Part shown: in pieces, positions 1 through 64,000 of the stretch
Position numbering within the stretch: position 1 is the first letter of the stretch
Layout: every line of letters starts with the position of its first letter
From: Lachnospiraceae bacterium
Lineage (GTDB): Bacteria > Bacteroidota > Bacteroidia > Bacteroidales > Muribaculaceae
Length of the DNA: 64,000 nucleotides
Reading direction: 5' to 3'
NCBI GenBank assembly: GCA_023663655.1
Contig: JAMPGZ010000001.1
Coordinates: forward strand, 439,861-503,860
The notes under the pieces: generated by a model
What the model saw: only the letters and a program-made list of their open reading frames with translations
Database searches by the model: none
Told to the model about the DNA's origin: nothing
Program-made: the position numbers and the translations under genes

Positions 1-53
1 CTCGCGACCCTTAGCTTGGAAGGCTAATGCTCTACCAACTGAGCTACTTCCGC
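1..53 (-). tRNA. tRNA-Gly (TCC), 3' part outside window
   Basis: On the minus strand the 5' acceptor strand starts at 53 (GCGGAAG), followed by a D-arm with GGTAGAGC and an anticodon loop reading CTTCCAA, which gives anticodon TCC (glycine). The T-arm and 3' acceptor strand lie beyond base 1. It sits 6 bases downstream of tRNA-Tyr and is probably co-transcribed with it. Confidence 0.9.
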
Positions 54-59
54 AAATTG

Positions 60-142
60 TGGGCGAAGATGGATTCGAACCACCGAAGGTATAAACCAGC
101 AGATTTACAGTCTGCCCCATTTGGCCACTCTGGTATTCGCCC
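60..142 (-). tRNA. tRNA-Tyr (GTA)
   Basis: Complete 83-nt class II tRNA. The 7-bp acceptor stem pairs GGGCGAA (from 142) with TTCGCCC (61-67) and the discriminator base is A. The anticodon loop CTGTAAA gives GTA. It has a long variable arm and a normal T-loop (GTTCGAATC). No CCA is encoded. It is followed by tRNA-Gly. Confidence 0.95.
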
Positions 143-153
143 TAATTCGGATG

Positions 154-183
154 CAAAGATACGAATTTTTTATATATTTTCAA
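154..183 (-). promoter_or_regulatory. Bacteroidota-type promoter for tRNA-Tyr-Gly
   Basis: On the minus strand TATCTTTG (161-154) matches the -7 consensus TAnnTTTG. A TTG (183-181) lies 19 bases upstream, at the -33 position. The predicted start is a few bases before the mature tRNA 5' end at 142. The element overlaps the 3' end of ribH. Confidence 0.7.
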
Positions 184-649
184 GAAAATGTATCATTTTT
201 ATTGCAGCCTCGGCTGCTTCTGTGCCTTTATTGCCCAATTTTCCACCGGCACGATCGATTGCATCCTGCTCACAGTCAACAGTAAGCACGCCAAAAATGA
301 CCGGAGCGCCATTTTTTCTCAAATTAATCTCCGTCACCCCCTGCGTCACGCTGTCACACACATAATCAAAGTGCGGAGTACCGCCACGGATCACACATCC
401 GAACACGATTATCGCAGCATATCTGCCGGCATTCCACAATGCCGAAGCCGCATAAGTGAGTTCGATCGCGCCCGGCACATGAAACACTTCATACTCCACC
501 TTTTGCTGCTCAAGCAGCTCCACAGCGCCTTTAGTCAGAGCATCGGTGATGTTGGAATTCCATTCTGCGGTCACAATCGCCACTTTTGCCCCCGACGATA
601 TTTCAGGAATATTTCCCTTGGGAGCGCCTGTCGATAGATTTGTTGCCAT
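170..649 (-). CDS. ribH: 6,7-dimethyl-8-ribityllumazine synthase
   Basis: Penultimate enzyme of riboflavin synthesis. It condenses 5-amino-6-ribitylamino-uracil with 3,4-dihydroxy-2-butanone 4-phosphate and assembles into cytoplasmic capsid-like oligomers. The 159-residue product has the family landmarks: substrate-binding AEWN (about 28-31), VPGAIEL (58-64), the GGTPHFDYV block with the catalytic His at about 93, and RAGGKLGNKG near 133-142. Length is normal for the family. The ATG at 649 lies 8 bases after the stop of the PfkB-like gene, so it appears to be the last gene of a minus-strand operon that shares no other riboflavin gene. Its 3' end overlaps the tRNA-Tyr promoter. Confidence 0.95.
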   Translation of the reverse strand: MATNLSTGAPKGNIPEISSGAKVAIVTAEWNSNITDALTKGAVELLEQQKVEYEVFHVPGAIELTYAASALWNAGRYAAIIVFGCVIRGGTPHFDYVCDSVTQGVTEINLRKNGAPVIFGVLTVDCEQDAIDRAGGKLGNKGTEAAEAAIKMIHFLENI

Positions 650-657
650 TATTATTC

Positions 658-1569
658 TTATTTGTCATTTAACGGGACAAGCCGGTCGGTTGTCTCGATT
701 GCCATCGCACCCCACGAAGCGGCTTGTTCAACTATATTTTTCATCATTTCAGGTTCAAGATCCTCGGTCGACTCTTTAAGAAGATCATTTTTCAAAATAG
801 AGTCAACGACCCCGGCAATAGCTCCGGCAAACCACACACCGTGCATCTCGGCGCTGCATTTTATCTCAGCCGACTCCGTCTTCTTTCTGTTATAGAACGA
901 TACCGACGCATCCTCGAAGTCCACATTTATGTGGTTGAAGCAATAGAAACTTATGTCGCGATTATAGGACTTGCTTCCGCCATCCTCGCCGAAAATGGTT
1001 TTCAGATCGCTTCCCGTAGTCACAACCACATCAGCCATCTCAAGATTCTCAAGGATGATGGGCTTGGCATGAGTCATGTTGATAACAGGATCATGCCCCA
1101 TGTCAGGAGCATACACAATGACAGCCTTGCGGTCACGCGCATACTTTATTATATCAAACAACCGTGAGTGGACTCTGGCATCAAGAGTGTAGATGCCGCC
1201 AAACACCACAATATCGTCATGATCTATGCGCGGCCACACCACCCCGAGACTCTGCGCTGAATACCGCTCGTAGCTCACACGGTGACGCTCACAGTCATGA
1301 TCGTCGGTGAATATGAGCGTGGCGGGAGTGACACCGTCGGTAAAACGGTCGACCGAATGCGTCCCCACATTATTGCGTGTCAGGAATTCCACCAGCATAT
1401 CGCCCACGTGGTCAGCAGCAGCCTCACCCACAAAGGAGATCTCGCGGTTGTGTTTCCCGAGCGATGCCGCCGCATTCAGAATCGATGCGCCCGGCAAAGA
1501 GAGCCACGGGACATCATTGCGGAAAAAAATATCAAGGCGGCACTCGCCTATTGCAATTATCTTTCTCAT
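658..1569 (-). CDS. PfkB-fold protein with degenerate catalytic motif
   Basis: Ribokinase/PfkB-like protein of 303 residues that begins with the typical first strand (RKIIAIGE) and keeps a GG-type substrate segment and a late ATP-site helix. The family signature GAGD is replaced at about 241-244 by EMHG, so the catalytic Asp aligns with Gly, although the following FAGAIAG is retained. This suggests a pseudokinase or a sugar-binding protein rather than an active kinase. I chose the ATG at 1569, which lies 4 bases after the SIS-gene stop. An in-frame ATG at 1641 would force a 68-base overlap and add residues with no family counterpart. It is co-oriented with and tightly spaced between the SIS gene and ribH. 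The substrate is unknown. Confidence 0.75.
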   Translation of the reverse strand: MRKIIAIGECRLDIFFRNDVPWLSLPGASILNAAASLGKHNREISFVGEAAADHVGDMLVEFLTRNNVGTHSVDRFTDGVTPATLIFTDDHDCERHRVSYERYSAQSLGVVWPRIDHDDIVVFGGIYTLDARVHSRLFDIIKYARDRKAVIVYAPDMGHDPVINMTHAKPIILENLEMADVVVTTGSDLKTIFGEDGGSKSYNRDISFYCFNHINVDFEDASVSFYNRKKTESAEIKCSAEMHGVWFAGAIAGVVDSILKNDLLKESTEDLEPEMMKNIVEQAASWGAMAIETTDRLVPLNDK

Positions 1570-1573
1570 CTCA

Positions 1574-2185
1574 TCAATGTTTTTGTTCTCTGGAAAGGCA
1601 GCCAAGGTATCCGCCATGATGACGCTTGGCATACTCTTCACGTGTAAATCCGATCGCCTTCATCACGTTGACGACAAGCACATCGCCTATCACAGTCATC
1701 ATCGTGGTGGAGGTGGTGGGAGTAAGCCCCAAAGGACACACCTCGGGGGCGCCGCCGGTGTACAGCGATACTGTAGCCATCTTGGCAAGTTCGCTCTCGG
1801 CATTGCCGGTTATCACTATCAGAGGCACATCCTCATAGAGGTTTCGGGCAAGAAGCACAAGATCGATTATCTCTCTTGTTTTCCCTGAATTGGAAATGAG
1901 CAGCAACACATCGTCGGGTTGTATCACACCAAGGTCACCATGCTGTGCCTCGGCGGGATGCAGATTCACGGCAGGTGTGCCTGTCGACGAAAAGGTGGTG
2001 GCGATATTCATCGCTATCTGCCCCGCCTTTCCCATTCCTGATGTCACTACCTTTCCATGACGGCGATGCACGCGCTCTATTATCAGTTCAACAGCACGGT
2101 CATAACCGTCGGTCACAGGTATATTTGCAATTGCGCAGCTCTCCTGACGAAGAATCTCACGCATGGATTGTTGTATATCACTCAT
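1574..2185 (-). CDS. SIS-domain sugar-phosphate isomerase, KdsD/GutQ type, without CBS domains
   Basis: The 203-residue single SIS domain has SGMGKAG (49-55), HPAEAQHGDLG (76-86), SNSGKT (98-103), a PTTSTT block and a terminal HHGGYLG, which are marks of arabinose-5-phosphate isomerases. These interconvert D-ribulose-5-P and D-arabinose-5-P for KDO and lipopolysaccharide synthesis. The C-terminal CBS pair of the enterobacterial enzyme is absent, as in other Bacteroidota homologues. It is the first gene of the SIS-PfkB-ribH operon, with a good promoter 20-55 bases upstream. A role as a related ketose/aldose-phosphate isomerase cannot be excluded. Confidence 0.85.
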   Translation of the reverse strand: MSDIQQSMREILRQESCAIANIPVTDGYDRAVELIIERVHRRHGKVVTSGMGKAGQIAMNIATTFSSTGTPAVNLHPAEAQHGDLGVIQPDDVLLLISNSGKTREIIDLVLLARNLYEDVPLIVITGNAESELAKMATVSLYTGGAPEVCPLGLTPTTSTTMMTVIGDVLVVNVMKAIGFTREEYAKRHHGGYLGCLSREQKH

Positions 2186-2207
2186 AGAAATAATCTCTAT
2201 TATTACG

Positions 2208-2240
2208 CAAAGATAACATTTTTCCTCCTAATCATCCAAA
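2208..2240 (-). promoter_or_regulatory. Promoter for SIS-PfkB-ribH operon
   Basis: On the minus strand TATCTTTG (2215-2208) is the -7 box. TTTG (2240-2237) is the -33 box with 21-base spacing. The inferred leader before the ATG at 2185 is about 15 nt. Confidence 0.7.
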
Positions 2241-2242
2241 CC

Positions 2243-3730
2243 TCAGAGCTTATATGTCAGCATCAGTTTTGCCGATAGCGTGGTCGACTTCACATGAGGG
2301 AAATCACGATAATGAGTCGATCTCAGATAGTGGTCAAGCAAAAGCGTGAGATAAAGCCGCTTGCACAACTTCATATCGGCTCGGAACTGGGTCACATTGA
2401 ACGATGCGACCGACTTGTCGCCCTGAGCGTTGAGGGTTTTGTAGTCAGCATCCTCAAGATTGGTGTTGCGGTGATAACCCTGCCAGGTGAACAGGCGGTA
2501 ATACTCGTGGGATAGAGAAAACGAATAGCGGTCATTGTCAAAGACCATGTTGGCTCCACCCTTCAATGAGAATCCGCTCGCAAGATTATAGTTGCGGTCA
2601 TCCACCATATAATAGTCCGACAGCACCGAACCGAGAATCACGGCATTGGCATGGGCATAAGCGTCAAACACCCAGCGGCGTCTCTCGATATCGCGATAGA
2701 ACACACCGCCGCCCAAACTTGCCGGTATGCCGAGTTTATAAGGAACCAGCCCCGATGAGATAGTGTCGGAATCAAAAAAATCGAAATGCTGGAAAAGCCC
2801 TATGCTCAGATGGCAGTCCTTATCCTCAAGAAGCTCGCGCCCGATGAGCCTGCCTTTAATCTCAAGATGGCTCAGCACAGGCTGGGTCTTCATGGAATTC
2901 AAGCTGGCGTTGAACGTGAAGTAGTCATACGGTTTTTTGCTCTTCAATTCAAAGCGGTCGCCATACTCAACATTAAGCTCCATCGCCGCCCCAAATTTCA
3001 CATGGCTCTCGTCGTGGTGGTAGTCAAGCATACGCGTTCCGAGCGACAGCTCCACGGCAATATTAGGCAAGCCAAACAACTTGCCCGACGTGGGACGCCG
3101 CCGCCATGCATCGCCAGTGATGAGACGCGTCACACCACGCATGGGCGACAACAGGAACCCTGAAATCTCACGACCCACACGCTCGGCGCCACCCACACGG
3201 TCGTCAAGCACAAGATCCGACGCACGGAAACACACCTCACCGATACACATTCCCCCTATGGGAGTGGCGATGATGTCATTGGTCGACGGATATTCACACT
3301 CCATGAACAATTCCCACATGGCACTACCCGCAATCGAGAAAAGCCCCGACTTCCAGTAATTGAATCCGTTGGCACGCGCGGCATTATAGTACAGGCTTCC
3401 ATTGTAAGGGTGCAAAAACATATTGGTGTTGAGATTGTCATTGTCCCACTTGAAGCCATGCTTGAAATTCTCCTTTATGGTGTTGAAATTTATATATGCC
3501 CAGTCGCCATGTTGCACATACCGGTCAAAAGCCCACAGCCCTATGTTGAATCCGAACACTTCCCCGGCTGCTCTCCAGAAATGCTCTTTGCCATAGTAAT
3601 TGATGTCGGTGCTGTCAGGCGGCAACTGAAGACGCGAATACACCTTTATAGGCATCTGCGCCTCCGATTCTGCCGGCAAGACCATCGCGATCACCGCAAC
3701 CATAGCCAATATCACTGATTTCACACTCAT
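2243..3730 (-). CDS. DUF3943-type envelope protein
   Basis: A 495-residue exported protein. Starting at the ATG at 3730 gives a clean signal peptide (SVKSVILAMVAVIAMVLP, cleavage near AESEA). A longer in-frame start at 3793 would put a charged leader in front of it and is unlikely. The N-terminal half has aromatic, Gly-rich segments (HPYNGSLYYNAARANGFNYW, then ATPIGGMCIGEV) typical of DUF3943. The C-terminal half alternates aromatic and polar strands and ends in a beta-strand (LSAKLMLTYKL), which suggests an outer-membrane beta-barrel. The function of the family is not known. No neighbour gives a clear hint: the SIS gene lies downstream and the pectin operon is divergent. Confidence 0.7.
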   Translation of the reverse strand: MSVKSVILAMVAVIAMVLPAESEAQMPIKVYSRLQLPPDSTDINYYGKEHFWRAAGEVFGFNIGLWAFDRYVQHGDWAYINFNTIKENFKHGFKWDNDNLNTNMFLHPYNGSLYYNAARANGFNYWKSGLFSIAGSAMWELFMECEYPSTNDIIATPIGGMCIGEVCFRASDLVLDDRVGGAERVGREISGFLLSPMRGVTRLITGDAWRRRPTSGKLFGLPNIAVELSLGTRMLDYHHDESHVKFGAAMELNVEYGDRFELKSKKPYDYFTFNASLNSMKTQPVLSHLEIKGRLIGRELLEDKDCHLSIGLFQHFDFFDSDTISSGLVPYKLGIPASLGGGVFYRDIERRRWVFDAYAHANAVILGSVLSDYYMVDDRNYNLASGFSLKGGANMVFDNDRYSFSLSHEYYRLFTWQGYHRNTNLEDADYKTLNAQGDKSVASFNVTQFRADMKLCKRLYLTLLLDHYLRSTHYRDFPHVKSTTLSAKLMLTYKL

Positions 3731-3942
3731 CTTATCCCTCTTTATTAATCGTCGATAAAAACAATTCAATCCTTCATTATATAGTGATAACAATCAGAGC
3801 CGCATTTTGTCAGTTGCCCGACACGCTTAATTTTATGCTCAAATGATATTAAAATCGTCCCTATTTTAAGACTTGGCATCCATTTTAACTATATTTTTTT
3901 CATGATGGCTATTTTTAAATGACAATACACCGAATTTTTTCC

Positions 3943-3950
3943 TATCTTTG
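3943..3950 (+). promoter_or_regulatory. Candidate promoter of the kdu/kdg operon
   Basis: TATCTTTG matches TAnnTTTG. No good TTTG is present 20 bases upstream (an ATGAC-like sequence sits there). It would give a leader of about 70 nt before the dehydrogenase gene at 4029. The rest of 3731-4028 is AT-rich with nothing else recognisable. Confidence 0.5.
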
Positions 3951-4028
3951 TAGACTGTTGCACAATTGCAGACTAATTATTAACCGTGTGCACGCTTAAA
4001 TTTATTAACCATTTAATATTGAGAGACA

Positions 4029-4832
4029 ATGAACCAATTCTTAAATTTTTCCCTTGAAGGAAAGGTTGCGCTTGTAACCGGAGCTTCTTACGGTATTGGA
4101 TTCGCAATCGCTTCAGCATTTGCTGAACAAGGCGCAAAAATCTGTTTTAACGACATCAACCAGGAACTCGTTGACAAAGGTATTGCCGCATACGCTGAAA
4201 AAGGTATCAAAGTTCACGGATACGTATGTGACGTGACCGACGAACCCGCTGTTCAGAAAATGGTTGCCACCATCGCTGAGGAAGTAGGACCGGTTGACAT
4301 TCTGGTTAATAACGCAGGTATCATCCGCCGCGTGCCCATGCACGAAATGGAAGCTTCCGACTTCCGTCGCGTGATCGACATTGACCTCACCGCTCCGTTC
4401 ATCGTTGCCAAGGCTGTCCTTCCCTCAATGATGGAACGCCGTCAGGGAAAGATCATCAACATCTGCTCAATGATGTCGGAACTCGGTCGCGAGACTGTAA
4501 GCGCTTACGCTGCCGCAAAGGGTGGTCTCAAGATGCTTACCCGCAACATCTGCTCGGAATACGGAGAATACAACATCCAGTGTAACGGTATCGGCCCGGG
4601 TTACATCGCAACTCCCCAGACCGCTCCTCTTCGTGAAAAGCAGCCCGACGGCAGCCGTCATCCGTTTGACTCATTCATCTGCGCCAAGACTCCGGCAGGA
4701 CGCTGGCTTGACCCGCAGGAGCTCACCGGTCCGGCAGTATTCTTGGCTTCAGAAGCGTCAAATGCCGTAAACGGTCACGTGCTTTACGTGGACGGCGGTA
4801 TCCTCGCTTACATCGGAAAACAGCCTAAATAA
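4029..4832 (+). CDS. SDR-family gluconate 5-dehydrogenase / 2-deoxy-3-keto-gluconate 5-dehydrogenase (KduD role)
   Basis: NAD(P)-dependent short-chain dehydrogenase of 267 residues. It shows TGASYGIG (17-24), NNAG (94-97), Ser147 in INICSMMSELGR, YAAAK with Tyr160 and Lys164, and a C-terminal YVDGG. The INICSMMSELGR stretch resembles gluconate 5-dehydrogenases (IdnO/Gno) more than E. coli KduD. In this operon, with KduI, KdgK and Eda, the likely job is reducing 3-deoxy-D-glycero-2,5-hexodiulosonate to 2-keto-3-deoxygluconate (KDG). The substrate is inferred from context, and the two activities overlap in this family. It is the first gene of the plus-strand operon, and a hairpin follows its stop. 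Confidence 0.85.
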   Translation: MNQFLNFSLEGKVALVTGASYGIGFAIASAFAEQGAKICFNDINQELVDKGIAAYAEKGIKVHGYVCDVTDEPAVQKMVATIAEEVGPVDILVNNAGIIRRVPMHEMEASDFRRVIDIDLTAPFIVAKAVLPSMMERRQGKIINICSMMSELGRETVSAYAAAKGGLKMLTRNICSEYGEYNIQCNGIGPGYIATPQTAPLREKQPDGSRHPFDSFICAKTPAGRWLDPQELTGPAVFLASEASNAVNGHVLYVDGGILAYIGKQPK

Positions 4833-4860
4833 TCCCGACCACACAAGATTGTGCTAAATA

Positions 4861-4897
4861 AGCCACTGCGGATCCATCAACCGGCTCCGCAGTGGCT
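4861..4897 (+). other. Intercistronic stem-loop, possible attenuator or mRNA-processing hairpin
   Basis: A perfect 12-bp stem pairs 4861-4872 (AGCCACTGCGGA) with 4886-4897, with a 13-nt loop. No T-run follows, so a full intrinsic terminator is unlikely. It lies between the dehydrogenase and the EIIC gene and could set their relative expression or stabilise the upstream message. Confidence 0.6.
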
Positions 4898-4923
4898 ATA
4901 CCTAAAGCATCCTTATCACTTTC

Positions 4924-6330
4924 ATGGAAGAAGTTTTTAAATATATCATAGGTCTTGGAGCGGCTGTGATGATGCCTATCATCTTCACAATCCTCGGCAC
5001 CTGTATCGGCATTAAATTCGGCGACGCTTTCAAGAGCGGCCTCAAAGTGGGTGTCGGTTTCATCGGGCTTTCCGTTGTCACCGCGCTTCTCACCTCAAGC
5101 CTTGGTCCGGCTCTTACCAAAGTCGTTGAAATCTACAACCTCAACCTGCCTGTATTCGACATGGGATGGCCTGCCGCCGCCGCTGTTGCCTACAACACCG
5201 CAGTGGGCGCGTTTATCATCCCCGTATGTCTCGGCGTAAACCTTATCATGTTGCTGACAAAGACAACCCAGACTGTCAACATCGACCTTTGGAACTACTG
5301 GCATTTCGCCTTCATCGGCGCCGTGGTCTACTTCGTCAGCGGCTCAATAGCCTGGGGATTCTTCGCAGCAATCATCTGCTACATCATCACCCTGGTACTT
5401 GCCGATGTCACCGCCAAGAAATTCCAGTCATTCTACGAAAACATGGAGGGCATCTCCATTCCACAGCCATTCTGCCAGGGATTCGCGCCTTTCGCATGGA
5501 TCATCAACAAGGGACTCGACAAGATTCCTGGAATGAACAAGCTCGAAATCGACGCTGAAGGACTTAAACGCAAGTTCGGCATCATGGGCGAGCCATTGTT
5601 CCTCGGAGTAGTGGTAGGTATAGCTATCGGATGCCTGTCCTACAGCAGCTGGAGCGAGATTGTCGACAACATCCCCGCAATTCTCGGACTCGGAATCAAG
5701 ATGGGCGCCGTAATGGAATTGATTCCACGCATCACAGTCCTCTTCATCGAAGGACTTAAACCCATCAGCGACGCGACGCGCGCGCTTATCGCCCGCAAGT
5801 TCAAGGGAGCTGAAGGATTGTCGATCGGCATGAGCCCTGCGCTCGTCATCGGTCACCCCACCACCCTCGTGGTATCACTCCTGTTGATTCCCGTGACCCT
5901 CGCCCTCGCAGTGTTCCTGCCGGGCAATGAATTCCTGCCGCTCGCATCGCTCGCAGGAATGTTCTACGTGTTCCCCCTGATCCTTCCGTTCACCAAAGGC
6001 AACGTGCTCAAGACCTTCATCATCGGCTTGATCGTGATGGTGGGCAGCCTTTACATGGTGACCAACATAGCTCCGGCATTCACCGAAGCCGCACGTGACG
6101 TTTACGCACAGACCGGCGATGCCGCTGTAAGAATCCCCGACGGATTCTCGGCAGGAAGCCTCGACTTCGCAGGAAGCCCGCTCGGATGGGTCATCTATCA
6201 ATGCTGCCACTCGCTGAAGTGGATCGGAGCAGGACTGCTGGTGATTGTCACCATGGGTATGGTGATATGGAACCGCATGAACATCATCCGTTCGCAAAAG
6301 CTTATGGACAAAGCAGAAACAACAAAATAA
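4924..6330 (+). CDS. GatC-family EIIC-type permease, without other PTS components
   Basis: A 468-residue integral membrane protein with about 10-12 hydrophobic segments, related to the galactitol-type PTS IIC family. Family-like features include the early GIKFGDAFKSGLKVGVGFIG loop, the AYNTAVGAF segment and the IGHPTT motif. No IIA, IIB, EI or HPr gene is visible in the window, and Bacteroidota generally lack a full sugar PTS. It probably works as a phosphorylation-independent transporter. The position between a KDG-forming dehydrogenase and KDG kinase suggests a substrate such as KDG, a deoxy-hexulosonate or a related uronate. The start is the ATG at 4924, with kdgK 37 bases downstream. Confidence 0.8.
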   Translation: MEEVFKYIIGLGAAVMMPIIFTILGTCIGIKFGDAFKSGLKVGVGFIGLSVVTALLTSSLGPALTKVVEIYNLNLPVFDMGWPAAAAVAYNTAVGAFIIPVCLGVNLIMLLTKTTQTVNIDLWNYWHFAFIGAVVYFVSGSIAWGFFAAIICYIITLVLADVTAKKFQSFYENMEGISIPQPFCQGFAPFAWIINKGLDKIPGMNKLEIDAEGLKRKFGIMGEPLFLGVVVGIAIGCLSYSSWSEIVDNIPAILGLGIKMGAVMELIPRITVLFIEGLKPISDATRALIARKFKGAEGLSIGMSPALVIGHPTTLVVSLLLIPVTLALAVFLPGNEFLPLASLAGMFYVFPLILPFTKGNVLKTFIIGLIVMVGSLYMVTNIAPAFTEAARDVYAQTGDAAVRIPDGFSAGSLDFAGSPLGWVIYQCCHSLKWIGAGLLVIVTMGMVIWNRMNIIRSQKLMDKAETTK

Positions 6331-6367
6331 CCAATATACATTAAGTCTAACCAATTATTAAAGAAAA

Positions 6368-7390
6368 ATGAGTAAAGTAGTAACTTTAGGCGAAATCATG
6401 CTCCGCCTCTCGCCGGAAGGCTGTTATCGTTTTGTGCAAGTAGACAACTTCAATGTAATCTGGGGTGGTGGTGAAGCTAACGTAGCTGTAAGCTGCGCCA
6501 ACTACGGCCACGACGCATACTTCGTTTCAAAACTTCCGAAACACGAAATCGGACAAGCTGCCGTCAACGCTCTTAGCCGTTATGGCGTGAAGACCGATCA
6601 CATCGCACGTGGCGGTAACCGTGTCGGCATCTACTATTGCGAAACCGGAGCTTCAATGCGTCCCTCAAAAGTTATATATGACCGTGCAGGCTCTTCTATC
6701 GCAGAAGCTGATCCCGCCGACTTCGACTTCGATGCAATCATGGAAGGTGCTGACTGGTTCCACTGGAGCGGTATCACTCCGGCAATCTCTGACAAGGCAG
6801 CCGAACTTACCCGTCTTGCTTGCGAAGCTGCAAAGCGTCACGGAGTGACTGTAAGCGTTGACCTCAACTTCCGCAAGAAACTTTGGACTAAGGAAAAAGC
6901 TCAGTCTATCATGCGTCCGTTGATGAAATATGTTGACGTTTGCATCGGCAACGAAGAAGATGCTGAACTCTGCCTTGGCTTCAAACCCGACGCTGACGTA
7001 GAAGGCGGCAACACCGACGCTGAAGGCTACAAGGGTATCTTCGAGGCAATGATGAAAGAATTCGGCTTCAAGTATGTAGTATCAACTCTTCGCGAATCAT
7101 TCTCAGCCACTCACAACGGCTGGAAGGCTATGATCTACAACGGCAAGGAATTCTACCAGAGCAAGCGTTACGACATCAACCCGATCATCGACCGCGTAGG
7201 TGGTGGCGACTCATTCTCAGGTGGTCTTATCCACGGTCTTCTCACCAAGCCCAACCAGGGTGAAGCTCTTGAGTTTGCAGTAGCTGCATCAGCTCTCAAG
7301 CACACTATCCACGGCGACTTCAACCTCGTAAGCGTAGAAGAAGTTGAATCACTCGCAGGTGGTAACGCTAACGGTCGCGTACAGCGCTAA
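6368..7390 (+). CDS. kdgK: 2-dehydro-3-deoxygluconokinase (KDG kinase)
   Basis: A PfkB-family kinase of 340 residues that phosphorylates KDG to KDPG with ATP in the cytoplasm. It has the first-strand GEIMLRLSP, a substrate-loop GGGEANVA (33-40), and GGGDSF (278-283) with the catalytic Asp at about 281. This contrasts with the degenerate PfkB-like protein at 658-1569. Its neighbours, eda downstream and KDG-forming enzymes on both sides, fix the substrate. Codon use is strongly biased, as expected for a well-expressed catabolic gene. Confidence 0.9.
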   Translation: MSKVVTLGEIMLRLSPEGCYRFVQVDNFNVIWGGGEANVAVSCANYGHDAYFVSKLPKHEIGQAAVNALSRYGVKTDHIARGGNRVGIYYCETGASMRPSKVIYDRAGSSIAEADPADFDFDAIMEGADWFHWSGITPAISDKAAELTRLACEAAKRHGVTVSVDLNFRKKLWTKEKAQSIMRPLMKYVDVCIGNEEDAELCLGFKPDADVEGGNTDAEGYKGIFEAMMKEFGFKYVVSTLRESFSATHNGWKAMIYNGKEFYQSKRYDINPIIDRVGGGDSFSGGLIHGLLTKPNQGEALEFAVAASALKHTIHGDFNLVSVEEVESLAGGNANGRVQR

Positions 7391-7410
7391 TCAACCCACA
7401 ACTAAATCAT

Positions 7411-7448
7411 ATTAGTCCAATTAGTCTAATTAGCCTAATTGGACTAAT
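7411..7448. promoter_or_regulatory. Near-perfect 38-bp palindrome before eda
   Basis: The two 19-base halves are reverse complements with a single mismatch. The outer arms are ATTAGTCCAATTA (7411-7423) and its exact complement (7436-7448), with CTAATTAG at the centre. It lies 20 bases before the eda start. It could be a dimeric repressor operator or an mRNA hairpin acting on eda translation. Confidence 0.7.
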
Positions 7449-7468
7449 TAAAATAACCCAGAATAAAA

Positions 7469-8128
7469 ATGGCAAAATTTGATAAAATAGCAGTGCTCGC
7501 CAAGATGGAGGCTGCTCCTATCGTTCCGGTATTCTACCACAAGGATGCCGAAGTTGCAAAACAAGTAGTGAAAGCTTGCTACGAAGGTGGCATCCGTGCT
7601 TTCGAGTTCACCAACCGTGGTGACTTCGCTCACGAAGTATTTGCTGAAGTAGTGAAATTCGCAGCTAAAGAGTGCCCCGAAATGGCAATCGGCGTAGGTT
7701 CAATTGTTGACCCCGCTACTGCAGCCCTCTATCTCCAGCTCGGCGCTTGCTTCATCGTAGGCCCGTTGTTCAACCCCGAAATCTCAAAGATCTGCAACCG
7801 CCGTCTCGTTCCTTACACTCCCGGCTGCGGCACTATCAGCGAGGTAGGCTTCGCACAGGAATGCGGCTGCGACCTCTGCAAGGTATTCCCCGGCGACGTT
7901 CTCGGACCGAAATTCGTGAAAGGTCTTCTCGCTCCTATGTCATGGTCTAAGCTTATGGTGACCGGTGGTGTTGAACCGACTGCCGAAAACCTCAAGTCAT
8001 GGTTTGACGCAGGCGTGTTCTGCGTAGGCATGGGATCAAAATTGTTCCCCAAGGACAAAGTACAGGCAGGCGACTGGGCTTACGTCACTGAAAAGTGCCG
8101 CGAGTCATTGAGCTATGCAAAGAAATAA
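7469..8128 (+). CDS. eda: KDPG / 4-hydroxy-2-oxoglutarate aldolase
   Basis: A class I aldolase of 219 residues that splits KDPG into pyruvate and glyceraldehyde-3-phosphate, the last step of the Entner-Doudoroff branch. Landmarks are FEFTNR with the catalytic Glu at about 46, [16 protein letters not shown], and CKVFPG with the Schiff-base Lys at about 138. Both the KDG branch (this operon) and the galacturonate branch (uxaC-uxaB-uxaA, 17.5-23.4 kb) feed it. The 38-bp palindrome lies directly upstream, and kduI starts 13 bases after its stop. Confidence 0.95.
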
Positions 8129-8141
8129 ATCCTTATATATA

Positions 8142-9062
8142 ATGAAAAAAATAATCCTTAGTGTAGCATTAGCTATGGCGACATTATCAGCCGGAGCTGT
8201 CACAAACTATCACGTCCAGAGAGCTTGTCATCCCGCCGACGTGAAGAATTATGACACAAAGACTCTTCGCGAGCGTTTCACAATGCCTGTGGTAATAGCT
8301 CCCGACACCATCAACCTTACCTATTCAATGTATGACCGCCTCATCTTCGGTGGCGTGTCTCCCGTGAACACAGTTGTAGAGCTGGAGACAATCGACCCCC
8401 TGAAGGCTGAATACTTCCTTGAACGCCGCGAGCTCGGCGCCATCAACATCGGAGGTCCCGGCATAGTCAGCGTTGACGGCAAGGATTATGAACTCAACTT
8501 CAAGGATGCCCTTTATGTGGGACGTGGCAACAAGAAAGTCACTTTCCGCAGCAAGGACAAAACCAATCCGGCAAAGTTCTATATCAACTCTACCCCTGCC
8601 CACAAGGCATACAAGACTCAGCTCATCACCATCGACGGCCGCAAGGGTTCGCTAAAAGCCAACTCTTTCGCAGCAGGAAAGATGGAAGAGAGCAACGACC
8701 GCGTCATCAACCAGCTCATTGTCAACAATGTGCTTGAAGAGGGTCCCTGCCAGCTTCAGATGGGTCTTACCGAACTGAAGCCCGGTAGCGTGTGGAACAC
8801 AATGCCCGCACACACCCACGACCGTCGTGTCGAGGCTTATTTCTACTTCAATGTGCCCGAAGGCAACTCTATCGCTCACTTCATGGGCGAGCCGCAGGAA
8901 AACCGCGTGGTATGGCTCCACAACGAGCAGGCTATCATGAGCCCCGAGTGGTCAATCCACGCTGCTGCCGGAACCAGCAACTATATGTTCATCTGGGGTA
9001 TGGGCGGTGAGAACCTTGACTATGGCGACATGGATAAAATCACTTACCTCGAAATGAAGTAA
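8142..9062 (+). CDS. kduI: 5-keto-4-deoxyuronate isomerase with an N-terminal signal peptide
   Basis: KduI converts 5-keto-4-deoxyuronate, the product of unsaturated galacturonate opening, to 3-deoxy-D-glycero-2,5-hexodiulosonate. The 306-residue protein retains the family core ([25 protein letters not shown]) and the four zinc ligands: His224 and His226 in [10 protein letters not shown], Glu231 and His273. The ATG at 8142 gives a textbook signal peptide (MKK, then a hydrophobic stretch, then SAGA) with about 20 residues not found in the cytoplasmic E. coli enzyme. An upstream in-frame ATG at 8115 would overlap eda and is rejected. It is the last gene of the operon and is followed by a terminator. 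Confidence 0.92.
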
Positions 9063-9087
9063 GCCCCCCATTCACACATCACTGAAA

Positions 9088-9122
9088 AGTGCTTGCCGAG
9101 AAATCGGCGGGCACTTTTTTTA
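9088..9122 (+). terminator. Intrinsic terminator after kduI
   Basis: A 13-bp stem (9088-9100 with 9105-9117, two G-U pairs) with a GAAA tetraloop is followed by a T-run. It ends the kdu/kdg operon. Confidence 0.85.
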
Positions 9123-9200
9123 TTTTATTGAACATATTTGTAGCTTGGCTTCAACTTATTTTATAAATTTACACTGCTTAAATTTAACCATCTTCACAGT

Positions 9201-11825
9201 ATGAAACATCGACTCCTTATCCTTTTAGCGTTTCTCGTCGCCTGGGGCACGGAAACATCGTTGGGCGACAACATTCCGGCACGCCAACGCATCAACATCA
9301 ACCGCGACTGGCGTTATCAAGAGAATGACCCGGAAGGAACCGACTCATCGCTGCACTATTCAAGGCTGAAACCATATCTGCTACCGAATGCCAATAGCTT
9401 CATAATATTCGGGGCTCAAAACAGTGTGCCGAAAGAACCGTTAACCACCGATGTCGAATATGTCCTCCCTGACTTTGACGACAGCCAATGGAGGCAATTG
9501 AATCTTCCACACGACTGGGCGATAGAAGGACCGTTCAATATTGACTATGCCGGAGAAACCGGTAAACTGCCCTATTGGGGCACACGCTGGTACCGAAAGA
9601 GCTTTGACGTGCCTGCCGACGATGCCGGAAAACAGATATATCTCGACATTGACGGTGCCATGTCCTACGCCTCGGTGTGGTGCAACGGAAAGTTTGCCGG
9701 AGGCTGGCCTTACGGATATGCCTCTTTCCGCATTGATCTGACACCCTACATCAAAGCCGGACAGAAAAACCAGCTTGCCATACGCCTTGAAAATCCCGAT
9801 GAAGCTTCGAGATGGTACCCAGGCAGCGGCATCTACCGCAATGTGTGGCTCGTGAAGACATCGCCCGTGCACGTGGAGCAATGGGGAACATTCGTGAGAA
9901 ACGTCAATATCGCCCCCGAGAAAGCCGTAATGGAAATGGGGGTAAGCATCGAAAACAACAAGTCGAAAGATGCCAAGATCAAACTACTCACAAGCATCTA
10001 CCGACAAGATTCACTCGGACAGCCCACCGGCAACGAAATAACGGCAATAGCTCCAAAAGCAATGACCGTGAAACGTGGTCGCAAGGCAAGCGCGCGATTC
10101 CAATTTGAAGTCAACAATCCCGAGCTATGGGACATCGATAATCCCAATTGCTATGTTGCCGTCACAAAAGTCATTGAAGATGGAAAAGAGGTAGATAGCT
10201 ATAATACTCCTTTCGGCATACGCACCGTCGAATTCACCCAAAATGACGGACTCAAGCTCAACGGCAAGAGTGTGGCGATAAAAGGCGTGTGTATGCACCA
10301 CGACTTAGGAGCATTGGGAGCGGCATTTAATGAAGTCGCTGCCGAACGACAACTACGCATAATGAAAGAGATGGGAGCTAATGCCGTAAGGACATCCCAC
10401 AATCCTCCCGCGCCTGAGCTTGTCGCCCTATGCGACCGCATGGGAATAATGTTGCAACTTGAACTCGCCGACACATGGCACAAGGGAAAACGCAAAAATG
10501 ATTACCACACACTTTTCGACGACTGGAGCGAAGCCGATATGCGATCCATAGTGCGTCATTACCGCAACCATCCATCGGTCATCATGTGGAGCATAGGCAA
10601 CGAAGTGCCCGACCAGGTGACAGAACAGGGAGGCAACATATCCAGGCGATTGACGGCATATTGCCATGACGAAGACCCCACACGCCCCACATCCATCGGA
10701 AGCAACAAGAAGGATGCCGTGTTCCGTGACATCGTGAACAACGTCGACATCTTCGGAATCAACTACAACCACAACACCTACCCTGTTTTCACCAAGCAGA
10801 ACCCCACAAGACGCTTTCACGCCAGCGAAACCTCATCGGCGATAAGCTCGCGCGGAGAATACTTCTTCCCGGTGACTACCGACGTAAATGACAGCCGATG
10901 CGGATTTCAGCTATCATCCTACGACATGACCGCCGTGCCGTGGGGATGTGAACCGGAGGACCAATTTAAAATCAATGAAGAATATCCTGCCTGCTTCGGA
11001 GAATTTGTGTGGACAGGATTTGACTATATAGGCGAACCCACACCCTACAACAATGACCTTACAAATCTTCTTAACTTCAGCGATCCCGTAGAACTTGAAA
11101 AAGCGAAAAAGGAGCTTGAAGAGCTGGGTAAAATCAAGTCCCCGTCACGCAGCTCCTATTTCGGCATAGTCGATCTGTGCGGATTCCCCAAAGACCGCTA
11201 TTATTCATATAAAAGCTACTGGCGCCCTGATGTGCCCACCGTACACATTCTACCCCACTGGAACTGGGAGGAGCGTACAGGTGAAATAACCCCTGTTCAC
11301 ATCTACACTTCAGGCGATGCCGTGGAACTGTTCCTCAACGGAAAATCACTCGGCAGAAAAGAGAAAGCACACTCCTACGACCGCCTGATATGGGATGATG
11401 TGCGTTATGAACCCGGAACATTAAAGGCAATAGCCTACAAAAACGGACAGAAGTGGGCAGAAGAGATTGTTGAGACCACCGGCAAACCTGCCGCCCTGCA
11501 AATCACGCCGGAAAAAACAGTATTGGACAACAGCGGCAATGACCTGTCGTTTGTGAAAGTGGCTGTAGTCGATTCTAAGGGACGCGTAGTGCCCCGCTCG
11601 AAAAACCATTTGAAATTCTCAGTCACCGGACCGGTTGAAATCGTAGCTACCGACAATGGCGACGCTACAAGCTTGCTTCCGTTCCAATCGCCTGAGCGCG
11701 ATGCTTACAACGGGCTGGCTCTTGTGATTCTGAGCGGCAAGCATCAGGAAGTGGGAAAAGCCACTCTGAGCGTAGAGTCAAAAGGTCTCAAAAAAGGTAA
11801 AATCATCCTTAACGTAACGGAATAA
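9201..11825 (+). CDS. Secreted glycoside hydrolase family 2 beta-galactosidase
   Basis: An 874-residue protein with a signal peptide (KHRLLILLAFLVAWG), a sugar-binding jelly-roll (LPHDWAIEGPF, WYPGSGIYRNVWL), an immunoglobulin-like domain, a TIM barrel (KGVCMHHDLGALG, VRTSHNPP) and C-terminal Ig-like GH2 domains (DUF4982 type). The acid/base is Glu468 in SIGNEV and the nucleophile is Glu543 in ASETS. It probably removes terminal beta-galactose, for example from arabinogalactan or galactan side chains of rhamnogalacturonan I, in the periplasm or at the surface. The exact linkage is not readable from sequence. It lies downstream of the kduI terminator and convergent with the esterase block. Confidence 0.88.
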   Translation: MKHRLLILLAFLVAWGTETSLGDNIPARQRININRDWRYQENDPEGTDSSLHYSRLKPYLLPNANSFIIFGAQNSVPKEPLTTDVEYVLPDFDDSQWRQLNLPHDWAIEGPFNIDYAGETGKLPYWGTRWYRKSFDVPADDAGKQIYLDIDGAMSYASVWCNGKFAGGWPYGYASFRIDLTPYIKAGQKNQLAIRLENPDEASRWYPGSGIYRNVWLVKTSPVHVEQWGTFVRNVNIAPEKAVMEMGVSIENNKSKDAKIKLLTSIYRQDSLGQPTGNEITAIAPKAMTVKRGRKASARFQFEVNNPELWDIDNPNCYVAVTKVIEDGKEVDSYNTPFGIRTVEFTQNDGLKLNGKSVAIKGVCMHHDLGALGAAFNEVAAERQLRIMKEMGANAVRTSHNPPAPELVALCDRMGIMLQLELADTWHKGKRKNDYHTLFDDWSEADMRSIVRHYRNHPSVIMWSIGNEVPDQVTEQGGNISRRLTAYCHDEDPTRPTSIGSNKKDAVFRDIVNNVDIFGINYNHNTYPVFTKQNPTRRFHASETSSAISSRGEYFFPVTTDVNDSRCGFQLSSYDMTAVPWGCEPEDQFKINEEYPACFGEFVWTGFDYIGEPTPYNNDLTNLLNFSDPVELEKAKKELEELGKIKSPSRSSYFGIVDLCGFPKDRYYSYKSYWRPDVPTVHILPHWNWEERTGEITPVHIYTSGDAVELFLNGKSLGRKEKAHSYDRLIWDDVRYEPGTLKAIAYKNGQKWAEEIVETTGKPAALQITPEKTVLDNSGNDLSFVKVAVVDSKGRVVPRSKNHLKFSVTGPVEIVATDNGDATSLLPFQSPERDAYNGLALVILSGKHQEVGKATLSVESKGLKKGKIILNVTE

Positions 11826-11828
11826 TCA

Positions 11829-11874
11829 CACAGATGGCTCATCCCGGCACCCTGCCAGCGATGAGCCATCTGTG
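11829..11874. terminator. Convergent-gene hairpin, probably bidirectional terminator
   Basis: A perfect 14-bp stem pairs 11829-11842 (CACAGATGGCTCAT) with 11861-11874. It lies between the GH2 gene (+) and the CE12 gene (-). A weak T-rich tract (CTTCTCATTCTTTTC) follows on the plus strand. Confidence 0.6.
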
Positions 11875-11922
11875 ACTTCTCATTCTTTTCTAATTTCTTA
11901 CAAGCTCTAAAACTACACCGAA

Positions 11923-13563
11923 TCAGTCCTTTAGATAACTCTTAAGCGGACAATCGGTGGCACGGAGCCCTTCGGCAATGCTTTGGGCATTGAGCCGCGC
12001 GCCCTTCAATGAAGAATGGGTGTGATCCTTCTTGAAATATTCCGCAACTTTGCCAAGTCCATCTTCCCATGCCATTTTCTCAAGTTTATCACCGGAAATC
12101 TTGTTGAGGTCGATATAAAATGCACCCGCATCGGCTGCTGCCTGGCTTGACCATGCTCCGAAAGATGTGGTGTTGCGTGAAATCTTACCGTTGTCAAACA
12201 TATTGCGCGGTGTGTGGCTCAGCACGATTGCCGTGGCTCCCTTCTCACGGGCATCCATCACAAACTTGCGGATGTACCACCCAAACGGATATATCACCTG
12301 ATACTGTCCCGTAGGCTCCATTTTATAGACCTTGCTGTCATTACCGGCACCGGGCAATTCGGCACGAGCCTTTCCGGTGTTAATCGCTCCGGCATCATTG
12401 TGCCCGAACTGCATGATCACGAAGTCGCCCGGCTGAAGAGCGTTATATATCTTGTCCCAACGTCCTTCATCGAGGAAAGTGCGGGCGCTGCGTCCTGCCT
12501 TGGCATGATTCTCCACGCTGATGCGGTCAGTGTCAAAGAGTTCGCCAATCACACTACCCCAACCCCACATCGAGTCATCATCGGAATCCTCATTCTTGAC
12601 AGTGCTGTCGCCGATTGTGAACAGCACGGGACACCCTTTACGGCGTGACGCTCCGGTTACGGTGTCAGTTTCTACAGGTTTAAGATATTTGGCAAGTTTA
12701 AGACCTTTGCATTCTCTTATCCCCTCGGCTGCCGACTCGGCATTCACACGGGCGCCAAACGCCGAGTTGTGAATATTATCGAGATAGAACATATATTTCA
12801 CCTTCTCCTTTCCGAAACGCTCAAACTTCCTTGCTGAGATTTCATTTAGGTCGATGAATGGCACACGCTCTTTCTTAGCCACCTGCTTAGCCCAAAGTCC
12901 GAAAGTTTCGTTGACGCGGGTGACGATGGTGCTGTCGGGATCATCCCATGCCTTTCTCGGAGTGAGCGACATAAGAATTGGATAGGCGCCACGCTTCTTT
13001 ACATCATTGATGAACCGGCGCATATACTCTCCATAAGTATAGACAGTCTCCTTCTCACCGGTCTCGGCGATTGTGACATTGAGCGAGTCCTTGCCTATGC
13101 CGGGAATTGAGGCGCGGGCACGACCGCTGTCGTATGGACCGTTGTCATTATGCCCAAGCTCTATGATGACCCAGTCACCTTTGCGCACACCTTTAAGCAC
13201 ATCAGCCCACAGGCGGTTGTAAAATGTGCGGCTGCTCATGCCGCCGAGGGCATGATTCTCGACTGTGATTTTAGTTTCGTCGAAATATTCAGGAGCGAAA
13301 TATCCCCACCCCCATTGTCCGTTTTTACCATTGCCGAGGGTACCTGTGCGCATGGTTGAATTTCCTACAAGGAACAGCACGGGATTTTCTCCTCGACGGG
13401 TAGAACCGGCTACCGGACGTGCCGTGCGGGCGATATTGAGACTGTCGTATGTGTTGTCAACCACATTATTGACATCTTTCATGGGCGACGCCACCTTGCT
13501 CTGCGCGAATGATGACGTAATGAGGGAGATTGCCAACATGGCAATCATGGATATTCTTTTCAT
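11923..13563 (-). CDS. Secreted tandem-SGNH rhamnogalacturonan acetylesterase (CE12-like, two domains)
   Basis: A 546-residue exported protein with two complete SGNH-hydrolase domains. Domain 1 (about 60-290) has VGNSTM (Ser69), ELGHND and LDNIHNS. Domain 2 (about 305-540) has IGDSTV (Ser320), QFGHND and KDHTHSS. Both therefore keep the Ser and the Asp-x-x-His dyad. CE12 enzymes remove O-acetyl groups from rhamnogalacturonan. The signal peptide is KRISMIAMLAISLITSSFAQ. It is downstream of the CE7 gene (15-base gap) in a minus-strand group with the GH2 enzyme. The two domains may accept differently acetylated residues (inference). Confidence 0.85.
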   Translation of the reverse strand: MKRISMIAMLAISLITSSFAQSKVASPMKDVNNVVDNTYDSLNIARTARPVAGSTRRGENPVLFLVGNSTMRTGTLGNGKNGQWGWGYFAPEYFDETKITVENHALGGMSSRTFYNRLWADVLKGVRKGDWVIIELGHNDNGPYDSGRARASIPGIGKDSLNVTIAETGEKETVYTYGEYMRRFINDVKKRGAYPILMSLTPRKAWDDPDSTIVTRVNETFGLWAKQVAKKERVPFIDLNEISARKFERFGKEKVKYMFYLDNIHNSAFGARVNAESAAEGIRECKGLKLAKYLKPVETDTVTGASRRKGCPVLFTIGDSTVKNEDSDDDSMWGWGSVIGELFDTDRISVENHAKAGRSARTFLDEGRWDKIYNALQPGDFVIMQFGHNDAGAINTGKARAELPGAGNDSKVYKMEPTGQYQVIYPFGWYIRKFVMDAREKGATAIVLSHTPRNMFDNGKISRNTTSFGAWSSQAAADAGAFYIDLNKISGDKLEKMAWEDGLGKVAEYFKKDHTHSSLKGARLNAQSIAEGLRATDCPLKSYLKD

Positions 13564-13578
13564 AATCGAATCTTTTTT

Positions 13579-14868
13579 TTAGAATTTACATTGCTGTTTC
13601 ATCCATTCCACCGATTCACGGTTGGTCTCGGGAAATCTCCAGTGTCCGCTTGTGGGTGTCACCCGCAGTATCTTGTCGGAAGTGATGGCATTGTATGCGG
13701 CATAGGTCGATGTCGGCGAACAAGTCTCGTCATTATAGCCGAAAGAATAGAACACCGGGCAATCAAGTGTGCGGGCAAAATTCACCACATCATAGTATTC
13801 CAGTGTCTTTTCGGCACCCGGAGTCTCCTCGGTGTTACGGAAATACTTAGGCCAGCCTCCGGCACGTCCATGCTTGAATCCGAGCACGTCGCACAGCGCA
13901 GGATAGAATGGAGAGCAGAATTTCACCTTGGGATTCAGTGCGGCGGTGACTATCGACAACGCACCACCCTGGCTACCACCCGTGACACCTACGTTCTCAC
14001 CATCCCACTCCGGAAGCGAACATAGAAAGTCAATGCAGCGCGAGCATCCTACATACACGTCGCGGTAATAGAATGAATCACGATCGGCAATGCCATTACG
14101 GTTATACTCATCGGCTATCTTCTGAGCCACGGCATACTCCTCGTCGGGCAGCTCAGGATTGCATCCCGAATGAATGTTTATATTGAAATAGATGAACCCG
14201 TTTTCACTATAATAGGTCGACGGCTCTATCTTCTTCGATCCGGCACCGGGAGGACAGAAAAGCACCGGATGCTTTTTACCGTCGCGAGGCTTTGTCAAAT
14301 AACCATACATATTCCTTCCGTCAGGTCCCACGGTAATCTTCACGAGGCTCACCTCCACCGAGTCGGTGGAATACTGCGGCAGCAGCGTTATCTCAGGATT
14401 AAGAGGAATTTTCTCCGCTGCCTTGAGATGCTTAGCCCAAAACTTCTTAAAATCGGCAGGCATCGGGGTAAGGCTCTCTATCTTCTCAGGTGAAAAAGAT
14501 ACTTTCACAAGATCCTTGTACTTTTTCCCATACACATCGAAGTTCCATTCACAACTGCGGAAACCGGGGGTAGTTCGAGAACCTACGGGTATCAGAGCCA
14601 CGCCATTCTCAAACTTCACCGAGTCAGCAATCATCGCCATCATTTCGTCGCCGGTTTTATAGCGCAGAGTCACACCGTCGAGCGGATTACCACCCTTGTA
14701 TGCTTCGATTCTTATCACCGGATTCTCGCCGGTTGAATAATTGCGGTCGGGATGATCGGTGGTCATCAGATATTCCACATACTCACGACGAGGTTTGGAA
14801 AATTGAGCGGAAGCCGACAATGAGACTGCCGCAATACACATCGATATAAACAGACGATAGTATGTCAT
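13579..14868 (-). CDS. Secreted acetyl xylan esterase-like hydrolase (CE7/AXE1 family)
   Basis: A 429-residue alpha/beta-hydrolase with a signal peptide (YRLFISMCIAAVSLSASAQ). It has an N-terminal beta-domain of about 120 residues and then the AXE1 fold: CPPGAGSKK, the nucleophile elbow GGSQGG (Ser299), Asp in YNDETCSPTS and His in SGHWRFPE. CE7 members deacetylate short oligosaccharides. In this locus the natural substrate may be acetylated pectin fragments rather than xylan (inference). The stop of the upstream GH2 gene is 15 bases before this gene, so the two are likely co-transcribed. Confidence 0.85.
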   Translation of the reverse strand: MTYYRLFISMCIAAVSLSASAQFSKPRREYVEYLMTTDHPDRNYSTGENPVIRIEAYKGGNPLDGVTLRYKTGDEMMAMIADSVKFENGVALIPVGSRTTPGFRSCEWNFDVYGKKYKDLVKVSFSPEKIESLTPMPADFKKFWAKHLKAAEKIPLNPEITLLPQYSTDSVEVSLVKITVGPDGRNMYGYLTKPRDGKKHPVLFCPPGAGSKKIEPSTYYSENGFIYFNINIHSGCNPELPDEEYAVAQKIADEYNRNGIADRDSFYYRDVYVGCSRCIDFLCSLPEWDGENVGVTGGSQGGALSIVTAALNPKVKFCSPFYPALCDVLGFKHGRAGGWPKYFRNTEETPGAEKTLEYYDVVNFARTLDCPVFYSFGYNDETCSPTSTYAAYNAITSDKILRVTPTSGHWRFPETNRESVEWMKQQCKF

Positions 14869-14883
14869 AAGGATGAAAGAGGA

Positions 14884-17259
14884 CTATTTAGTGGTTAGCG
14901 GTAATGTTATCGTGCGATAAGCCGGCGAAGAGATGCGCAGCGTTACAGGACCCGGCTTCTTGCCGGCACGGAGAATAACCATGTTGCTTCCGTTGAACAG
15001 GCGGCGGTGATTCTGCACATTAAGCTCCTCGGAAGTCATGTCGCCGTTAGTCACGGCAGCGATTCGGGCATCGCCATCCACCTCAAAGGTGATCTCATCC
15101 TGAGCGAGCGGCACTCGTCGTCCCTTGCTGTCGACAGCGTGTACCCTCACGTGTTGCAGGTCAATTCCGTCAGCTTTCCACTCGCTGTTGTCGGCGGTCG
15201 CCACGAGTTTCACCGGTTTTCCGGCAGTCTCAAGACGATGACGGTCCACAACTTTTCCGTTCTTGTAAGCTATCGCCTCCACCTTTCCGGGCACGAATGG
15301 AATGCTGTCCCACACGATGCGGTTACGCAGTTTCGGGTCTTGGGAATTGACTTTTCGTCCTATCTTTTTACCGTTGATCACAAGCTCCACCTCATCAGCA
15401 TTTGTATAGGTGTAGAGCTTCACTGTGTCACCACGTTGCAGATTCCAGTTGTCGCTCACATTCTCCTCTCCCATTTTCACACCGTTCCAGTTGAGTATCT
15501 GACCTTTAGGCGATACCACACCGATGTGTACCAGAGGCTCGTCGGTAAACATACTCTTTATGAAATATGCATCGGACTTTGGCTCCAGCGATATGTCGAA
15601 AACTCCGTTGGTCCAACCCTTTGCAGGCCAGCCAAGTGATTCTCCGAGGTAGTCAATCATACCCCAGTAGGCAAGACCAAGCACCTTATCATTGTCAGGC
15701 TCAAAGAAATTGGGTCCCATACCCGACAGATTTGCCTCACTCTGATAGAAAATCATATCAGGATAGCGCTTTCCATCCTGCGGGAAATACATATATCGGT
15801 AGTTGTAGGAGGCTATATCGGTTTCAAGCACCAGCGGCGCAGGTATGGAGTCGGTCTCGATCGAGCGGTAACGCGGGTGCATAGCCACAGTCACCGGACG
15901 GGTTGTGTCATACTTGTTGAGCAAAGTCTTTTGAAGTTTATAAGCTGTCACGCCCCAGTCGTTGAAAGGCAGATTGCTGTAACCTTGCAGCTCATTTCCA
16001 AGGCTCCACACCACCACACTTGGATGATTGCGGTCGCGCTTCACAAATTCAGGCACATCCTCCTGCCATAATGCGCTCCAATCTTTTCTGCCTCCGGCAA
16101 ACTGTGTGAGCCACTTGTCATAAAGTTCATCGACCACGAGGATACCGTTGCGGTCGCAAATGTCAAGGAATTCCTCGCTATAGGGATTATGAGCCGAACG
16201 GATGTGGTTGAATCCGAATTCCTTAAGCATCTGCACCCGCTTTTCGATGGCACGCGGATAAGCCGCCGCGCCAAGAGCGCCGAGTGTGTGATGATTGGCG
16301 ATTCCTTTGAGCAACACTTTCTTGCCGTTGAGCTTCATGCCGAACTCCGGCGAGAACTCTATCTTACGGATGCCGAATGGCTGCTCTACCATGTCAGCGA
16401 CACTGCCGTCGGGGCGAAGCAATGAAATCTTTGCCGTGTACATCGCGGGGTTGTCACAGTCCCATAATTGAGGATTTGCGATTGAGATTTCCGGCAGGTC
16501 ATATTCGCGGTGTCTCCACTTGGAGTTGACATTCACCTTGTCACTCTTGTCGATGACGACATTGCCGTCAGGTCCCATTATTTCAGTTCTGACAGTGAAG
16601 TCCTTAAGAGGTTTCTTTGCCGTCACCTCAGCTTGTATGCGAACAGTGGCATTCTCTGCCGACACTTCAGGAGTGGTGATATATATGCCATGACGGTCCA
16701 CATACAGGTTTTGATCGGTGGTTATCATTTTCACATCACGATACAGACCGCCGCCAGTGTACCATCGCGAGTTCATGGGCTCGCCGGTATCGGCTATCAC
16801 CACAATCTCATTAGGCTCTCCATATTTCAGAAGTTTTGTGACATCCACTTCAAAGCCGAGATAACCGTAGTCGGTGCCTCCGATACGTTGTCCGTTAAGA
16901 AACACATCGCCCACGAGCATGATTCCGCCAAAATCAAGAACCACACGTTTTCCCTTCAATGCCACATCGGGAGTTATCACCTTCCGGTAGGTTCCTTTGC
17001 CCATTTCCTTGAATCCTCGAGGGCTCAGACGGCTTTTCACATTGCTTGCCGCATCGGAATTATCACCTTTATCATTGGCTTCCGGAGCAACCCACGGTTG
17101 CTCAATCTGGAAATCATGAGGCAAATCGACAGCTCTCCAATTACCGTCGCCGGCATTGAATTGCCATTCATGATTGAGATTTATTACTTCACGAGCATGA
17201 GTGTCGGCGCTGCTAATGCCGAAAATTGCCGACAGCATGATTGGAAGGAAAAGTTTCAT
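14884..17259 (-). CDS. Secreted glycoside hydrolase family 2 beta-galactosidase
   Basis: A 791-residue GH2 enzyme, not a close copy of the one at 9201. It has a signal peptide (KLFLPIMLSAIFGISSADTHA), a jelly-roll (LPHDFQIEQPW, WYTGGGLYRDV), a barrel with NHHTLGALGAA and IRSAHNPYS, acid/base Glu423 in SLGNEL and nucleophile Glu508 in YQSEANLSG. DUF4982-like and Ig-like C-terminal domains follow. It is the first gene of the minus-strand esterase block and divergent from uxaC, so the 270-base gap holds both promoters. It is probably a beta-galactosidase on pectic side chains, but other beta-glycosidic specificities of GH2 are possible. Confidence 0.87.
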   Translation of the reverse strand: MKLFLPIMLSAIFGISSADTHAREVINLNHEWQFNAGDGNWRAVDLPHDFQIEQPWVAPEANDKGDNSDAASNVKSRLSPRGFKEMGKGTYRKVITPDVALKGKRVVLDFGGIMLVGDVFLNGQRIGGTDYGYLGFEVDVTKLLKYGEPNEIVVIADTGEPMNSRWYTGGGLYRDVKMITTDQNLYVDRHGIYITTPEVSAENATVRIQAEVTAKKPLKDFTVRTEIMGPDGNVVIDKSDKVNVNSKWRHREYDLPEISIANPQLWDCDNPAMYTAKISLLRPDGSVADMVEQPFGIRKIEFSPEFGMKLNGKKVLLKGIANHHTLGALGAAAYPRAIEKRVQMLKEFGFNHIRSAHNPYSEEFLDICDRNGILVVDELYDKWLTQFAGGRKDWSALWQEDVPEFVKRDRNHPSVVVWSLGNELQGYSNLPFNDWGVTAYKLQKTLLNKYDTTRPVTVAMHPRYRSIETDSIPAPLVLETDIASYNYRYMYFPQDGKRYPDMIFYQSEANLSGMGPNFFEPDNDKVLGLAYWGMIDYLGESLGWPAKGWTNGVFDISLEPKSDAYFIKSMFTDEPLVHIGVVSPKGQILNWNGVKMGEENVSDNWNLQRGDTVKLYTYTNADEVELVINGKKIGRKVNSQDPKLRNRIVWDSIPFVPGKVEAIAYKNGKVVDRHRLETAGKPVKLVATADNSEWKADGIDLQHVRVHAVDSKGRRVPLAQDEITFEVDGDARIAAVTNGDMTSEELNVQNHRRLFNGSNMVILRAGKKPGPVTLRISSPAYRTITLPLTTK

Positions 17260-17297
17260 GGTTAAATAATGTTGATTGGGTTTATTGGAATATTTGG

Positions 17298-17305
17298 CAA
17301 AAGTA
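17298..17305 (-). promoter_or_regulatory. Candidate promoter of the GH2-CE7-CE12 block
   Basis: TACTTTTG on the minus strand (17305-17298) matches TAnnTTTG, about 39 bases before the GH2 start. The upstream -33 element is weak. It shares the divergent region with the uxaC promoter. Confidence 0.5.
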
Positions 17306-17406
17306 CGGAATTATCACTAATTTAAAGGTGGATTAACCTAAGTTAACAAATATTTGCCTTAAAGGAGTCTATAATTATTTTATCCATGTAAATAATACTT
17401 TTGTAC

Positions 17407-17438
17407 ATTGCTTAAATAGCACGGTTATCTTAATTTTG
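17407..17438 (+). promoter_or_regulatory. Candidate promoter of the uxa/rha operon
   Basis: TAATTTTG (17431-17438) is the -7 box, and ATTG (17407-17410) lies 20 bases upstream. The leader would be about 85 nt. A second match, TACTTTTG at 17396-17403, has no clear -33 partner. The rest of 17260-17528 is AT-rich and holds no other signal I can name. Confidence 0.6.
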
Positions 17439-17528
17439 CCAAATAAATACCCGAAACAGAATATAGTAACATTAACCCAACCATTTTCCACGATAAATTG
17501 TGGCAAGATGGTTATAATAAATAACCCC

Positions 17529-18941
17529 ATGAAACAATTCAACGACGAAAATTTCCTTCTGCAAACACCCACCGCAGAGCGTCTTTACCACGAGTACGCT
17601 GAAAAGATGCCGATTATTGACTATCACTGTCACCTAATCCCCGAATACGTGGCTTCCAACCACCGTTTCGAGAACCTTTCTAAGATATGGCTTGAAGGTG
17701 ACCACTACAAGTGGCGCGCAATGCGTACCAACGGAGTCGACGAGCGCTTCTGCACCGGAAAAGACACTTCCGACTGGGAAAAGTTTGAAAAATGGGCTGA
17801 AACAGTGCCTTACACCATGCGCAACCCGCTTTATCATTGGACTCACCTTGAGCTCAAGACTGCTTTCGGCGTTGACAAATTGTTGAATCCGTCCACCGCT
17901 AAAGAGATTTACGACCACTGTACCGAAATGCTTCAGAAGCCCGAATACTATGCTCGCGGACTCATGCAGCACTACAATGTGGAGACAGTGTGCACCACCG
18001 ACGATCCCGTAGACTCTCTTGAACACCACATCAAGGTGAAGAACGACGGTTTTGCCGTTAAGATGCTCCCCACCTGGCGCCCCGACAAGGCTATGGCTGT
18101 TGAGAATCCCGCTGAGTTCCGTGCATATATGGACAAGCTCGCCGAGGTTTCAGGTGCTGAAATCAAGCATTTCGCCGATGTTATCGCTGCGTTGAAGAAG
18201 CGTCATGACTTCTTTGAGGAAGTAGGTTGCCGTCTTTCTGACCACGGTATCGAAGAATTCTACGCTGAAGAATACACTCCTGCCGAAATCGACTCAATCT
18301 TCGACAAGGTTTACGGAGGCAAGGAACTCACCGCCGAAGAGATCGCAAAATTCAAGACTGCTATGATGGTTGAATTCGCAATCATGGACCACGATTCAGG
18401 CTGGACCCAGCAGTTCCACTACGGAGCTATCCGCAACAACAACTCACGCATGATGAAGCAGCTCGGTCCCGACACCGGATTTGACTCAATCGGCGACTTT
18501 ACCGTAGCAAAGAAGATGTCGAAGTTCCTCGATATGCTCGCTTCAAAGGATAAACTCGGAAAAACTATCATCTACAACCTCAACCCGCGCGACAACGAAC
18601 TCGTTGCCACAATGCTCGGCAACTTCCAGGACGGACGCTACGGCGCAGGCAAGATCCAATTCGGTTCAGGATGGTGGTTCCTCGATCAGAAAGATGGTAT
18701 GGAAAAACAGATGAACGCACTTTCTTGCCTCGGTCTTTTGAGCCGCTTCGTGGGTATGTTGACCGACTCCCGTTCATTCCTTTCATATCCGCGTCACGAA
18801 TATTTCCGCCGCACATTGTGTAACCTTATCGGTAACGATGTGGAGAACGGTCTTCTTCCTGCATCGGAACTTGACTTCATCGGAAAAGAGATCGTGAGCA
18901 AAGTATGCTACGGCAATGCAAAAGAATACTTCAAGTTTTAA
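17529..18941 (+). CDS. uxaC: Uronate (glucuronate/galacturonate) isomerase
   Basis: A metal-dependent amidohydrolase-fold isomerase that converts D-galacturonate to D-tagaturonate (and D-glucuronate to D-fructuronate). The ATG at 17529 gives 470 residues, the same length as E. coli UxaC. An upstream in-frame ATG at 17436 adds 31 unrelated residues. It shows the metal-binding YHCHL (His33, His35), KMLPTWRPD and SGWWFLDQ. It is the first gene of a plus-strand operon and 21 bases before the uronate transporter. The next steps, UxaB and UxaA, follow in the same operon. Confidence 0.95.
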   Translation: MKQFNDENFLLQTPTAERLYHEYAEKMPIIDYHCHLIPEYVASNHRFENLSKIWLEGDHYKWRAMRTNGVDERFCTGKDTSDWEKFEKWAETVPYTMRNPLYHWTHLELKTAFGVDKLLNPSTAKEIYDHCTEMLQKPEYYARGLMQHYNVETVCTTDDPVDSLEHHIKVKNDGFAVKMLPTWRPDKAMAVENPAEFRAYMDKLAEVSGAEIKHFADVIAALKKRHDFFEEVGCRLSDHGIEEFYAEEYTPAEIDSIFDKVYGGKELTAEEIAKFKTAMMVEFAIMDHDSGWTQQFHYGAIRNNNSRMMKQLGPDTGFDSIGDFTVAKKMSKFLDMLASKDKLGKTIIYNLNPRDNELVATMLGNFQDGRYGAGKIQFGSGWWFLDQKDGMEKQMNALSCLGLLSRFVGMLTDSRSFLSYPRHEYFRRTLCNLIGNDVENGLLPASELDFIGKEIVSKVCYGNAKEYFKF

Positions 18942-18962
18942 TCCTAATACCATCTGATTTTA

Positions 18963-20450
18963 ATGAACAATAACCTTAATCCAACTCAGAGCAAAAACGC
19001 GCCCATGACAAGTTTCCGCTGGGTAATATGCGGACTGTTGTTCCTTGCGACAACAGTCAACTACATGGACCGTCAGGTACTGTCGCTTACTTGGAAAGAT
19101 TTCATTGCTCCCGAATTTCACTGGACCGATTCAAATTACGGTTTGATTACGGCAGTATTCTCAATCGTGTATGCGATAGCCAACCTCTTCGCCGGCCGCT
19201 TCATCGACTGGATGGGCACCAAGAAGGGTTATCTTTGGGCTATATTCGTGTGGTCGCTCGGCGCTTGCTTGCACGCGCTTTGCGGCTGGGCTACAGAGCA
19301 TACTCTCGGTCTGCACAATGCCGCTGAACTCGTAGGCGCTACCGGAGCCGTGGCTTCAACCATCGCCATCACTTCAGTCTACTACTTCATCGCCGCACGT
19401 ATCATCCTCGGTCTTGGTGAGGCAGGTAACTTCCCTGCTGCCATCAAGGTGACTGCCGAATACTTCCCCAAGAAGGACCGCGCATTCTCTACCGCTATCT
19501 TCAACGCGGGATCGACTGTCGGCGCTCTTGCCGCTCCGATCTCCATTCCGCCGCTCGCCCGTTATTTCCAGCAGCTTGGAATCGGCAACGGTTGGGAGAT
19601 GGCATTCGTCGTGATCGGCGGTCTCGGTTTCATCTGGATGGGACTCTGGATGGTTTACTACAAGAAACCCGCTGAGAACCCACGTGTGAACGCTGCCGAG
19701 CTTGCTTATATCGAACAGGACAACCACTCTGACGAACCTGCAAAGGAGAAAGCCGAGCAGGAGGACACCAACAAGGACGTGATTCCGTTCTTGAAATGTT
19801 TCAAGTACCCGCAGACATGGGCTGTGTTCTTCGGAAAGTTCATGACCGACGGTGTGTGGTGGTTCTTCCTCTTCTGGATCCCCGCTTACATCTCCGACGT
19901 GTATGGCTTCTCTTCTGACACCGGTACTGCGCAGATGTTGATTTTCGTACTTTATGCGTTGACGATGCTGTCAGTCTACGGTGGTAAATTGCCGACAATC
20001 ATCATCAACAAAACCGGAATGGACCCCTACGCCGCACGTATGCGAGCAATGTTTATCTTCGCTTTGTTCCCCTTGCTGGCGCTTTTCGCGCAGCCCCTCG
20101 GAGAATACTCCTACTGGTGGCCTATTATTATCATAGGTATAGCCGGAGCCGCTCACCAGTCATGGTCTGCCAACATCTACTCGGTAGTAGGTGATATGTT
20201 CCCCAAGAGCACTATCGCAACCATCGTCGGTATCGGCGGTATGGCAGGTGGTGTGGGTTCATTCTTGATCAACCTTGGCTCAGGCCGCTTGTTCGACTAT
20301 GCTGCCGAGACCCACATGCGTTTCATGGGCTTTGAAGGCAAGCCTGCCGGTTATTTCATCATCTTCTGTATATGCGGTGTCGCTTATCTCGTGGGATGGT
20401 GCATAATGAAGCTCCTTGTGCCGCGCTATAAGGTCATCGAGGTGAAATAA
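18963..20450 (+). CDS. exuT: MFS hexuronate transporter
   Basis: A 495-residue major-facilitator protein with about 12 membrane spans and the anion:cation symporter signatures NYMDRQVLSLTW (N-terminal helix) and GLGEAGNFPAAIKVTAEYFP. These match ExuT-type proton-coupled galacturonate/glucuronate uptake across the inner membrane. A charged cytoplasmic loop (HSDEPAKEKAEQEDTNKD) separates the two halves. Its place between uxaC and uxaB supports a hexuronate substrate. Confidence 0.9.
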   Translation: MNNNLNPTQSKNAPMTSFRWVICGLLFLATTVNYMDRQVLSLTWKDFIAPEFHWTDSNYGLITAVFSIVYAIANLFAGRFIDWMGTKKGYLWAIFVWSLGACLHALCGWATEHTLGLHNAAELVGATGAVASTIAITSVYYFIAARIILGLGEAGNFPAAIKVTAEYFPKKDRAFSTAIFNAGSTVGALAAPISIPPLARYFQQLGIGNGWEMAFVVIGGLGFIWMGLWMVYYKKPAENPRVNAAELAYIEQDNHSDEPAKEKAEQEDTNKDVIPFLKCFKYPQTWAVFFGKFMTDGVWWFFLFWIPAYISDVYGFSSDTGTAQMLIFVLYALTMLSVYGGKLPTIIINKTGMDPYAARMRAMFIFALFPLLALFAQPLGEYSYWWPIIIIGIAGAAHQSWSANIYSVVGDMFPKSTIATIVGIGGMAGGVGSFLINLGSGRLFDYAAETHMRFMGFEGKPAGYFIIFCICGVAYLVGWCIMKLLVPRYKVIEVK

Positions 20451-20487
20451 TATCTAAAAACAACCAACCATAAAAACTAAAATAACA

Positions 20488-21936
20488 ATGATTAAACCAT
20501 TAAACAGCACAACTGTAGATGTAGTAAAGCATCCTGTTAAGGTGCTTCAGTTCGGTGAAGGCAACTTCCTTCGCGCATTCGTAGACTGGCAACTTGATAT
20601 CGCAAACGAAAAGGGTGTTATTGACGCCGGTGTAGCTGTTATCGAACCTCGTTTTTCCGACAGCTTCGTAATCGATACTCTCAACAAGCAAGATAACCTC
20701 TACCACGTATATCTCGAAGGAATCGAGGATGGCAAGCCCAAAAAGGAAACCCGCCTCGTGAAGGTTATCCAGGAGTCATTCTCTCCTGGCAAGGATCCCA
20801 AGCACTATGAAGAGGTAATTCTGTCTCCGGAACTTGAATTCATCATCTCCAACACTACTGAAGCCGGTATCCGCATGGAAGAGGATGATGTCCTCTGCGA
20901 CGCTCCAAAGACTTATCCCGGCAAGATGACCAACCTTCTTTACCGCCGCTTCAAACACTACAACGGCGACAAGGAAAAGGGCTTGAACATCATCTGCTGC
21001 GAGCTTATCGAAGACAACGCCACCACTCTCCACAAGTATGTGCTCGAACACGCTGAAAAAGCCAACCTCGGCAAGGACTTCATCGACTGGGTGGAAGAGG
21101 CTTGTACTTTCAGCGACTCATTGGTGGACCGTATCGTTCCGGGATTCCCGCGCGACACCATCAACGAAATCAAAGAGGAACTTGGCTTCGACGACAACCT
21201 CGTTGTGAAGGGTGAGCTTTATCACCTTTGGGCTATCGGTGGCAAGGGCTACGAGAAAGTACGCAAACTGTTGCCTCTCGACAAGGCTGGTCTTCACGTG
21301 CTTTTCATGCCCTCGATCAAGTCATTCCGCGACAAGAAGGTGCGCATCCTCAACGGTTCTCACACCGGTATGGTTCCCGTAGCTCTTCAGATGGGTTGCG
21401 AAACCGTGATGGACGCTTTCAACACTCCGGAGATCAACAAGTTTGTCAACGACATGGTCGCTAAGGAAGTGCTTCCTATGATCGACGAGGATCCGAAGGA
21501 ACTTCAGGAATTTGCAGCAGGCATTCTTGAACGCTTCTACAATCCCTACATCAAGCACATGCTTAAGTCTATCTCCCTTAACTCTCTTTCTAAGTGGGAA
21601 GCCCGTAACTTCGACACCGTGAAGGACAACTGGGAAAAGGCTGGCAAGATCGCCGACTACGAATGCTTCACTTTCGCTGCTCTGTTGGCTCTCTACGGTC
21701 CCAAGTCAGGCTTCGAGCCCGATGACAACCAGGAGCACATCGCTTACATCCGCAACAACTGGGATGAAAACGATGTTGAGGGCATGGTGAAGAAGATTGT
21801 AAGCGAAAGCGGCATCTTCGTGCGCGACTTCGCTGCAATCGTTCCCGGCTTCGTAGCCAAGGTGGCTGAATACCTCAAGGAAATCAACACCGAAGGCATG
21901 GAAAAAGCTCTTAAGAACTTTTTAAGCAAACATTAA
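20488..21936 (+). CDS. uxaB: Tagaturonate reductase (altronate oxidoreductase)
   Basis: A mannitol-dehydrogenase-family NADH enzyme of 482 residues (E. coli UxaB 483). It reduces D-tagaturonate to D-altronate. Hallmarks are QFGEGNFLRAFVDWQ in the N-terminal Rossmann region, SNTTEAGI, PRDTINEI and the catalytic-region LNGSHTGMVPVA. Its stop overlaps the uxaA start by one base (TAATG), which indicates translational coupling. Confidence 0.93.
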   Translation: MIKPLNSTTVDVVKHPVKVLQFGEGNFLRAFVDWQLDIANEKGVIDAGVAVIEPRFSDSFVIDTLNKQDNLYHVYLEGIEDGKPKKETRLVKVIQESFSPGKDPKHYEEVILSPELEFIISNTTEAGIRMEEDDVLCDAPKTYPGKMTNLLYRRFKHYNGDKEKGLNIICCELIEDNATTLHKYVLEHAEKANLGKDFIDWVEEACTFSDSLVDRIVPGFPRDTINEIKEELGFDDNLVVKGELYHLWAIGGKGYEKVRKLLPLDKAGLHVLFMPSIKSFRDKKVRILNGSHTGMVPVALQMGCETVMDAFNTPEINKFVNDMVAKEVLPMIDEDPKELQEFAAGILERFYNPYIKHMLKSISLNSLSKWEARNFDTVKDNWEKAGKIADYECFTFAALLALYGPKSGFEPDDNQEHIAYIRNNWDENDVEGMVKKIVSESGIFVRDFAAIVPGFVAKVAEYLKEINTEGMEKALKNFLSKH

Positions 21937-23426
21937 TGAAGCGAATCCTGAAAATAAACAAAGCCGACAATGTGGCAGTGACACTTGTCGACGGAGTGAA
22001 AGCGGGTGAAGTGTGGTCGGAAGGTGACGACAACGTGACCTTGAAGGAAGACATAGCCCGTGGACACAAATTCGCTTTACGCAATATCGCCGAAGGGGAA
22101 GCCGTAATAAAATACGGCTACCCGATCGGTGTTGCCACCCGCGATATCGCAGCCGGTGAATGGATTCATTCCCACAATCTCAAGACCGGTCTCAGCGACG
22201 ACCTCAAATACACTTACGCTCCTACCGAACCCAACACCACCAAGAGCGACGAGCAGGTGACTATCAATGCCTACCTGCGTCCCGACGGCAAGATGGGTAT
22301 CCGCAACGAACTGTGGGTTGTGCCTTCAGTGGGTTGTGTCAACGGTCAGGCTAACGCCATCATCGAACGCCTTAAGAAGGAGTGCGACCTGTCGCACATC
22401 GATGACATCCGCGCCTTCACTCACAACTACGGCTGCTCTCAGCTCGGACAGGACCATGCCAACACCCGTGCGGCTCTCGCTGCGCTTGTGAAGCATCCTA
22501 ATGCCGGCGGTGTGCTCGTGCTTGGTCTCGGTTGCGAGAACAACCAGGTGTCGGCACTCAAAGAGGAGATCGGCGAGTGGAATGACGACCGCGTGAAGTT
22601 CCTTATCGCTCAGGAAGTTGAGGACGAGGTTGAAACCGGCGTTGAAATCTGCAAGGAGCTTATCGAGAAGATGAAAGGCGACAAGCGTCAGCCGCTTCCC
22701 GTGTCTATGCTCCGCGTGGGATTGAAGTGCGGAGGTTCCGACGGTCTCTCCGGCATCACCGCAAACCCGCTTGTGGGACTATTCTCCGACTGGTTGATAG
22801 CACATGGCGGAACAACCGTGTTGACCGAGGTGCCTGAAATGTTTGGCGCCGAGACCATCCTCATGAACCGTGCCAAGGACGAAAAAGTATTTGACGAAAC
22901 CGTTCATTTGATCAACGATTTCAAGGGATATTTCCGTTCCTACGGTCAGCCCATCTATGAGAACCCCTCACCGGGCAATAAGAAGGGCGGCATCACCACT
23001 CTTGAGGAAAAATCACTCGGATGCGTGCAGAAAGGCGGCTCAATGCCGGTGGTCGATGTGTTGAACTATGCTCAGCCCATCAAGCTCAACGGTCTCAACC
23101 TGTTGACAGCTCCCGGCAATGACCTGGTGGCATCTACATCATTGGCATTGTCAGGATGCCAGATGGTGCTCTTCACCACCGGTCGCGGAACTCCGTTCGG
23201 AACATTCGTTCCCACGATGAAGATCTCCACCAACAGCCAGCTTGCAGCTCTCAAACACACCTGGATTGACTTCAATGCAGGAACGCTTGTTGAGGACGAG
23301 ACTGCAGCCTCAGTGCTCGCGCGCCTTGTCGACAAAGTGCTTGCCACGGCAAACGGTGAACAGCTTCATCATGAAAAGATCGGAGCTAAAGAAATTGCTA
23401 TATTTAAAACCGGGGTTACCCTTTAA
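21936..23426 (+). CDS. uxaA: Altronate dehydratase
   Basis: A 496-residue enzyme that dehydrates D-altronate to KDG, which then passes to KdgK and Eda encoded by the first operon. The N-terminal SAF-type domain (about 1-95) and the large altronase domain are both present. Conserved stretches are NELWVVPSVGCVN, THNYGCSQLG, LGLGCENN and LKCGGSDGLSGITANP. It is coupled to uxaB by a one-base overlap and followed by a stem-loop before the esterase gene. Confidence 0.95.
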   Translation: MKRILKINKADNVAVTLVDGVKAGEVWSEGDDNVTLKEDIARGHKFALRNIAEGEAVIKYGYPIGVATRDIAAGEWIHSHNLKTGLSDDLKYTYAPTEPNTTKSDEQVTINAYLRPDGKMGIRNELWVVPSVGCVNGQANAIIERLKKECDLSHIDDIRAFTHNYGCSQLGQDHANTRAALAALVKHPNAGGVLVLGLGCENNQVSALKEEIGEWNDDRVKFLIAQEVEDEVETGVEICKELIEKMKGDKRQPLPVSMLRVGLKCGGSDGLSGITANPLVGLFSDWLIAHGGTTVLTEVPEMFGAETILMNRAKDEKVFDETVHLINDFKGYFRSYGQPIYENPSPGNKKGGITTLEEKSLGCVQKGGSMPVVDVLNYAQPIKLNGLNLLTAPGNDLVASTSLALSGCQMVLFTTGRGTPFGTFVPTMKISTNSQLAALKHTWIDFNAGTLVEDETAASVLARLVDKVLATANGEQLHHEKIGAKEIAIFKTGVTL

Positions 23427-23435
23427 ACTATATTT

Positions 23436-23473
23436 TCAGTCCGATCAGGCATTATTTGTCCCGATCGGACTGA
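23436..23473 (+). other. Stem-loop between uxaA and the CE12 esterase gene
   Basis: An 11-bp perfect stem pairs 23436-23446 (TCAGTCCGATC) with 23463-23473, with a 16-nt loop. No T-run follows. It ends 12 bases before the GTG start at 23486, so it may limit read-through or ribosome access to the esterase gene. Confidence 0.55.
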
Positions 23474-23485
23474 TATTAAAATATC

Positions 23486-24730
23486 GTGAAGCAGATATTA
23501 TCACTATTCATCGCATTATTGTCTCTCTCTGCCGGAGCAGAGACATTTGATTTCACATCGGAAAAGAATCCGCTGCCCATGTATTGTGACTCAATCGGCT
23601 ATGGCTACGAGTCGCTTCCTGTCGTAAAGAAAGGAATAACTTCACCTTTCTTTTTTTCGGTCAAAGTGCCCGATGGAAACTACAAGGTGACACTTGACCT
23701 CGGCTCAAAAAAGAGCCCGGCATCCACTACCGTGAGGGCTGAGAACCGCCGACTTATGGCGGAAAACATCGCAACTCGCAAAGGGGAGACCAAAACTGTA
23801 TCTTTCATTGTCAACAAGCGAAATCCTCGCATTGATGACAAAAGCTCGGTGTCGCTGAAACCGAGAGAAAAAAGCTATCTTAACTGGGACAACAAATTGA
23901 CTGTCGAAATCACAGGCGAGGCTCCTGCCGTGCAGAGAATCACCGTCGAGCCTGCCGATTCGACTGTCACCACCATATATCTGTGCGGCAACTCCACCGT
24001 GGTCGACCATGACAAAGAACCCTGGGCAAGCTGGGGACAGATGATTCCACGATGGTTTGACGACAATATCGCAATATCCAACCACGCCGAAAGCGGACTT
24101 TCAACCTCGACATTCTTAGCCCATAAACGTCTTGACAAAATCATGACCACTCTACGCCCCGGCGACTGGGTGCTCGTGGAGTTCGGGCACAATGATGAGA
24201 AAGAGAAGCGTCCGGGCTCAGGAGCGTGGTACAACTTCGCCCACAATCTGAAGATATTCGTCGACCGTGTACGCAAAGCCGGGGGCAACATCGCATTCGT
24301 CACCCCCACACAGCGCCGCAATTTCCTTGATGACAGCGTGACCATACGTGATACCCACGGCGACTTCCCGGCGGCAATGAAAGCCGTGGCCGCCCGTGAA
24401 AATGTGCCGGTCATTGACCTCAATCAGATGACACGTGAATTCTTTGAAACGCTGGGCTATGAAAACAGCAAGCGCTCATTGGTGCATTATCCCGCCAACA
24501 CATTCCCGGGACAGACAGACCCGCTTGAGGACAACACCCACTTCAATCCTTATGGCGCCTACGAAATAGCCAAGATGGTCATCATGGGGATGAAACAGGC
24601 AGGACTGTCTCCTGTCAAGCATCTGCGCCCGGATTTCGAGGATTACGATCCGAAACACCCTGCATCATGGGAGGAATTCAAATGGATTCCGGCTGCCGGA
24701 GCCGATATCGTAAAACCCGACGGAAACTAA
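23486..24730 (+). CDS. Secreted rhamnogalacturonan acetylesterase (CE12)
   Basis: A 414-residue SGNH hydrolase with a signal peptide (KQILSLFIALLSLSAGAE), an N-terminal galactose-binding-like beta-domain (about 20-150) and the catalytic domain with LCGNSTVVD (Ser), VEFGHND and DNTHFNPYGA (Asp/His). It removes acetyl groups from the rhamnogalacturonan backbone. The start is GTG at 23486, because no ATG allows a complete signal peptide. It differs in architecture from the double-domain esterase at 11923 and sits between uronate and rhamnose catabolism genes. Confidence 0.88.
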   Translation: MKQILSLFIALLSLSAGAETFDFTSEKNPLPMYCDSIGYGYESLPVVKKGITSPFFFSVKVPDGNYKVTLDLGSKKSPASTTVRAENRRLMAENIATRKGETKTVSFIVNKRNPRIDDKSSVSLKPREKSYLNWDNKLTVEITGEAPAVQRITVEPADSTVTTIYLCGNSTVVDHDKEPWASWGQMIPRWFDDNIAISNHAESGLSTSTFLAHKRLDKIMTTLRPGDWVLVEFGHNDEKEKRPGSGAWYNFAHNLKIFVDRVRKAGGNIAFVTPTQRRNFLDDSVTIRDTHGDFPAAMKAVAARENVPVIDLNQMTREFFETLGYENSKRSLVHYPANTFPGQTDPLEDNTHFNPYGAYEIAKMVIMGMKQAGLSPVKHLRPDFEDYDPKHPASWEEFKWIPAAGADIVKPDGN

Positions 24731-24769
24731 CCATAACCAAGAAGCATATATTAACCTCAGAGACATAAT

Positions 24770-25933
24770 ATGAAAGCAATCGCATTAATATCAATGGCAG
24801 CAATAGGCATGATCTGCTCGGCTGCTACGATTAAAGTTGAGAATCCGCTCGACTTTGAACGTGCCGGAGAACTTGCCGAAGTGCCCCTGAAGAATATCAA
24901 GTCGCAAGTGAAAGGCGATTTTGTGATTCTCGACAAAGACAACAAGGAAGTGCCCTATCAGATCACTTACGATGACCTGGTGGTGTTCCCCGTGACTGTC
25001 GGAGCAAAGTCAGCCGTCACATATACTTTGAAAGCCGGAAAGCCCGCGCCGGTCAAGCCCGTGGTTCACGGCCGTCTTTTCCCGGAACACAAGGATAATT
25101 TCAGTTGGGAGAACAACCGAGCCTGCTTCACCGCCTACGGACCGGCTCTTCAGGATCGTGGAGAGCGTGGCTTCGGCTATGATATGTGGACCAAAAGCGT
25201 GACCGACTCACTCGTCCTCGAACTCCGCTACAAAGCGAGCATAGATCCCGACAAGAAAAAGCGCCAGTCGCTCCATAAGGACTACGGCAACGGCGGCGAC
25301 CCGTATATCGTTGCCAACACTCTTGGCGGAGGCACAGCAGCCCTGCTCGACTCAAATGGCGAGATTATATTCCCCTGGTGCTGGAAGGAGCAGGAGGTGC
25401 TTCAGGATGGACCGTTGCGCTTCACAGTGCGTCTCACCTATCGCCCTGTCACCATCGAAGGTGAAGAGGGTGTGGTGGAAAGCCGCCTCATCACTTGCGA
25501 TGCAAACTCATGCCTCAACCGCACAGAGATAAGCTACAAGGGTCTCACCAAGCCTCACCGCGTGGCTAACGGCATCGTGGTGCATCAGCAGAACCCCTAC
25601 GCTTATTCATTTGACACGGCAAAGCAGTATATCGCCTACACCGACTCCACCGACAACACCAAGAATGGCAACGGGGTCATCTATATCGGCGCTGTAGTGC
25701 CCGAACCGGTGGAAACCATCTGCTACAAGCCGGTATCGGAACCCGCACGCGACGCGTTGGGCCACATTCTCACAGTCAGTGAATATACTCCCGGAAAGGA
25801 CTATGTATATTACTGGGGATCAATATGGGAGAAAAATCCGTATGCTCCGGCAAATCCTGCCGGATGGGACCTCTACCTGTCGCAATATTCCGATTGCCTG
25901 AAACACCCGCTGAAGGTGACGGTGAAGAAATAG
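24770..25933 (+). CDS. Secreted DUF4861-family protein
   Basis: A 387-residue exported protein with signal peptide KAIALISMAAIGMICSAA. An N-terminal beta-rich part (IKVENPLDFERAGE, VTYTLKAG) leads into the DUF4861 core (FTAYGPALQDRGERGFGYD, HKDYGNGGDPY, WCWKEQEVLQDGPLR). The family is common in pectin and rhamnogalacturonan loci of Bacteroidota. I do not know a proven activity; carbohydrate binding or hydrolysis is plausible. It is co-oriented between the CE12 esterase and rhaB. Confidence 0.8.
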   Translation: MKAIALISMAAIGMICSAATIKVENPLDFERAGELAEVPLKNIKSQVKGDFVILDKDNKEVPYQITYDDLVVFPVTVGAKSAVTYTLKAGKPAPVKPVVHGRLFPEHKDNFSWENNRACFTAYGPALQDRGERGFGYDMWTKSVTDSLVLELRYKASIDPDKKKRQSLHKDYGNGGDPYIVANTLGGGTAALLDSNGEIIFPWCWKEQEVLQDGPLRFTVRLTYRPVTIEGEEGVVESRLITCDANSCLNRTEISYKGLTKPHRVANGIVVHQQNPYAYSFDTAKQYIAYTDSTDNTKNGNGVIYIGAVVPEPVETICYKPVSEPARDALGHILTVSEYTPGKDYVYYWGSIWEKNPYAPANPAGWDLYLSQYSDCLKHPLKVTVKK

Positions 25934-26014
25934 CCGCAGGAAACAATATCATGAAATGCCAAGCATTTTTCATATAGACTGAAAAAATTAACCAATAAAA
26001 CCAAGTTAAACATA

Positions 26015-27490
26015 ATGGAAAAGAAGCAATACATTGCCATCGACCTCGGCGCCACAAGCGGACGCACGATCCTTGGCTCTATTGATGCCGACGGCAAGTT
26101 CTCGGCGGAGGAGCTCAACCGCTTCCCCAACGGAATGATCGAGGCGAACGGACACTTGCACTGGGATATATTCTCTCTGTACGGACACATCCTCGAAGGC
26201 TTGACTGAAGCCGGAAAGCGTGGTGTAAAGCCCGAGTCAATCGCCATCGACACATGGGGCGTGGATTTCGGATGCATCGACCCTGACGGAAACATCATGG
26301 GCATCCCCTACGCTTACCGCGACAAATCGACCATCGGAGCTGCCGAACGCTACTTCAACAATGTAATGCCCGCGCGTGAGCTTTATGCCCACACAGGCAT
26401 CCAGCATATTGACTTCAACACCGTGTTCCAGTTCAATGAACAGCGTCGCCTGTTCCCGATGCAGCACGCCATGAAGATCGCTTTCATCCCCGACCTTCTC
26501 AACTATCTGCTCACAGGCAAGATTGTGACAGAATATACAATCGCATCGACAGGAGCCATCCTGAACCCCGCCACCCGCCAGTTTGACAATACTGTGCTCG
26601 AGTCGGTGGGACTCACCCCCGACAAGTTCGGTCCCATCGTGGAGCCGGGCACCGTAATCGGCGCTCTCAAAGCCGACATCGCAGCCAAGGTGGGACTTCC
26701 CGAAGTTCCCGTTGTTGCCGTGGGCGAGCATGACACCGCATCGGCTGTCGCTGCTGTTCCCGCCACCGACGAGTGCTTCGCTTACCTGAGCTCAGGCACA
26801 TGGTCGTTGATGGGACTTGAATCTCCGTCGCCTGTGGTCAATGAGCAGACCGAAAGCTACAATATCACCAACGAAGGCGGTATCGAGGGCACCATAAGAG
26901 TCCTGAAGAACATCACCGGAATGTGGATTGTGGAACAGTGTCTCCAGGCATGGAAGAAAGAGGGCACCGCCTACTCTTATCCTGAAATGGTGGCTCTCGC
27001 TGAAGCGGCTCCCGAATTTGTCGCTTTCATCGATCCCGACGACCCCATGTTTGTAGCCCCCGCCAATATGCCTGCGGCTATAAAGGAATATTGCGAAAAG
27101 ACCGGTCAACGTGTTCCCGCCAACCACGGCGAAATGATAAGAATGATATTCGAGAGCCTTGCGCTTAAATACAAGATGACCCTCGATGTGTTCCGCTCCA
27201 TATCGGTCAACCCGGTTCACCGTCTTCATGTCATAGGCGGCGGTTCACGCAACAAGCTCCTCAACCAGTTCACCTCCAATGCCATCGGACTTCCCGTCAT
27301 TGCAGGTCCCGCCGAGGCAACCGCTATCGGCAATATCATGATGCAGGCAAAGGCATCGGGTGCGGTCAATTCACTGCACGAGATGCGCTACATTATCACC
27401 AACAGCATCGAACTTGAAAAATTTGCTCCCGCCGACAATGAGAAGTGGGAGAACGCATACAAGAATTTTCTAACCATAATCAAACACTAA
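26015..27490 (+). CDS. rhaB: Rhamnulokinase
   Basis: A FGGY-family sugar kinase of 491 residues that phosphorylates L-rhamnulose at O-1. It has the N-terminal phosphate-1 motif IDLGATSGRTILG, DTWGVDFG, GEHDTASAV and the C-terminal HVIGGGSRNKLLNQ, all typical of RhaB. It ends 4 bases before rhaA. In the upstream 80 bases there is only a short weak hairpin (25954-25968) and no convincing separate promoter, so it is probably part of the long uxa-rha transcript. Confidence 0.93.
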   Translation: MEKKQYIAIDLGATSGRTILGSIDADGKFSAEELNRFPNGMIEANGHLHWDIFSLYGHILEGLTEAGKRGVKPESIAIDTWGVDFGCIDPDGNIMGIPYAYRDKSTIGAAERYFNNVMPARELYAHTGIQHIDFNTVFQFNEQRRLFPMQHAMKIAFIPDLLNYLLTGKIVTEYTIASTGAILNPATRQFDNTVLESVGLTPDKFGPIVEPGTVIGALKADIAAKVGLPEVPVVAVGEHDTASAVAAVPATDECFAYLSSGTWSLMGLESPSPVVNEQTESYNITNEGGIEGTIRVLKNITGMWIVEQCLQAWKKEGTAYSYPEMVALAEAAPEFVAFIDPDDPMFVAPANMPAAIKEYCEKTGQRVPANHGEMIRMIFESLALKYKMTLDVFRSISVNPVHRLHVIGGGSRNKLLNQFTSNAIGLPVIAGPAEATAIGNIMMQAKASGAVNSLHEMRYIITNSIELEKFAPADNEKWENAYKNFLTIIKH

Positions 27491-27494
27491 AATC

Positions 27495-28748
27495 ATGAAA
27501 GAAGAACAAGTGAAAAAAGCGTATGAAATCGCGAAGGAACGCTATGCAGCTGTAGGCGTTGACACAGATAAGGTATTGGAACAAATGCAGGACTTCCACC
27601 TCAGCATGCACTGCTGGCAGGCTGATGACGTTGCCGGTTTTGAAAACCAGGGCGGCTCACTCACCGGTGGTATCCAGGTAAACGGAAACTATCCCGGAAA
27701 GGCTCGCAACATCGAGGAACTCCGCGCCGATATCCTTTATGCTATGTCACTTATCCCCGGAAAGCACCGTCTTAACCTCCATGAAATCTATGGTGACTTC
27801 GGCGGCAAGTTCGTTGACCGTGACCAGTGCTCGGTTGAACACTTCCAGAGCTGGATCGACTGGGGTAAGGCTAACGACATCAAGCTTGACTTCAACTCAA
27901 CTTCATTCTCTCACCCCAAGAGCGGCGACCTCAGCCTTTCAAACCCCGACAAGGCTATCCGCGACTTCTGGATCGAACACTCTAAGCGTTGCCGCGCCAT
28001 CTCACAGGCTATCGGTGAAGCTCAGCAGGATCCCTGTATCATGAACACCTGGGTACATGACGGCAGCAAGGACATCACTGTCAACCGCTATATGTATCGC
28101 GAGCTGCTCAAGGATTCTCTTGACCAGATTTTCGAGCACAAGTATGACTGGATGAAGGACTGCGTTGAGTCTAAGGTATTCGGTATCGGTCTTGAAAGCT
28201 ACACTGTGGGAAGCAATGACTTCTACACCTCTTATGCTGCAAAGAACAACATGATGATCACTCTTGACACCGGTCACTTCCACCCCACCGAAAGTGTTGC
28301 CGACAAGGTTTCTGCAATGTTGCTTTTCGTGCCTGAATTGATGCTCCACGTGAGCCGTCCTATCCGTTGGGACTCTGACCATGTGACTATCATGGACGAC
28401 CCCACTATGGATCTTTTCAGCGAAATCGTTCGCGCCGGCGCCCTCAACCGCGTTCACTACGGTCTTGACTACTTCGACGGAACACTCAACCGCATCGGCG
28501 CTTACGTGATCGGTAGCCGTGCAGCTCAGAAGTGTATGCTCCGGGCTCTTCTTGAGCCGATCGCCACTCTCCGCAAGTACGAGCTCGACGACAAGAGATT
28601 CCAGCGTCTCGCTCTTCTTGAAGAGTGCAAGAACCTGCCTTGGAACGCCGTTTACGATATGTTCTGCTTGAAGAACAATGTTCCTGTAGGCGAGGCTTAC
28701 ATCCCTGAAGTTGAAAAATACGAAGTTGACGTTACTTCCAAGAGATAA
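27495..28748 (+). CDS. rhaA: L-rhamnose isomerase
   Basis: A metal-dependent TIM-barrel isomerase (L-rhamnose to L-rhamnulose) of 417 residues, close to the 419 of the E. coli enzyme. Typical segments are LSMHCWQADDV near the N-terminus, LNLHEIYGDF, NTWVHDGSKD and LDTGHFHPTESV with metal-binding Asp/His. Its stop overlaps the rhaT start by one base. Confidence 0.95.
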   Translation: MKEEQVKKAYEIAKERYAAVGVDTDKVLEQMQDFHLSMHCWQADDVAGFENQGGSLTGGIQVNGNYPGKARNIEELRADILYAMSLIPGKHRLNLHEIYGDFGGKFVDRDQCSVEHFQSWIDWGKANDIKLDFNSTSFSHPKSGDLSLSNPDKAIRDFWIEHSKRCRAISQAIGEAQQDPCIMNTWVHDGSKDITVNRYMYRELLKDSLDQIFEHKYDWMKDCVESKVFGIGLESYTVGSNDFYTSYAAKNNMMITLDTGHFHPTESVADKVSAMLLFVPELMLHVSRPIRWDSDHVTIMDDPTMDLFSEIVRAGALNRVHYGLDYFDGTLNRIGAYVIGSRAAQKCMLRALLEPIATLRKYELDDKRFQRLALLEECKNLPWNAVYDMFCLKNNVPVGEAYIPEVEKYEVDVTSKR

Positions 28749-29779
28749 TGGAAATCGTATTAGGACTTCTCATAATAGCAATCGGAAGCTTCTGCCAGTC
28801 CAGCAGCTACGTGCCCATCAAAAAGGTGCGTGATTGGAGCTGGGAGAGCTTCTGGCTTGTTCAGGGTGTCTTCGCTTGGCTTGTGTTCCCATTCCTGGGC
28901 GCGTTGCTCGCCGTTCCGGCAGGACACAGCCTGTGCGAACTGTTCACAGCCGACAATTCTTTCCGCATCTGGATGACCATCCTCTTCGGCGCCCTTTGGG
29001 GTGTGGGAGGCTTGACTTTCGGTCTTTCCATGCGCTACCTCGGCGTCGCTCTGGGTCAGAGCATCTCGCTTGGCACCTGTGCCGGTCTTGGCACCATCCT
29101 CGGTCCCGTGATGCTCAACATCTTCTTCCCCGAAGGACATTACCTTGCCCAGCTCACCGCAGCGGTGATCATCGGCGTGGTGGTGACTCTCGTGGGCATC
29201 TGCATCATCGGCATCGCCGGCGGCATGAAGTCCAAGAGCATGAGCGAGGAGGAGAAGAAAGAGGCTGTGAAGGACTTCAATTTCCCCAAGGGCATAGCCA
29301 TCGCGCTGCTTGCCGGTGTGATGAGCGGATGCTTCAACGTGGGTCTTGAATTCGGCAGCACCATCACTTTCGCCGACTCGGCTGAGATCTACCGCACCCT
29401 CCCCGCCACCTTCCTGGTGACTCTCGGAGGTTTCGTGACCAATGCCGTGTACTGTCTCTATCAGAACAGCCGCAACCGCACTTTCGGGGATTATGGCAAG
29501 GTATCGCTCTATGCCAACAATATCCTCTTCTGCTGCCTTGCAGGAGCTCTATGGTATAGCCAGTTCTTCGGATTGTCACTCGGCAAGGGCTATCTCGCAG
29601 GTTCACCCACGCTGCTCACATTCAGCTGGTGTATCCTGATGGCTCTCAACGTCACCTTCTCCAATGTGTGGGGCATCATCCTCAACGAGTGGAAAGGCAC
29701 CACCTCGGCTACTCGCACGGTGCTGCTCATAGGTATCGTTGTGCTTATCGTGTCGACGTTCCTGCCTCAGATTCTTTAG
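28748..29779 (+). CDS. rhaT: L-rhamnose/proton symporter
   Basis: A 343-residue drug/metabolite-superfamily membrane protein with about 10 spans, the same size as RhaT. Family features include SSSYVPIKKVRDWSWESFW near the N-terminus, the GLSMRYLGVALGQSISLGTC helix pair and WGIILNEWKGT near the end. It imports L-rhamnose into the cytoplasm and is translationally coupled to rhaA. Confidence 0.93.
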   Translation: MEIVLGLLIIAIGSFCQSSSYVPIKKVRDWSWESFWLVQGVFAWLVFPFLGALLAVPAGHSLCELFTADNSFRIWMTILFGALWGVGGLTFGLSMRYLGVALGQSISLGTCAGLGTILGPVMLNIFFPEGHYLAQLTAAVIIGVVVTLVGICIIGIAGGMKSKSMSEEEKKEAVKDFNFPKGIAIALLAGVMSGCFNVGLEFGSTITFADSAEIYRTLPATFLVTLGGFVTNAVYCLYQNSRNRTFGDYGKVSLYANNILFCCLAGALWYSQFFGLSLGKGYLAGSPTLLTFSWCILMALNVTFSNVWGIILNEWKGTTSATRTVLLIGIVVLIVSTFLPQIL

Positions 29780-29813
29780 TTTGTTAACCAATTATTAATA
29801 TAATCACAGAACA

Positions 29814-30626
29814 ATGGCTTCTATCTTAGAAAACCGTCCGATGCTTGCCAAGCAAGTGAACGACGTGGCTGAAGTCGCCGGCTATCTCTGGCAAAAGGGA
29901 TGGGCTGAGCGCAATGGAGGTAACATCACTGTCAACATCACTGAGTATGTTGACGACGCTATACGCATCATGCCCGCAATAGGTCCTGTCACTCCCATCG
30001 GAATGACTCTCCCCAACCTCAAGGGTTGCTATTTCTATTGCAAAGGCACCAACCGCCGTATGCGCGACCTCGCTCGCTGGCCTATGGAGAACGGCTCTGT
30101 AATCCGCATCACCGATGACTGCGCGCACTATGAAATCATAGCCGACAATCTGGTGAAGCCCACATCAGAGCTTCCTTCTCATCTCGCCGTGCACAACTAT
30201 CTTATCGGAAAGGGTTCCAACTACAAGGCTTCGGTCCACACTCACCCCATCGAGCTCGTGGCTATGAGCCATAACCCCGAATTCCTTAAGAAAGATGTGT
30301 TGAGCAACATCCTCTGGAGCATGATTCCCGAAACCAAGGCATTCTGTCCTCGCGGTCTCGGCATCGTTCCCTATATGCTTCCTTCATCCAACGAACTTGC
30401 CGAAGCTACAATCAAGGCTATCGACGACGACTATGACGTAGTGATGTGGGAAAAGCACGGTGTATTCTCGGTTGCCGAGAATGTGCTTGAGGCATTTGAC
30501 ATGATCGACGTGCTCACCAAGAGCGCCGACATCTACATGGACGCCTGCGCTATGGGCTTCAAGCCTGTGGGCATGAGCGATGAACAAATGTCGGAAATGA
30601 CCAAGGCATTCAACCTTCCGAAATAA
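29814..30626 (+). CDS. rhaD: Rhamnulose-1-phosphate aldolase
   Basis: A class II (zinc) aldolase of 270 residues that cleaves L-rhamnulose-1-phosphate to dihydroxyacetone phosphate and L-lactaldehyde. Zinc ligands are visible as His142 and His144 in VHTHPIE and His215 in WEKHGV. Glu119 in TSELPSH is the likely catalytic acid. It is the last gene of the operon before a strong terminator. No lactaldehyde reductase or rhamnose mutarotase gene is in the window. Confidence 0.93.
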   Translation: MASILENRPMLAKQVNDVAEVAGYLWQKGWAERNGGNITVNITEYVDDAIRIMPAIGPVTPIGMTLPNLKGCYFYCKGTNRRMRDLARWPMENGSVIRITDDCAHYEIIADNLVKPTSELPSHLAVHNYLIGKGSNYKASVHTHPIELVAMSHNPEFLKKDVLSNILWSMIPETKAFCPRGLGIVPYMLPSSNELAEATIKAIDDDYDVVMWEKHGVFSVAENVLEAFDMIDVLTKSADIYMDACAMGFKPVGMSDEQMSEMTKAFNLPK

Positions 30627-30647
30627 TCCCGAAAGGAAACAATCAAC

Positions 30648-30690
30648 AAAACCGGGCAGCGCTTTAACAGTCGCTGCCCGGTTTTGTCGT
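30648..30690 (+). terminator. Intrinsic terminator of the uxa-rha operon
   Basis: A perfect 13-bp stem pairs 30648-30660 (AAAACCGGGCAGC) with 30673-30685 and runs into TTTTGTCG. This is the sharp downstream border of the pectin island. AT-rich DNA begins right after it. Confidence 0.88.
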
Positions 30691-30818
30691 ATGGTTATGT
30701 AATCAGATTATGTAAGTTATCGCGAAGTAAGATATTTGCTCCGTATATAGTTTTCTACATGTGTAATTTTGTAATGTTAAATGTGAGAAATTTGGGCATT
30801 TTGTGTCATGGAAAATAT

Positions 30819-30826
30819 TATCTTTG
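30819..30826 (+). promoter_or_regulatory. Candidate promoter for the secreted protein pair
   Basis: TATCTTTG matches TAnnTTTG and lies 17 bases before the ATG at 30844. Spacing to the nearest TTTG sequences (30791 or 30800) is not ideal. A second match, TAATTTTG, is at 30764-30771. Confidence 0.45.
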
Positions 30827-30843
30827 TTAGATAATAATATCGT

Positions 30844-31317
30844 ATGGCTAATATGTTTAAATCACTGTCATTGCTTCTTACATTGTTTTGTTCTGTACCC
30901 CTACACGGCGAGGTTAACTCCATGTGTCTTGAGACGACCAATGGAGTAAAGCATATTTTTATATTAGAGGAAAAACCGGTTTCTTGGTATGAAAACAAAA
31001 ACTTTTGTACATCGGTAGATGGTAACAAAGTTTCGGTTCTTGCTTCAGAAGTCAAGTGCATTACATTTTATGAAGATCAAAGTTTGAGCAATGTTTCTGT
31101 TCCAATTGCTGGTGAACATAAATTTAGCATTGATGATAGAATACTTATTATGCCAGCATATAATGGCAAAATTATGGTTTATGATGTTCAAGGACGTAGT
31201 ATGAATGTGGAAATTGTTGAATCAGCTGATGGGATTCAAGTTGATTTGTCATTATTGCATTCTGGAATATATGTGATAGAGACCGAGTGTTATGTTTTTA
31301 AATTGTATCTTAGATGA
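30844..31317 (+). CDS. Small secreted protein with a T9SS-like C-terminal segment
   Basis: A 157-residue protein not assigned to a named family. It has a signal peptide (NMFKSLSLLLTLFCSVPLHG). The rest is beta-rich and its last 70 residues (MVYDVQGRSMN, then HSGIYVIET and a short Lys/Arg-ended strand) look like the C-terminal sorting-domain fold of the type IX system, in short form. It overlaps the next gene by 4 bases (ATGA), so the two are probably made together. Base composition is clearly more AT-rich than the pectin genes. Confidence 0.55.
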   Translation: MANMFKSLSLLLTLFCSVPLHGEVNSMCLETTNGVKHIFILEEKPVSWYENKNFCTSVDGNKVSVLASEVKCITFYEDQSLSNVSVPIAGEHKFSIDDRILIMPAYNGKIMVYDVQGRSMNVEIVESADGIQVDLSLLHSGIYVIETECYVFKLYLR

Positions 31318-32747
31318 AACGTGCATTATTAATTTTCATCTCATTGATGTCGTGCATTGTATTATATGCTCAAGGATATATCATCTATCTCACTGACGGC
31401 ACGCATCAGGTGTTTAGTGCTGAAAATACTGGAAAAATTGAATTCTTTAATGCCCGTGAAATAAAAGATAATGGGCATGAATATGTGGATTTAGGACTAG
31501 ATTGTGGACTTGGATGGGCTACTATGAATGTAGGAGCGTCCAACGTGGAAGAATCTGGGGAATATTATGCTTATGGCGAGACTCAACCTAAGAAACATTA
31601 TGATTGGGATAATTATAAATGGTGTAATGGGTCAGAAATAACGATAAATAAGTACGGTGCAGGAGTTGATGGAATATTAGAATTATATCCAGAAGATGAT
31701 GTTGTAAAGACAGAATGGGGCGGTGATTGGCGTATGCCAACATGGAACGAACTTTCAGAATTGAAAGAAAAGTGTGTTGTCACTTCTATAAAGCAGAATG
31801 GAGTATCAGGATATCAGGTGAAAGGTCCTAACGGAAATACCATATTCATTCCTGCTGCCGGTAAATTTGATCGCACATGCACTAATTTGCCTCGCTATAA
31901 AGGAGAAAATGCATATTTGAGATCTTCAACACTGTATAGTTCATCAGCGGAGAATGCGAGAGTGGTTTACTGGTCTTCATATAGGTCATCCGGAACTAAA
32001 AATTTTCGATCTACCGGACATACGGTAAGAGGCGTCATACCATTGCCAGTGCCTTATATCGTAATATATGATAAGACTGGAAGAATAATCTATGAAGTAG
32101 CACAAAGTAAAATAAAAACAATAAACTATCTTAATCTGAATAAGACAGTATATTCTGTTCAAGGACACGATTGCGTTGATTTGGGGCTGCCCAGTGATTT
32201 AAAGTGGGCAACAATGAATATCGGAGCATCGTCAAAGAGTGAATGCGGCAATTATTTTGCATGGGGAGAAGTATCATCAAAAACAGATTTTTCTTGGACG
32301 AATTATGAGTTGTGCCGCGGAGCCTATGATTCTCTTATCAAGTATAATAAGAATGATAAGAAGCTGACACTTGAATCAGTTAATGATGCTGCCAGCCAAC
32401 TATGGGGAGATAAATGGAGGTTGCCAACAAAAGAAGATGTTCAGGAACTTATTGAATATTGTAATTTTGAATTGAATTATATAGAAGGGAAACCGATATA
32501 TAGATGTGAAGGACCTAACGGACAATATATTTATATTCCTCTTTCTGGTTACGCGTATGGTAATGAGATAACTGCATCAGGAGAAAACGTCATGCTTTAT
32601 ACTGCATCGCGAGCTGTGGATAACATTGAAGATGTAGTGCATATGGCATTTATTTTAAAAATAAATTCGGCAGATGGGAATCCCATGGTAAGTAGAATTG
32701 GTCGTAGCTATGGCATTAATATACGACCAGTGGCAGCTTGTCAATAA
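31314..32747 (+). CDS. Secreted protein with two FISUMP-like domains
   Basis: A 477-residue exported protein (signal peptide KRALLIFISLMSCIVLYAQG). It holds two copies of the domain beginning YVDLGLDCGLGWATMNVGAS (about residues 57-240) and CVDLGLPSDLKWATMNIGAS (about 288-475). Each also has a YAYGET/FAWGEV motif, a WG..WRMPT/WRLPT motif and a late GPNG..IFIP segment. These resemble the Fibrobacter succinogenes major paralogous domain family, which is widespread in Bacteroidales surface proteins and has no known activity. A short linker (IVIYDKTGRIIYEVAQSKIK) separates the copies. It is coupled to the preceding small protein and lies in AT-rich DNA. Confidence 0.65.
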   Translation: MKRALLIFISLMSCIVLYAQGYIIYLTDGTHQVFSAENTGKIEFFNAREIKDNGHEYVDLGLDCGLGWATMNVGASNVEESGEYYAYGETQPKKHYDWDNYKWCNGSEITINKYGAGVDGILELYPEDDVVKTEWGGDWRMPTWNELSELKEKCVVTSIKQNGVSGYQVKGPNGNTIFIPAAGKFDRTCTNLPRYKGENAYLRSSTLYSSSAENARVVYWSSYRSSGTKNFRSTGHTVRGVIPLPVPYIVIYDKTGRIIYEVAQSKIKTINYLNLNKTVYSVQGHDCVDLGLPSDLKWATMNIGASSKSECGNYFAWGEVSSKTDFSWTNYELCRGAYDSLIKYNKNDKKLTLESVNDAASQLWGDKWRLPTKEDVQELIEYCNFELNYIEGKPIYRCEGPNGQYIYIPLSGYAYGNEITASGENVMLYTASRAVDNIEDVVHMAFILKINSADGNPMVSRIGRSYGINIRPVAACQ

Positions 32748-32947
32748 TATTTAGTTGTATAGGTATAACTGACGAAATAAAATATTAGTTGTTCCTTGTT
32801 TTGATTTGCCCAAAATTGATTAATCTATATTTTGGCAGAAATCAGGAGAATCAGCATGAAGCAAACTCAGAAGATTTTGTATGACAGAAAATACAAATTC
32901 ACTATTGGTATCACTGATAAATAAAGATTTAATCAATGATTTATACC

Positions 32948-33784
32948 TCAATAGAATTGGGGATATTCCGGTATTTTTGATGACAATTTATTCACAAAAC
33001 ATTTTATCAAACAAATACGTTCTACGATTTCTTCTTTAGAAAATTCAATTATATCTCCATTTTTACGTCTACCACTGCGATGTACAATCAAATGCCTTTT
33101 CAATATGCTATCTTCCACTGATTCATTTTTATCAATAATAATTCCATATAATAATTTAATTATAGTCTTAATTTCAGACATATTACTATATGATTTCTTT
33201 AATACTAAATCAATTATTTCTTGTTCTACAGAGTCAATTGCATTATAATTCCACATTTTAAGCAATCTAACCATCATATCATTAGATTTGTTAGCAGGAA
33301 TCACTATTTTACAAATTTTCAAAAATGCCTCAGAATCTTTTGTCACAGTATATAGCACAATATCACTTACCCACGTGTCAAGAGCTGAAATTGCTGTCGT
33401 TAATGACATTCTATACAATGTTTGTTTAACTGTTGGCGATTTCACCGTGCTAGTTTCAATCAATTCCATAATTTCATCAATACGGCAATTAAATTCTTGA
33501 AGACATTGATCTACTGTATTAGAGAAGAAAGGAGCCCAAGTATATTTTGACGTAAAGAAAGTTTTTGCAAAATATCCTTTAAATATAGTTGGGGCAGCAT
33601 TTTCAGTAATAATAAGACATGGATAACCATCAATATCCCCATTCGGCTCTATAATTTCAGAAGATATATGATGTGAAAATCTACATCCTCCATTTTTATG
33701 TCTAAAAAATGGAGTCATAATCAACACTCCTCCATTAACAAAAACTTTATCATTCATCTTATTTGATGTTATTAATACCTTCAC
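32948..33784 (-). CDS. HEPN-like domain protein, possible defence or toxin RNase
   Basis: A 278-residue cytoplasmic protein with no signal peptide. The C-terminal two-thirds is helical and carries RHLIVHRSGRRKNG near the end, an R-x4-H motif typical of HEPN ribonuclease domains, preceded by a helix ALDTWVSDIV as in RiboL-PSP/MAE-type HEPN proteins. The N-terminal about 100 residues (VLIMTPFFRHKNGG, then GDIDGYPCLI) are not recognised. The start taken is GTG at 33784; an internal ATG at 33757 is an alternative. It stands alone between AT-rich intergenic stretches, with no partner antitoxin gene alongside. The assignment is by motif only. Confidence 0.5.
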   Translation of the reverse strand: MKVLITSNKMNDKVFVNGGVLIMTPFFRHKNGGCRFSHHISSEIIEPNGDIDGYPCLIITENAAPTIFKGYFAKTFFTSKYTWAPFFSNTVDQCLQEFNCRIDEIMELIETSTVKSPTVKQTLYRMSLTTAISALDTWVSDIVLYTVTKDSEAFLKICKIVIPANKSNDMMVRLLKMWNYNAIDSVEQEIIDLVLKKSYSNMSEIKTIIKLLYGIIIDKNESVEDSILKRHLIVHRSGRRKNGDIIEFSKEEIVERICLIKCFVNKLSSKIPEYPQFY

Positions 33785-33918
33785 GGGTATATTAGTAATT
33801 TGGAAAATACTTTATTATAGTCTTATTCCTTTAATATCAAAAAACGAGTTCAATTTACTAAAATCATGAAAATATTCCAATACTCAGCACATCTTTTTTT
33901 TTCATCAAATATTCTTAT

Positions 33919-33926
33919 TATTTTTG
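33919..33926 (+). promoter_or_regulatory. Candidate promoter of the dtd operon
   Basis: TATTTTTG matches TAnnTTTG, 20 bases before the dtd start. The upstream T-run at about 33893-33901 offers no clear TTTG. Confidence 0.5.
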
Positions 33927-33946
33927 TGTTATTAATTTAAAGGACT

Positions 33947-34399
33947 ATGAGGCTTGTAATACAGCGTGTGACCGAGGCTTCCGTCTCAATCGAAGGTAAG
34001 ATCCATTCCTCAATAGGGAAAGGGTTGATGATTCTTGTCGGAGTCGAGCATGGCGACACTCCTGACGATGCCGCGTGGCTCGCAGGAAAGGCTGTGGCTA
34101 TGCGCATATTTGATGATGAAAACGGAGTCATGAACCGCTCGGTCACCGACATCGGCGGCGAGGTGCTTGCCGTGAGCCAGTTCACGCTTACGGCATCAAC
34201 CAAGAAAGGGAACCGCCCGAGCTACATCCGTGCCGCAGGTCATGACACCGCCGTACCGCTTTACGAGCTCTTCTGTAATCTCGTGGAGGAAAAACTCGGA
34301 AAGAGAACGGCGATGGGCGTGTTTGGCGCGAATATGCAGGTCGCTCTCATCAATGACGGTCCCGTAACCATAATCATCGACTCAAAACTGAAAGAATGA
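33947..34399 (+). CDS. dtd: D-aminoacyl-tRNA deacylase
   Basis: A translation-quality enzyme of 150 residues that hydrolyses D-aminoacyl- and Gly-tRNA(Ala) esters. Family motifs SQFTL (active-site loop) and NDGPVT (cross-subunit motif, usually NxGPVT) are present, along with GVFGANMQV. The length is standard. The stop overlaps the mazG-like start by 4 bases. Confidence 0.95.
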   Translation: MRLVIQRVTEASVSIEGKIHSSIGKGLMILVGVEHGDTPDDAAWLAGKAVAMRIFDDENGVMNRSVTDIGGEVLAVSQFTLTASTKKGNRPSYIRAAGHDTAVPLYELFCNLVEEKLGKRTAMGVFGANMQVALINDGPVTIIIDSKLKE

Positions 34400-34758
34400 C
34401 ACAAGCTGCCGACATAACACTGCGTGAAGCCCAGGCGATGGTCCACAAGTGGATCACCACGACCGGGGTGCGCTATTTCTCTCCGCTCACCAACATGGCG
34501 GTGCTTGCCGAGGAGGTGGGCGAAGTCGCACGCATCATGGCACGGAAATATGGCGACCAGTCATTCAAGCCCGGAGAGAAAGACACTCTCGCCGATGAGC
34601 TTGCCGACGTGCTGTGGGTGCTGATGGCGATAGCCAACCAGACCGGGGTAGACCTCACCGACGCGCTGAACGCCAACATCGACAAGAAGAGCGCGCGTGA
34701 TGCCACACGCCACCTCAACAATCCGAAACTTAACGATAATTCAACTCAAAAATCATAA
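34396..34758 (+). CDS. MazG-like nucleotide pyrophosphohydrolase
   Basis: A 120-residue all-alpha NTP pyrophosphatase fold. The metal-binding EEVGE and the downstream DELADVLW match the ExxE...ExxD pattern of MazG-type house-cleaning enzymes. It is coupled to dtd by an ATGA overlap and 5 bases before deoC. The substrate is unknown; removal of abnormal nucleotides is likely. Confidence 0.88.
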   Translation: MTQAADITLREAQAMVHKWITTTGVRYFSPLTNMAVLAEEVGEVARIMARKYGDQSFKPGEKDTLADELADVLWVLMAIANQTGVDLTDALNANIDKKSARDATRHLNNPKLNDNSTQKS

Positions 34759-34763
34759 TAATT

Positions 34764-35648
34764 ATGGCTGACAAATATCACGACACCGTCGCCGCATCGC
34801 AGGTAATCACCGACGACAACGCAATAAAAGCCGCAGTAGAGGAGATTCTCTCCAAGCACTTCACCGAAAATCTCAACGCTGAAGTCTACAAGACCATCTT
34901 CAACTGCATGGACCTCACCACCCTCTCGACCACCGACTCACCGGCGTCGGTAGCCGATTTCGTTGAGAAAGTCAACGCATTTGACGAGGAGTATCCCGAG
35001 CTGCCCAACGTAGCCGCAATCTGCGTGTACCCCAACTTCGCCCAGGTGGTGCGCACCGTGCTCGAAGTATCGTCAGTGAAGATCGCTTGCGTGTCGGGAT
35101 CATTCCCCACCGCGCAATCATTCCCTGAGGTCAAGATCACCGAGACCGCCCTTGCCGTAGCCGACGGCGCCGACGAGATCGACATCGTGTTCAACTGCGG
35201 CAATTATTTCGGCGGCGACTGGGAAGAGGTTGCCGATGAGATCGCCGAGCAGAAGCACTCATGCCGCCATGCGCGCCTGAAGGTGATTCTCGAAACCGGA
35301 GCATTGAAAACCGCCGAGAATATACGCAACGCTTCAATCCTCTCGATGTACTCAGGAGCCGACTTCATCAAGACCTCAACCGGAAAAGTCTATGAAGGCG
35401 CATCGCTCGAAGCAGCCTACGTGATGGCGCAGTGCATCAAGGAATATTATGAGAAAACCGGTAACAAGGTAGGCTTCAAGGCTTCAGGAGGCGTGTCGAC
35501 CACCGCCGATGCCGTAAAATATTACACAATCATCAAGGAGGTGCTTGGCGAGGAATGGCTCAACAATGAGTATTTCCGCATCGGCACAAGCCGCCTTGCC
35601 AACAATCTGCTTGGCGAGATCCTTGGCAACGAAACAAAATTCTTCTAA
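34764..35648 (+). CDS. deoC: Deoxyribose-phosphate aldolase
   Basis: A class I aldolase of 294 residues that cleaves 2-deoxyribose-5-phosphate to acetaldehyde and glyceraldehyde-3-phosphate. Key segments are EIDIVFNCG, VILETGAL, DFIKTSTGK (Schiff-base Lys) and VGFKASGGV (second Lys). About 40 N-terminal residues precede the core, as in the longer DeoC subfamily. The stop overlaps the next start by one base. Confidence 0.93.
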   Translation: MADKYHDTVAASQVITDDNAIKAAVEEILSKHFTENLNAEVYKTIFNCMDLTTLSTTDSPASVADFVEKVNAFDEEYPELPNVAAICVYPNFAQVVRTVLEVSSVKIACVSGSFPTAQSFPEVKITETALAVADGADEIDIVFNCGNYFGGDWEEVADEIAEQKHSCRHARLKVILETGALKTAENIRNASILSMYSGADFIKTSTGKVYEGASLEAAYVMAQCIKEYYEKTGNKVGFKASGGVSTTADAVKYYTIIKEVLGEEWLNNEYFRIGTSRLANNLLGEILGNETKFF

Positions 35649-36076
35649 TGCAATACTGGGCATTAATCAACAACGTAAAGGTCGGTCCGCTGTCCCCGGC
35701 GCAGATTCTCGCGCTGGGGGCAACCCCCGACACACTTGTATGGACGCAAGGCTGGCAGCAGTGGGTGCCGGCGGCAAGCGTCATCGAGTTCGGGTTCCGG
35801 ACCCGCAACAACCATAGCAACAATAACCTTCCCCCCTGCCCCGACACATATTTCGCCTGGGCTATCGTGCTGATGCTGATGTGCTGTCTCCCTGCCGGAA
35901 TAGTAGCTGTGGTCTACTCCTCATCGGTAGAGTCACACTACACCCGTGGCGACTATGAAGGAGCATTAAAAGCCTCTGACAGGGCAAAGATATGGTGTAT
36001 CGTGACATTCGTGCTCGGACTTATCGGAGCGCCCGTCGCCATCTTCACCGGAATGCCTTTCAACTGGTTCATCTGA
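35648..36076 (+). CDS. GYF_2 (DUF4339) - CD225/dispanin membrane protein
   Basis: A 142-residue protein with an N-terminal GYF_2 domain (YWALINNVKVGPLS, then VWTQGWQQWVPA) and a C-terminal CD225 domain. The latter has a first membrane span (FAWAIVLMLMCCLPAGIVAV), the loop GALKASDRAKIW and a second span. Such proteins are common in Bacteroidota and may organise membranes, but no precise role is known. It overlaps deoC and the next gene by one base each. Confidence 0.82.
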   Translation: MQYWALINNVKVGPLSPAQILALGATPDTLVWTQGWQQWVPAASVIEFGFRTRNNHSNNNLPPCPDTYFAWAIVLMLMCCLPAGIVAVVYSSSVESHYTRGDYEGALKASDRAKIWCIVTFVLGLIGAPVAIFTGMPFNWFI

Positions 36077-36447
36077 TGAACCGCACCATGCTGTTGATTA
36101 TAGCTGTCATCATCCTGGCGGCTATATCGGTTTATTTCTATTTTGACCCAAACGACTCGGCATTCTTTCCGCGATGCCCGTTTTTGAGCCTCACCGGATA
36201 CCAGTGCCCCGGTTGCGGGTCGCAACGAGCCATCCACGCGTTGCTCCATGGCGACTTCGCGGCGGCATGGGGAAAAAACGCCCTTCTCGTAGCCTCGCTG
36301 CCTCTGCTATTCCTGCTTGTTTTCTCGGAGATGACACGCACACGGTTTCCACGCCTTTACCGGAGGGTAAATTCGGGAATCGTCATAAAAGGGTGTTTCA
36401 TTGTTGTAGTCGCGTGGTGGATACTGCGCAACCTCATCCATCAATAA
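36076..36447 (+). CDS. DUF2752 membrane protein
   Basis: A 123-residue small membrane protein with the DUF2752 signature CPFLSLTGYQCPGCGSQRA between two hydrophobic helices, and a third span near the end. I start at the ATG at 36076, which overlaps the GYF-CD225 stop by one base (TGATG). The pairing of DUF2752 with CD225 proteins recurs in Bacteroidota. The function is unknown. The 3' end overlaps the convergent pldA-like gene by 7 bases. Confidence 0.8.
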   Translation: MNRTMLLIIAVIILAAISVYFYFDPNDSAFFPRCPFLSLTGYQCPGCGSQRAIHALLHGDFAAAWGKNALLVASLPLLFLLVFSEMTRTRFPRLYRRVNSGIVIKGCFIVVVAWWILRNLIHQ

Positions 36448-37295
36448 TCGCTGAAAAACGGCGGCTTGATGCATATCCCGACTCGGAACTGCGATCGGAA
36501 CACTTTATAGTCCAGCATCCCTTCGCCATATCCGTTATAATACTGGGCAAACAGATACTGATTGTCATTTGCCGTCAATTTGTAATAGAACTCAATCACC
36601 GTGTTGTAGTTGAAGTTCCATCCACGCCGCTTGGTCAGCCTTATACTGCCCCCGAATCGCTGTGTCAGCGAGCGATAGGTGAGTCCGAACTGATACAGTC
36701 CCATATAGTCCAGAAGGTCGCGGTTGTTTTCGCCGTCAACCCATGGCGCCCAAAACTTTCCATGCACCATTATCATCGGGTCGAGCCATATATTTCCGGC
36801 TATCGACAGACGGTTCCACGAACGGCTCGCAGTGCTGTCCCTGCCGTTGCTCTCATGCTCTAAGATGAGCGACACCTTGCCTATGAAGCGGTCCTTCACA
36901 AACAGCGGCTTGGTGAGACCTATCCCCGGATTGAAATTCAAGTCGGTCATCGGGAACGACTTCTCAAGCACATTCCAGAAGCATTTCTGCGTATAAAACA
37001 GATACAGGTAGGAGTGAAGCGGCAACACGCTTCGGGTGAGCCGTTGGGATATTGATATCTGAAACAGGGCGTTGGTGTTGCTTCGCGTAGGCTTCGAGCC
37101 TATTGGCGGACCGAAAATAAAGTAATTGTCCTTGTAAAGTCCGAAATATGAACGATTGTCGTCAAAGGCACGGCGCACACTGTCAGCATCAATCACCTCC
37201 TCCTTGGAGGGGGCTATAATCTGGGCAACACTTGTGTGCGGAACCAATACCGCAATCACAATTAACACAATGTGAATAATTCCTCTAATCTTCAT
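36441..37295 (-). CDS. pldA: Outer-membrane phospholipase A1 (OMPLA)
   Basis: A 284-residue beta-barrel phospholipase that degrades phospholipids in the outer leaflet. The catalytic segment EHESNGRDSTASRSWNR holds His147, Ser149 and Asn161 with the same spacing as in E. coli PldA, and NGYGEGMLDY follows near the C-terminus. The ATG at 37295 gives a good signal peptide (KIRGIIHIVLIVIAVLVPH). Upstream in-frame starts are not needed. It is convergent with the DUF2752 gene. A -7/-33 promoter lies about 50 bases upstream. Confidence 0.9.
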   Translation of the reverse strand: MKIRGIIHIVLIVIAVLVPHTSVAQIIAPSKEEVIDADSVRRAFDDNRSYFGLYKDNYFIFGPPIGSKPTRSNTNALFQISISQRLTRSVLPLHSYLYLFYTQKCFWNVLEKSFPMTDLNFNPGIGLTKPLFVKDRFIGKVSLILEHESNGRDSTASRSWNRLSIAGNIWLDPMIMVHGKFWAPWVDGENNRDLLDYMGLYQFGLTYRSLTQRFGGSIRLTKRRGWNFNYNTVIEFYYKLTANDNQYLFAQYYNGYGEGMLDYKVFRSQFRVGICIKPPFFSDY

Positions 37296-37341
37296 ATATC
37301 GTGGACCTACCATTTTCCGACAAACCACAGTCGGCTCAGTG

Positions 37342-37374
37342 CAAAGATACGAATAAGTCGAGCGCAAAACCAAA
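37342..37374 (-). promoter_or_regulatory. Promoter of pldA
   Basis: TATCTTTG on the minus strand (37349-37342) with TTTG (37374-37371) 21 bases upstream. The leader would be about 40 nt. Confidence 0.65.
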
Positions 37375-37426
37375 TTTATTTTACTGTAAACGAATGCAAG
37401 CACCGGAGGTGTGTCATTGTGGTCAA

Positions 37427-37453
37427 CCCCACATGAGCAACGCGAGTGTGGGG
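37427..37453. repeat. REP-like palindrome
   Basis: A 7-bp GC-rich stem (CCCCACA 37427-37433 with TGTGGGG 37447-37453) encloses a loop containing GAGCAACGCGAG. It resembles the short intergenic palindromes with a CGCT-rich core seen elsewhere in this window. It lies between pldA and the toxin gene. Confidence 0.5.
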
Positions 37454-37477
37454 AAAGTATCATAGGCATGGCATCCC

Positions 37478-37756
37478 CTATTTATCGCCGTAATGCCCTT
37501 TAAGAGAAACAACGGTGACGATCACCTTTTCATCCTCAATAGTGTAAATCATCCGTGAACTTTTGTCTATCCTACGGCTCCAATAGCCTGACATATCGCC
37601 TTTAAGCTGTTCCACTTGTCCGGTGCCGGTTGTAGGATGCTCACGCAGCTCGTCAAGCAAACTAAAAATCTTTTTTAGAATTTTCTTTTGTCCGGACTTC
37701 ATCCATTCATCGAGATGTCGGTGTGCATCCTTTGAAAATTCTATATCGTATATCAT
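37478..37756 (-). CDS. YoeB/Txe-type toxin (ribosome-dependent mRNA interferase)
   Basis: A 92-residue RelE-superfamily toxin. It has KIFSLLDELREHP, the central GTGQVEQLKGDMSGYWSRRI with the Glu and Arg expected in YoeB, MIYTIE, and a C-terminal GHYGDK whose His88-Tyr89 match the catalytic His-Tyr end of YoeB. It starts with an ATGA overlap on the antitoxin stop. Confidence 0.9.
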   Translation of the reverse strand: MIYDIEFSKDAHRHLDEWMKSGQKKILKKIFSLLDELREHPTTGTGQVEQLKGDMSGYWSRRIDKSSRMIYTIEDEKVIVTVVSLKGHYGDK

Positions 37757-38052
37757 AATCCTAATGCTTTTCTCAGTTTCTCACGATCATAGACAATTGT
37801 CTCTCCCCGCTTCATCTGCTCTATACCCCGCAACACAGATGCCATGTTTTCAGGGTCGTCAAACCAAGGATCGCCGGAAGGTGATGGGTTCTCACTCACA
37901 TCCACCGTGATAGAGTCGGCTTTGGCTATTAGAATTGTCTCGATGTACTTTTTCAGGCTTTTGCCCTGAGCCACCGCCATCATGGAAAGTTTTTGGAGGG
38001 TTTCAACTGGCAAGTCGATGTTCTTGCGCTTGATATTCAATGCTGTTGCCAT
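37753..38052 (-). CDS. Cognate antitoxin, probably ribbon-helix-helix or related
   Basis: A 99-residue protein from the ATG at 38052. A longer in-frame start at 38103 would run through the operator repeats and is rejected. The N-terminal part (NIDLPVETLQKLSMMAVAQG, then KSLKKYIETIL) looks like a beta-strand followed by two helices of an RHH DNA-binding domain. The acidic, Pro-rich middle (ENPSPSGDPWFDDPENM) and C-terminal helix would wrap the toxin. It is first in the operon and translationally coupled to the toxin. Confidence 0.75.
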   Translation of the reverse strand: MATALNIKRKNIDLPVETLQKLSMMAVAQGKSLKKYIETILIAKADSITVDVSENPSPSGDPWFDDPENMASVLRGIEQMKRGETIVYDREKLRKALGL

Positions 38053-38075
38053 AATCTTAGTATTTATCTTTGCGA

Positions 38076-38102
38076 ATATACAAAATATACATGATATACA
38101 CA
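38076..38102. promoter_or_regulatory. Three tandem 9-bp repeats, likely TA autoregulatory operator
   Basis: ATATAC followed by three variable bases occurs three times in phase: 38076-38084, 38085-38093 and 38094-38102. The array ends 24 bases before the antitoxin ATG, where an autorepressing antitoxin-toxin complex would bind. Confidence 0.6.
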
Positions 38103-38160
38103 ACTTGAGCCAACGAAAAGTTCACTTCACCCGTCAGGAGGGCGCTGCAGAACCGATGAG

Positions 38161-38174
38161 CACCTCCGGTGCTT
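38161..38174. repeat. 14-bp inverted repeat partner of 37398-37411, flanking the TA module
   Basis: CACCTCCGGTGCTT here is the exact reverse complement of 37398-37411 (AAGCACCGGAGGTG). The two copies enclose the toxin-antitoxin pair and its operator. The right copy also forms a small hairpin with its neighbours (38159-38173). Confidence 0.6.
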
Positions 38175-38224
38175 ACACCCGCTTCTCGATCCAGATACCT
38201 GAGTTTCGGAGATGTGCGGTGATA

Positions 38225-38260
38225 CAAAAAGCGTCATGAACCGCATTTGGCTCATGACGC
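38225..38260 (-). terminator. Terminator of BspA-like gene 1
   Basis: On the minus strand a 9-bp stem (GCGTCATGA, 38260-38252, with 38239-38231) is followed by TTTTTG. The same hairpin is repeated after copy 2 at 41220-41254. Confidence 0.75.
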
Positions 38261-38287
38261 ATCGCTTACGCGTAAATCATAGTATCA

Positions 38288-41086
38288 TTATCTGATGACA
38301 ATCTTCTCGGCTTTGTTGCCATGACGGCGGACATAAACGCCCGGGGTCTGCGGACGCTTGTCAAGACGGAGTCCCGAGAGAGTGTACCATATTTCGGCAC
38401 CCTCCACATCGTCGCCTTCAATAGCGTCGATGTGCGATGTCTTCATGTTGATAACGAGCTTGCCCACAGCGGCAGCAGGGAGAAGCACGGAGTTGCCCTC
38501 CATCTGCGAGGTGATGTCCTCGCCGTTGAGAGTCACAGCCTCGATTTCATCAAGGGGCACATTGTTGATGAACACGCGGTAGCCCTTCTTGTTGGACTCC
38601 GAGTTCAACTGGGCGCCGTCAAACAGAGCGGCGAAATGCTTGCCGCTCGCAAGGTCGGACAACTGAGTGGCACGGGCACGGCTCATGACACGCACAGTGG
38701 CGCTTTCATCATAGTCCTTGACAACTTCCTTAGCCTCCTCACTTTCGATTATATCCTTATACTCATCCTCAGGCAGCATGGTCACATCTCCGTCACCGTT
38801 GATCGCCACGTCGAGAGTGTTCTCAAGATGACCGAACGCACCCCACTGCGGAGCGTTAAGATAAGAGAAGAATGATTGAGCAGGAACTGTCAGCGTACAC
38901 TTCTGAGTCTGAACTCCGCTGAATGCGCCGGTTGCAGCCGACGGAGCATTGATGGCACGGCAGCTCAGCGCGCGCAGACGTGAAGAGTTGGGCATAATTC
39001 TGGTGTTCACTTCAGACAATGTCGATGGAAGGCTGAGTGATACGATATCTCTTGCTTCTGAAAGGAATCCAGTGGGGATGGATGTCAGATTTTCGCCGAG
39101 CGAAAGCACACGCAAAGGCGATTCTAGGAAAGTCTCTTTTCCAAGCACTTTAACCGTACCGGGTATCTCCACGCTTTCTACAGCGGTAACCGCCAACACT
39201 CGGTCTCTGAGCTTTTCAAGCCGCTGAGGCAGAAGAACTGTTTTCAGATTGTGACAGTCATAGAATGTATGATCCATATCAGTCACACGGCAATTGCTGA
39301 AATCAGCATATTCAAGAAGGTCGCAATACATAAATGCACTGGACCCAATTGACTCGAGCCGATCATTGGCAATCAAAAACCTAATTGAAGAACAGCCATA
39401 AAAAGTCAAATAACCGATACTCCTTAAAGATGAGGGCAAATGGTCGATGGTGATACTTCCACATTCCTCAAATGCATTGTCACCCACACTTTCAAGAGTT
39501 TCCGGAAGTTCTTCAAGCGACATTGAGTAACATCCGCTGAAAGCCAAATTTCCGATACTCCTGAGATGGCTCGGAAGCACCATTTTCTTCAGGTTCTTGA
39601 ATCCTTGGAACATTCCTGAGGGTATCTCAGTAAGGTCAGTGTCTCTGAGATCAAGAGCCGAAAGACTGTACATGTTTTCTGTGATAACACGAATATCTGT
39701 CTCGCTCAATGTGCCATGAACCGTAAGCGAGCTTATGCGCGACGGAAGCTGACCCGATGCCTCGTATATAGCCTCAGCAAGAGCTTTTTTACCATCGAGA
39801 GTCACCTCAACCACCGACTCCTTCTCACCTACGACATTAAATATGTTCCAACGCGGATGTTTCTCATAAAGCTTCTTAGCCTCATCCTTCACAATGAGGT
39901 TGATCTTCCCGGCAGCATCGGCATTCAACGGGAAATCGCCCGATACCACCGGAGGAGTAGCTGCATCACAGGTAATCAGCACCAGCTCGCTCATATCCAT
40001 CGCATCCTTAGCTATATTCCGAACAGAAGTTCCGAGATGGACCACACGCGGCTTTCCAAGTGTGCCGGTAGTAAGCTCGGTCACTCCATCGCCTGTCGAG
40101 ATTGAAAGTATGCGTGTATCAAAAAAAGCATTCTTTCCAATTTCAGTAACGGTTGAAGGAATCTCCACTTCGGTCACACTACGGCTCGCATTGCCGGCAC
40201 AGCTATAAAAAGCGTTCTGCCCGATTTTTTTCAGATTTGCAGGAAGTTTTATATCCTTAAGTTCATAACAACAATAAAAAGCTCTTTCGGGAATCTCTTC
40301 GATACCATCACCAATACGCACACTTATCATAGCAGCAGACCCAAAACAATTCGGGTCGATGTATTCAACCGAATTGGGAATCACAAGATTCCTTACGCCA
40401 TGTTTCCCTTCACCACTTGCTTTTCCTGGGAGTGCATGCTCATAGATACGCTTCAAACTTGGCGGTAGAGTAATGTTTATGAGGGCATAGTTCAAGTAAA
40501 AGCACTCTCTGCCGAGCTCTTCAAGCCCCTCGGGAAGATACACTTCTCTCAGCACAGGGCATGAGAAGAAAGCCTTTGCAGGAAGCGACTTCACCGCCGA
40601 GAATAGAGTGGCACGCTCAAGAGATTCATTGTCGCTGAACGCTCCGATGCCGATAGATTCTGTCGACAATGGCAGAGTGACCTTTTTCAATTGCGGCATT
40701 TTGGCAAAAGCATAGTCGCCGATGGTGAGAAGCTGACTTGGAAGCTCGTCAATATCAAGCAACGGGCAATTGTAGAATGCATAGTTGCCTATGTCGGTGA
40801 TTGTGCGGGGCAACTCGATAAGAAACAGGTTGGGCGATGCTTCGAAAGCGCTCGTCTCGATCTGGCTCACGGTGTAGGATGCACCGCCGTAAGTCACTGT
40901 TTCAGGAATAAATGCCATCTCAATTTCGCGAGCGGCGGGCTTGACTACCGACACCGCCGGAGACTGGTCTTCGACAACGGCATAACGGATGCCCTCATGC
41001 TCGAAAACAGTCCCTGTCTGCGGACGCATTGCCGCAAACGCCGGGATTGACAACAATCCCGCCATTAGAATCAGAAAATGTTTCAT
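38288..41086 (-). CDS. BspA-like leucine-rich-repeat surface protein, copy 1
   Basis: A 932-residue exported protein. The ATG at 41086 gives a signal peptide (KHFLILMAGLLSIPAFAA). Two blocks of LRR_5/BspA-type repeats (units such as YTVSQIETSAFEASPNLFLI and LKKIGQNAFYSCAG) occupy about 60-380 and 440-720. A non-repeat C-terminal part ends with EIWYTLSGLRLDKRP and GVYVRRHGNKAEKIVIR, a T9SS/anchor-like tail seen in Bacteroidales surface proteins. BspA-like proteins bind host matrix or other bacteria in some species; the ligand here is unknown. It is a tandem duplicate of the next gene. I see no strong promoter box upstream. Confidence 0.8.
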   Translation of the reverse strand: MKHFLILMAGLLSIPAFAAMRPQTGTVFEHEGIRYAVVEDQSPAVSVVKPAAREIEMAFIPETVTYGGASYTVSQIETSAFEASPNLFLIELPRTITDIGNYAFYNCPLLDIDELPSQLLTIGDYAFAKMPQLKKVTLPLSTESIGIGAFSDNESLERATLFSAVKSLPAKAFFSCPVLREVYLPEGLEELGRECFYLNYALINITLPPSLKRIYEHALPGKASGEGKHGVRNLVIPNSVEYIDPNCFGSAAMISVRIGDGIEEIPERAFYCCYELKDIKLPANLKKIGQNAFYSCAGNASRSVTEVEIPSTVTEIGKNAFFDTRILSISTGDGVTELTTGTLGKPRVVHLGTSVRNIAKDAMDMSELVLITCDAATPPVVSGDFPLNADAAGKINLIVKDEAKKLYEKHPRWNIFNVVGEKESVVEVTLDGKKALAEAIYEASGQLPSRISSLTVHGTLSETDIRVITENMYSLSALDLRDTDLTEIPSGMFQGFKNLKKMVLPSHLRSIGNLAFSGCYSMSLEELPETLESVGDNAFEECGSITIDHLPSSLRSIGYLTFYGCSSIRFLIANDRLESIGSSAFMYCDLLEYADFSNCRVTDMDHTFYDCHNLKTVLLPQRLEKLRDRVLAVTAVESVEIPGTVKVLGKETFLESPLRVLSLGENLTSIPTGFLSEARDIVSLSLPSTLSEVNTRIMPNSSRLRALSCRAINAPSAATGAFSGVQTQKCTLTVPAQSFFSYLNAPQWGAFGHLENTLDVAINGDGDVTMLPEDEYKDIIESEEAKEVVKDYDESATVRVMSRARATQLSDLASGKHFAALFDGAQLNSESNKKGYRVFINNVPLDEIEAVTLNGEDITSQMEGNSVLLPAAAVGKLVINMKTSHIDAIEGDDVEGAEIWYTLSGLRLDKRPQTPGVYVRRHGNKAEKIVIR

Positions 41087-41219
41087 AAATGTAATTAATG
41101 TATGATTGGTAAAAATAGATTTCATGCAGCGTGCATCTCCGAACACTCGTCCTGAAATGGCGCACGTAAAGCGGCACCGACTCTGCGAGCCGACACAATG
41201 ATGGTATATTTGATACGGG

Positions 41220-41254
41220 AAAAGCGTCATGAACCGTATTTGGCTCATGACGCA
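41220..41254 (-). terminator. Terminator of BspA-like gene 2
   Basis: The same 9-bp stem as at 38225-38260 (41254-41246 with 41233-41225), followed on the minus strand by TTTTCCC. It lies in the short gap upstream of gene 1. Confidence 0.65.
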
Positions 41255-41280
41255 TCGCTTACGCGTAAATCATAGTATCA

Positions 41281-44073
41281 TTATCTGATAATAATCTTCT
41301 CGGCTTTGTTGCCATGACGGCGGACATAAACGCCCGGAGTCTGCGGACGCTTGTCAAGACGGAGTCCCGAGAGAGTGTACCATATTTCGACACCCTCCAC
41401 ATCGTCGCCTTCAATAGCGTCAATGCTCGATGTCTTCATGTTGATTACGAGCTTGCCCACAGCGGCGGCGGGAAGCAGCACGGAGTTGCCCTCCATCTGT
41501 GAGGTGATGTCCTCGCCGTTGAGAGTCACAGCCTCGATTTCATCAAGGGGCACATTGTTGATGAACACGCGGTAGCCCTTCTTGTTGGACTCCGAGTTCA
41601 ACTGGGCGCCGTCAAACAGAGCGGCGAAATGCTTGCCGCTCGCAAGGTCGGACAACTGAGTGGCACGGGCACGGCTCATGACACGCACAGTGGCGCTTTC
41701 ATCATAGTCCTTGACAACTTCCTTAGCCTCCTCACTTTCGATTATATCCTTATACTCATCCTCAGGCAGCATGGTCACATCTCCGTCACCGTTGATCGCC
41801 ACGTCGAGAGTGTTCTCAAGATGACCGAACGCACCCCACTGCGGAGCGTTAAGATAAGAGAAGAATGATTGAGCAGGAACTGTCAGCGTACACTTCTGAG
41901 TCTGAACTCCGCTGAATGCGCCGGTTGCAGCCGACGGAGCATTGATGGCACGGCAGCTCAGCGCGCGCAGACGTGAAGAGTTGGGCATAATTCTGGTGTT
42001 CACTTCAGACAATGTCGATGGAAGGCTGAGTGATACGATATCTCTTGCTTCTGAAAGGAATCCAGTGGGGATGGATGTCAGATTTTCGCCGAGCGAAAGC
42101 ACACGAAGCGGCGATTCAAAGAAAGTCTCTTTTCCGAGCACTTTCACCGTACCGGGTATCTCCACGCTTTCTACAGCTGTAATCGCCAACACACGGTCTC
42201 TGAGCGATTCAAGACGCTGAGGCAGAAGAACTGTTTTCAGATTGCGGCAGATATAGAATGTGTAATCCATATCAGTCACACGGCAATTGCTGAAATCAGC
42301 ATATTCAAGAAGGTCACAACTGCCAAATGCTGCAGTGCTAATTGATTCAAGTCGGTCATTGGCAATCATGCTTCTTATTGAAGAACAACCGTTAAATGCA
42401 CGATAACCGATGGTTCTCAATGATTCAGGAAGATGATTGATCGTGATGCTCGCACAGTCCAAGAACGCCTCCTTACCAATGCTTTCAAGAGTTTCCGGAA
42501 GTTCTTCAAGCGACATTGAGTAACATCCGCTGAAAGCCAAATTTCCGATACTCCTGAGATGGCTCGGAAGCACCATTTTCTTCAGGTTCTTGAATCCTTG
42601 GAACATTCCTGAGGGTATCTCAGTAAGGTCAGTGTCTCTGAGATCAAGAGCCGAAAGACTGTACATGTTTTCTGTGATAACACGAATATCTGTCTCGCTC
42701 AATGTGCCATGAACCGTAAGCGAGCTTATGCGCGACGGAAGCTGACCCGATGCCTCGTATATAGCCTCAGCAAGAGCTTTTTTACCATCGAGAGTCACCT
42801 CAACCACCGACTCCTTCTCACCTACGACATTAAATATGTTCCAACGCGGATGTTTCTCATAAAGCTTCTTAACATCATCCTTTACAATGAGATTGATCTT
42901 TCCCGCTGCATCAGCATTCAACGGGAAATCGCCCGATACTACCGGCGGAGTAGCTGCATCACAGGTAATCAGCACCAGTTCGCTCATGTCCATCGCATCC
43001 TTAGCTATATTCCGGACAGAAGTTCCGAGATGCACAGCACGCGGCTTTCCAAGTGTGCCGGAAGTAAGCTCGGTCACTCCATCACCTGTAGAGATTGAAA
43101 GTATACGTGTATCCAAAAAAGCATTCTTCCCTATTTCAGTAACGGTTGAAGGAATATCTACTTCTGTCACGCTGCGGCTTGCATTACCGGCACAGCTATA
43201 AAAAGCGTTCTGCCCTATTTTTTTCAGATTTGCAGGAAGTTTTATATCCTTTAATTCATAGCATAGATAAAAAGCTCCTTCGGGAATCTCTTCGATACCA
43301 TCACCAATGCGCACACTTATAAAAGCAGCAGAAGAAAAACATCTCGGGGCGATGTATTCAACCGAATTGGGAATCACAAGATTTCTCAAACCTTTCTGTT
43401 CGGGAGCATACCCTGGTATCGCTTTAGCATAAATTCGCTTTAAGCCGGGAGGAAGGATAAGTTCCGTGATGGCATAGTCATTGAGAAAGCACTCTCTGCC
43501 AAGCTCCTCAAGCCCCTCGGGGAGATACACTTCCCTCAGCACAGGGCATGAGGAAAAAGCCTTTGCAGGAAGCGACTTCACAGCCGAGAAGAGAGTGGCG
43601 CGTTCAAGAGCTTCATTGTCGCTGAACGCTCCGATGCCGATAGATTCTGTCGACAATGGCAGAGTGACCTTTTTCAATTGCGGCATTTTGGCAAAAGCAT
43701 AGTCGCCGATGGTGAGAAGCTGACTTGGAAGCTCGTCAATATCAAGCAACGGGCAATTGTAGAATGCATAGTTGCCTATGTCGGTGATTGTGCGGGGCAA
43801 CTCGATAAGAAACAGGTTGGGCGATGCTTCGAAAGCGCTCGTCTCGATCTGGCTCACGGTGTAGGATGCACCGCCGTAAGTCACTGTTTCAGGAATAAAT
43901 GCCATCTCAATTTCGCGAGCGGCGGGCTTGACTACCGACACCGCCGGAGACTGGTCTTCGACAACGGCATAACGGATGCCCTCATGCTCGAAAACAGTCC
44001 CTGTCTGCGGACGCATTGCCGCAAACGCCGGGATTGACAACAATCCCGCCATTAGAATCAGAAAATGTTTCAT
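41281..44073 (-). CDS. BspA-like leucine-rich-repeat surface protein, copy 2
   Basis: A 931-residue paralogue of the gene downstream, with the same signal peptide, repeat layout and C-terminal tail. Differences cluster in two LRR stretches: around residues 155-230 (for example ECFLNDYAITELILPPGLKR against ECFYLNYALINITLPPSLKR) and around 585-700. The remaining regions are almost identical, which points to a recent duplication or to gene conversion of the ends. The ATG at 44073 is supported by the signal peptide. The DNA before it lacks a perfect TAnnTTTG box (TATTTTTA is present). Confidence 0.8.
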   Translation of the reverse strand: MKHFLILMAGLLSIPAFAAMRPQTGTVFEHEGIRYAVVEDQSPAVSVVKPAAREIEMAFIPETVTYGGASYTVSQIETSAFEASPNLFLIELPRTITDIGNYAFYNCPLLDIDELPSQLLTIGDYAFAKMPQLKKVTLPLSTESIGIGAFSDNEALERATLFSAVKSLPAKAFSSCPVLREVYLPEGLEELGRECFLNDYAITELILPPGLKRIYAKAIPGYAPEQKGLRNLVIPNSVEYIAPRCFSSAAFISVRIGDGIEEIPEGAFYLCYELKDIKLPANLKKIGQNAFYSCAGNASRSVTEVDIPSTVTEIGKNAFLDTRILSISTGDGVTELTSGTLGKPRAVHLGTSVRNIAKDAMDMSELVLITCDAATPPVVSGDFPLNADAAGKINLIVKDDVKKLYEKHPRWNIFNVVGEKESVVEVTLDGKKALAEAIYEASGQLPSRISSLTVHGTLSETDIRVITENMYSLSALDLRDTDLTEIPSGMFQGFKNLKKMVLPSHLRSIGNLAFSGCYSMSLEELPETLESIGKEAFLDCASITINHLPESLRTIGYRAFNGCSSIRSMIANDRLESISTAAFGSCDLLEYADFSNCRVTDMDYTFYICRNLKTVLLPQRLESLRDRVLAITAVESVEIPGTVKVLGKETFFESPLRVLSLGENLTSIPTGFLSEARDIVSLSLPSTLSEVNTRIMPNSSRLRALSCRAINAPSAATGAFSGVQTQKCTLTVPAQSFFSYLNAPQWGAFGHLENTLDVAINGDGDVTMLPEDEYKDIIESEEAKEVVKDYDESATVRVMSRARATQLSDLASGKHFAALFDGAQLNSESNKKGYRVFINNVPLDEIEAVTLNGEDITSQMEGNSVLLPAAAVGKLVINMKTSSIDAIEGDDVEGVEIWYTLSGLRLDKRPQTPGVYVRRHGNKAEKIIIR

Positions 44074-44610
44074 AAATGTAATTAATATATGATTGGTAAA
44101 AATAGATTTCAGACCGCACGCCTCTCCGAACTCCCGTTCCGAAATGGCACACTTAAAGCGGCACCGACTCTGCGAGCCGACACAATGATGGGATATTTGA
44201 TACGGGGATTTCCCGTGACTGCACATTTCGCCCATAGCAACCGTTGATGCCTTGGATAAAATGTTGCAGACGGGACACAACATAAATACACTTAAACTTC
44301 AAGGAAGGAGAGCCGTCCCATTACTTTCAGCTGATAGCCGAATTGCAATTGTAATGTAACCTTCCGTCCTCCCCGCAGGGAGGATTTGCAGTACAAATTT
44401 ATCATCTCCACCCTTATATTTCCAAATATTTCACTGTTTTTAACACAGATTCACACCCACCCTACCTCAACACAAAAGCACACCACCCCCGTGAGGACAG
44501 CACCAAAGCTCGCAGTGCTAAGGATACAACATCTAAGTCCGCAGCTGGCAGTGCCGAGAGGCACGCAGCCGTCTATATCCCCGGCTGCCGCGAAGCAAAG
44601 CCGGAAAAAA

Positions 44611-44817
44611 TGAATCCGAATGGATTCATCATTCGGTAGCCGTGTGCCGAGCCAAAGGCGAGACCCCCGGAAAGGATATGACGTGGTTATTGAATCTGAA
44701 AGATTCATCTTTAGTCAATCGGTTGTCTTTATACACGGATGATTCTTTCAGAATCAAAATTATATCGCATTATTTCCGTGGGTCTCGCTACGCTCGGCCC
44801 ACGGCTACCGAATGATG
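44611..44817. repeat. Nested inverted repeats in a gene-poor stretch
   Basis: The gap 44074-44914 has no convincing gene. Left arm 44627-44666 and right arm 44780-44817 are imperfect reverse complements sharing GGTAGCCGTG and CGAGACCC-type blocks. Between and beside them are three small hairpins of the form TGAATCY...RGATTCA (44611-44628, 44691-44707, 44740-44756). The right arm alone also folds (44776-44782 with 44798-44804) around a TCGCTACGCTCGG core like the REP elements at 49.9-50.05 kb. A further GC hairpin is at about 44372-44387. The role is unknown. Confidence 0.6.
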
Positions 44818-44899
44818 TTTCCTGCGGAAACACTGTGTAATTTTTCTTGGGGTGGTGCAAGATCAGCGCATTTTTGTCTTACACGACCGTTTTTTTTTG

Positions 44900-44907
44900 T
44901 ATTTTTG
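44900..44907 (+). promoter_or_regulatory. Promoter box directly before the DUF4369 gene
   Basis: TATTTTTG ends 7 bases before the ATG at 44915, with a TTTG at 44873-44876 (23-base spacing). If it is used, transcription starts at or next to the start codon. Confidence 0.5.
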
Positions 44908-44914
44908 CACCACG

Positions 44915-45967
44915 ATGATTAAGATTGGCAATATAGTAACTTTTCTGCGGATCATGATCTTGGCTGTGATGCCGGGCATGGTGATGACCGCCTGTGATGA
45001 TGAGCCTGAATTCCGCATAACAGGCACTGTGGAAGGGCTTGGAACACGTCACATCTCGATGATATATGCCGCCGACGGAGCGCTCCACACGGTGACGACT
45101 ACCGCCATCGACGGTAAATTCAGCCTCACCGGCTCGTCGCGCGACTACACGCTGGTGGAACTTCTGTCGCCTCAGGGCAAGGTGTTTTCGCGGCTTCTCG
45201 CGAAAAACGGACAGAACATAAAATGCCGGCTCGACATCGACGACCCCTACAAACTTGAGATGAAGGGGAGCAAGCCGGTGGAGCAGTTGGCAAAATTTCT
45301 CACTAAAAATCATGACTTGCTTACCGACGGCACCCAGGAGATGATCAACAAGAGCATCGAGGAATATGTGCAATCCAATCCCGACAATATACTGTCGTCG
45401 CTGATGCTGCTTACGATGTATGACGCATCGGACAACGAGGCTAAGACCAGCACCCTTTTTGCCTCTCTAAGCCCCGAGGCGCGTCCCGACAAACTCGTTG
45501 CCGGATACAGGCTGCAATTGTCACAAAACAACAACGCCGCAATCAACACAAAAGTAAAGCCTGTCACCGTCAAAAACTCCAAAGACTCGGTGGAACGCTT
45601 CGTGCCGCTCCGATCAAGCTATACGCTGATGTATTTCTCGGCAGGCTCCAAGCAGAGCTCCGACACTGTCAACCGCGCCCTGCTGCCCGCCTATAACCGC
45701 TATCCCCGCCGCCGACTGAGGGTGATGGAGATCTCTTTCGCACCTGACTCCGCGCAATGGAGGCGCTCGATTGAGAATGACACATTGAAATGGTCCCGCT
45801 CGTGGGTGCCGGGAGGAGTTGCCTCGCCGATGTTCTATGACCTGAGCATTCCACGTCTACCCTATTACATCCTCTCCGACTCGATAGGGACACAGGTGTA
45901 TCGCGGGTCATCGATAGCGACAGCAATAGATTCACTTGACAGCCGTATGTCGGCAAAACACAAGTAG
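44915..45967 (+). CDS. DUF4369-containing lipoprotein
   Basis: A 350-residue lipoprotein. From the ATG at 44915 there is a hydrophobic leader and the lipobox VMTAC. An upstream in-frame start at 44852 would read through the promoter box. The N-terminal DUF4369 domain (FRITGTVEGLGTRHISMIY) is followed by a helical linker and a C-terminal thioredoxin-like region without a CxxC pair (TLMYFSAGS). DUF4369 proteins in Bacteroidota are often thiol-disulfide or oxygen-stress related, but the missing cysteines argue against redox activity here. It is followed 3 bases later by the RsmI-like gene. Confidence 0.7.
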   Translation: MIKIGNIVTFLRIMILAVMPGMVMTACDDEPEFRITGTVEGLGTRHISMIYAADGALHTVTTTAIDGKFSLTGSSRDYTLVELLSPQGKVFSRLLAKNGQNIKCRLDIDDPYKLEMKGSKPVEQLAKFLTKNHDLLTDGTQEMINKSIEEYVQSNPDNILSSLMLLTMYDASDNEAKTSTLFASLSPEARPDKLVAGYRLQLSQNNNAAINTKVKPVTVKNSKDSVERFVPLRSSYTLMYFSAGSKQSSDTVNRALLPAYNRYPRRRLRVMEISFAPDSAQWRRSIENDTLKWSRSWVPGGVASPMFYDLSIPRLPYYILSDSIGTQVYRGSSIATAIDSLDSRMSAKHK

Positions 45968-45970
45968 CCC

Positions 45971-46672
45971 ATGCCAACCATATACCTACTACCATCGACA
46001 ATGAGCGACACCGCTCCGCAGAAGGTGCTTCCCGCCGGAAACATCGAGATCGCGCGGCGGCTGAAATTCTTCATCGTGGAAAATCTGCGCACCGCCCGGC
46101 GGTTTCTGAAAGCGTGTGACCGCGACATCGACATCGACGGGCTGACATTCTTCGAGCTCAACCGCCACACCTCGCCAGAAGAGGTAGCCGGAATGCTCAA
46201 TCCGGCAGCCGAGGGGCATGACATAGGGATAATCTCAGAAGCCGGATGCCCCGCGATAGCCGACCCGGGAGCCGACGTAGTGGCGATAGCACAGAGAAAA
46301 GGCTACGATGTGTGTCCGCTTGTGGGACCGTCGAGCATAATCCTGTCGCTCATGGCATCGGGGTTCAACGGACAGAGCTTCGCTTTTCTGGGCTATCTTC
46401 CCATCGACGCGTCGCAACGCTCGGCAGCGATGCACGCCATGGAACGCAGGATAAAATCAGAGTCGCAGACCCAGATTTTCATCGAGACTCCCTACCGCAA
46501 CAATAAGCTCATAGCCGAACTCTCCCGCACCTTGCCGGGACAGATGATGCTGTGTGTTGCCTCGGACATCACCGGCAGCAAGGAGAAAATAATCACCCGC
46601 CCGCTATCATGGTGGGCGAAGGCTAACTACAATTACGACAAAACCCCAACGATATTCCTTCTGTACAGATAA
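45971..46672 (+). CDS. RsmI-like SAM-dependent methyltransferase (tetrapyrrole methylase fold)
   Basis: A 233-residue protein with ISEAGCPAIADPGADVVA, the motif region of rRNA small-subunit methyltransferase I, and LVGPSS plus IFIETPYRNN. RsmI 2'-O-methylates C1402 of 16S rRNA. Bacteroidota often have this shorter, divergent paralogue in addition to a full-length RsmI. The N-terminal strand (PTIYLLPSTMSD) lacks the usual GTLYVVATPIGN pattern, so target and activity are uncertain. The stop overlaps the next start by one base (TAATG). Confidence 0.75.
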   Translation: MPTIYLLPSTMSDTAPQKVLPAGNIEIARRLKFFIVENLRTARRFLKACDRDIDIDGLTFFELNRHTSPEEVAGMLNPAAEGHDIGIISEAGCPAIADPGADVVAIAQRKGYDVCPLVGPSSIILSLMASGFNGQSFAFLGYLPIDASQRSAAMHAMERRIKSESQTQIFIETPYRNNKLIAELSRTLPGQMMLCVASDITGSKEKIITRPLSWWAKANYNYDKTPTIFLLYR

Positions 46673-47709
46673 TGGCACGAAAAAGCTTCGACAACAGCAG
46701 ATTTCCCGGTCTATTTGACGACCCGGAACCCGGAAATTCCGAAAGCGGCATACAGCTTCCGACATCCGGCTTCCCCCATGTCGCCACCGGAATCCTGTCG
46801 GGAGGAATCACCCCCGCGCCACAAGTGAGGCTCAACCCGTTGGGGCCTGTAGTGGTGAAGCCGGTGCCCAATAAGATAACATTCCTGTCATTCGGCAGCG
46901 GCAGCAGCGGCAACTGCGCTTATATCGGCGACTCTACGGCAGGATTTCTCATCGACGCCGGAGTCGATGCCAAAACCGTGCTCGACGGGCTTGCCGCCAA
47001 CAATATCCCCATCTCCAACGTGAAAGGGATATGCATCACCCATGACCACAGCGACCACATGAGATATGCCTACACGCTGGTGCGAAAACATCGCCACATA
47101 GGCATCTACTGCACGCCGCGCGCCATGAACGGCATATTGCGCCGCCATAATGTGTCGCGCCGCATCAAGGACTACCACACTGCCATCTACAAAGAGATCC
47201 CCTTCACGATAGGCAATTTCACGATCACGGCGTTTGAGGTGATGCACGACGGCAGCGACAATGCCGGATTCTTTGTGCAGCATGACGACCGCGGCTTTGC
47301 CATCGCCACCGACCTCGGCTGCATATCGGACCGCGCCGACCACTATATGCGCCAAGCCGACTATCTCATGATCGAGAGTAACTATGACTTGAATATGTTG
47401 CTGTTTGGCAGCTATCCGGAATATCTGAAATCAAGGATACGCAACGTCAACGGGCATCTCGACAATAAGGTCACGGCTGAATATTTGGCTAAAATCTACA
47501 CTCCGAAACTACGCTATGTGTTCCTGTGCCATCTGAGCCGCGACAACAACACCCCCGACGCCGCCCTCGCCGCCTCACGGCAAGCGCTTGAAGGGATAGG
47601 GCTGAAGGTGGGCAACGGGCTCAATACCCCCGAGGATAACGCCGCCAACATACAGGTCATCGCCCTGCCACGATTTGACTGCTCTCCGCTGTTCTGCCTG
47701 CGCCCGTAG
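46672..47709 (+). CDS. MBL-fold metallo-hydrolase (YycJ/WalJ-like)
   Basis: A 345-residue protein with a metallo-beta-lactamase fold from about residue 68 (FLSFGSGSSGNCAYIGD), the metal-binding THDHSDH, VMHDGSDN, ATDLG and a later CHLSRDNN. This pattern resembles YycJ-type exonuclease-like MBL proteins. The first about 65 residues (Pro/Gly-rich, PGLFDDPEPGNSESG) are an unusual low-complexity extension. It is translationally coupled to the RsmI-like gene. Confidence 0.8.
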   Translation: MARKSFDNSRFPGLFDDPEPGNSESGIQLPTSGFPHVATGILSGGITPAPQVRLNPLGPVVVKPVPNKITFLSFGSGSSGNCAYIGDSTAGFLIDAGVDAKTVLDGLAANNIPISNVKGICITHDHSDHMRYAYTLVRKHRHIGIYCTPRAMNGILRRHNVSRRIKDYHTAIYKEIPFTIGNFTITAFEVMHDGSDNAGFFVQHDDRGFAIATDLGCISDRADHYMRQADYLMIESNYDLNMLLFGSYPEYLKSRIRNVNGHLDNKVTAEYLAKIYTPKLRYVFLCHLSRDNNTPDAALAASRQALEGIGLKVGNGLNTPEDNAANIQVIALPRFDCSPLFCLRP

Positions 47710-47713
47710 TGAT

Positions 47714-48619
47714 TCAAAGGGAATAGGACACGGAAGCCTGAACGAATGGAGCCGTCTTTCTGCGACAATCAAAATATTCCTTTGTGCCGGTCACTCCATT
47801 CACCCTACACGACATTTTGACCGCAACTCCGCACTGGGCGTCAAAATACAGATTACGTGCCAACCGATGGCGATATTTCACCGTGGGACGGAATGCCGTA
47901 GTTGTAAACCGGCACCGCTTAGGCAAGCTTTCATCATCAGGCTTGAAATAGAATGACTTCACATCGATATCAGCTCCGAAGCTGATCAAATCATCGCGCG
48001 TGGGGGTATAGTCAAATCCAAACATTCCACCATATAGATTGAGCAGCCAACGGTCGTTAAACCGGTGCCGATACATAAAAACAAGAAATGCAGGAATCTT
48101 GGATGTGGAATTGATCATGACAAGCGGACCAAGTCCGAATTGCGTGTCCCTGTCAGCTTTCAGCATCACCAACGCCATCGCGATTCCCGACACACGTGCA
48201 AATCCGCCGATGCCCCATTCGCTATTCACCATAGCCATTCCCATGACCGGTTTTCCAAGCAATCTGAGCCTAAGCATCGATGTCAAACCTATCTGCCCCA
48301 TTGTGTGAGTTCCATTGAGGTTTATCTCATCAGGATCATATCCATCAGAAATATCGTCATCGCTAAAATCGACATTCACCGCAGAATACCGGGCATTAGC
48401 CGTAAGCGTGAAAGCGCGGCTGCTGACAATTTCATACGAAATACGTCCATCGTAACCGTCACGCACGGAACTGAACCCACGGTTATACGAGATTCCAAAG
48501 TTGGTCTTCACCATGCCATAACCGCCCTGACTTATGTTCACGTCAGATTCGGTTTGCGACCATCCGGCAACAGAACACAATATCAGTGCTGCCGAGGATA
48601 ATATTCTTTTAAACAACAT
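47714..48619 (-). CDS. Predicted outer-membrane beta-barrel protein, family not recognised
   Basis: A 301-residue exported protein with signal peptide FKRILSSAALILCSVAGWSQ. The rest is built of alternating aromatic/polar beta-strands (SYNRGFSSVRDGYDGR, MYRHRFNDRWLLNLYGGMFG) and ends in VQASVSYSL, a typical outer-membrane barrel C-terminus. I cannot assign a specific family. It is convergent with the MBL gene, whose stop is 4 bases away. A TAnnTTTG box sits 6 bases before the ATG. Confidence 0.6.
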   Translation of the reverse strand: MLFKRILSSAALILCSVAGWSQTESDVNISQGGYGMVKTNFGISYNRGFSSVRDGYDGRISYEIVSSRAFTLTANARYSAVNVDFSDDDISDGYDPDEINLNGTHTMGQIGLTSMLRLRLLGKPVMGMAMVNSEWGIGGFARVSGIAMALVMLKADRDTQFGLGPLVMINSTSKIPAFLVFMYRHRFNDRWLLNLYGGMFGFDYTPTRDDLISFGADIDVKSFYFKPDDESLPKRCRFTTTAFRPTVKYRHRLARNLYFDAQCGVAVKMSCRVNGVTGTKEYFDCRRKTAPFVQASVSYSL

Positions 48620-48624
48620 GAAAA

Positions 48625-48632
48625 CAAAGATA
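48625..48632 (-). promoter_or_regulatory. Promoter box directly before the beta-barrel gene
   Basis: TATCTTTG on the minus strand (48632-48625) ends 5 bases before the ATG at 48619. A transcript from this box would have essentially no leader. Confidence 0.5.
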
Positions 48633-48661
48633 CGATGATTTGAACGACAATCACAAATTAA

Positions 48662-48693
48662 TTTGCAAAAACCGATTCACATAGCTAACTTTG
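48662..48693 (+). promoter_or_regulatory. Promoter of the YhcH/YiaL-type gene
   Basis: TTTG (48662-48665) and TAACTTTG (48686-48693) with 20-base spacing form a near-ideal Bacteroidota promoter. The leader is about 20 nt. Confidence 0.75.
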
Positions 48694-48719
48694 CTCTTAT
48701 AACCTAAATAACAACAGAT

Positions 48720-49253
48720 ATGGCAAATCAAAACAACGCTCAAGAGTGGGTAAACAGCCGCTGCTGGGCTAATGGATGGAATGTAGAGGCTGACGCTACC
48801 ATCAACGCTGAAGAATTCGCCTCACAATATGAGAAAAACAAGGAATTGTGGGACAAGCTTTTCCAATTCCTCGCTGAAACCGATCTCAAGACCCTCGAAG
48901 CCGGCAAGATAGTGCTCGTGCCGGAACGCCTGTGGATCAACGTGCTTGAATACACTCCCAAAAGCGCCGAAGACACCAAGGTGGAAAGCCACCGCAACAT
49001 GATCGACCTTCAGTACACATTTGAAGGAAACGAGCTGATGGGTCTTGCCGACAAGGTGATCGAAACCGAGGAGTACAACCCTGTTAAAGACGTGACAAAA
49101 TACCGTGCCGACGGCGAAGTGAGCTATGTGCCCGCAACACCCGACCGTTTCTTCCTATACTTCCCTTGCGATATGCACCAGCCTTCAGTGCAGGCTCCCG
49201 GCGAAGTTAAGCCGAGCCGCAAGATCGTAGGCAAAATTGAATACGCAAAATAA
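48720..49253 (+). CDS. YhcH/YjgK/YiaL (TabA-like) cupin protein
   Basis: A 177-residue cytoplasmic DUF386-family protein. The family's double-stranded beta-helix is seen in VESHRNMIDLQYTFEGNE (the metal-region His, then the IDLQ motif), RFFLYFPCDMHQPSVQ (second His pair) and KPSRKIVGKIEY. Relatives are linked to sialic-acid, gulonate and biofilm-associated sugar metabolism, with a binding or isomerase role not firmly established. It is a monocistronic gene with its own promoter and a very strong terminator. Confidence 0.85.
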   Translation: MANQNNAQEWVNSRCWANGWNVEADATINAEEFASQYEKNKELWDKLFQFLAETDLKTLEAGKIVLVPERLWINVLEYTPKSAEDTKVESHRNMIDLQYTFEGNELMGLADKVIETEEYNPVKDVTKYRADGEVSYVPATPDRFFLYFPCDMHQPSVQAPGEVKPSRKIVGKIEYAK

Positions 49254-49268
49254 CATTCGAGTCTGATA

Positions 49269-49315
49269 AATCAAAAACAGCTCCATGCGACAATCGCATG
49301 GAGCTGTTTTTGATT
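49269..49315. terminator. 22-bp-stem bidirectional terminator
   Basis: A perfect stem pairs 49269-49290 with 49294-49315 around a 3-nt loop (CAA). The stem has A-rich and T-rich ends, so it works as an intrinsic terminator in both directions: for the YhcH-like gene (+) and for a possible minus-strand transcript from about 49.8 kb. Confidence 0.9.
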
Positions 49316-49798
49316 CGGTCAATATGGACTGACGCATCGCAAGCAATATAATCGTCACGAGGCGGGATGCAATGCACTACACAGTATGACAGTTTCGTTA
49401 CTTCGTGACCCAAGGGTGTTGCAAAGCCCTCTGAGCCTACTCTACCCAGATTTGTTTTCATGATTTTCAAGAATTAAGATAAGTCATCCCCGGCGGCAAC
49501 GACAGTGGCTTCGTGTTGGTGGCTTGCGCGCGGGAGCCAATTTCAAGCAGTCTTTCAGGTCATTTTCTGAAACTTAGCGAATTCTCGGGCGACTCCATCT
49601 GCTTCCGCTATCGTTGTCGGTCGGGTTCTGCAGGGGAGAGTGCCTGTCGGAGTACTCCAACGGATCCGTGCAGTCATTGGCGTGGCTCTCGGGGCTGACT
49701 TAAGCCGGCTGATGTCAGTGTCCTTCGGGCGTGTTGCCGTGATTGTGGCGGAACCGTGACGGGATGTCTCTCCCGCAGATTGATGCCGTTATTGTTTG
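49269..49798 (-). ncRNA. Possible long non-coding transcript, unidentified
   Basis: The 750-base gap 49254-50019 has no supported protein gene. On the minus strand it has a TAnnTTTG box (49812-49805) at one end and the 22-bp terminator at the other, giving a possible RNA of about 530 nt. The interior is GC-balanced with several potential local stems. I looked for RNase P, tmRNA, 6S and SRP signatures and found none. A short reading frame (ATG at 49461) runs straight through the terminator, which argues against coding. Confidence 0.3.
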
Positions 49799-49804
49799 TT
49801 GGAG

Positions 49805-49812
49805 CAAAGATA
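49805..49812 (-). promoter_or_regulatory. Candidate promoter of the unidentified transcript
   Basis: TATCTTTG on the minus strand (49812-49805). No TTTG is found at the -33 position, so support is partial. Confidence 0.4.
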
Positions 49813-49899
49813 GTGAGGGTTTTCGGGGGATTTACCCACTTTTTGTCCCCTATGGGTGATTTTTTTGCAACGGGATGTAGGATGCTGGAGCGGGAGAGG

Positions 49900-49935
49900 T
49901 TACCCGGCATGTAGCGTTAGCGGAATGCCGGGTAA
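49900..49935. repeat. REP-like palindrome, copy A
   Basis: An 11-bp perfect stem (TTACCCGGCAT 49900-49910 with 49925-49935) around a 14-nt loop. On the minus strand the loop contains TCCGCTAACGCT. It is related to the element at 50024-50053 in opposite orientation. Confidence 0.7.
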
Positions 49936-50023
49936 TCGTGAATGCACGTTTTTTTTTGAGTTCCGGAGGAACGATACAATGGTTCGCTCTTTCAGAGCTT
50001 AATTTTAATTATCGACCAATTGA

Positions 50024-50053
50024 CCCAGCATTTCGCTGGCGCTACATACTGGG
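50024..50053. repeat. REP-like palindrome, copy B
   Basis: Thirty bases with a CCCAG/CTGGG outer stem and a core TTTCGCTGGCGCTACA. It matches copy A at 24 of 30 positions when copy A is read on the minus strand. One change pair (G-C to A-T at stem position 4/27) is compensatory. Confidence 0.65.
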
Positions 50054-50117
50054 CTGAACTCTTGCGGTCATACAGACCGCCTCTTACAACACGGGGTCAA
50101 TATGTGGTGGGGGATAA

Positions 50118-50151
50118 TGAAAAAGCGGTCGGGCTGATGCTCGACCGCTTT
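50118..50151 (-). terminator. Terminator of tRNA-Gln
   Basis: A 10-bp stem (AAAGCGGTCG 50122-50131 with 50142-50151) is followed on the minus strand by a T-run. It lies 5 bases beyond the mature tRNA 3' end. Confidence 0.85.
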
Positions 50152-50155
50152 AGTG

Positions 50156-50226
50156 TTGTCTTACCTGGATTCGAACCAAGACAGGCAGAACCAAAAACTG
50201 CAGTGCTACCATTACACCATAAGACA
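50156..50226 (-). tRNA. tRNA-Gln (TTG)
   Basis: A complete 71-nt tRNA. The acceptor stem pairs TGTCTTA (from 50226) with TAAGACA and the discriminator is A. The anticodon loop TTTTGGT gives TTG, and the T-loop is GGTTCGAATCC. CCA is not encoded. It has its own promoter and terminator. Confidence 0.95.
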
Positions 50227-50268
50227 ATCCTAATTGCCCAAACATCGAAGCCGATGTCTAAAGCACTG

Positions 50269-50299
50269 CAAAGATAAATAGTTTTTTTTAATTATGCAA
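50269..50299 (-). promoter_or_regulatory. Promoter of tRNA-Gln
   Basis: TATCTTTG on the minus strand (50276-50269) with TTG (50299-50297) 20 bases upstream. It is divergent from the acyltransferase promoter. Confidence 0.65.
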
Positions 50300-50313
50300 G
50301 CCCGACGCTAAAT

Positions 50314-50345
50314 TTTGCATTAATGAGTTATATTTAGTAACTTTG
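50314..50345 (+). promoter_or_regulatory. Promoter of the acyltransferase operon
   Basis: TTTG (50314-50317) and TAACTTTG (50338-50345) with exact 20-base spacing. The leader is about 17 nt. Confidence 0.75.
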
Positions 50346-50368
50346 TAAATTATTGCAAGATAATACAG

Positions 50369-51202
50369 ATGAATACCGAAATAAAGCCTACCGTGCTTGA
50401 CTTCAACGACATTGCGGCTATGGTGCCGAAATTGTCATCGCATGAGCGACTGGTCAACAAAGCCTTGCATTGGCTGTCGGTGGACAAAGTCAATGCCGTT
50501 CACGAAAAATATTGCCACACTCCAGGACCTGAATTTGCCCGGAATCTGCTCAAAGATTTCGACATAGACCTCCGTGTGGATGGCAAAGAGATTCTTGAGA
50601 ATCTTCCTGAAGGAGCTTTTGTGGCCGTGAGCAACCATCCGTTTGGAGCACTCGACGGCATCTCACTCATAGCCCTCCTCACTCAATATCGCCCGGAATT
50701 CAAGGTGATGGTCAACATGGTGTTGAACCACATCTCGGCGATGCGCCCCAACTTCATAGCTGTCGACGCGCTCGCCTCCGACGACCCCGCCAAAAAAGCA
50801 GTGTCGATGAACGGCATAAAGCAGGCAATCATGCAGGTGAGAAAGGGTCAGCCTGTGGGATTCTTCCCCGCCGGCGCCGTGAGCAAGATAAACAGCCGCC
50901 TGCGCATCGAGGATCGCCAATGGCAACCCACCATCATAAGGCTGATACAGCAACTCGGAGTGCCGGTGGTGCCGATATATTTCCACGGACACAACAGCAC
51001 GTGGTTCAACATACTCGGGCTTATCGACTGGCGGCTGCGCACGCTGCGACTGCCGGCTGAGGTGTGGAAAAAATGCCACTCCACCATCCATGTGTCGGTG
51101 GGCGACATCATTCCCGCATCCGAACTCAAAGCCCACGGATCGCTCGACGAACTCGGAGAGTTCCTGAAAAACAAAACTTATCAGTTAAGGTCACGTAAAT
51201 GA
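50369..51202 (+). CDS. PlsC-like lysophospholipid/glycine-lipid acyltransferase
   Basis: A 277-residue cytoplasmic or membrane-associated acyltransferase. The active-site box is NHPFGALDG (His-x5-Asp, the variant common in hemolysin/OlsA-like Bacteroidota proteins), and the substrate box is GFFPAGAVSK. It ends with VGDIIPASEL. Related Bacteroides proteins O-acylate glycine lipids, but the usual partner N-acyltransferase gene is not adjacent, so the substrate is unknown. The stop overlaps the sigma-54 activator start by 4 bases. Confidence 0.8.
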   Translation: MNTEIKPTVLDFNDIAAMVPKLSSHERLVNKALHWLSVDKVNAVHEKYCHTPGPEFARNLLKDFDIDLRVDGKEILENLPEGAFVAVSNHPFGALDGISLIALLTQYRPEFKVMVNMVLNHISAMRPNFIAVDALASDDPAKKAVSMNGIKQAIMQVRKGQPVGFFPAGAVSKINSRLRIEDRQWQPTIIRLIQQLGVPVVPIYFHGHNSTWFNILGLIDWRLRTLRLPAEVWKKCHSTIHVSVGDIIPASELKAHGSLDELGEFLKNKTYQLRSRK

Positions 51203-52419
51203 AGCCGGTAGATATATCAGCGGAAATACAGCAAGCCAAATCACGGTTTGGAATCGTAGGCAATGCCCCGGCACTGACTGCGGCGATCCAACGTGCCATC
51301 CGTGTGGCACCCATCGACCTGTCGGTGCTCATCACCGGCGAAAGCGGAACCGGAAAAGAATTTTTCCCTCAGATCATACACCAATACGGAGCCAGAAAAC
51401 ACTCGAAATATATCGCCGTAAACTGCGGCGCCATCCCTGAGGGCACAATCGACTCCGAGCTGTTCGGCCATGAAAAAGGGGCGTTCACCGGCGCGGTGGC
51501 ATCGCGAAAAGGATACTTTGAAGAAGCCGACGGCGGAACCATATTCCTTGACGAAGTCGCCGAACTCCCTCTCACCACCCAAGCGCGCCTGCTGCGAGTG
51601 CTGGAGAGCGGAGAGTTCATCAAGGTAGGCTCATCGACAGTGCAACGCACCAACATCCGCATAGTCGCCGCCACCAATGTCGATATGCTGAAAGCGGTGG
51701 AGAGCGGCAAGTTTCGCGAGGATCTCTATTACCGACTTTCCACTATACACATCAGTGTGCCGCCGTTGCGTGAACGCGGAAATGACATACTGCTGCTCGC
51801 CCGCAAATTTGCCGCCGATTTCGCCGAACGCTACCGAATGCCTGCTATAGAATTTGATCCGGAAGCCTCCGAGATGCTTCTGCGCTTCCCCTGGCCGGGC
51901 AATGTGCGACAGCTCAAAAATGTGGTCGAGCAGATAGCTCTGTTTGACGCAGGCAACACCGTAAGCTCCGCCGAGCTATCACAATATCTCCCCGCAGGAG
52001 CCGGGATTTACACCCCTGCAATCTCCGAGTCGGGCATACACTCCTACGCAGCCGAGCGCGAAGTGCTGTTCAACATGATATTCCGCATGAGGGAAGAGAT
52101 CGACTCTCTGCGGGCATCGCTAAGCGCCATGTCGCGCGCTCCGCAGCCCGTAGCCTCCTACGAACCGACAAAGCCGGTGATGGAGATGCCCGGAACACTC
52201 GTGAAATACTCTCCGGTGGAGTCAGTGTTTAACCACACCGCGACACAGGTGATGCCCATCGACGCGGAAGATGCCGGAATGACATTGGAAGCGACAGAAC
52301 GCGAGACCATCAAACGCGCGCTCGAACGCAACGAAGGCAGGCGCAAAGCCACCGCCACCGAACTAAACATCTCGGAAAGAACTCTCTACCGAAAAATAAA
52401 GGAATATGGACTTGAATAG
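51199..52419 (+). CDS. Sigma-54-dependent AAA+ activator without sensory domain
   Basis: A 406-residue regulator that begins almost directly with the AAA+ domain: Walker A GESGTGKE (47-54), the sigma-54 contact loop GAFTGA (94-99), Walker B GGTIFLDE (112-119) and the arginine-finger region FREDLYYRLS. A linker of about 100 residues leads to a C-terminal Fis-type helix-turn-helix (KATATELNISERTLYRKIKE). No receiver, GAF or PAS domain is present, so control must come from expression level or partner proteins. The gene overlaps its upstream neighbour by 4 and lptE by 14 bases, within an envelope-biogenesis cluster. Confidence 0.9.
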   Translation: MKPVDISAEIQQAKSRFGIVGNAPALTAAIQRAIRVAPIDLSVLITGESGTGKEFFPQIIHQYGARKHSKYIAVNCGAIPEGTIDSELFGHEKGAFTGAVASRKGYFEEADGGTIFLDEVAELPLTTQARLLRVLESGEFIKVGSSTVQRTNIRIVAATNVDMLKAVESGKFREDLYYRLSTIHISVPPLRERGNDILLLARKFAADFAERYRMPAIEFDPEASEMLLRFPWPGNVRQLKNVVEQIALFDAGNTVSSAELSQYLPAGAGIYTPAISESGIHSYAAEREVLFNMIFRMREEIDSLRASLSAMSRAPQPVASYEPTKPVMEMPGTLVKYSPVESVFNHTATQVMPIDAEDAGMTLEATERETIKRALERNEGRRKATATELNISERTLYRKIKEYGLE

Positions 52420-52966
52420 AATCCCTTTCAGAAAAATAGCGGGAAAACTCTCCTTCAACAGGGCTACGATATGGGTAGCTCTGCTGAGTTGCATACTCCT
52501 GACTCAAAGCTGCCGCATAAACTTCACCCTCAACGGCTCGGCGATAGACTATACCGTGTATAAAACCATATCGGTATCCAACTTCCCGATCAGAGCCGCA
52601 CTGGTGTATCCGCCACTGCAACAGACATTTGAAAACGCTCTTCTCGACTATATCACCCGCAACACCCGCCTGCAAGTGGTCGACCACGGAGCCGACCTTG
52701 AAATGACCGGCGAAATAACAGGATACTCACTCTCCCCACAAGCGGTGACCGAAAACGCACTTGCGTCGAAGACCCGCCTCACGATCACTGTACGTGTGAA
52801 ATACACCGACACCAAAAACGAGAAAAACGACGTCGACCAGTCATTCTCAGCCTATCAGGATTTTGACAGCTCAGAGATGCTCACCGACGTGCAGGATCAA
52901 TTGTGCACAGAGATCACCGAACAGCTTGTAGACCTCATTTTCAACGCCACACTCGGAAACTGGTAA
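52406..52966 (+). CDS. lptE: LptE-like LPS-assembly lipoprotein
   Basis: A 186-residue lipoprotein with lipobox LTQSC (Cys36) after a long N-terminal leader. The mature part matches the LptE family in Bacteroidota (SCRINFTLNGSAIDY, then FENALLDYITRNTRL). LptE plugs the LptD barrel that inserts lipopolysaccharide into the outer membrane. It overlaps the activator gene by 14 bases. Confidence 0.82.
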   Translation: MDLNRIPFRKIAGKLSFNRATIWVALLSCILLTQSCRINFTLNGSAIDYTVYKTISVSNFPIRAALVYPPLQQTFENALLDYITRNTRLQVVDHGADLEMTGEITGYSLSPQAVTENALASKTRLTITVRVKYTDTKNEKNDVDQSFSAYQDFDSSEMLTDVQDQLCTEITEQLVDLIFNATLGNW

Positions 52967-52973
52967 TCACGGA

Positions 52974-53759
52974 ATGATGAAGAAGTCAGATGCGGAAATA
53001 TTGAAAGAACTGCTTGCCGACCCGTCAAAAAAGGTCAGCCCGGAGTGGTGTGACGCTGTGAGCCGCAAGAATCCTTACTTCACCCTGCCGGCAATGCTTG
53101 AACTGGAACGCAACGTCAACACAGGTGGGGACTCCGACCGGAGGAAAAAACTCATACAGCGTGTAGCCATGAACAGTGCATCGCCCGAAATGCTTTACCG
53201 CCTTACAGAACCACTCGGACAGGCACAGAACAATTTCTATCCCGAGGAAGAGCCCAAAGAACCGGCATCGACCGAGGAGGTGATCGACACGTTCATAACC
53301 ACCTATGGCGGAAGCGACAACGAAGAAACCGCTCTTTTAGAAAAGCTCATTTTCAACCCGGTGCCTGATTACGCCCTCCTTCTTTCCGAAGAGGAGGGAA
53401 GAAGCCTCCCGGCTGAAACCGACGCTGCCGACGACACTCAGGAGAGCCGCATAAACTCGTTCATCCTGAAAAGCCGTGAGCACCACGGACACTTCCCTCC
53501 GGCAACCGAAACACCGGCTCCGGCTCCCAAGCCCGTGCCCGCCAAAAAAGAACCGATTCAAGAGCCTGCCACTCAGGATGACACGCTTCTGAGCGAGAGT
53601 TTGGCTAAAATTTATATAAAACAGCGTCGATATGCCAAGGCTTATGAAATTATAAGCAATTTAAGTTTGAAATATCCGGAAAAAAGTATTTACTTTGCAG
53701 ACCAATTGCGTTTTTTGCAGAAACTGGTCATAAATCAGCAATATATAAAACAGAAATAA
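52974..53759 (+). CDS. Conserved protein of unknown function between lptE and secG
   Basis: A 261-residue soluble protein without a signal peptide or membrane span. The N-terminal part (DAEILKELLADPSKKVSPEW) is helical, and the middle is low-complexity and Pro/Glu-rich (ETPAPAPKPVPAKKE). The C-terminal 65 residues (ESLAKIYIKQRRYAKAYEII, then SLKYPEKS) form one or two TPR-like helices. I do not recognise a function. It is 1 base before secG, so the two are co-transcribed. Confidence 0.65.
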   Translation: MMKKSDAEILKELLADPSKKVSPEWCDAVSRKNPYFTLPAMLELERNVNTGGDSDRRKKLIQRVAMNSASPEMLYRLTEPLGQAQNNFYPEEEPKEPASTEEVIDTFITTYGGSDNEETALLEKLIFNPVPDYALLLSEEEGRSLPAETDAADDTQESRINSFILKSREHHGHFPPATETPAPAPKPVPAKKEPIQEPATQDDTLLSESLAKIYIKQRRYAKAYEIISNLSLKYPEKSIYFADQLRFLQKLVINQQYIKQK

Positions 53760-53760
53760 C

Positions 53761-54132
53761 ATGTATATCTTAGTTATCACACTTACTGTAATCGCATCAA
53801 TCCTTATGATCGGAGTGGTGCTCATTCAAAAATCAAAAGGAGGAGGTCTTTCTTCTCAATTCGGCGGAGCCAATCAGGTAATGGGCGTTCGCCGCACCAA
53901 CGACTTCATTGAAAAGACCACATGGTGGCTCGCTGCCGCAATCGGCGTATTGGCTATTGTAGGCGTTTTCGTTATGCCCCGCAACCTTGTTCAGGGCACT
54001 TCACGCGTGGCTCCCGCTGCCGTTGAGCAGACTCAGCCCGCCGACTTCAACACCAACGTAGGCGACGCTCCCGCTCTTCCCGTAGCTCCTGCCGCTCAGG
54101 AAGCTCCTGCTGAAACACCCGCTCAGAACTAA
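53761..54132 (+). CDS. secG: Preprotein translocase subunit SecG
   Basis: A 123-residue membrane protein of the SecYEG channel. The first span (YILVITLTVIASILMIGVVL), the conserved cytoplasmic loop QKSKGGGLSSQFGGANQ and the second span (WWLAAAIGVLAIVGVFV) are typical. A periplasmic tail of about 45 residues rich in Ala/Pro/Glu is a lineage extension. A terminator follows. Confidence 0.92.
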   Translation: MYILVITLTVIASILMIGVVLIQKSKGGGLSSQFGGANQVMGVRRTNDFIEKTTWWLAAAIGVLAIVGVFVMPRNLVQGTSRVAPAAVEQTQPADFNTNVGDAPALPVAPAAQEAPAETPAQN

Positions 54133-54153
54133 CATCACATCCACTAAAGATAC

Positions 54154-54193
54154 ATCCGGACTATCACCATCGTGGCGGTCCGGATTTTTTTTT
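54154..54193 (+). terminator. Intrinsic terminator after secG
   Basis: An 8-bp stem (ATCCGGAC 54154-54161 with GTCCGGAT 54178-54185) is followed by a run of nine T. Confidence 0.85.
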
Positions 54194-54249
54194 GCAATCC
54201 AATCGGCAATTTTATTTACAATATGTGATCGGGAATACCATCTTTTCAT

Positions 54250-54257
54250 TATCTTTG
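54250..54257 (+). promoter_or_regulatory. Candidate promoter for the TlpA/plug-protein operon
   Basis: TATCTTTG matches TAnnTTTG, 57 bases before the ATG at 54315. The -33 region is poor. Confidence 0.5.
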
Positions 54258-54314
54258 CAATACCCTTCCCCCACATTAATTAACATCTTTAACCTCTTTA
54301 ACTTTATTAACACC

Positions 54315-56384
54315 ATGGAAAGAAATGTAATGTGGATGATTCTGTTTCTTCTGTCACTTGCTGTAACCAAGCCGGTTGTTGCCGCACAGTCCGGCAGCCA
54401 TCCCGGCGCACGCATAATCGAATACCCCGATTACGAATGCAAGAAATCGGGAATACTTAACATCGAGAGAATCACTATTGACGGCGACAGCACACGCGTG
54501 GATTTTCTGCTGAAATCAAAACCCGGATATTTCGGAACCGTAGGGAAAAACACACGTCTGCGCGACAACGCCTCATCGGTCGAATATCTTCCCGTCAGGG
54601 CTGAAGGCATTGAATTTGACAAGGCAATCCGCACAAAGAAAGACAGTGTCGTGCGCTACTCTCTGTTTTATGAGGCATTGCCCGCCACAGTCAAGAAAAT
54701 CGATATGCTTGAGGGCACTTGGGACATCTTCGGCATAAGACTCGACGGGGAGAAAGCCGCTAAACCGGCTCGCGTGAAGAATCCCGAGTCACTGATAGTG
54801 ACCAAAAAGCACTCCGACACTCCGGCACCCATATTCTCGCGTGGACGCATGACAATCTCCGGCATCATCGACAGCTATGACCCACGCGCTTATGGCGACC
54901 TCATCCAAGTAAACTTGGAGAACTGTATCGGACAAAAACGCCTCACCACCAATATACACATAAATCCCGACGGCAGCTTTTCAAAAGAGCTGGATATGCT
55001 GAGTTCCGGCGAACTGACATTGCTATTTACCAATATTGATATGCTTTCGCTATACGTAGAACCGGGAGAAGATCTCTTCATTTATGTCGATCCCGAAATA
55101 ATGAAGCTCCGGCAAGCCGGCGTGAAGACCGACAAGCCGACATTCAGTTTCGGTGGCTCTCTCGGCGAAATCAACAATGGCATAATCAACGCGCCGAAGC
55201 TCTCATACGTGCGCTATGACAACCGGAAATCACAGCAGGAAAATCACCGTAAAATTGACGACACCGCTGAAAAGTGGACTGAAAAGACCGAGAATTATAT
55301 CTCAGCCAATCCTTCCCTGCATCCTATAGCCGCACGGTATCTAAGAAGCAATATTCTATCATTCACCGCATTCAATCACCTCGATCATCTTGACCGGAGC
55401 AATTCTTCCGAGAAAAAGGACACGGCATTTATACTGAAGATTTTCTCCGAGGTGTTGCCGCCGGTATGGACTGCCGACTCCATTATTCTAACAACCGACA
55501 TGGCTTCAGGATTGATGAACCGCATCTCCTACTGCCGTCTTCCTTATCTGACCGGAGCGATACGGAATCATGGTGTGACTCTGGATTCCGCGGCAATGCG
55601 GAAGCTCATTTATGCCCGCAAAAAACGTGAGACAGAAAAAGAAAGTAATCTTTCCGGCTCGCAGGAACTGGGACAGTCAAAGCCGGAACCGGCGAAGAAG
55701 AGAATCAATCAACTTGCCCACCCGATCAATAGCACAGAAAAATATACCCGAGCCTTAATGGACTTCGCCGGGCTTACGGAAGCCTCGCTTTTTATGCAAG
55801 TCAACGAAGCGGCATACGTGTGCAGTTATCTTATTCCTCACGATCTCGGTCCCATCGAAGAAACAATGGCTACCATCGACTCACTGCACCTCATCACGCG
55901 TCCCGAATTGCGTGACGCAGTCGCCGAATACTACGAAGGTCTTTATGCGACCCGCCCTTACCATCTACCCGATACCGAAGGCGGGAAAATACTCAAGTCA
56001 ATCATTGCGCCTTACAAGGGCAAAGCTGTGATAGTCGATTTCTGGACCTTGGGGTGTGGACCTTGCCGCTTGGAAATAGAGACCTGGAAAGAGTTCCGAG
56101 ACAAAAACCGTACAGGTAAGGACTATGTGTTTGTCTTTGTCACCAATGACGAAGAATCGCAGGAAGAGCCTTACGAAAAGTATGTGGCAAAGAACCTGAA
56201 CAACGACATCACACTGCGCATCCCTCACAAAGACTTCTTGCTGATAAAGGAGGAGCTGAACTTCAACTCTTATCCACGCAAAATTCTCTTTGACCCCGAA
56301 GGACGTGTCGTCAATTCCAATTTCCGCTTCTACTCTTCTGAGATTTTGGGAAAGTCGCTCCAGAAATTAGGAATCGAGCTATAA
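54315..56384 (+). CDS. Exported TlpA-like thioredoxin-fold protein
   Basis: A 689-residue periplasmic protein. The ATG at 54315 gives a signal peptide (NVMWMILFLLSLAVTKPVVAAQ); an earlier in-frame start at 54192 overlaps the promoter. About 540 residues of beta-rich and helical sequence of unknown type precede a C-terminal TlpA-like thioredoxin domain (AVIVDFWTLGCGPCRLEIE) with the redox pair Cys581-Cys584 and FLLIKEELNFNSYPRKILFD. It probably reduces disulfides of exported proteins. It ends 6 bases before the plug-domain gene, so the three genes to 58858 appear to form one operon. Confidence 0.8.
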   Translation: MERNVMWMILFLLSLAVTKPVVAAQSGSHPGARIIEYPDYECKKSGILNIERITIDGDSTRVDFLLKSKPGYFGTVGKNTRLRDNASSVEYLPVRAEGIEFDKAIRTKKDSVVRYSLFYEALPATVKKIDMLEGTWDIFGIRLDGEKAAKPARVKNPESLIVTKKHSDTPAPIFSRGRMTISGIIDSYDPRAYGDLIQVNLENCIGQKRLTTNIHINPDGSFSKELDMLSSGELTLLFTNIDMLSLYVEPGEDLFIYVDPEIMKLRQAGVKTDKPTFSFGGSLGEINNGIINAPKLSYVRYDNRKSQQENHRKIDDTAEKWTEKTENYISANPSLHPIAARYLRSNILSFTAFNHLDHLDRSNSSEKKDTAFILKIFSEVLPPVWTADSIILTTDMASGLMNRISYCRLPYLTGAIRNHGVTLDSAAMRKLIYARKKRETEKESNLSGSQELGQSKPEPAKKRINQLAHPINSTEKYTRALMDFAGLTEASLFMQVNEAAYVCSYLIPHDLGPIEETMATIDSLHLITRPELRDAVAEYYEGLYATRPYHLPDTEGGKILKSIIAPYKGKAVIVDFWTLGCGPCRLEIETWKEFRDKNRTGKDYVFVFVTNDEESQEEPYEKYVAKNLNNDITLRIPHKDFLLIKEELNFNSYPRKILFDPEGRVVNSNFRFYSSEILGKSLQKLGIEL

Positions 56385-56390
56385 CCCGAT

Positions 56391-57800
56391 ATGAGATTCA
56401 TCCTCGCAATACTGTCTCTATGCTTTGCGTCTCCGGCTTTACCGATTGAAAGCCGGACACCGACCACGCATATCACAATCGATGTGCCCGACAGCATTGC
56501 CACGAAGTCAACTACGGTTTCAGTGTCAGTGACTGACGGTGGCTTGCCTGCCGAGAATTCGACAACAATAGGCTGCGAGATATTGCTCAACTCCGAGCTT
56601 AAAGGCAACATTGAAACCCCCCAATATTATTTCGAGAATCCAGACGCAGGAACCGACATCGACCTTGACCTGCTGATGATGACACAAGGATGGAGGAGAT
56701 ATGACTGCACCGACATCCTGAATGACTCTCTGCCGAAGATTGACTTTCCGGTAGAACAATCGCAGTCCATAAGCGGTCACGTCGAAAAGTCATTCAACCG
56801 CCATCCAAAAGGGATGAAAGTGGTGCTTTTCTCCCCCACAACGCTTGAAATGACTCAGTTTCAACTCGGCGACAGCAACCGGTTTGTCATCTCGGGGCTT
56901 GATTTCGTAGACGGCACTCCGTTCACCCTCGAGGCTCAGACGAAAGATGGAGGCACATCGACCGTTTCAATACATATCGACTCTGTCGCAGCTCCTAAAG
57001 TATCGCCTCTTATGGAATATGCCTCCAACTCACAACAAGCCGACAGCACAACACTATCTTTCTCACAATATGTGAAGAAACAACCACGCACCCCGTCACT
57101 GCTCGATATGCAGGAGCTGGACGAAGTGAGCGTTACCGCACGCAAGAAGCAGAAATGGAGCAGCCGAGGCAACATCAATCCTCACCGCAGCTATAAAGAC
57201 GGCGATGAGAAAATCGCCCGGTTTTCCACTATGGAATCCCTTCTCAGGAGCCTGAGTGTGAGAATCCGACACTCCGACAATGACGGCGGAGCATTGCCCG
57301 AACCACAATTTGGAGAATATGTCACGAACGACTTCATTCCAACACCCGTGTTCATCGACGGTTTCCGAAGCGAACAGCGTGAAGCCTTTGACCTACATCC
57401 GCAGAACGTGAACTCCATCGAGTATTTCCGTCCCGGCGATGCACGTGTCGCCTCCTATACACCCGAAGCAATCTATACAGGGGTATTGCTCATAACCACC
57501 AAATATGGTTCGGAGGGAAAAAGAACACAGCAACCGTCAATGGCAAGCATCACCCCACTCGGCTATCAGCCTCCGGTGGAATTTTATGTGCCTAAATACC
57601 CGGAAGCGGAAGATGCACTGTATCATTATCCAGGCTCCCGCCCCACTCTATATTGGAATCCGAAACTATCGACGGGGGCAAATGGCAAATTCAGTATTGA
57701 GATACCGGAAAGCACTTGCCCTAAATTAAACATCTCTTTGCAAGGCATAACCCACGGCGGTAAGATTATCGATATAACTAAAGCGATGCAATCAAAATGA
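56391..57800 (+). CDS. Exported plug-domain protein corresponding to the C-terminal half of a macroglobulin/plug protein
   Basis: A 469-residue protein with its own signal peptide (RFILAILSLCFASPALP). The N-terminal Ig-like part (ITIDVPDSIATKSTTVSVSV, then QGWRRYD) and the later TonB-plug-like segment (LDEVSVTARKK, then DGFRSEQREAFDLHPQNVNS, and GVLLITTKYG) normally occur in the second half of about 800-900-residue Bacteroidota proteins with an MG2-like first half. No beta-barrel follows, so it is not a complete TonB receptor. The matching first half is encoded directly downstream with a 4-base overlap (ATGA). Confidence 0.65.
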   Translation: MRFILAILSLCFASPALPIESRTPTTHITIDVPDSIATKSTTVSVSVTDGGLPAENSTTIGCEILLNSELKGNIETPQYYFENPDAGTDIDLDLLMMTQGWRRYDCTDILNDSLPKIDFPVEQSQSISGHVEKSFNRHPKGMKVVLFSPTTLEMTQFQLGDSNRFVISGLDFVDGTPFTLEAQTKDGGTSTVSIHIDSVAAPKVSPLMEYASNSQQADSTTLSFSQYVKKQPRTPSLLDMQELDEVSVTARKKQKWSSRGNINPHRSYKDGDEKIARFSTMESLLRSLSVRIRHSDNDGGALPEPQFGEYVTNDFIPTPVFIDGFRSEQREAFDLHPQNVNSIEYFRPGDARVASYTPEAIYTGVLLITTKYGSEGKRTQQPSMASITPLGYQPPVEFYVPKYPEAEDALYHYPGSRPTLYWNPKLSTGANGKFSIEIPESTCPKLNISLQGITHGGKIIDITKAMQSK

Positions 57801-58858
57801 ATGTACTACGCATATATCTGAGTTTGACGGCGTGGCTTTTGACCGCGATGTGTGCTGCGGCACAGGAGCCATTGGATGCCGACAGCATCGCTTCGCTGTT
57901 TCTGGAACATTATGCCAAGGCACCACAGGAAAAGGCGTATGTGCATACCGACAGGGATTATTACGCCGCAGGAGACACCGTGTGGTTTCGCGCCTACATC
58001 GTGGATGCCGCATCCAATCAATTGACCGACCGATCCAAATTCGTGTACCTCGAATTGCTTGACAACACCGCAGATACCCTGATACGGCGGATAAAGATCA
58101 AAGCCGACACAGCTGGAGTGTTTGCCAATGCCCTACCGCTCTCCTCCCGCATGAAGAGCGGCACTTACACCCTTGCCGCATATACGCAGTGGATGCAAAA
58201 CTTTGGCGAGGAGATGTTCTTCAAAAAACGGCTCACAGTCGTAAATCCCAAAGACAGTATAAATCCAAGCTCCAAGGCTCGTGCTGTAAGCAAAATCGCT
58301 TTGGACATTATGCCCGAAGGGGGCAATCTCATAGCCGGACATACACAACGTGTTGCCTTCAAGGCTATGGGTGATAACGGACTGGGGGTGGACGTGCAAG
58401 CCCGGCTTGTCAATGCGGCAGGTGACGTAATCAAAGAAACCGCATCACGGCACCTCGGCATGGGTTACTTATTGGTCAACGCCGATGCCGGAGAAGAGCT
58501 GTGGCTTGAGGCATTCACCGCCGACGGGCTTTCGTGCCGCACGAAACTGCCCGAAGCGCTTGAGCAAGGCGCCACCCTCTCGGTGAACCAACACAAAGGG
58601 GTAGTGCTGATACAGCCTTTCGTCACTCCCGGCATCAATATTGAAAACATGGCGTTAGTCATCTATGGAGCCGGCAATCTTATGGTCATAGAGCTTGCCG
58701 ATGCCTCACCGATCAGAATGCCGAGCCGCGATCTTAAGCCCGGAGTGGTCAATATAGCCCTAATTGACCGCGAGTCACGACGTGTACTTGCCGAAAGGCT
58801 CGTTTTCATCCGCGACCGGGAGATTTCCGACATTGATATTTCAGTTACTGTGGAGTGA
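57797..58858 (+). CDS. Exported MG2-like protein corresponding to the N-terminal half of the same family
   Basis: A 353-residue exported protein (signal peptide NVLRIYLSLTAWLLTAMCAAAQ). It has the typical opening of MG2/macroglobulin-like Bacteroidota proteins: EKAYVHTDRDYYAAGDTVWF, RSKFVYLELLD and SGTYTLAAYTQWMQNFGE. It ends at RVLAERLVFIRD plus a short strand, just where full-length relatives continue into the domain that starts the upstream gene. The halves are thus separate polypeptides in swapped order. A 199-base AT-rich gap without genes follows. Confidence 0.65.
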   Translation: MNVLRIYLSLTAWLLTAMCAAAQEPLDADSIASLFLEHYAKAPQEKAYVHTDRDYYAAGDTVWFRAYIVDAASNQLTDRSKFVYLELLDNTADTLIRRIKIKADTAGVFANALPLSSRMKSGTYTLAAYTQWMQNFGEEMFFKKRLTVVNPKDSINPSSKARAVSKIALDIMPEGGNLIAGHTQRVAFKAMGDNGLGVDVQARLVNAAGDVIKETASRHLGMGYLLVNADAGEELWLEAFTADGLSCRTKLPEALEQGATLSVNQHKGVVLIQPFVTPGINIENMALVIYGAGNLMVIELADASPIRMPSRDLKPGVVNIALIDRESRRVLAERLVFIRDREISDIDISVTVE

Positions 58859-59008
58859 TTCAAGATTTGAATTCGAGAAAACAGGAACCATAGCTCCAAC
58901 AAATCACAATGCAATTAAAATTAGGGGCATAGATAGCAATTCAATATAAAAAAGGTGGAATTTATAAAATATTTCACTATGCCACGTATAAATTATAAAT
59001 AAAATGCT

Positions 59009-59016
59009 TATATTTG
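59009..59016 (+). promoter_or_regulatory. Candidate promoter of the Lrp-type gene
   Basis: TATATTTG matches TAnnTTTG, 41 bases before the ATG at 59058, within strongly AT-rich DNA. Confidence 0.5.
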
Positions 59017-59057
59017 CTATACCTTAAAGAACTATTCATAACAGAAATTCAATATTA

Positions 59058-59519
59058 ATGGAGAAAATAGATAATCTTGACCGCAAAATTCTTGAAATAG
59101 TGATGCGGAACGCCCGTATCCCCTCCAAAGATGTAGCTATGGAGTGCGGAGTGTCACGTGCCGCCATCCATCAGCGTCTGCAACGCCTTATTGACTTGAA
59201 GGTTATCACCGGCTCAGGCTACCATGTGAACCCCAAAGTGCTCGGCTACCGCACTTGCACCTACATAGGGGTGAATCTTGAACGCGGCGCCATGTACCGT
59301 GATGTGGTTCCGGAGCTGGAGAAGATACCGGAGATAGTGGAATGCCACTTCACCACCGGTCCTTACACAATGCTCATAAAGCTCTACGCCCGCGACAACG
59401 AGCACCTGATGGAATTGCTCAACGACCGCATCCAGATGATTCATGGCGTGACCGGAACCGAGACGCTCATCTCCCTCGACCACAGCATCGACCGGGAAAT
59501 ACCCATCAACTACGATTGA
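59058..59519 (+). CDS. Lrp/AsnC-family transcriptional regulator
   Basis: A 153-residue regulator with an N-terminal winged helix-turn-helix (LDRKILEIVMRNARIPSKDV, then CGVSRAAIHQRLQRLIDLKV) and the C-terminal RAM ligand-binding domain (VECHFTTGPYTMLIKLYARD). It probably senses an amino acid. It is monocistronic with its own promoter and terminator, and no metabolic partner is adjacent. Confidence 0.9.
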   Translation: MEKIDNLDRKILEIVMRNARIPSKDVAMECGVSRAAIHQRLQRLIDLKVITGSGYHVNPKVLGYRTCTYIGVNLERGAMYRDVVPELEKIPEIVECHFTTGPYTMLIKLYARDNEHLMELLNDRIQMIHGVTGTETLISLDHSIDREIPINYD

Positions 59520-59542
59520 CAATAATCCGTCATACCGTCACC

Positions 59543-59577
59543 GAGGGCATAGCTTATAGCGATTTGCCCTCTTTTTT
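59543..59577 (+). terminator. Terminator after the Lrp-type gene
   Basis: A 7-bp stem (GAGGGCA 59543-59549 with TGCCCTC 59565-59571) is followed by TTTTTT. Its T-run overlaps the -33 box of the next promoter. Confidence 0.75.
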
Positions 59578-59606
59578 GTATCTACGCCGAAGATTTGCTA
59601 TTTTTG
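59575..59606 (+). promoter_or_regulatory. Promoter of the AraC-surE pair
   Basis: TTTG (59575-59578) and TATTTTTG (59599-59606) with exact 20-base spacing. The leader is about 22 nt. Confidence 0.75.
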
Positions 59607-59634
59607 CAATCACAACGCTACACTTCCGCAAACT

Positions 59635-60573
59635 ATGTTTTCATCGCCATTCAACACCTCATCAATGCCTGCCGACGGAATCAGATATGCAACCGTATCC
59701 GAGCCGGCAAACGCCCAAAATGCTTCGCTGGCGGCATTGAGAATCATTGACGCAGGCTACTTCGGAAATCTGCATGGTGAATGGTCGTCATCAGCCGACG
59801 ACGACACAGCCGATGGATATGTGATGCTTTACTGCATCGACGGTTGCGCGGACTATACAGTGGGAGGCAACTCGACTGCCATCACACGCCACCGGTTCAT
59901 AATACATGACGGACGAGCCGATGCCGCATACACGGTTCCTCCGGGGAAAAGCTGGTCGGTGTACCGCATACGGTTTACCGGCACGATAGCCGGAAGTCTT
60001 GTAGGCGAAATAGCCAACGGAGAGTTTTTTTCTCCCGGCGATATACTCGGCGCGGAAATAGCAGGAAGGATTGAAGAGATTCTCGTGAACATCGAACGCG
60101 ACGCCTCTCTTGAATCCCAGCTATATTGCTCGGCGCTCCTCCACTATGTCATCGGAACGGTGCGCCGATTCACCACCATGGTCGAGCACAATTCCACCGA
60201 CAGTTCGGAAGAGATTGTCGATGCTGCCATACGCTACATGAAAGAGAATCTGTCGAAGAAATTGTCGCTTCAGGACCTCACCGAAATGACCAACTATTCA
60301 AAACCTCATTTCATGACAATCTTCAAGCGTGCCACGGGACACAGCCCCATGAGCTATTTCAATATGCTCAAGATAATAAGAGCCTGCACCCTTCTCGACA
60401 CTACCGACATGAAAATAAACCAGATATGTTTTGCAATCGGCATAAATGATATGTTCTATTTCTCCCGGCTGTTCAAGAAATATATGCACGTATCTCCATC
60501 AGCCTACCGCACCCGACATAACAATCAGGTTGACAATAACGATATTGATACACAACAAACTATAAAATCATGA
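59635..60573 (+). CDS. AraC-family transcriptional regulator
   Basis: A 312-residue regulator. The N-terminal cupin-like sensing domain (GYVMLYCIDGCADYTVGG, then VPPGKSWSVYRIRF) is followed by a C-terminal pair of helix-turn-helix motifs (LSLQDLTEMTNYSKPHFMTI and INQICFAIGINDMFYFSRLF). AraC proteins of this type often control sugar-use genes; whether it controls the pectin locus 30 kb away is unknown. It overlaps surE by 4 bases. Confidence 0.9.
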   Translation: MFSSPFNTSSMPADGIRYATVSEPANAQNASLAALRIIDAGYFGNLHGEWSSSADDDTADGYVMLYCIDGCADYTVGGNSTAITRHRFIIHDGRADAAYTVPPGKSWSVYRIRFTGTIAGSLVGEIANGEFFSPGDILGAEIAGRIEEILVNIERDASLESQLYCSALLHYVIGTVRRFTTMVEHNSTDSSEEIVDAAIRYMKENLSKKLSLQDLTEMTNYSKPHFMTIFKRATGHSPMSYFNMLKIIRACTLLDTTDMKINQICFAIGINDMFYFSRLFKKYMHVSPSAYRTRHNNQVDNNDIDTQQTIKS

Positions 60574-61337
60574 CACACGAAAAGCCCCTCATACTCATAG
60601 CCAACGATGACGGAATCAATGCACCGGGCATCCACGAGTTGATAAACTATGTCGCCGATATGGGACAGATAGTGGCGATCGCTCCCGACGCGCCGCGCTC
60701 GGGACAATCATCGGCAATTTCAGTAAACAAAGTGCTGAGAGTGACACGCCACAATGATTACAACGGAGCGGAGATGTATTCTGTCAACGGCACACCGGTA
60801 GACTGCGTGAAACTGGGAATGCACGCCGTACTCCCCCGTCGCCCCGACCTCATACTGTCGGGCATAAACCACGGATCCAATTCAGGAAACTCAATAATAT
60901 ATTCCGGCACAATGGGCGCTGTGCTTGAAGGATGTATGCTTGGAATTCCTTCAGTGGGATTCTCCTATCTGAGCCACGATGAGAAAGCCGACATTTCGGT
61001 GTGCCGCGACATCGTGAGAGAAGTTACGTCCAAAGTAATAGCACAAGGACTGCCGCATGATATATGCCTCAACGTGAATATCCCCAAAAGCGACCGCATA
61101 AACGGAATGAAGGTGGTGAGGGCGGCACGAGGATTCTGGACGGAAGAGTATGCCGATTATGTGGATCCACACGGCAAACCATTTTATTGGCTTACCGGAA
61201 AATTCCACAATGAGGAGCCTGACAATCCCTCGACCGACCTCTATTGGCTCGAAAGAGGATATGCCTCGGTAGTGCCATGCCGTCCCGACCAGTCAGCGAC
61301 TGATCAGATAGACAATATTGAAAATCTTCTCGGTTAA
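60570..61337 (+). CDS. surE: 5'-nucleotidase SurE
   Basis: A 255-residue metal-dependent phosphatase acting on nucleoside monophosphates and other survival-related substrates. Metal-binding ANDDGINAPG (Asp13-Asp14), APRSGQSSAIS, GINHGSNSG and the SGTMGAVLEG loop are intact. It is coupled to the AraC gene by ATGA. Its stop overlaps the convergent ferredoxin gene by 4 bases through a shared TTAA. Confidence 0.93.
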   Translation: MTHEKPLILIANDDGINAPGIHELINYVADMGQIVAIAPDAPRSGQSSAISVNKVLRVTRHNDYNGAEMYSVNGTPVDCVKLGMHAVLPRRPDLILSGINHGSNSGNSIIYSGTMGAVLEGCMLGIPSVGFSYLSHDEKADISVCRDIVREVTSKVIAQGLPHDICLNVNIPKSDRINGMKVVRAARGFWTEEYADYVDPHGKPFYWLTGKFHNEEPDNPSTDLYWLERGYASVVPCRPDQSATDQIDNIENLLG

Positions 61338-62089
61338 CGCAAAGGGCACAGATACTGCCCTTTGTTTTTTGTGCGCGAGCCATACTCCACGGCATGAACC
61401 GGGCACACATGATAGCAGGACAGGCACATGGTGCAGTTGTCGCCCCATACCGGACGGCGATCTCCGTCAAGCGTGATATTGCCCATAGGACAATGAGCCG
61501 CACACTTGCCACATCCGTAACACCTCGTGCTATCACAGCGGAACGGACGCGGTGACTGCATGAAACGCTCGAATAGCGGATAAAACACTCTCGACTTCAA
61601 GCCAGAGAAGTCTCCGGGATGCACATCATCACCCTCCCAGCCGAGACGGATGCGCTTGGCAATGTCATCAATACGCTCCGGAACCCGTGAAAGTTTTTCA
61701 CCCTCCACCTCCTTAGCGTCGACATCAAATCCCGGAAGAAGCACGTAGGTGTTGGGCATAATCACAGAGTAAGCCCCCACCGGAACCCATCCACGCGACT
61801 TCACCTGTGCTCTCCACTGCCGATGTGTAAGCCCTATGTCGTCGCCACAACTGCACACCATGAAGTGACGCGACGACGCCGGAGCCGACACCCGTGCCAT
61901 AAATTCCACCACGAGTTTGGGCATACCCCACGAGTGAACAGGAAATACCCACACCACACGCCCGTCAGCAATATCAGCCAAAGAACGCATTGCCTGAAAT
62001 GACATCTCTCTCACCTCATCGCCAAGCGACTCTCCAAGCCTATGCGCGAGGTAGCGGGAATTGCCGGTGCCTGAAAAAAAGAATATCAT
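61334..62089 (-). CDS. EFR1-type flavodoxin-ferredoxin fusion protein
   Basis: A 251-residue cytoplasmic electron-transfer protein. The N-terminal flavodoxin fold has the FMN phosphate loop SGTGNS (6-11) and FPVHSWGMP. The C-terminal bacterial ferredoxin part has two 4Fe-4S motifs, CYGCGKCAAHCP and CTMCLSCYHVCP. Such proteins are common in anaerobic Bacteroidota and Firmicutes and their partners are unknown. The start overlaps the DUF2027-Smr stop by 4 bases. Confidence 0.88.
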   Translation of the reverse strand: MIFFFSGTGNSRYLAHRLGESLGDEVREMSFQAMRSLADIADGRVVWVFPVHSWGMPKLVVEFMARVSAPASSRHFMVCSCGDDIGLTHRQWRAQVKSRGWVPVGAYSVIMPNTYVLLPGFDVDAKEVEGEKLSRVPERIDDIAKRIRLGWEGDDVHPGDFSGLKSRVFYPLFERFMQSPRPFRCDSTRCYGCGKCAAHCPMGNITLDGDRRPVWGDNCTMCLSCYHVCPVHAVEYGSRTKNKGQYLCPLR

Positions 62090-63138
62090 CGTATAGTGAC
62101 TTGAGTGGCGCCAAAACCGTACTCCCTGAATGAAGCATCCTGTGCAGTGCAGGTTTTATATTTATGCTTCAGCTCTTTCAATATGGCATTGCGAAGCACA
62201 CCCTCGCCCTTGCCGTGGATGAACACTATCTTGCGTCCGGGATGACGCACGTTTTCGCTCATGACACGGTTGAATTCCTTCAACTGCACGGAAAGAATAT
62301 CGGAATTAGACAACCCTGCCGTAGCATCAAGGAGCTCGTCAATGTGAAGATCCACCTCAATTACATCGGGATTAATCTGCTTCTTAGCCTTTGTCGGCGC
62401 AGATTGGGTTTTAACCGAGTCAACAGCTTTTTTCTTCTTCAACCCCTCTTCAAGACGCGAGCTGTCGATGAACACCGGACGCTGTGGCACATCATTTTTC
62501 ACGATGTCAAAGGCGAGCACCGGAGTATCGAAGTACACATTGTCGCGGAAACAGTGGAGCTTGAAGAATTTCGTGTTGTCGACGGCATATTCCACCACAC
62601 CCGGCGACTTCATCTTAAACTCGCCCTGTGGCTTAAATGCCACATACTGCACGGCGATGCGGTCGATGCGGCTCACCATGTCGCGTGTCACGTGCTCAAG
62701 ATGCTCCTGATAACCCGGCTCGATCATTCCGGCAAAGCGTGTGACCCAGCCCTCGCCGTCGGCACGGGTGAGATAAGTGACATACAGGGCATAGTTGGAG
62801 TCATTCACAAGGTAAGCGTCATATTCGGTGGTAGTGAGATGCTTTATCTCCTCAGCCTCATATCCGAGCACGATATTGAGCAATTCCCCTTCGGGAGATT
62901 CCTTCACCGGCTCATCCTTCTTAGTCTCTGTCTTAGGCGCCGTTTCGGCTTTTGGAGCCACGTATTTAGGCGAAGAAGTTGATTTAGGCGCCGCCGGAGT
63001 CACAACCACGCACTCCTTTATCAACACCGGTGTTTCAAATCCATCCTCGTCAACGTATGCTATGTTACCATCTATTTTCGTGATGCGTCCGCCACCCACC
63101 GCATTGAGGTAGCGCACTATATCTCCAATCTGTGCCAT
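62086..63138 (-). CDS. DUF2027-Smr domain protein
   Basis: A 350-residue protein from the ATG at 63138 (an upstream TTG at 63144 is not needed). The N-terminal small beta-domain (AQIGDIVRYLNAVGGGRITK), a Pro/Lys-rich linker and the DUF2027 beta-domain (about 85-240) are followed by a C-terminal Smr nuclease-type domain (VDLHIDELLD, then KIVFIHGKGEGVLRNAILKE). The DxH and HGxG elements of Smr are present, so DNA or RNA nicking is possible. It is the first gene of a two-gene operon with the ferredoxin protein. Confidence 0.85.
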   Translation of the reverse strand: MAQIGDIVRYLNAVGGGRITKIDGNIAYVDEDGFETPVLIKECVVVTPAAPKSTSSPKYVAPKAETAPKTETKKDEPVKESPEGELLNIVLGYEAEEIKHLTTTEYDAYLVNDSNYALYVTYLTRADGEGWVTRFAGMIEPGYQEHLEHVTRDMVSRIDRIAVQYVAFKPQGEFKMKSPGVVEYAVDNTKFFKLHCFRDNVYFDTPVLAFDIVKNDVPQRPVFIDSSRLEEGLKKKKAVDSVKTQSAPTKAKKQINPDVIEVDLHIDELLDATAGLSNSDILSVQLKEFNRVMSENVRHPGRKIVFIHGKGEGVLRNAILKELKHKYKTCTAQDASFREYGFGATQVTIR

Positions 63139-63324
63139 GTTCAAACAGTTTTATTTGTAAAGTTACTCTTTGCATGGCTATATTGCACCCGTCTGTTAAT
63201 TAAATATTGTTAAATGAATCTCATCCATAAGCTTCCTCGCTTTGATTCAGTTCACCCGCAGAAAGAAGCCCACTATATTCTGACTATATTTTCAATGGAC
63301 AGCCTAAATCTCAGATAAAATTAG

Positions 63325-63332
63325 TATCTTTG
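63325..63332 (+). promoter_or_regulatory. Candidate promoter of the mrr-like gene
   Basis: TATCTTTG matches TAnnTTTG. If used, the gene at 63564 has a leader of about 225 nt. The gap 63139-63563 otherwise holds no gene that I can support. Confidence 0.45.
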
Positions 63333-63498
63333 TAATCTAACACGCGCTTGCGCAGACAAACAGACCATCTCGACCGAAAGTCGCTTTGCTCAGGCAAAGA
63401 GTCAATGTAAGTAACACTAATATTCAACATATTAAGGATCTTCCTCGTAGTCGCGAAATGGCTTGGCGTTGTTGATGGTCAATTTATACAAATGCTCC

Positions 63499-63521
63499 CG
63501 CTTGACGAGGAGCGTCAAGCG
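63499..63521 (+). other. Stem-loop in the leader of the mrr-like gene
   Basis: A perfect 9-bp stem (CGCTTGACG 63499-63507 with CGTCAAGCG 63513-63521) with a 5-nt loop, 42 bases before the start codon. No T-run follows. Confidence 0.5.
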
Positions 63522-63563
63522 TATATGCAATTTCATCGTTCATCTGTATTTAAAGGATAAGAT

Positions 63564-64000
63564 ATGATACCTCCTTTTGAAGAATATTTAATGCCATTTC
63601 TCAAATATTTGAGTGACGGAAACATCCGACAGATACCCAATGTAATGGATGCATTAAAAACATCAATGCTCTTAACAGAAACTGATCTGGAAGAAACAGT
63701 GAAAAAGACCGGTAAGAGCAGACATGCGGATCGCTGTAGCTGGGCAAAAACCTATTTATTCAAAGCAGGTCTCATTGAGTTCCCTAAGAGGGCAAACTTC
63801 CGTATTACACCCATAGGAATTAAACTTGTTGAATCCGGATTGGAAAACCTGACACGAAAATACCTTGCGGAAAATTATCCATCATTTGCTGAATTCATAG
63901 GTCGGAAAGGCAAAGAAAACAAAGCCATTTCAACAGGGCAAGCTACTGATGATGATAAAACCCCCATGGAGCGTCTTGTGAAAGCCCACAACGAATTAAA
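63564..64000 (+). CDS. Mrr-type restriction endonuclease, N-terminal part, cut by window end
   Basis: An open reading frame from the ATG at 63564 runs off the window (145 codons plus 2 bases). The visible part matches the Mrr N-terminal winged-helix domain: PPFEEYLMPFLKYLSDGN, then HADRCSWAKTYLFKAGLIE, then RITPIGIKLVESG. After a short linker a new domain starts (TPMERLVKAHNEL), as in Mrr proteins before the PD-(D/E)xK nuclease part, which is not visible here. Mrr enzymes are type IV restriction systems that cut modified DNA. Base composition is more AT-rich than that of the housekeeping genes to the left. Confidence 0.75.
   Translation, partial: MIPPFEEYLMPFLKYLSDGNIRQIPNVMDALKTSMLLTETDLEETVKKTGKSRHADRCSWAKTYLFKAGLIEFPKRANFRITPIGIKLVESGLENLTRKYLAENYPSFAEFIGRKGKENKAISTGQATDDDKTPMERLVKAHNEL

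Follow-up and report, generated by a model that had tools for sequence, protein, structure and literature searches.

In the window, which is the whole stretch of 64,000 nt that was analysed, two BspA-like leucine-rich repeat (LRR) genes lie in tandem on the minus strand, and their alignment is a mosaic of identical and strongly diverged segments. Both open reading frames are intact. We consider it probable that this is an acquired pair of anciently diverged copies, patchily homogenised by gene conversion within the genome. Gene conversion is a known process, and the pair is an orderly example of it rather than a new system.

In an alignment of 2993 columns, the two tandem units differ at 215 and are 92.8% identical. 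The sole indel (6 nt, in the first divergent island) is in frame. The short sequence GATAC is present at the left end of the units (38221-38225), at the unit junction and at the right end, which suggests that the duplication may have originated through short homology. Both proteins consist of two blocks of 22-24-residue IGxxAFxxCxxLxxIxLP repeats. They scored 313-318 bits against LRR_5, for which the gathering cutoff is 27.7, and the TpLRR repeat pattern was present. Their N-termini (MKHFLILMAGLLSIPAFA) looked like signal peptides by eye, and NCBIfam reported no sorting domain in the pair. Structural relatives were PDB 4fs7 (E = 6e-40), 4gt6, 4cp6 (PcpA) and 6mlx (TpLRR). The products are predicted to be secreted or surface BspA-like proteins (LRR_5, Treponema pallidum-type LRR), presumably located at the surface, and their role would be that of an adhesin or ligand-binding protein. 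They resemble known BspA-like surface proteins, such as Tannerella BspA, in their repeat blocks, their signal-like N-terminal sequence and their LRR_5 match (E about 1e-95), although their whole-protein relatives are only 41-44% identical.

Table 1. Features of the tandem bspA locus and its surroundings (positions are those of the window).
Feature	Position	Strand	Remarks
bspA copy A	38288..41086	-	932 aa, starts MKHFLILM; two LRR_5 regions; Pfam LRR_5 E=5.6e-96; downstream copy, proximal to the final terminator
bspA copy B	41281..44073	-	930 aa; upstream copy; Pfam LRR_5 E=1.1e-94
Tandem unit A	38227..41219	.	2993 bp
Tandem unit B	41220..44206	.	2987 bp
Identical tract 1	38508..39112	.	605 bp; matches copy B at +2993
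Identical tract 2	39489..39878	.	390 bp; central, separating the two LRR islands
Identical tract 3	40625..41099	.	475 bp; signal peptide and N-terminus
Divergent island 1	40391..40498	.	Codons 197-232, LRR domain 1; 51/108 differ; holds the 6-nt in-frame indel
Divergent island 2	39323..39488	.	Codons 533-588, LRR domain 2; 59/166 differ
Divergent 5' leader patch	41125..41166	.	12/42 differ; outside the coding region
Bacteroidetes-type promoter-like site	44394..44430	-	TTTG ... TAAATTTG; upstream of copy B only
Structured leader RNA motif	44262..44366	-	Upstream of copy B only; putative pseudoknot; covariation
Terminator hairpin after copy A	38231..38260	-	With TTTTT
Terminator hairpin after copy B	41224..41253	-	12-bp; U-tract of only four Us where the units meet; coordinates carried over from copy A with the 2993-bp offset
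Txe/YoeB-type toxin	37478-37756	-	In the islet missing from congeners, beside the bspA pair
RelB-like antitoxin	37753-38049	-	Same islet as the bspA pair

The divergent islands were called by a three-state HMM segmentation of the differences between copies A and B. The states corresponded to identical tracts with 0-0.2% difference, to intermediate stretches with about 2-9% and to islands with 29-47%. Per base, there were at least three tiers of divergence (0, 0.05-0.09 and 0.36-0.47), the non-coding leader and terminator included. Such a series of tiers fits repeated conversion events of different age superimposed on an old duplication. When the differences were placed randomly 10,000 times, the longest identical run was 168 bp, compared with the observed runs of 605, 475 and 390 bp. 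With only same-amino-acid codons considered, a run of 197 was observed, against at most 126 in permutations. Uniform divergence along the copies was ruled out by this permutation of difference positions. The original prediction of a mosaic of two near-identical copies was thus borne out, and the 390-bp identical tract in the middle comes in addition to it. Its further statement that divergence is confined to the repeat blocks holds for most of the differences: two wider blocks, 39113-39488 and 39879-40624, contain 187 of the 215 (87%). However, the other 13% lie outside both blocks, the second block reaches into the inter-domain linker, and the 5' leader patch and the 3' end also differ. The terminator and the upstream DNA had been described as almost identical; the 3' end, including the terminator (38227-38507), differs at 14 of 281 bases, and the leader patch at 12 of 42.

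Synonymous sites showed the same mosaic. There was 1 synonymous difference in 350 sites in the three identical tracts, compared with 48.8 in 211 in the shoulders and 46.5 in 65 in the islands (pS = 0.23 in the shoulders, 0.72 in the islands and 0.15 in the C-terminal end). Purifying selection alone was ruled out as the cause of the identical tracts, since synonymous sites are identical as well. As the identity holds at these sites too, recombination is, on the sequence evidence, required to account for the mosaic. The identity runs between these diverged paralogues were longer than chance, synonymous sites included, which is the pattern expected of gene conversion. The earlier suggestion that gene conversion or recombination keeps the ends alike is therefore supported by a synonymous divergence that falls to about zero in three tracts but reaches saturation in the islands. 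We infer that the route of homogenisation was intragenomic conversion.

It seems that the islet with the BspA-like pair was acquired by horizontal transfer and that copies A and B diverged long ago, after an old duplication. Non-reciprocal gene conversion between the copies would then have acted time and again on three regions, namely the N-terminus, the middle between the domains and the C-terminal third, and overwritten them; the two short LRR islands would be what is left of the old divergence. The islands might have been kept by selection against homogenisation, or by too little sequence identity for recombination. With such long identical tracts, the layout could hypothetically yield chimeric variants: a crossover within the middle 390-bp tract might join the LRR-1 island of one copy to the LRR-2 island of the other. 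The mosaic was analysed in one genome, and no orthologous pair was found in any of the genomes searched.

The LRRs hold most of the amino-acid differences, as would be expected if diversifying selection had acted on the repeats after a recent duplication. However, synonymous divergence has reached saturation in these islands, and dN/dS was 0.15 in the islands, 0.16 in the shoulders and 0.15 in the 3' end. As dN/dS in the islands equals that in the shoulders, the islands are not under a distinct selective regime; judged from the alignment, they seem to be the oldest sequence left rather than a fast-evolving one. We also surveyed which face of the LRR varies, using the repeat register IGxxAFxxCxxLxxIxLPxxLxx and counting only the diverged stretches. 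Amino-acid differences were found at 27 of 70 exposed GxxAFxx convex/side positions, 6 of 42 on the concave strand and 4 of 71 in the ascending loop, so that the changes cluster at convex/side positions and not on the concave strand. An AlphaFold2 model, which was weak overall (pLDDT 53; LRR blocks mostly 60-85) and was used solely for strand positions within the LRR blocks, agreed with this register. The convex/side bias argues against a ligand-driven pattern without excluding one. The original prediction that ligand-facing repeats diversify was supported by neither the dN/dS values nor the distribution of changes. The synonymous divergence largely refutes the diversifying-selection reading, which we regard as hardly credible. 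Outgroup polarisation of the 60 amino-acid differences gave 11 matches of the outgroup to A only and 19 to B only, which was not decisive.

A mosaic of this kind could also result from import from another strain. In that case, the tandem duplication would be recent, the identical tracts would be young duplicate sequence, and the divergent segments would be alleles that one or both copies acquired by homologous import from other strains or species. Mosaic allelic exchange of this sort is documented for Bacteroidales surface proteins in Porphyromonas gingivalis (PMC5266723). The island dS, about 2.3 (a value that is saturated and biased upward, since the island borders were picked by divergence), exceeds the dS of 1.0-1.4 obtained for rsmI and deoC when this genome was compared with its closest congeners, as expected of foreign alleles. 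However, at least three independent events of differing divergence would be needed, including those for the 5' leader and the shoulders, and no donor was found in 397 sampled family genomes, where the best relative had about 44% amino-acid identity. We consider import a serious rival, though the less probable of the two readings. Still less probable is an artefact of assembly or strain mixture, in which two alleles of a single-copy gene were joined in tandem or the islands were mis-phased between copies. The draft comprises 45 contigs, and short reads may be too short to span the identical tracts (390-605 bp), so phasing of the islands is not guaranteed. On the other hand, the junction is clean, each of the three borders bears GATAC, unit-specific SNPs flank the junction on both sides, the contig is 543 kb long and the reported contamination is 0.02%. 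An artefact thus seems very improbable, and ancient divergence with patchy intragenomic conversion is the reading we prefer.

Horizontal acquisition is suggested by the genomic context. In three congeners (G008, G006 and G002), the syntenic site lacks bspA, and the two genes that flank it here, one a phospholipase-A-like outer-membrane gene (36441) and the other at 44912, are direct neighbours. GC3 was 0.51-0.52 in the bspA pair versus 0.63-0.72 in four flanking genes. No relatives at E<=1e-60 were found in 13 other genomes of the genus, and the best relatives among 397 family genomes were about 41-44% identical over the whole protein and belonged to other genera. GTDB contigs and viral contigs contained no close relatives, and plasmid relatives of the pair were all below 60% identity. 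The islet was probably acquired horizontally, judging from these comparisons. None of six relatives inspected had tandem copies, so they offer no independent parallel. In one related LRR gene region (G027, L095 12579-13268), we observed an internally amplified array, in which a 276-nt repeat is present in seven overlapping copies at intervals of 69 nt; 69 nt corresponds to one 23-residue LRR. No third copy or donor of the islands was found elsewhere in the genome with the queries 39100-39500 and 43270-43520; a template repeat of a diversity-generating retroelement was rejected on this result. Between the leader and the next gene, at 44580-44820, there are imperfect inverted-repeat stretches (CATCATTCGGTAGCCGTG, CACGGCTACCGAATGATG), possibly a small mobile or palindromic element.

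Similar mosaics have been described in other systems. In the mammalian tandem LRR paralogues TLR1 and TLR6, gene conversion maintains identity in one part and divergence persists in other LRRs, and this conversion occurred independently across nine species (PMC2077338). The tandem LRR mosaic is shared with the bspA pair, although the TLRs are unrelated animal genes and one genome is considered here. In P. gingivalis, allelic exchange and domain rearrangement in surface proteins (PMC5266723) likewise produce mosaic Bacteroidales surface-protein genes, but there the exchange takes place between strains and not inside a tandem pair. Prokaryotic paralogues can undergo long-lasting concerted evolution, which homogenises copies within a genome, mostly in key-pathway genes over deep time (PMC6053082). 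The bspA pair shares the intragenomic homogenisation, but no orthologous pair was found against which concerted evolution could be shown formally. Our pair illustrates, in a gut-type Bacteroidales genome, how tandem surface-protein genes can combine domain-sized identical stretches with two old LRR variants, and the locus is suited to testing intragenomic conversion against import with strain genomes.

The two copies differ in their upstream regions. The duplicated unit stops short of the promoter-like site and the leader motif, and copy A therefore has neither. Exact -7 matches with an upstream TTG occur in the window at a rate of 0.125/kb. Copy A comes after the terminator of copy B, and the U-tract of this terminator is cut short where the two units meet. 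As the ORF of copy A is intact, this copy may be expressed by read-through or may be renewed by conversion. The pilE/pilS and vls systems combine an expression site with silent cassettes. The bspA pair resembles them in having one copy with a promoter-like site and leader and one without, and in its conserved flanks and variable centres. Unlike them, it comprises two copies only, and copy A is a full intact ORF. A two-gene variation device, in which copy B would be expressed from its promoter with a structured leader RNA, promoterless copy A would be a conversion-maintained donor, and recombination in the identical tracts would swap LRR islands into copy B, seems to us quite improbable.

The leader RNA, strongly covarying and unmatched in Rfam, may offer greater novelty than the gene pair. 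Its core (GCAATTCGG/GCTGAAAG/TGGGACGGCTCT) is conserved. Among 397 family genomes, 21 carried the motif, with 26 sites in total, compared with 0 sites in a reversed-pattern control. Two helices covaried strongly, with 97.5% of cells paired over the whole structure. Changes on both sides were seen in 8 pairs and 33 cells, a level reached in 0 of 500 shuffles. The loop of the downstream hairpin (GUCCC) is complementary to a conserved GGGAC and might form a pseudoknot, but this pairing is mostly invariant and hence lies outside the covariation test. Single-sequence folding of the copy in the window was no more stable than shuffles (z 0.52), so the case for the structure rests on covariation. Rfam 15 gave no match at gathering score in the leader region and, for the local stretch, no plausible match even with E allowed to reach 5. 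With stricter filters, an order-wide search of 393 genomes detected the motif at E<=0.001 in only two, one of them this genome. The motif may act as a leader or riboswitch-like element, which is one possibility among others. Among the 24 sites with a same-strand ORF downstream, eight were followed by a gene encoding a BspA-like protein.

What the first reader, a model, noticed from the sequence alone, without database searches (positions are those of the whole stretch)
56391..58858. Macroglobulin/plug protein split into two exported halves in reversed order
The downstream gene encodes the typical first half and stops exactly where relatives continue, while the upstream gene adds its own signal peptide to the second half. 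The two overlap by 4 bases. A swap of this kind implies that the halves assemble as separate chains in the periplasm, and it follows a TlpA-like redox gene.
Basis: partly seen in the sequence, partly recalled or inferred. Interest (0 to 1): 0.55.

Follow-up and report, generated by a model that had tools for sequence, protein, structure and literature searches.

The report
Macroglobulin–plug protein split, halves swapped
Two neighbouring bacterial genes encode the back half and the front half of one large exported protein related to the immune protein complement C3, in swapped order and each with its own export signal; this swap arose more than once in these bacteria and suggests that the protein is built from two separate chains.

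Summary
Confirmed. Window 56391-57800 encodes the C-terminal half and 57797-58858 the N-terminal half of a protein that relatives make as one ~900-aa chain (MG2...plug). Each half has its own signal peptide; the genes overlap by 4 bases. It is no artefact or one-off: 11 of 397 sampled genomes of the family carry split halves. In all 10 where order can be read, the C-half is upstream. Each has one N-half and one to six C-halves. A single origin is rejected in both half-trees (p 0.004 and 0.011). Reciprocal empty sites show that the pair changes place as a unit. Both halves are under purifying selection. Full-length relatives are alpha-2-macroglobulin derivatives; two long ones keep a thioester domain. 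The cut falls in the domain corresponding to MG6, where complement C3's two chains also meet. In the window the N-half keeps that domain's first strand and the C-half the rest, which suggests assembly by strand complementation. Assembly itself is inferred. The TlpA neighbour was found in no other split locus searched for it. Tandem full-length copies in relatives suggest duplication plus reciprocal loss. New variant of a known kind.

The parts
54250..54257 (+). TATCTTTG, candidate Bacteroidota -7 box (TAnnTTTG) of the TlpA/C-half/N-half operon; no other + strand match before 59009
   Evidence: motif recalled, weak as evidence (39 in window against 31 expected)
54090..58989 (+). block present here and absent between secG and the AsnC-type gene in G005; holds the TlpA-like gene and both halves
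   Evidence: window 50153-54089 and 58990-63216 align to L074 positions only about 204 bases apart
54330..56384 (+). TlpA-like thioredoxin-fold gene (684 aa, CGPC); neighbour, not found beside the pair elsewhere
56391..57800 (+). C-half gene (469 aa): signal peptide, MG6-like domain without strand A, CarboxypepD_reg-like domain, plug, C-terminal Ig-like domain
56391..56450 (+). signal peptide of the C-half (approximate)
56460..56750 (+). MG6-like domain from strand B onward (TTHITIDV...SVTD...LLMMTQGW)
57117..57506 (+). TonB-box-like LDEVSVTA (residue 243) and plug domain
   Evidence: TonB-box reading recalled
57797..58858 (+). N-half gene (353 aa): signal peptide, MG2, MG4- and MG5-like domains; MG3-like domain of full-length relatives is missing
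57797..57800 (+). ATGA overlap: start of N-half and stop of C-half
57797..57862 (+). signal peptide of the N-half (approximate)
57932..58192 (+). MG2 domain
   Evidence: residues 46-132
58820..58855 (+). N-half tail EISDIDISVTVE, aligned with strand A of the MG6-like domain of full-length relatives

Best explanation
The two genes make the two chains of one periplasmic or surface macroglobulin-plug protein. A full-length ancestor, itself an alpha-2-macroglobulin relative with a TonB-receptor plug and without the thioester end, was probably duplicated in tandem. The upstream copy then lost its front half but kept an export signal, and the downstream copy lost its back half, which gives the order C-half, N-half. 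Translationally coupled, both chains are exported separately. They most likely join outside the cytoplasm by completing one shared beta-sandwich (the MG6-like domain): strand A from the N-half tail and the remaining strands from the C-half. The N chain acts as the common subunit, with one or several C (plug) chains as partners. Shown: anatomy, break point, recurrence, more than one origin, co-movement, purifying selection. Inferred: tandem duplication as the route, chain assembly, strand complementation, exchange of C chains, and any TonB-linked role of the plug.
For: Break point by alignment. 11 split genomes of 397; C upstream of N in 10 of 10 readable cases, directly adjacent in 8, with a 4-base overlap in 5. 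One N-half per genome, one to six C-halves. N and C trees give the same clades; one-clade AU p 0.00365 and 0.0114. Reciprocal empty sites. omega 0.11-0.25 in the finite comparisons within clade A at dS 0.30 or more. Strand A once per pair in clades A, B and D. Full-length tandem copies in relatives. MG fold by Foldseek and VIA.
Against: No physical evidence of assembly; no complex could be predicted here. The P0001 model is poor (pLDDT 46) and the full-length homologue model middling (pLDDT 65, pTM 0.45). C-halves outnumber N-halves, so some may act alone. In clade C the MG6-like motifs of the C-half are gone, so strand complementation cannot be general. The window genome has only one C-half, so exchange of C chains does not apply there. 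G007's N-half has an in-frame TAG. Most dS values are near saturation, and the G005/G010 N-halves give omega 0.47 at dS 0.08.
Confidence: 0.5

Rival explanations
1. The halves are independent exported proteins: after the split each took its own job, and adjacency is only history.
For: Extra C-halves lie far from the N-half (G001, G136, G269). In G010 and G181 other genes lie between the halves. In clade C both halves have diverged strongly.
Against: No intact lone C-half was found in a genome without an N-half, and no split N-half in a genome without a C-half, in 397 genomes. The pair moves as a unit, the overlap is conserved across genera, and trees agree.
Confidence: 0.3
2. The pair is a decaying pseudogene or an assembly error of a full-length gene.
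For: Broken full-length genes do exist in the family (G061, G079, G197, G222, G318, G006:C13), and G007's N-half holds a TAG.
Against: Broken genes keep the normal order and break at scattered places, and the 4 second pieces read have no signal peptide. The split pairs have reversed order, one break region, two signal peptides, low omega and recur in three genera.
Confidence: 0.03
3. The halves assemble, but held by an inter-chain disulfide made with help of the TlpA-like protein rather than by strand complementation.
For: The mature window N-half has one cysteine, Cys247, found in 5 of 5 clade A N-halves. C-half Cys106 is in 5 of 6 clade A C-halves that cover it. Neither is at these positions in the 5 full-length rows compared. 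The TlpA-like gene lies 6 bases upstream in the window.
Against: G263 has Cys247 but serine at 106. The TlpA-like gene is missing beside the other split loci searched. The two cysteines lie in different domains; their distance was not measured.
Confidence: 0.1

Closest known systems
Full-length MG2...Plug exported proteins of Bacteroidota (~800-980 aa; own genome G000:C1:5621-8416)
   Same: Same domains in the same chain order when the halves are joined in thought; alignable over nearly the whole length.
   Different: One chain there; here two chains, genes in swapped order, MG3-like domain lost from the N-half.
Thioester alpha-2-macroglobulins of Bacteroidota that also carry a plug (L084 Cesiribacter, 1562 aa; L029, G055)
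   Same: MG2, bait-region/MG6 region, CarboxypepD_reg-like (L084 only by Pfam) and Plug in the same order.
   Different: They continue with an A2M (MG7-type) domain and a TED with C-F-E-Q; the window pair has no such part and no CGEQ.
Complement C3/C4/C5 (two or more chains)
   Same: Row of MG domains; in C3 half of MG6 comes from the beta-chain and the rest of the molecule from the alpha-chain (passage of PMC4974347; folds).
   Different: C3 is one gene cut after translation (recalled) and keeps thioester and anaphylatoxin domains; here two genes in swapped order and a plug.
SusC/BtuB-type TonB-dependent transporters
   Same: Plug domain, preceded by a CarboxypepD_reg-like domain in relatives and a TonB-box-like stretch.
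   Different: No beta-barrel follows; about 100 residues remain after the plug.
Gene splits and permutations by tandem duplication with partial loss (recalled)
   Same: Expected to give the back half upstream of the front half.
   Different: Here the pieces stay separate genes, both exported, and it happened more than once in one family.

Membership tests
MG2/Plug protein family of Bacteroidota | MG2 domain in the first half | tested here: met
   PF01835 E 6.9e-11, 42.8 bits against cut-off 32.8, in P0002
MG2/Plug protein family of Bacteroidota | Plug domain in the second half | tested here: inconclusive
   No Pfam hit in P0001; aligned to plug-bearing homologues, whose joint profile hits SusC/BtuB plugs
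MG2/Plug protein family of Bacteroidota | single polypeptide | tested here: not met
   Two genes in reversed order
alpha-2-macroglobulin / complement family | row of MG domains starting at MG2 | tested here: met
   Full-length homologue model against C3, C5, A2M: Foldseek E 7.1e-21; VIA Z 12.7, rmsd 14.5 over 361 residues, and Z 11.3, rmsd 3.2 over 94 residues for MG2 alone. For P0002 itself only MG2 by Pfam
alpha-2-macroglobulin / complement family | thioester domain with C-x-E-Q | tested here: not met
   No CGEQ or GCGEQ in P0001 or P0002; cysteines at 11, 62, 106, 443 and at 19, 247; no TED by Pfam
TonB-dependent transporter | beta-barrel after the plug | tested here: not met
   C-half ends about 100 residues after the plug
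TonB-dependent transporter | binding of TonB | not testable with these tools
   only a TonB-box-like LDEVSVTA at residue 243 (motif recalled)

The most novel reading that the evidence does not exclude
These bacteria repeatedly turned a plug-bearing alpha-2-macroglobulin relative into a modular two-chain receptor: one common N chain (MG2-MG5) that completes the MG6 sandwich of any of several plug chains. This places the chain boundary in the same domain as in complement C3, reached by gene rearrangement and not by proteolysis.
Probability: 0.25. Interest if true: 0.75.

Novelty: new variant of a known kind. Interest (0 to 1): 0.55.

Why it matters
It would be a clear natural case in which a multi-domain exported protein was cut and reordered more than once in the same region, with one copy of the shared strand kept per pair in three clades. 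It gives a ready-made split protein with a testable prediction (strand complementation), and it links a little-studied Bacteroidota family, macroglobulins with a TonB-receptor plug, to the two-chain design of complement C3.

Tried and rejected
Rejected: a one-off or assembly error (11 genomes); a single origin of all split halves; a general TlpA link; halves from two families; the DUF1573/Wzy/transglutaminase trio as a partner specific to the pair (relatives of the transglutaminase also occur in G002, G004 and G011, which gave no MG2/plug match). A search for repeats shared by the block's two ends found none of 9 or more bases, and GC content does not mark the block as foreign. Split pairs outside the family: in an order-wide sample of 393 genomes the short frames that I followed up (G483, G438, G548, G600) were contig ends or broken full-length genes; the tail is not listed by the tool. 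Structure of P0001 alone was too poor to use. Literature: five keyword searches for the MG2/plug or plug-A2M combination gave no paper or only papers whose listed titles and abstract openings were unrelated; some searches were for background, of which only search listings were seen, plus passages of PMC4974347. This covers open-access full texts only. Rows dropped before trees: one search left out rows spanning under 330 model positions and 8 named loci, rows spanning under 320 and 14 named loci; searches used 47 and 48 rows after dropping far outgroup or near-duplicate full-length rows.

Full report
Observation. The two genes are as described: C-half 56391-57800 (469 aa) and N-half 57797-58858 (353 aa), overlapping by ATGA. 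The TlpA-like gene (54330-56384) ends 6 bases before the C-half. One TAnnTTTG candidate promoter lies upstream of it at 54250 and none between it and 59009 on the + strand (motif recalled), so the three genes look like one operon.

What the halves are. P0002 has MG2. Full-length homologues of about 880-930 aa have MG2 in front and Plug behind (the Plug score is weak in some). Alignment of N parts and C parts puts the two window genes on the two sides of one break. The window genome also has a full-length paralogue of 931 aa at G000:C1, with SusC- and SusD-sized genes and a fasciclin-type lipoprotein upstream.

Fold and position of the cut. A model of a full-length Parabacteroides homologue (L092; pLDDT 65.2, pTM 0.45) matches complement C3, C5, TEP1 and A2M (Foldseek best E 7.1e-21; VIA Z 12.7 but rmsd 14.5 over 361 residues, which fits a flexible row of domains). 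Model residue 45 pairs with C3 105 and about 415 with the mid-530s, so by order the domains are MG2, MG3, MG4, MG5 and then MG6 (C3 domain limits recalled). The window N-half ends with a stretch aligned to the first strand of the MG6-like domain, and the C-half begins, after its signal peptide, at the second strand. In C3, half of MG6 comes from the beta-chain (passage of PMC4974347).

Relation to true macroglobulins. Longer members (1374-1587 aa open frames in the order search) exist. The two that I scanned, L084 and L029, have MG2, bait-region domain, Plug, A2M and TED with a G-C-F-E-Q thioester motif. So the family belongs with alpha-2-macroglobulins that carry a plug; the ~900-aa forms and the split pair lack the thioester end.

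Spread. In 397 genomes of the family, N and C parts were found in 97 each. Split halves not explained by a contig end or a broken frame occur in 11: G000, G001, G005, G007, G009, G010, G013 (genus g1), G136, G181, G263 (g7) and G269 (g9). The C-half lies upstream of the N-half on the same strand in 10 of 10 readable cases; in G013 the halves are on different contigs. They are directly adjacent in 8, with a 4-base overlap in 5 (G000, G005, G007, G136, G263) and gaps of 34-56 bases in G269, G009 and G001. G010 and G181 have a DUF1573 gene, a Wzy_C/TPR gene and a transglutaminase-like gene between them. Each genome has one N-half; C-halves number 1 (G000, G263, G181) to 6 (G001), some incomplete at contig ends. 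I found no intact lone C-half in a genome without an N-half; G118 is unclear because its frame starts 75 bases from a contig end. In 393 genomes of the order no clean split was found outside the family among the rows that I followed up.

Origins. Clades A (window type) and C (G136, G181) form one group with 100/99 support in both careful trees. Clades B (G001, G009, G013) and D (G269) lie among full-length proteins. Forcing all split rows into one clade is rejected: p 0.00365 for 10 N-halves among 47 rows and 0.0114 for 19 C-halves among 48 rows. Each tree needs three changes. B and D may be one or two events. The group was named from architecture before the trees, but sampling and long branches remain a caution.

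A unit. Relative to G005, the window has about 4.9 kb more between secG and the AsnC-type gene, holding the TlpA-like gene and both halves. G007 has C-half, C-half, N-half at a place (before the gene that begins VKVKKVLVSQPKP) where the window genome has only about 94 bases between flanking matches, some 12 kb from the window pair. So the two genes changed place together, or were lost in one place and kept in another, as a block.

Selection and export. omega is 0.11-0.25 in the finite comparisons within clade A at dS 0.30 or more, including 0.25 between the two tandem C-halves of G007; it is 0.47 for the close pair of N-halves G005/G010 at dS 0.08 (most dS are high). All halves with complete starts have leaders above the 95th percentile of internal hydropathy (1.65): the N-halves of the window (1.76) and of G007 (1.98) are the weakest.

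Strand logic. In clades A and D the N-half has a tail beyond MG5 and the C-half has little or no room for strand A. In clade B the N-half ends at MG5 and the C-half has an extra strand-like stretch after its signal peptide. So strand A is present once per pair in three clades, by alignment and by eye. In clade C the front of the C-half has been replaced and the argument cannot be made.

Route. Tandem full-length copies are common: two in G155 and G130, two or three in Mucilaginibacter loci. Reciprocal loss in a tandem pair gives C-half, N-half directly. A simple break of one gene would give the normal order; the broken genes seen (G061, G079, G197, G222, G318, G006:C13) have it, break at scattered positions and lack a second signal peptide in the 4 read.

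Verdict. The split, its order, recurrence and co-movement are shown. Assembly, strand complementation and the common-subunit idea are inferences. The TlpA neighbour is specific to this genome as far as searched. A literature search found no description of the MG2/plug family or of the split (open-access papers only). The genus and family names are not given by the tools; a Bacteroidales lineage such as Muribaculaceae is my inference.

Noticed in passing
L084:9932-14617 and L029:52-4200; further 1374-1587-aa frames: Thioester alpha-2-macroglobulins of Bacteroidota with a TonB-receptor plug between the bait-region domain and the MG7-type A2M domain.
   Followed up: partly
L063:599-4597, L162:10078-14063, L164:8767-12761: A trio of DUF1573 protein, Wzy_C/TPR membrane protein and transglutaminase-like protein stands beside or between the halves in G010, G136 and G181.
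   Followed up: partly
L162:15521-16129, L162:9429-10133, L163:6228-6860, L164:14196-14828: Each clade C C-half is preceded by a ~200-234-aa gene without a clear Pfam family; the three G136 C-halves share nearly identical first 30 residues but differ later.
   Followed up: no
L061:6150-7205 (G007): The N-half of G007 has an in-frame TAG in a contig with many N; error or decay could not be told apart.
   Followed up: no
L064, L065, L066, L067 (G001): Six C-half paralogues at four places in a genome with a single N-half, two of the places with tandem pairs.
   Followed up: partly
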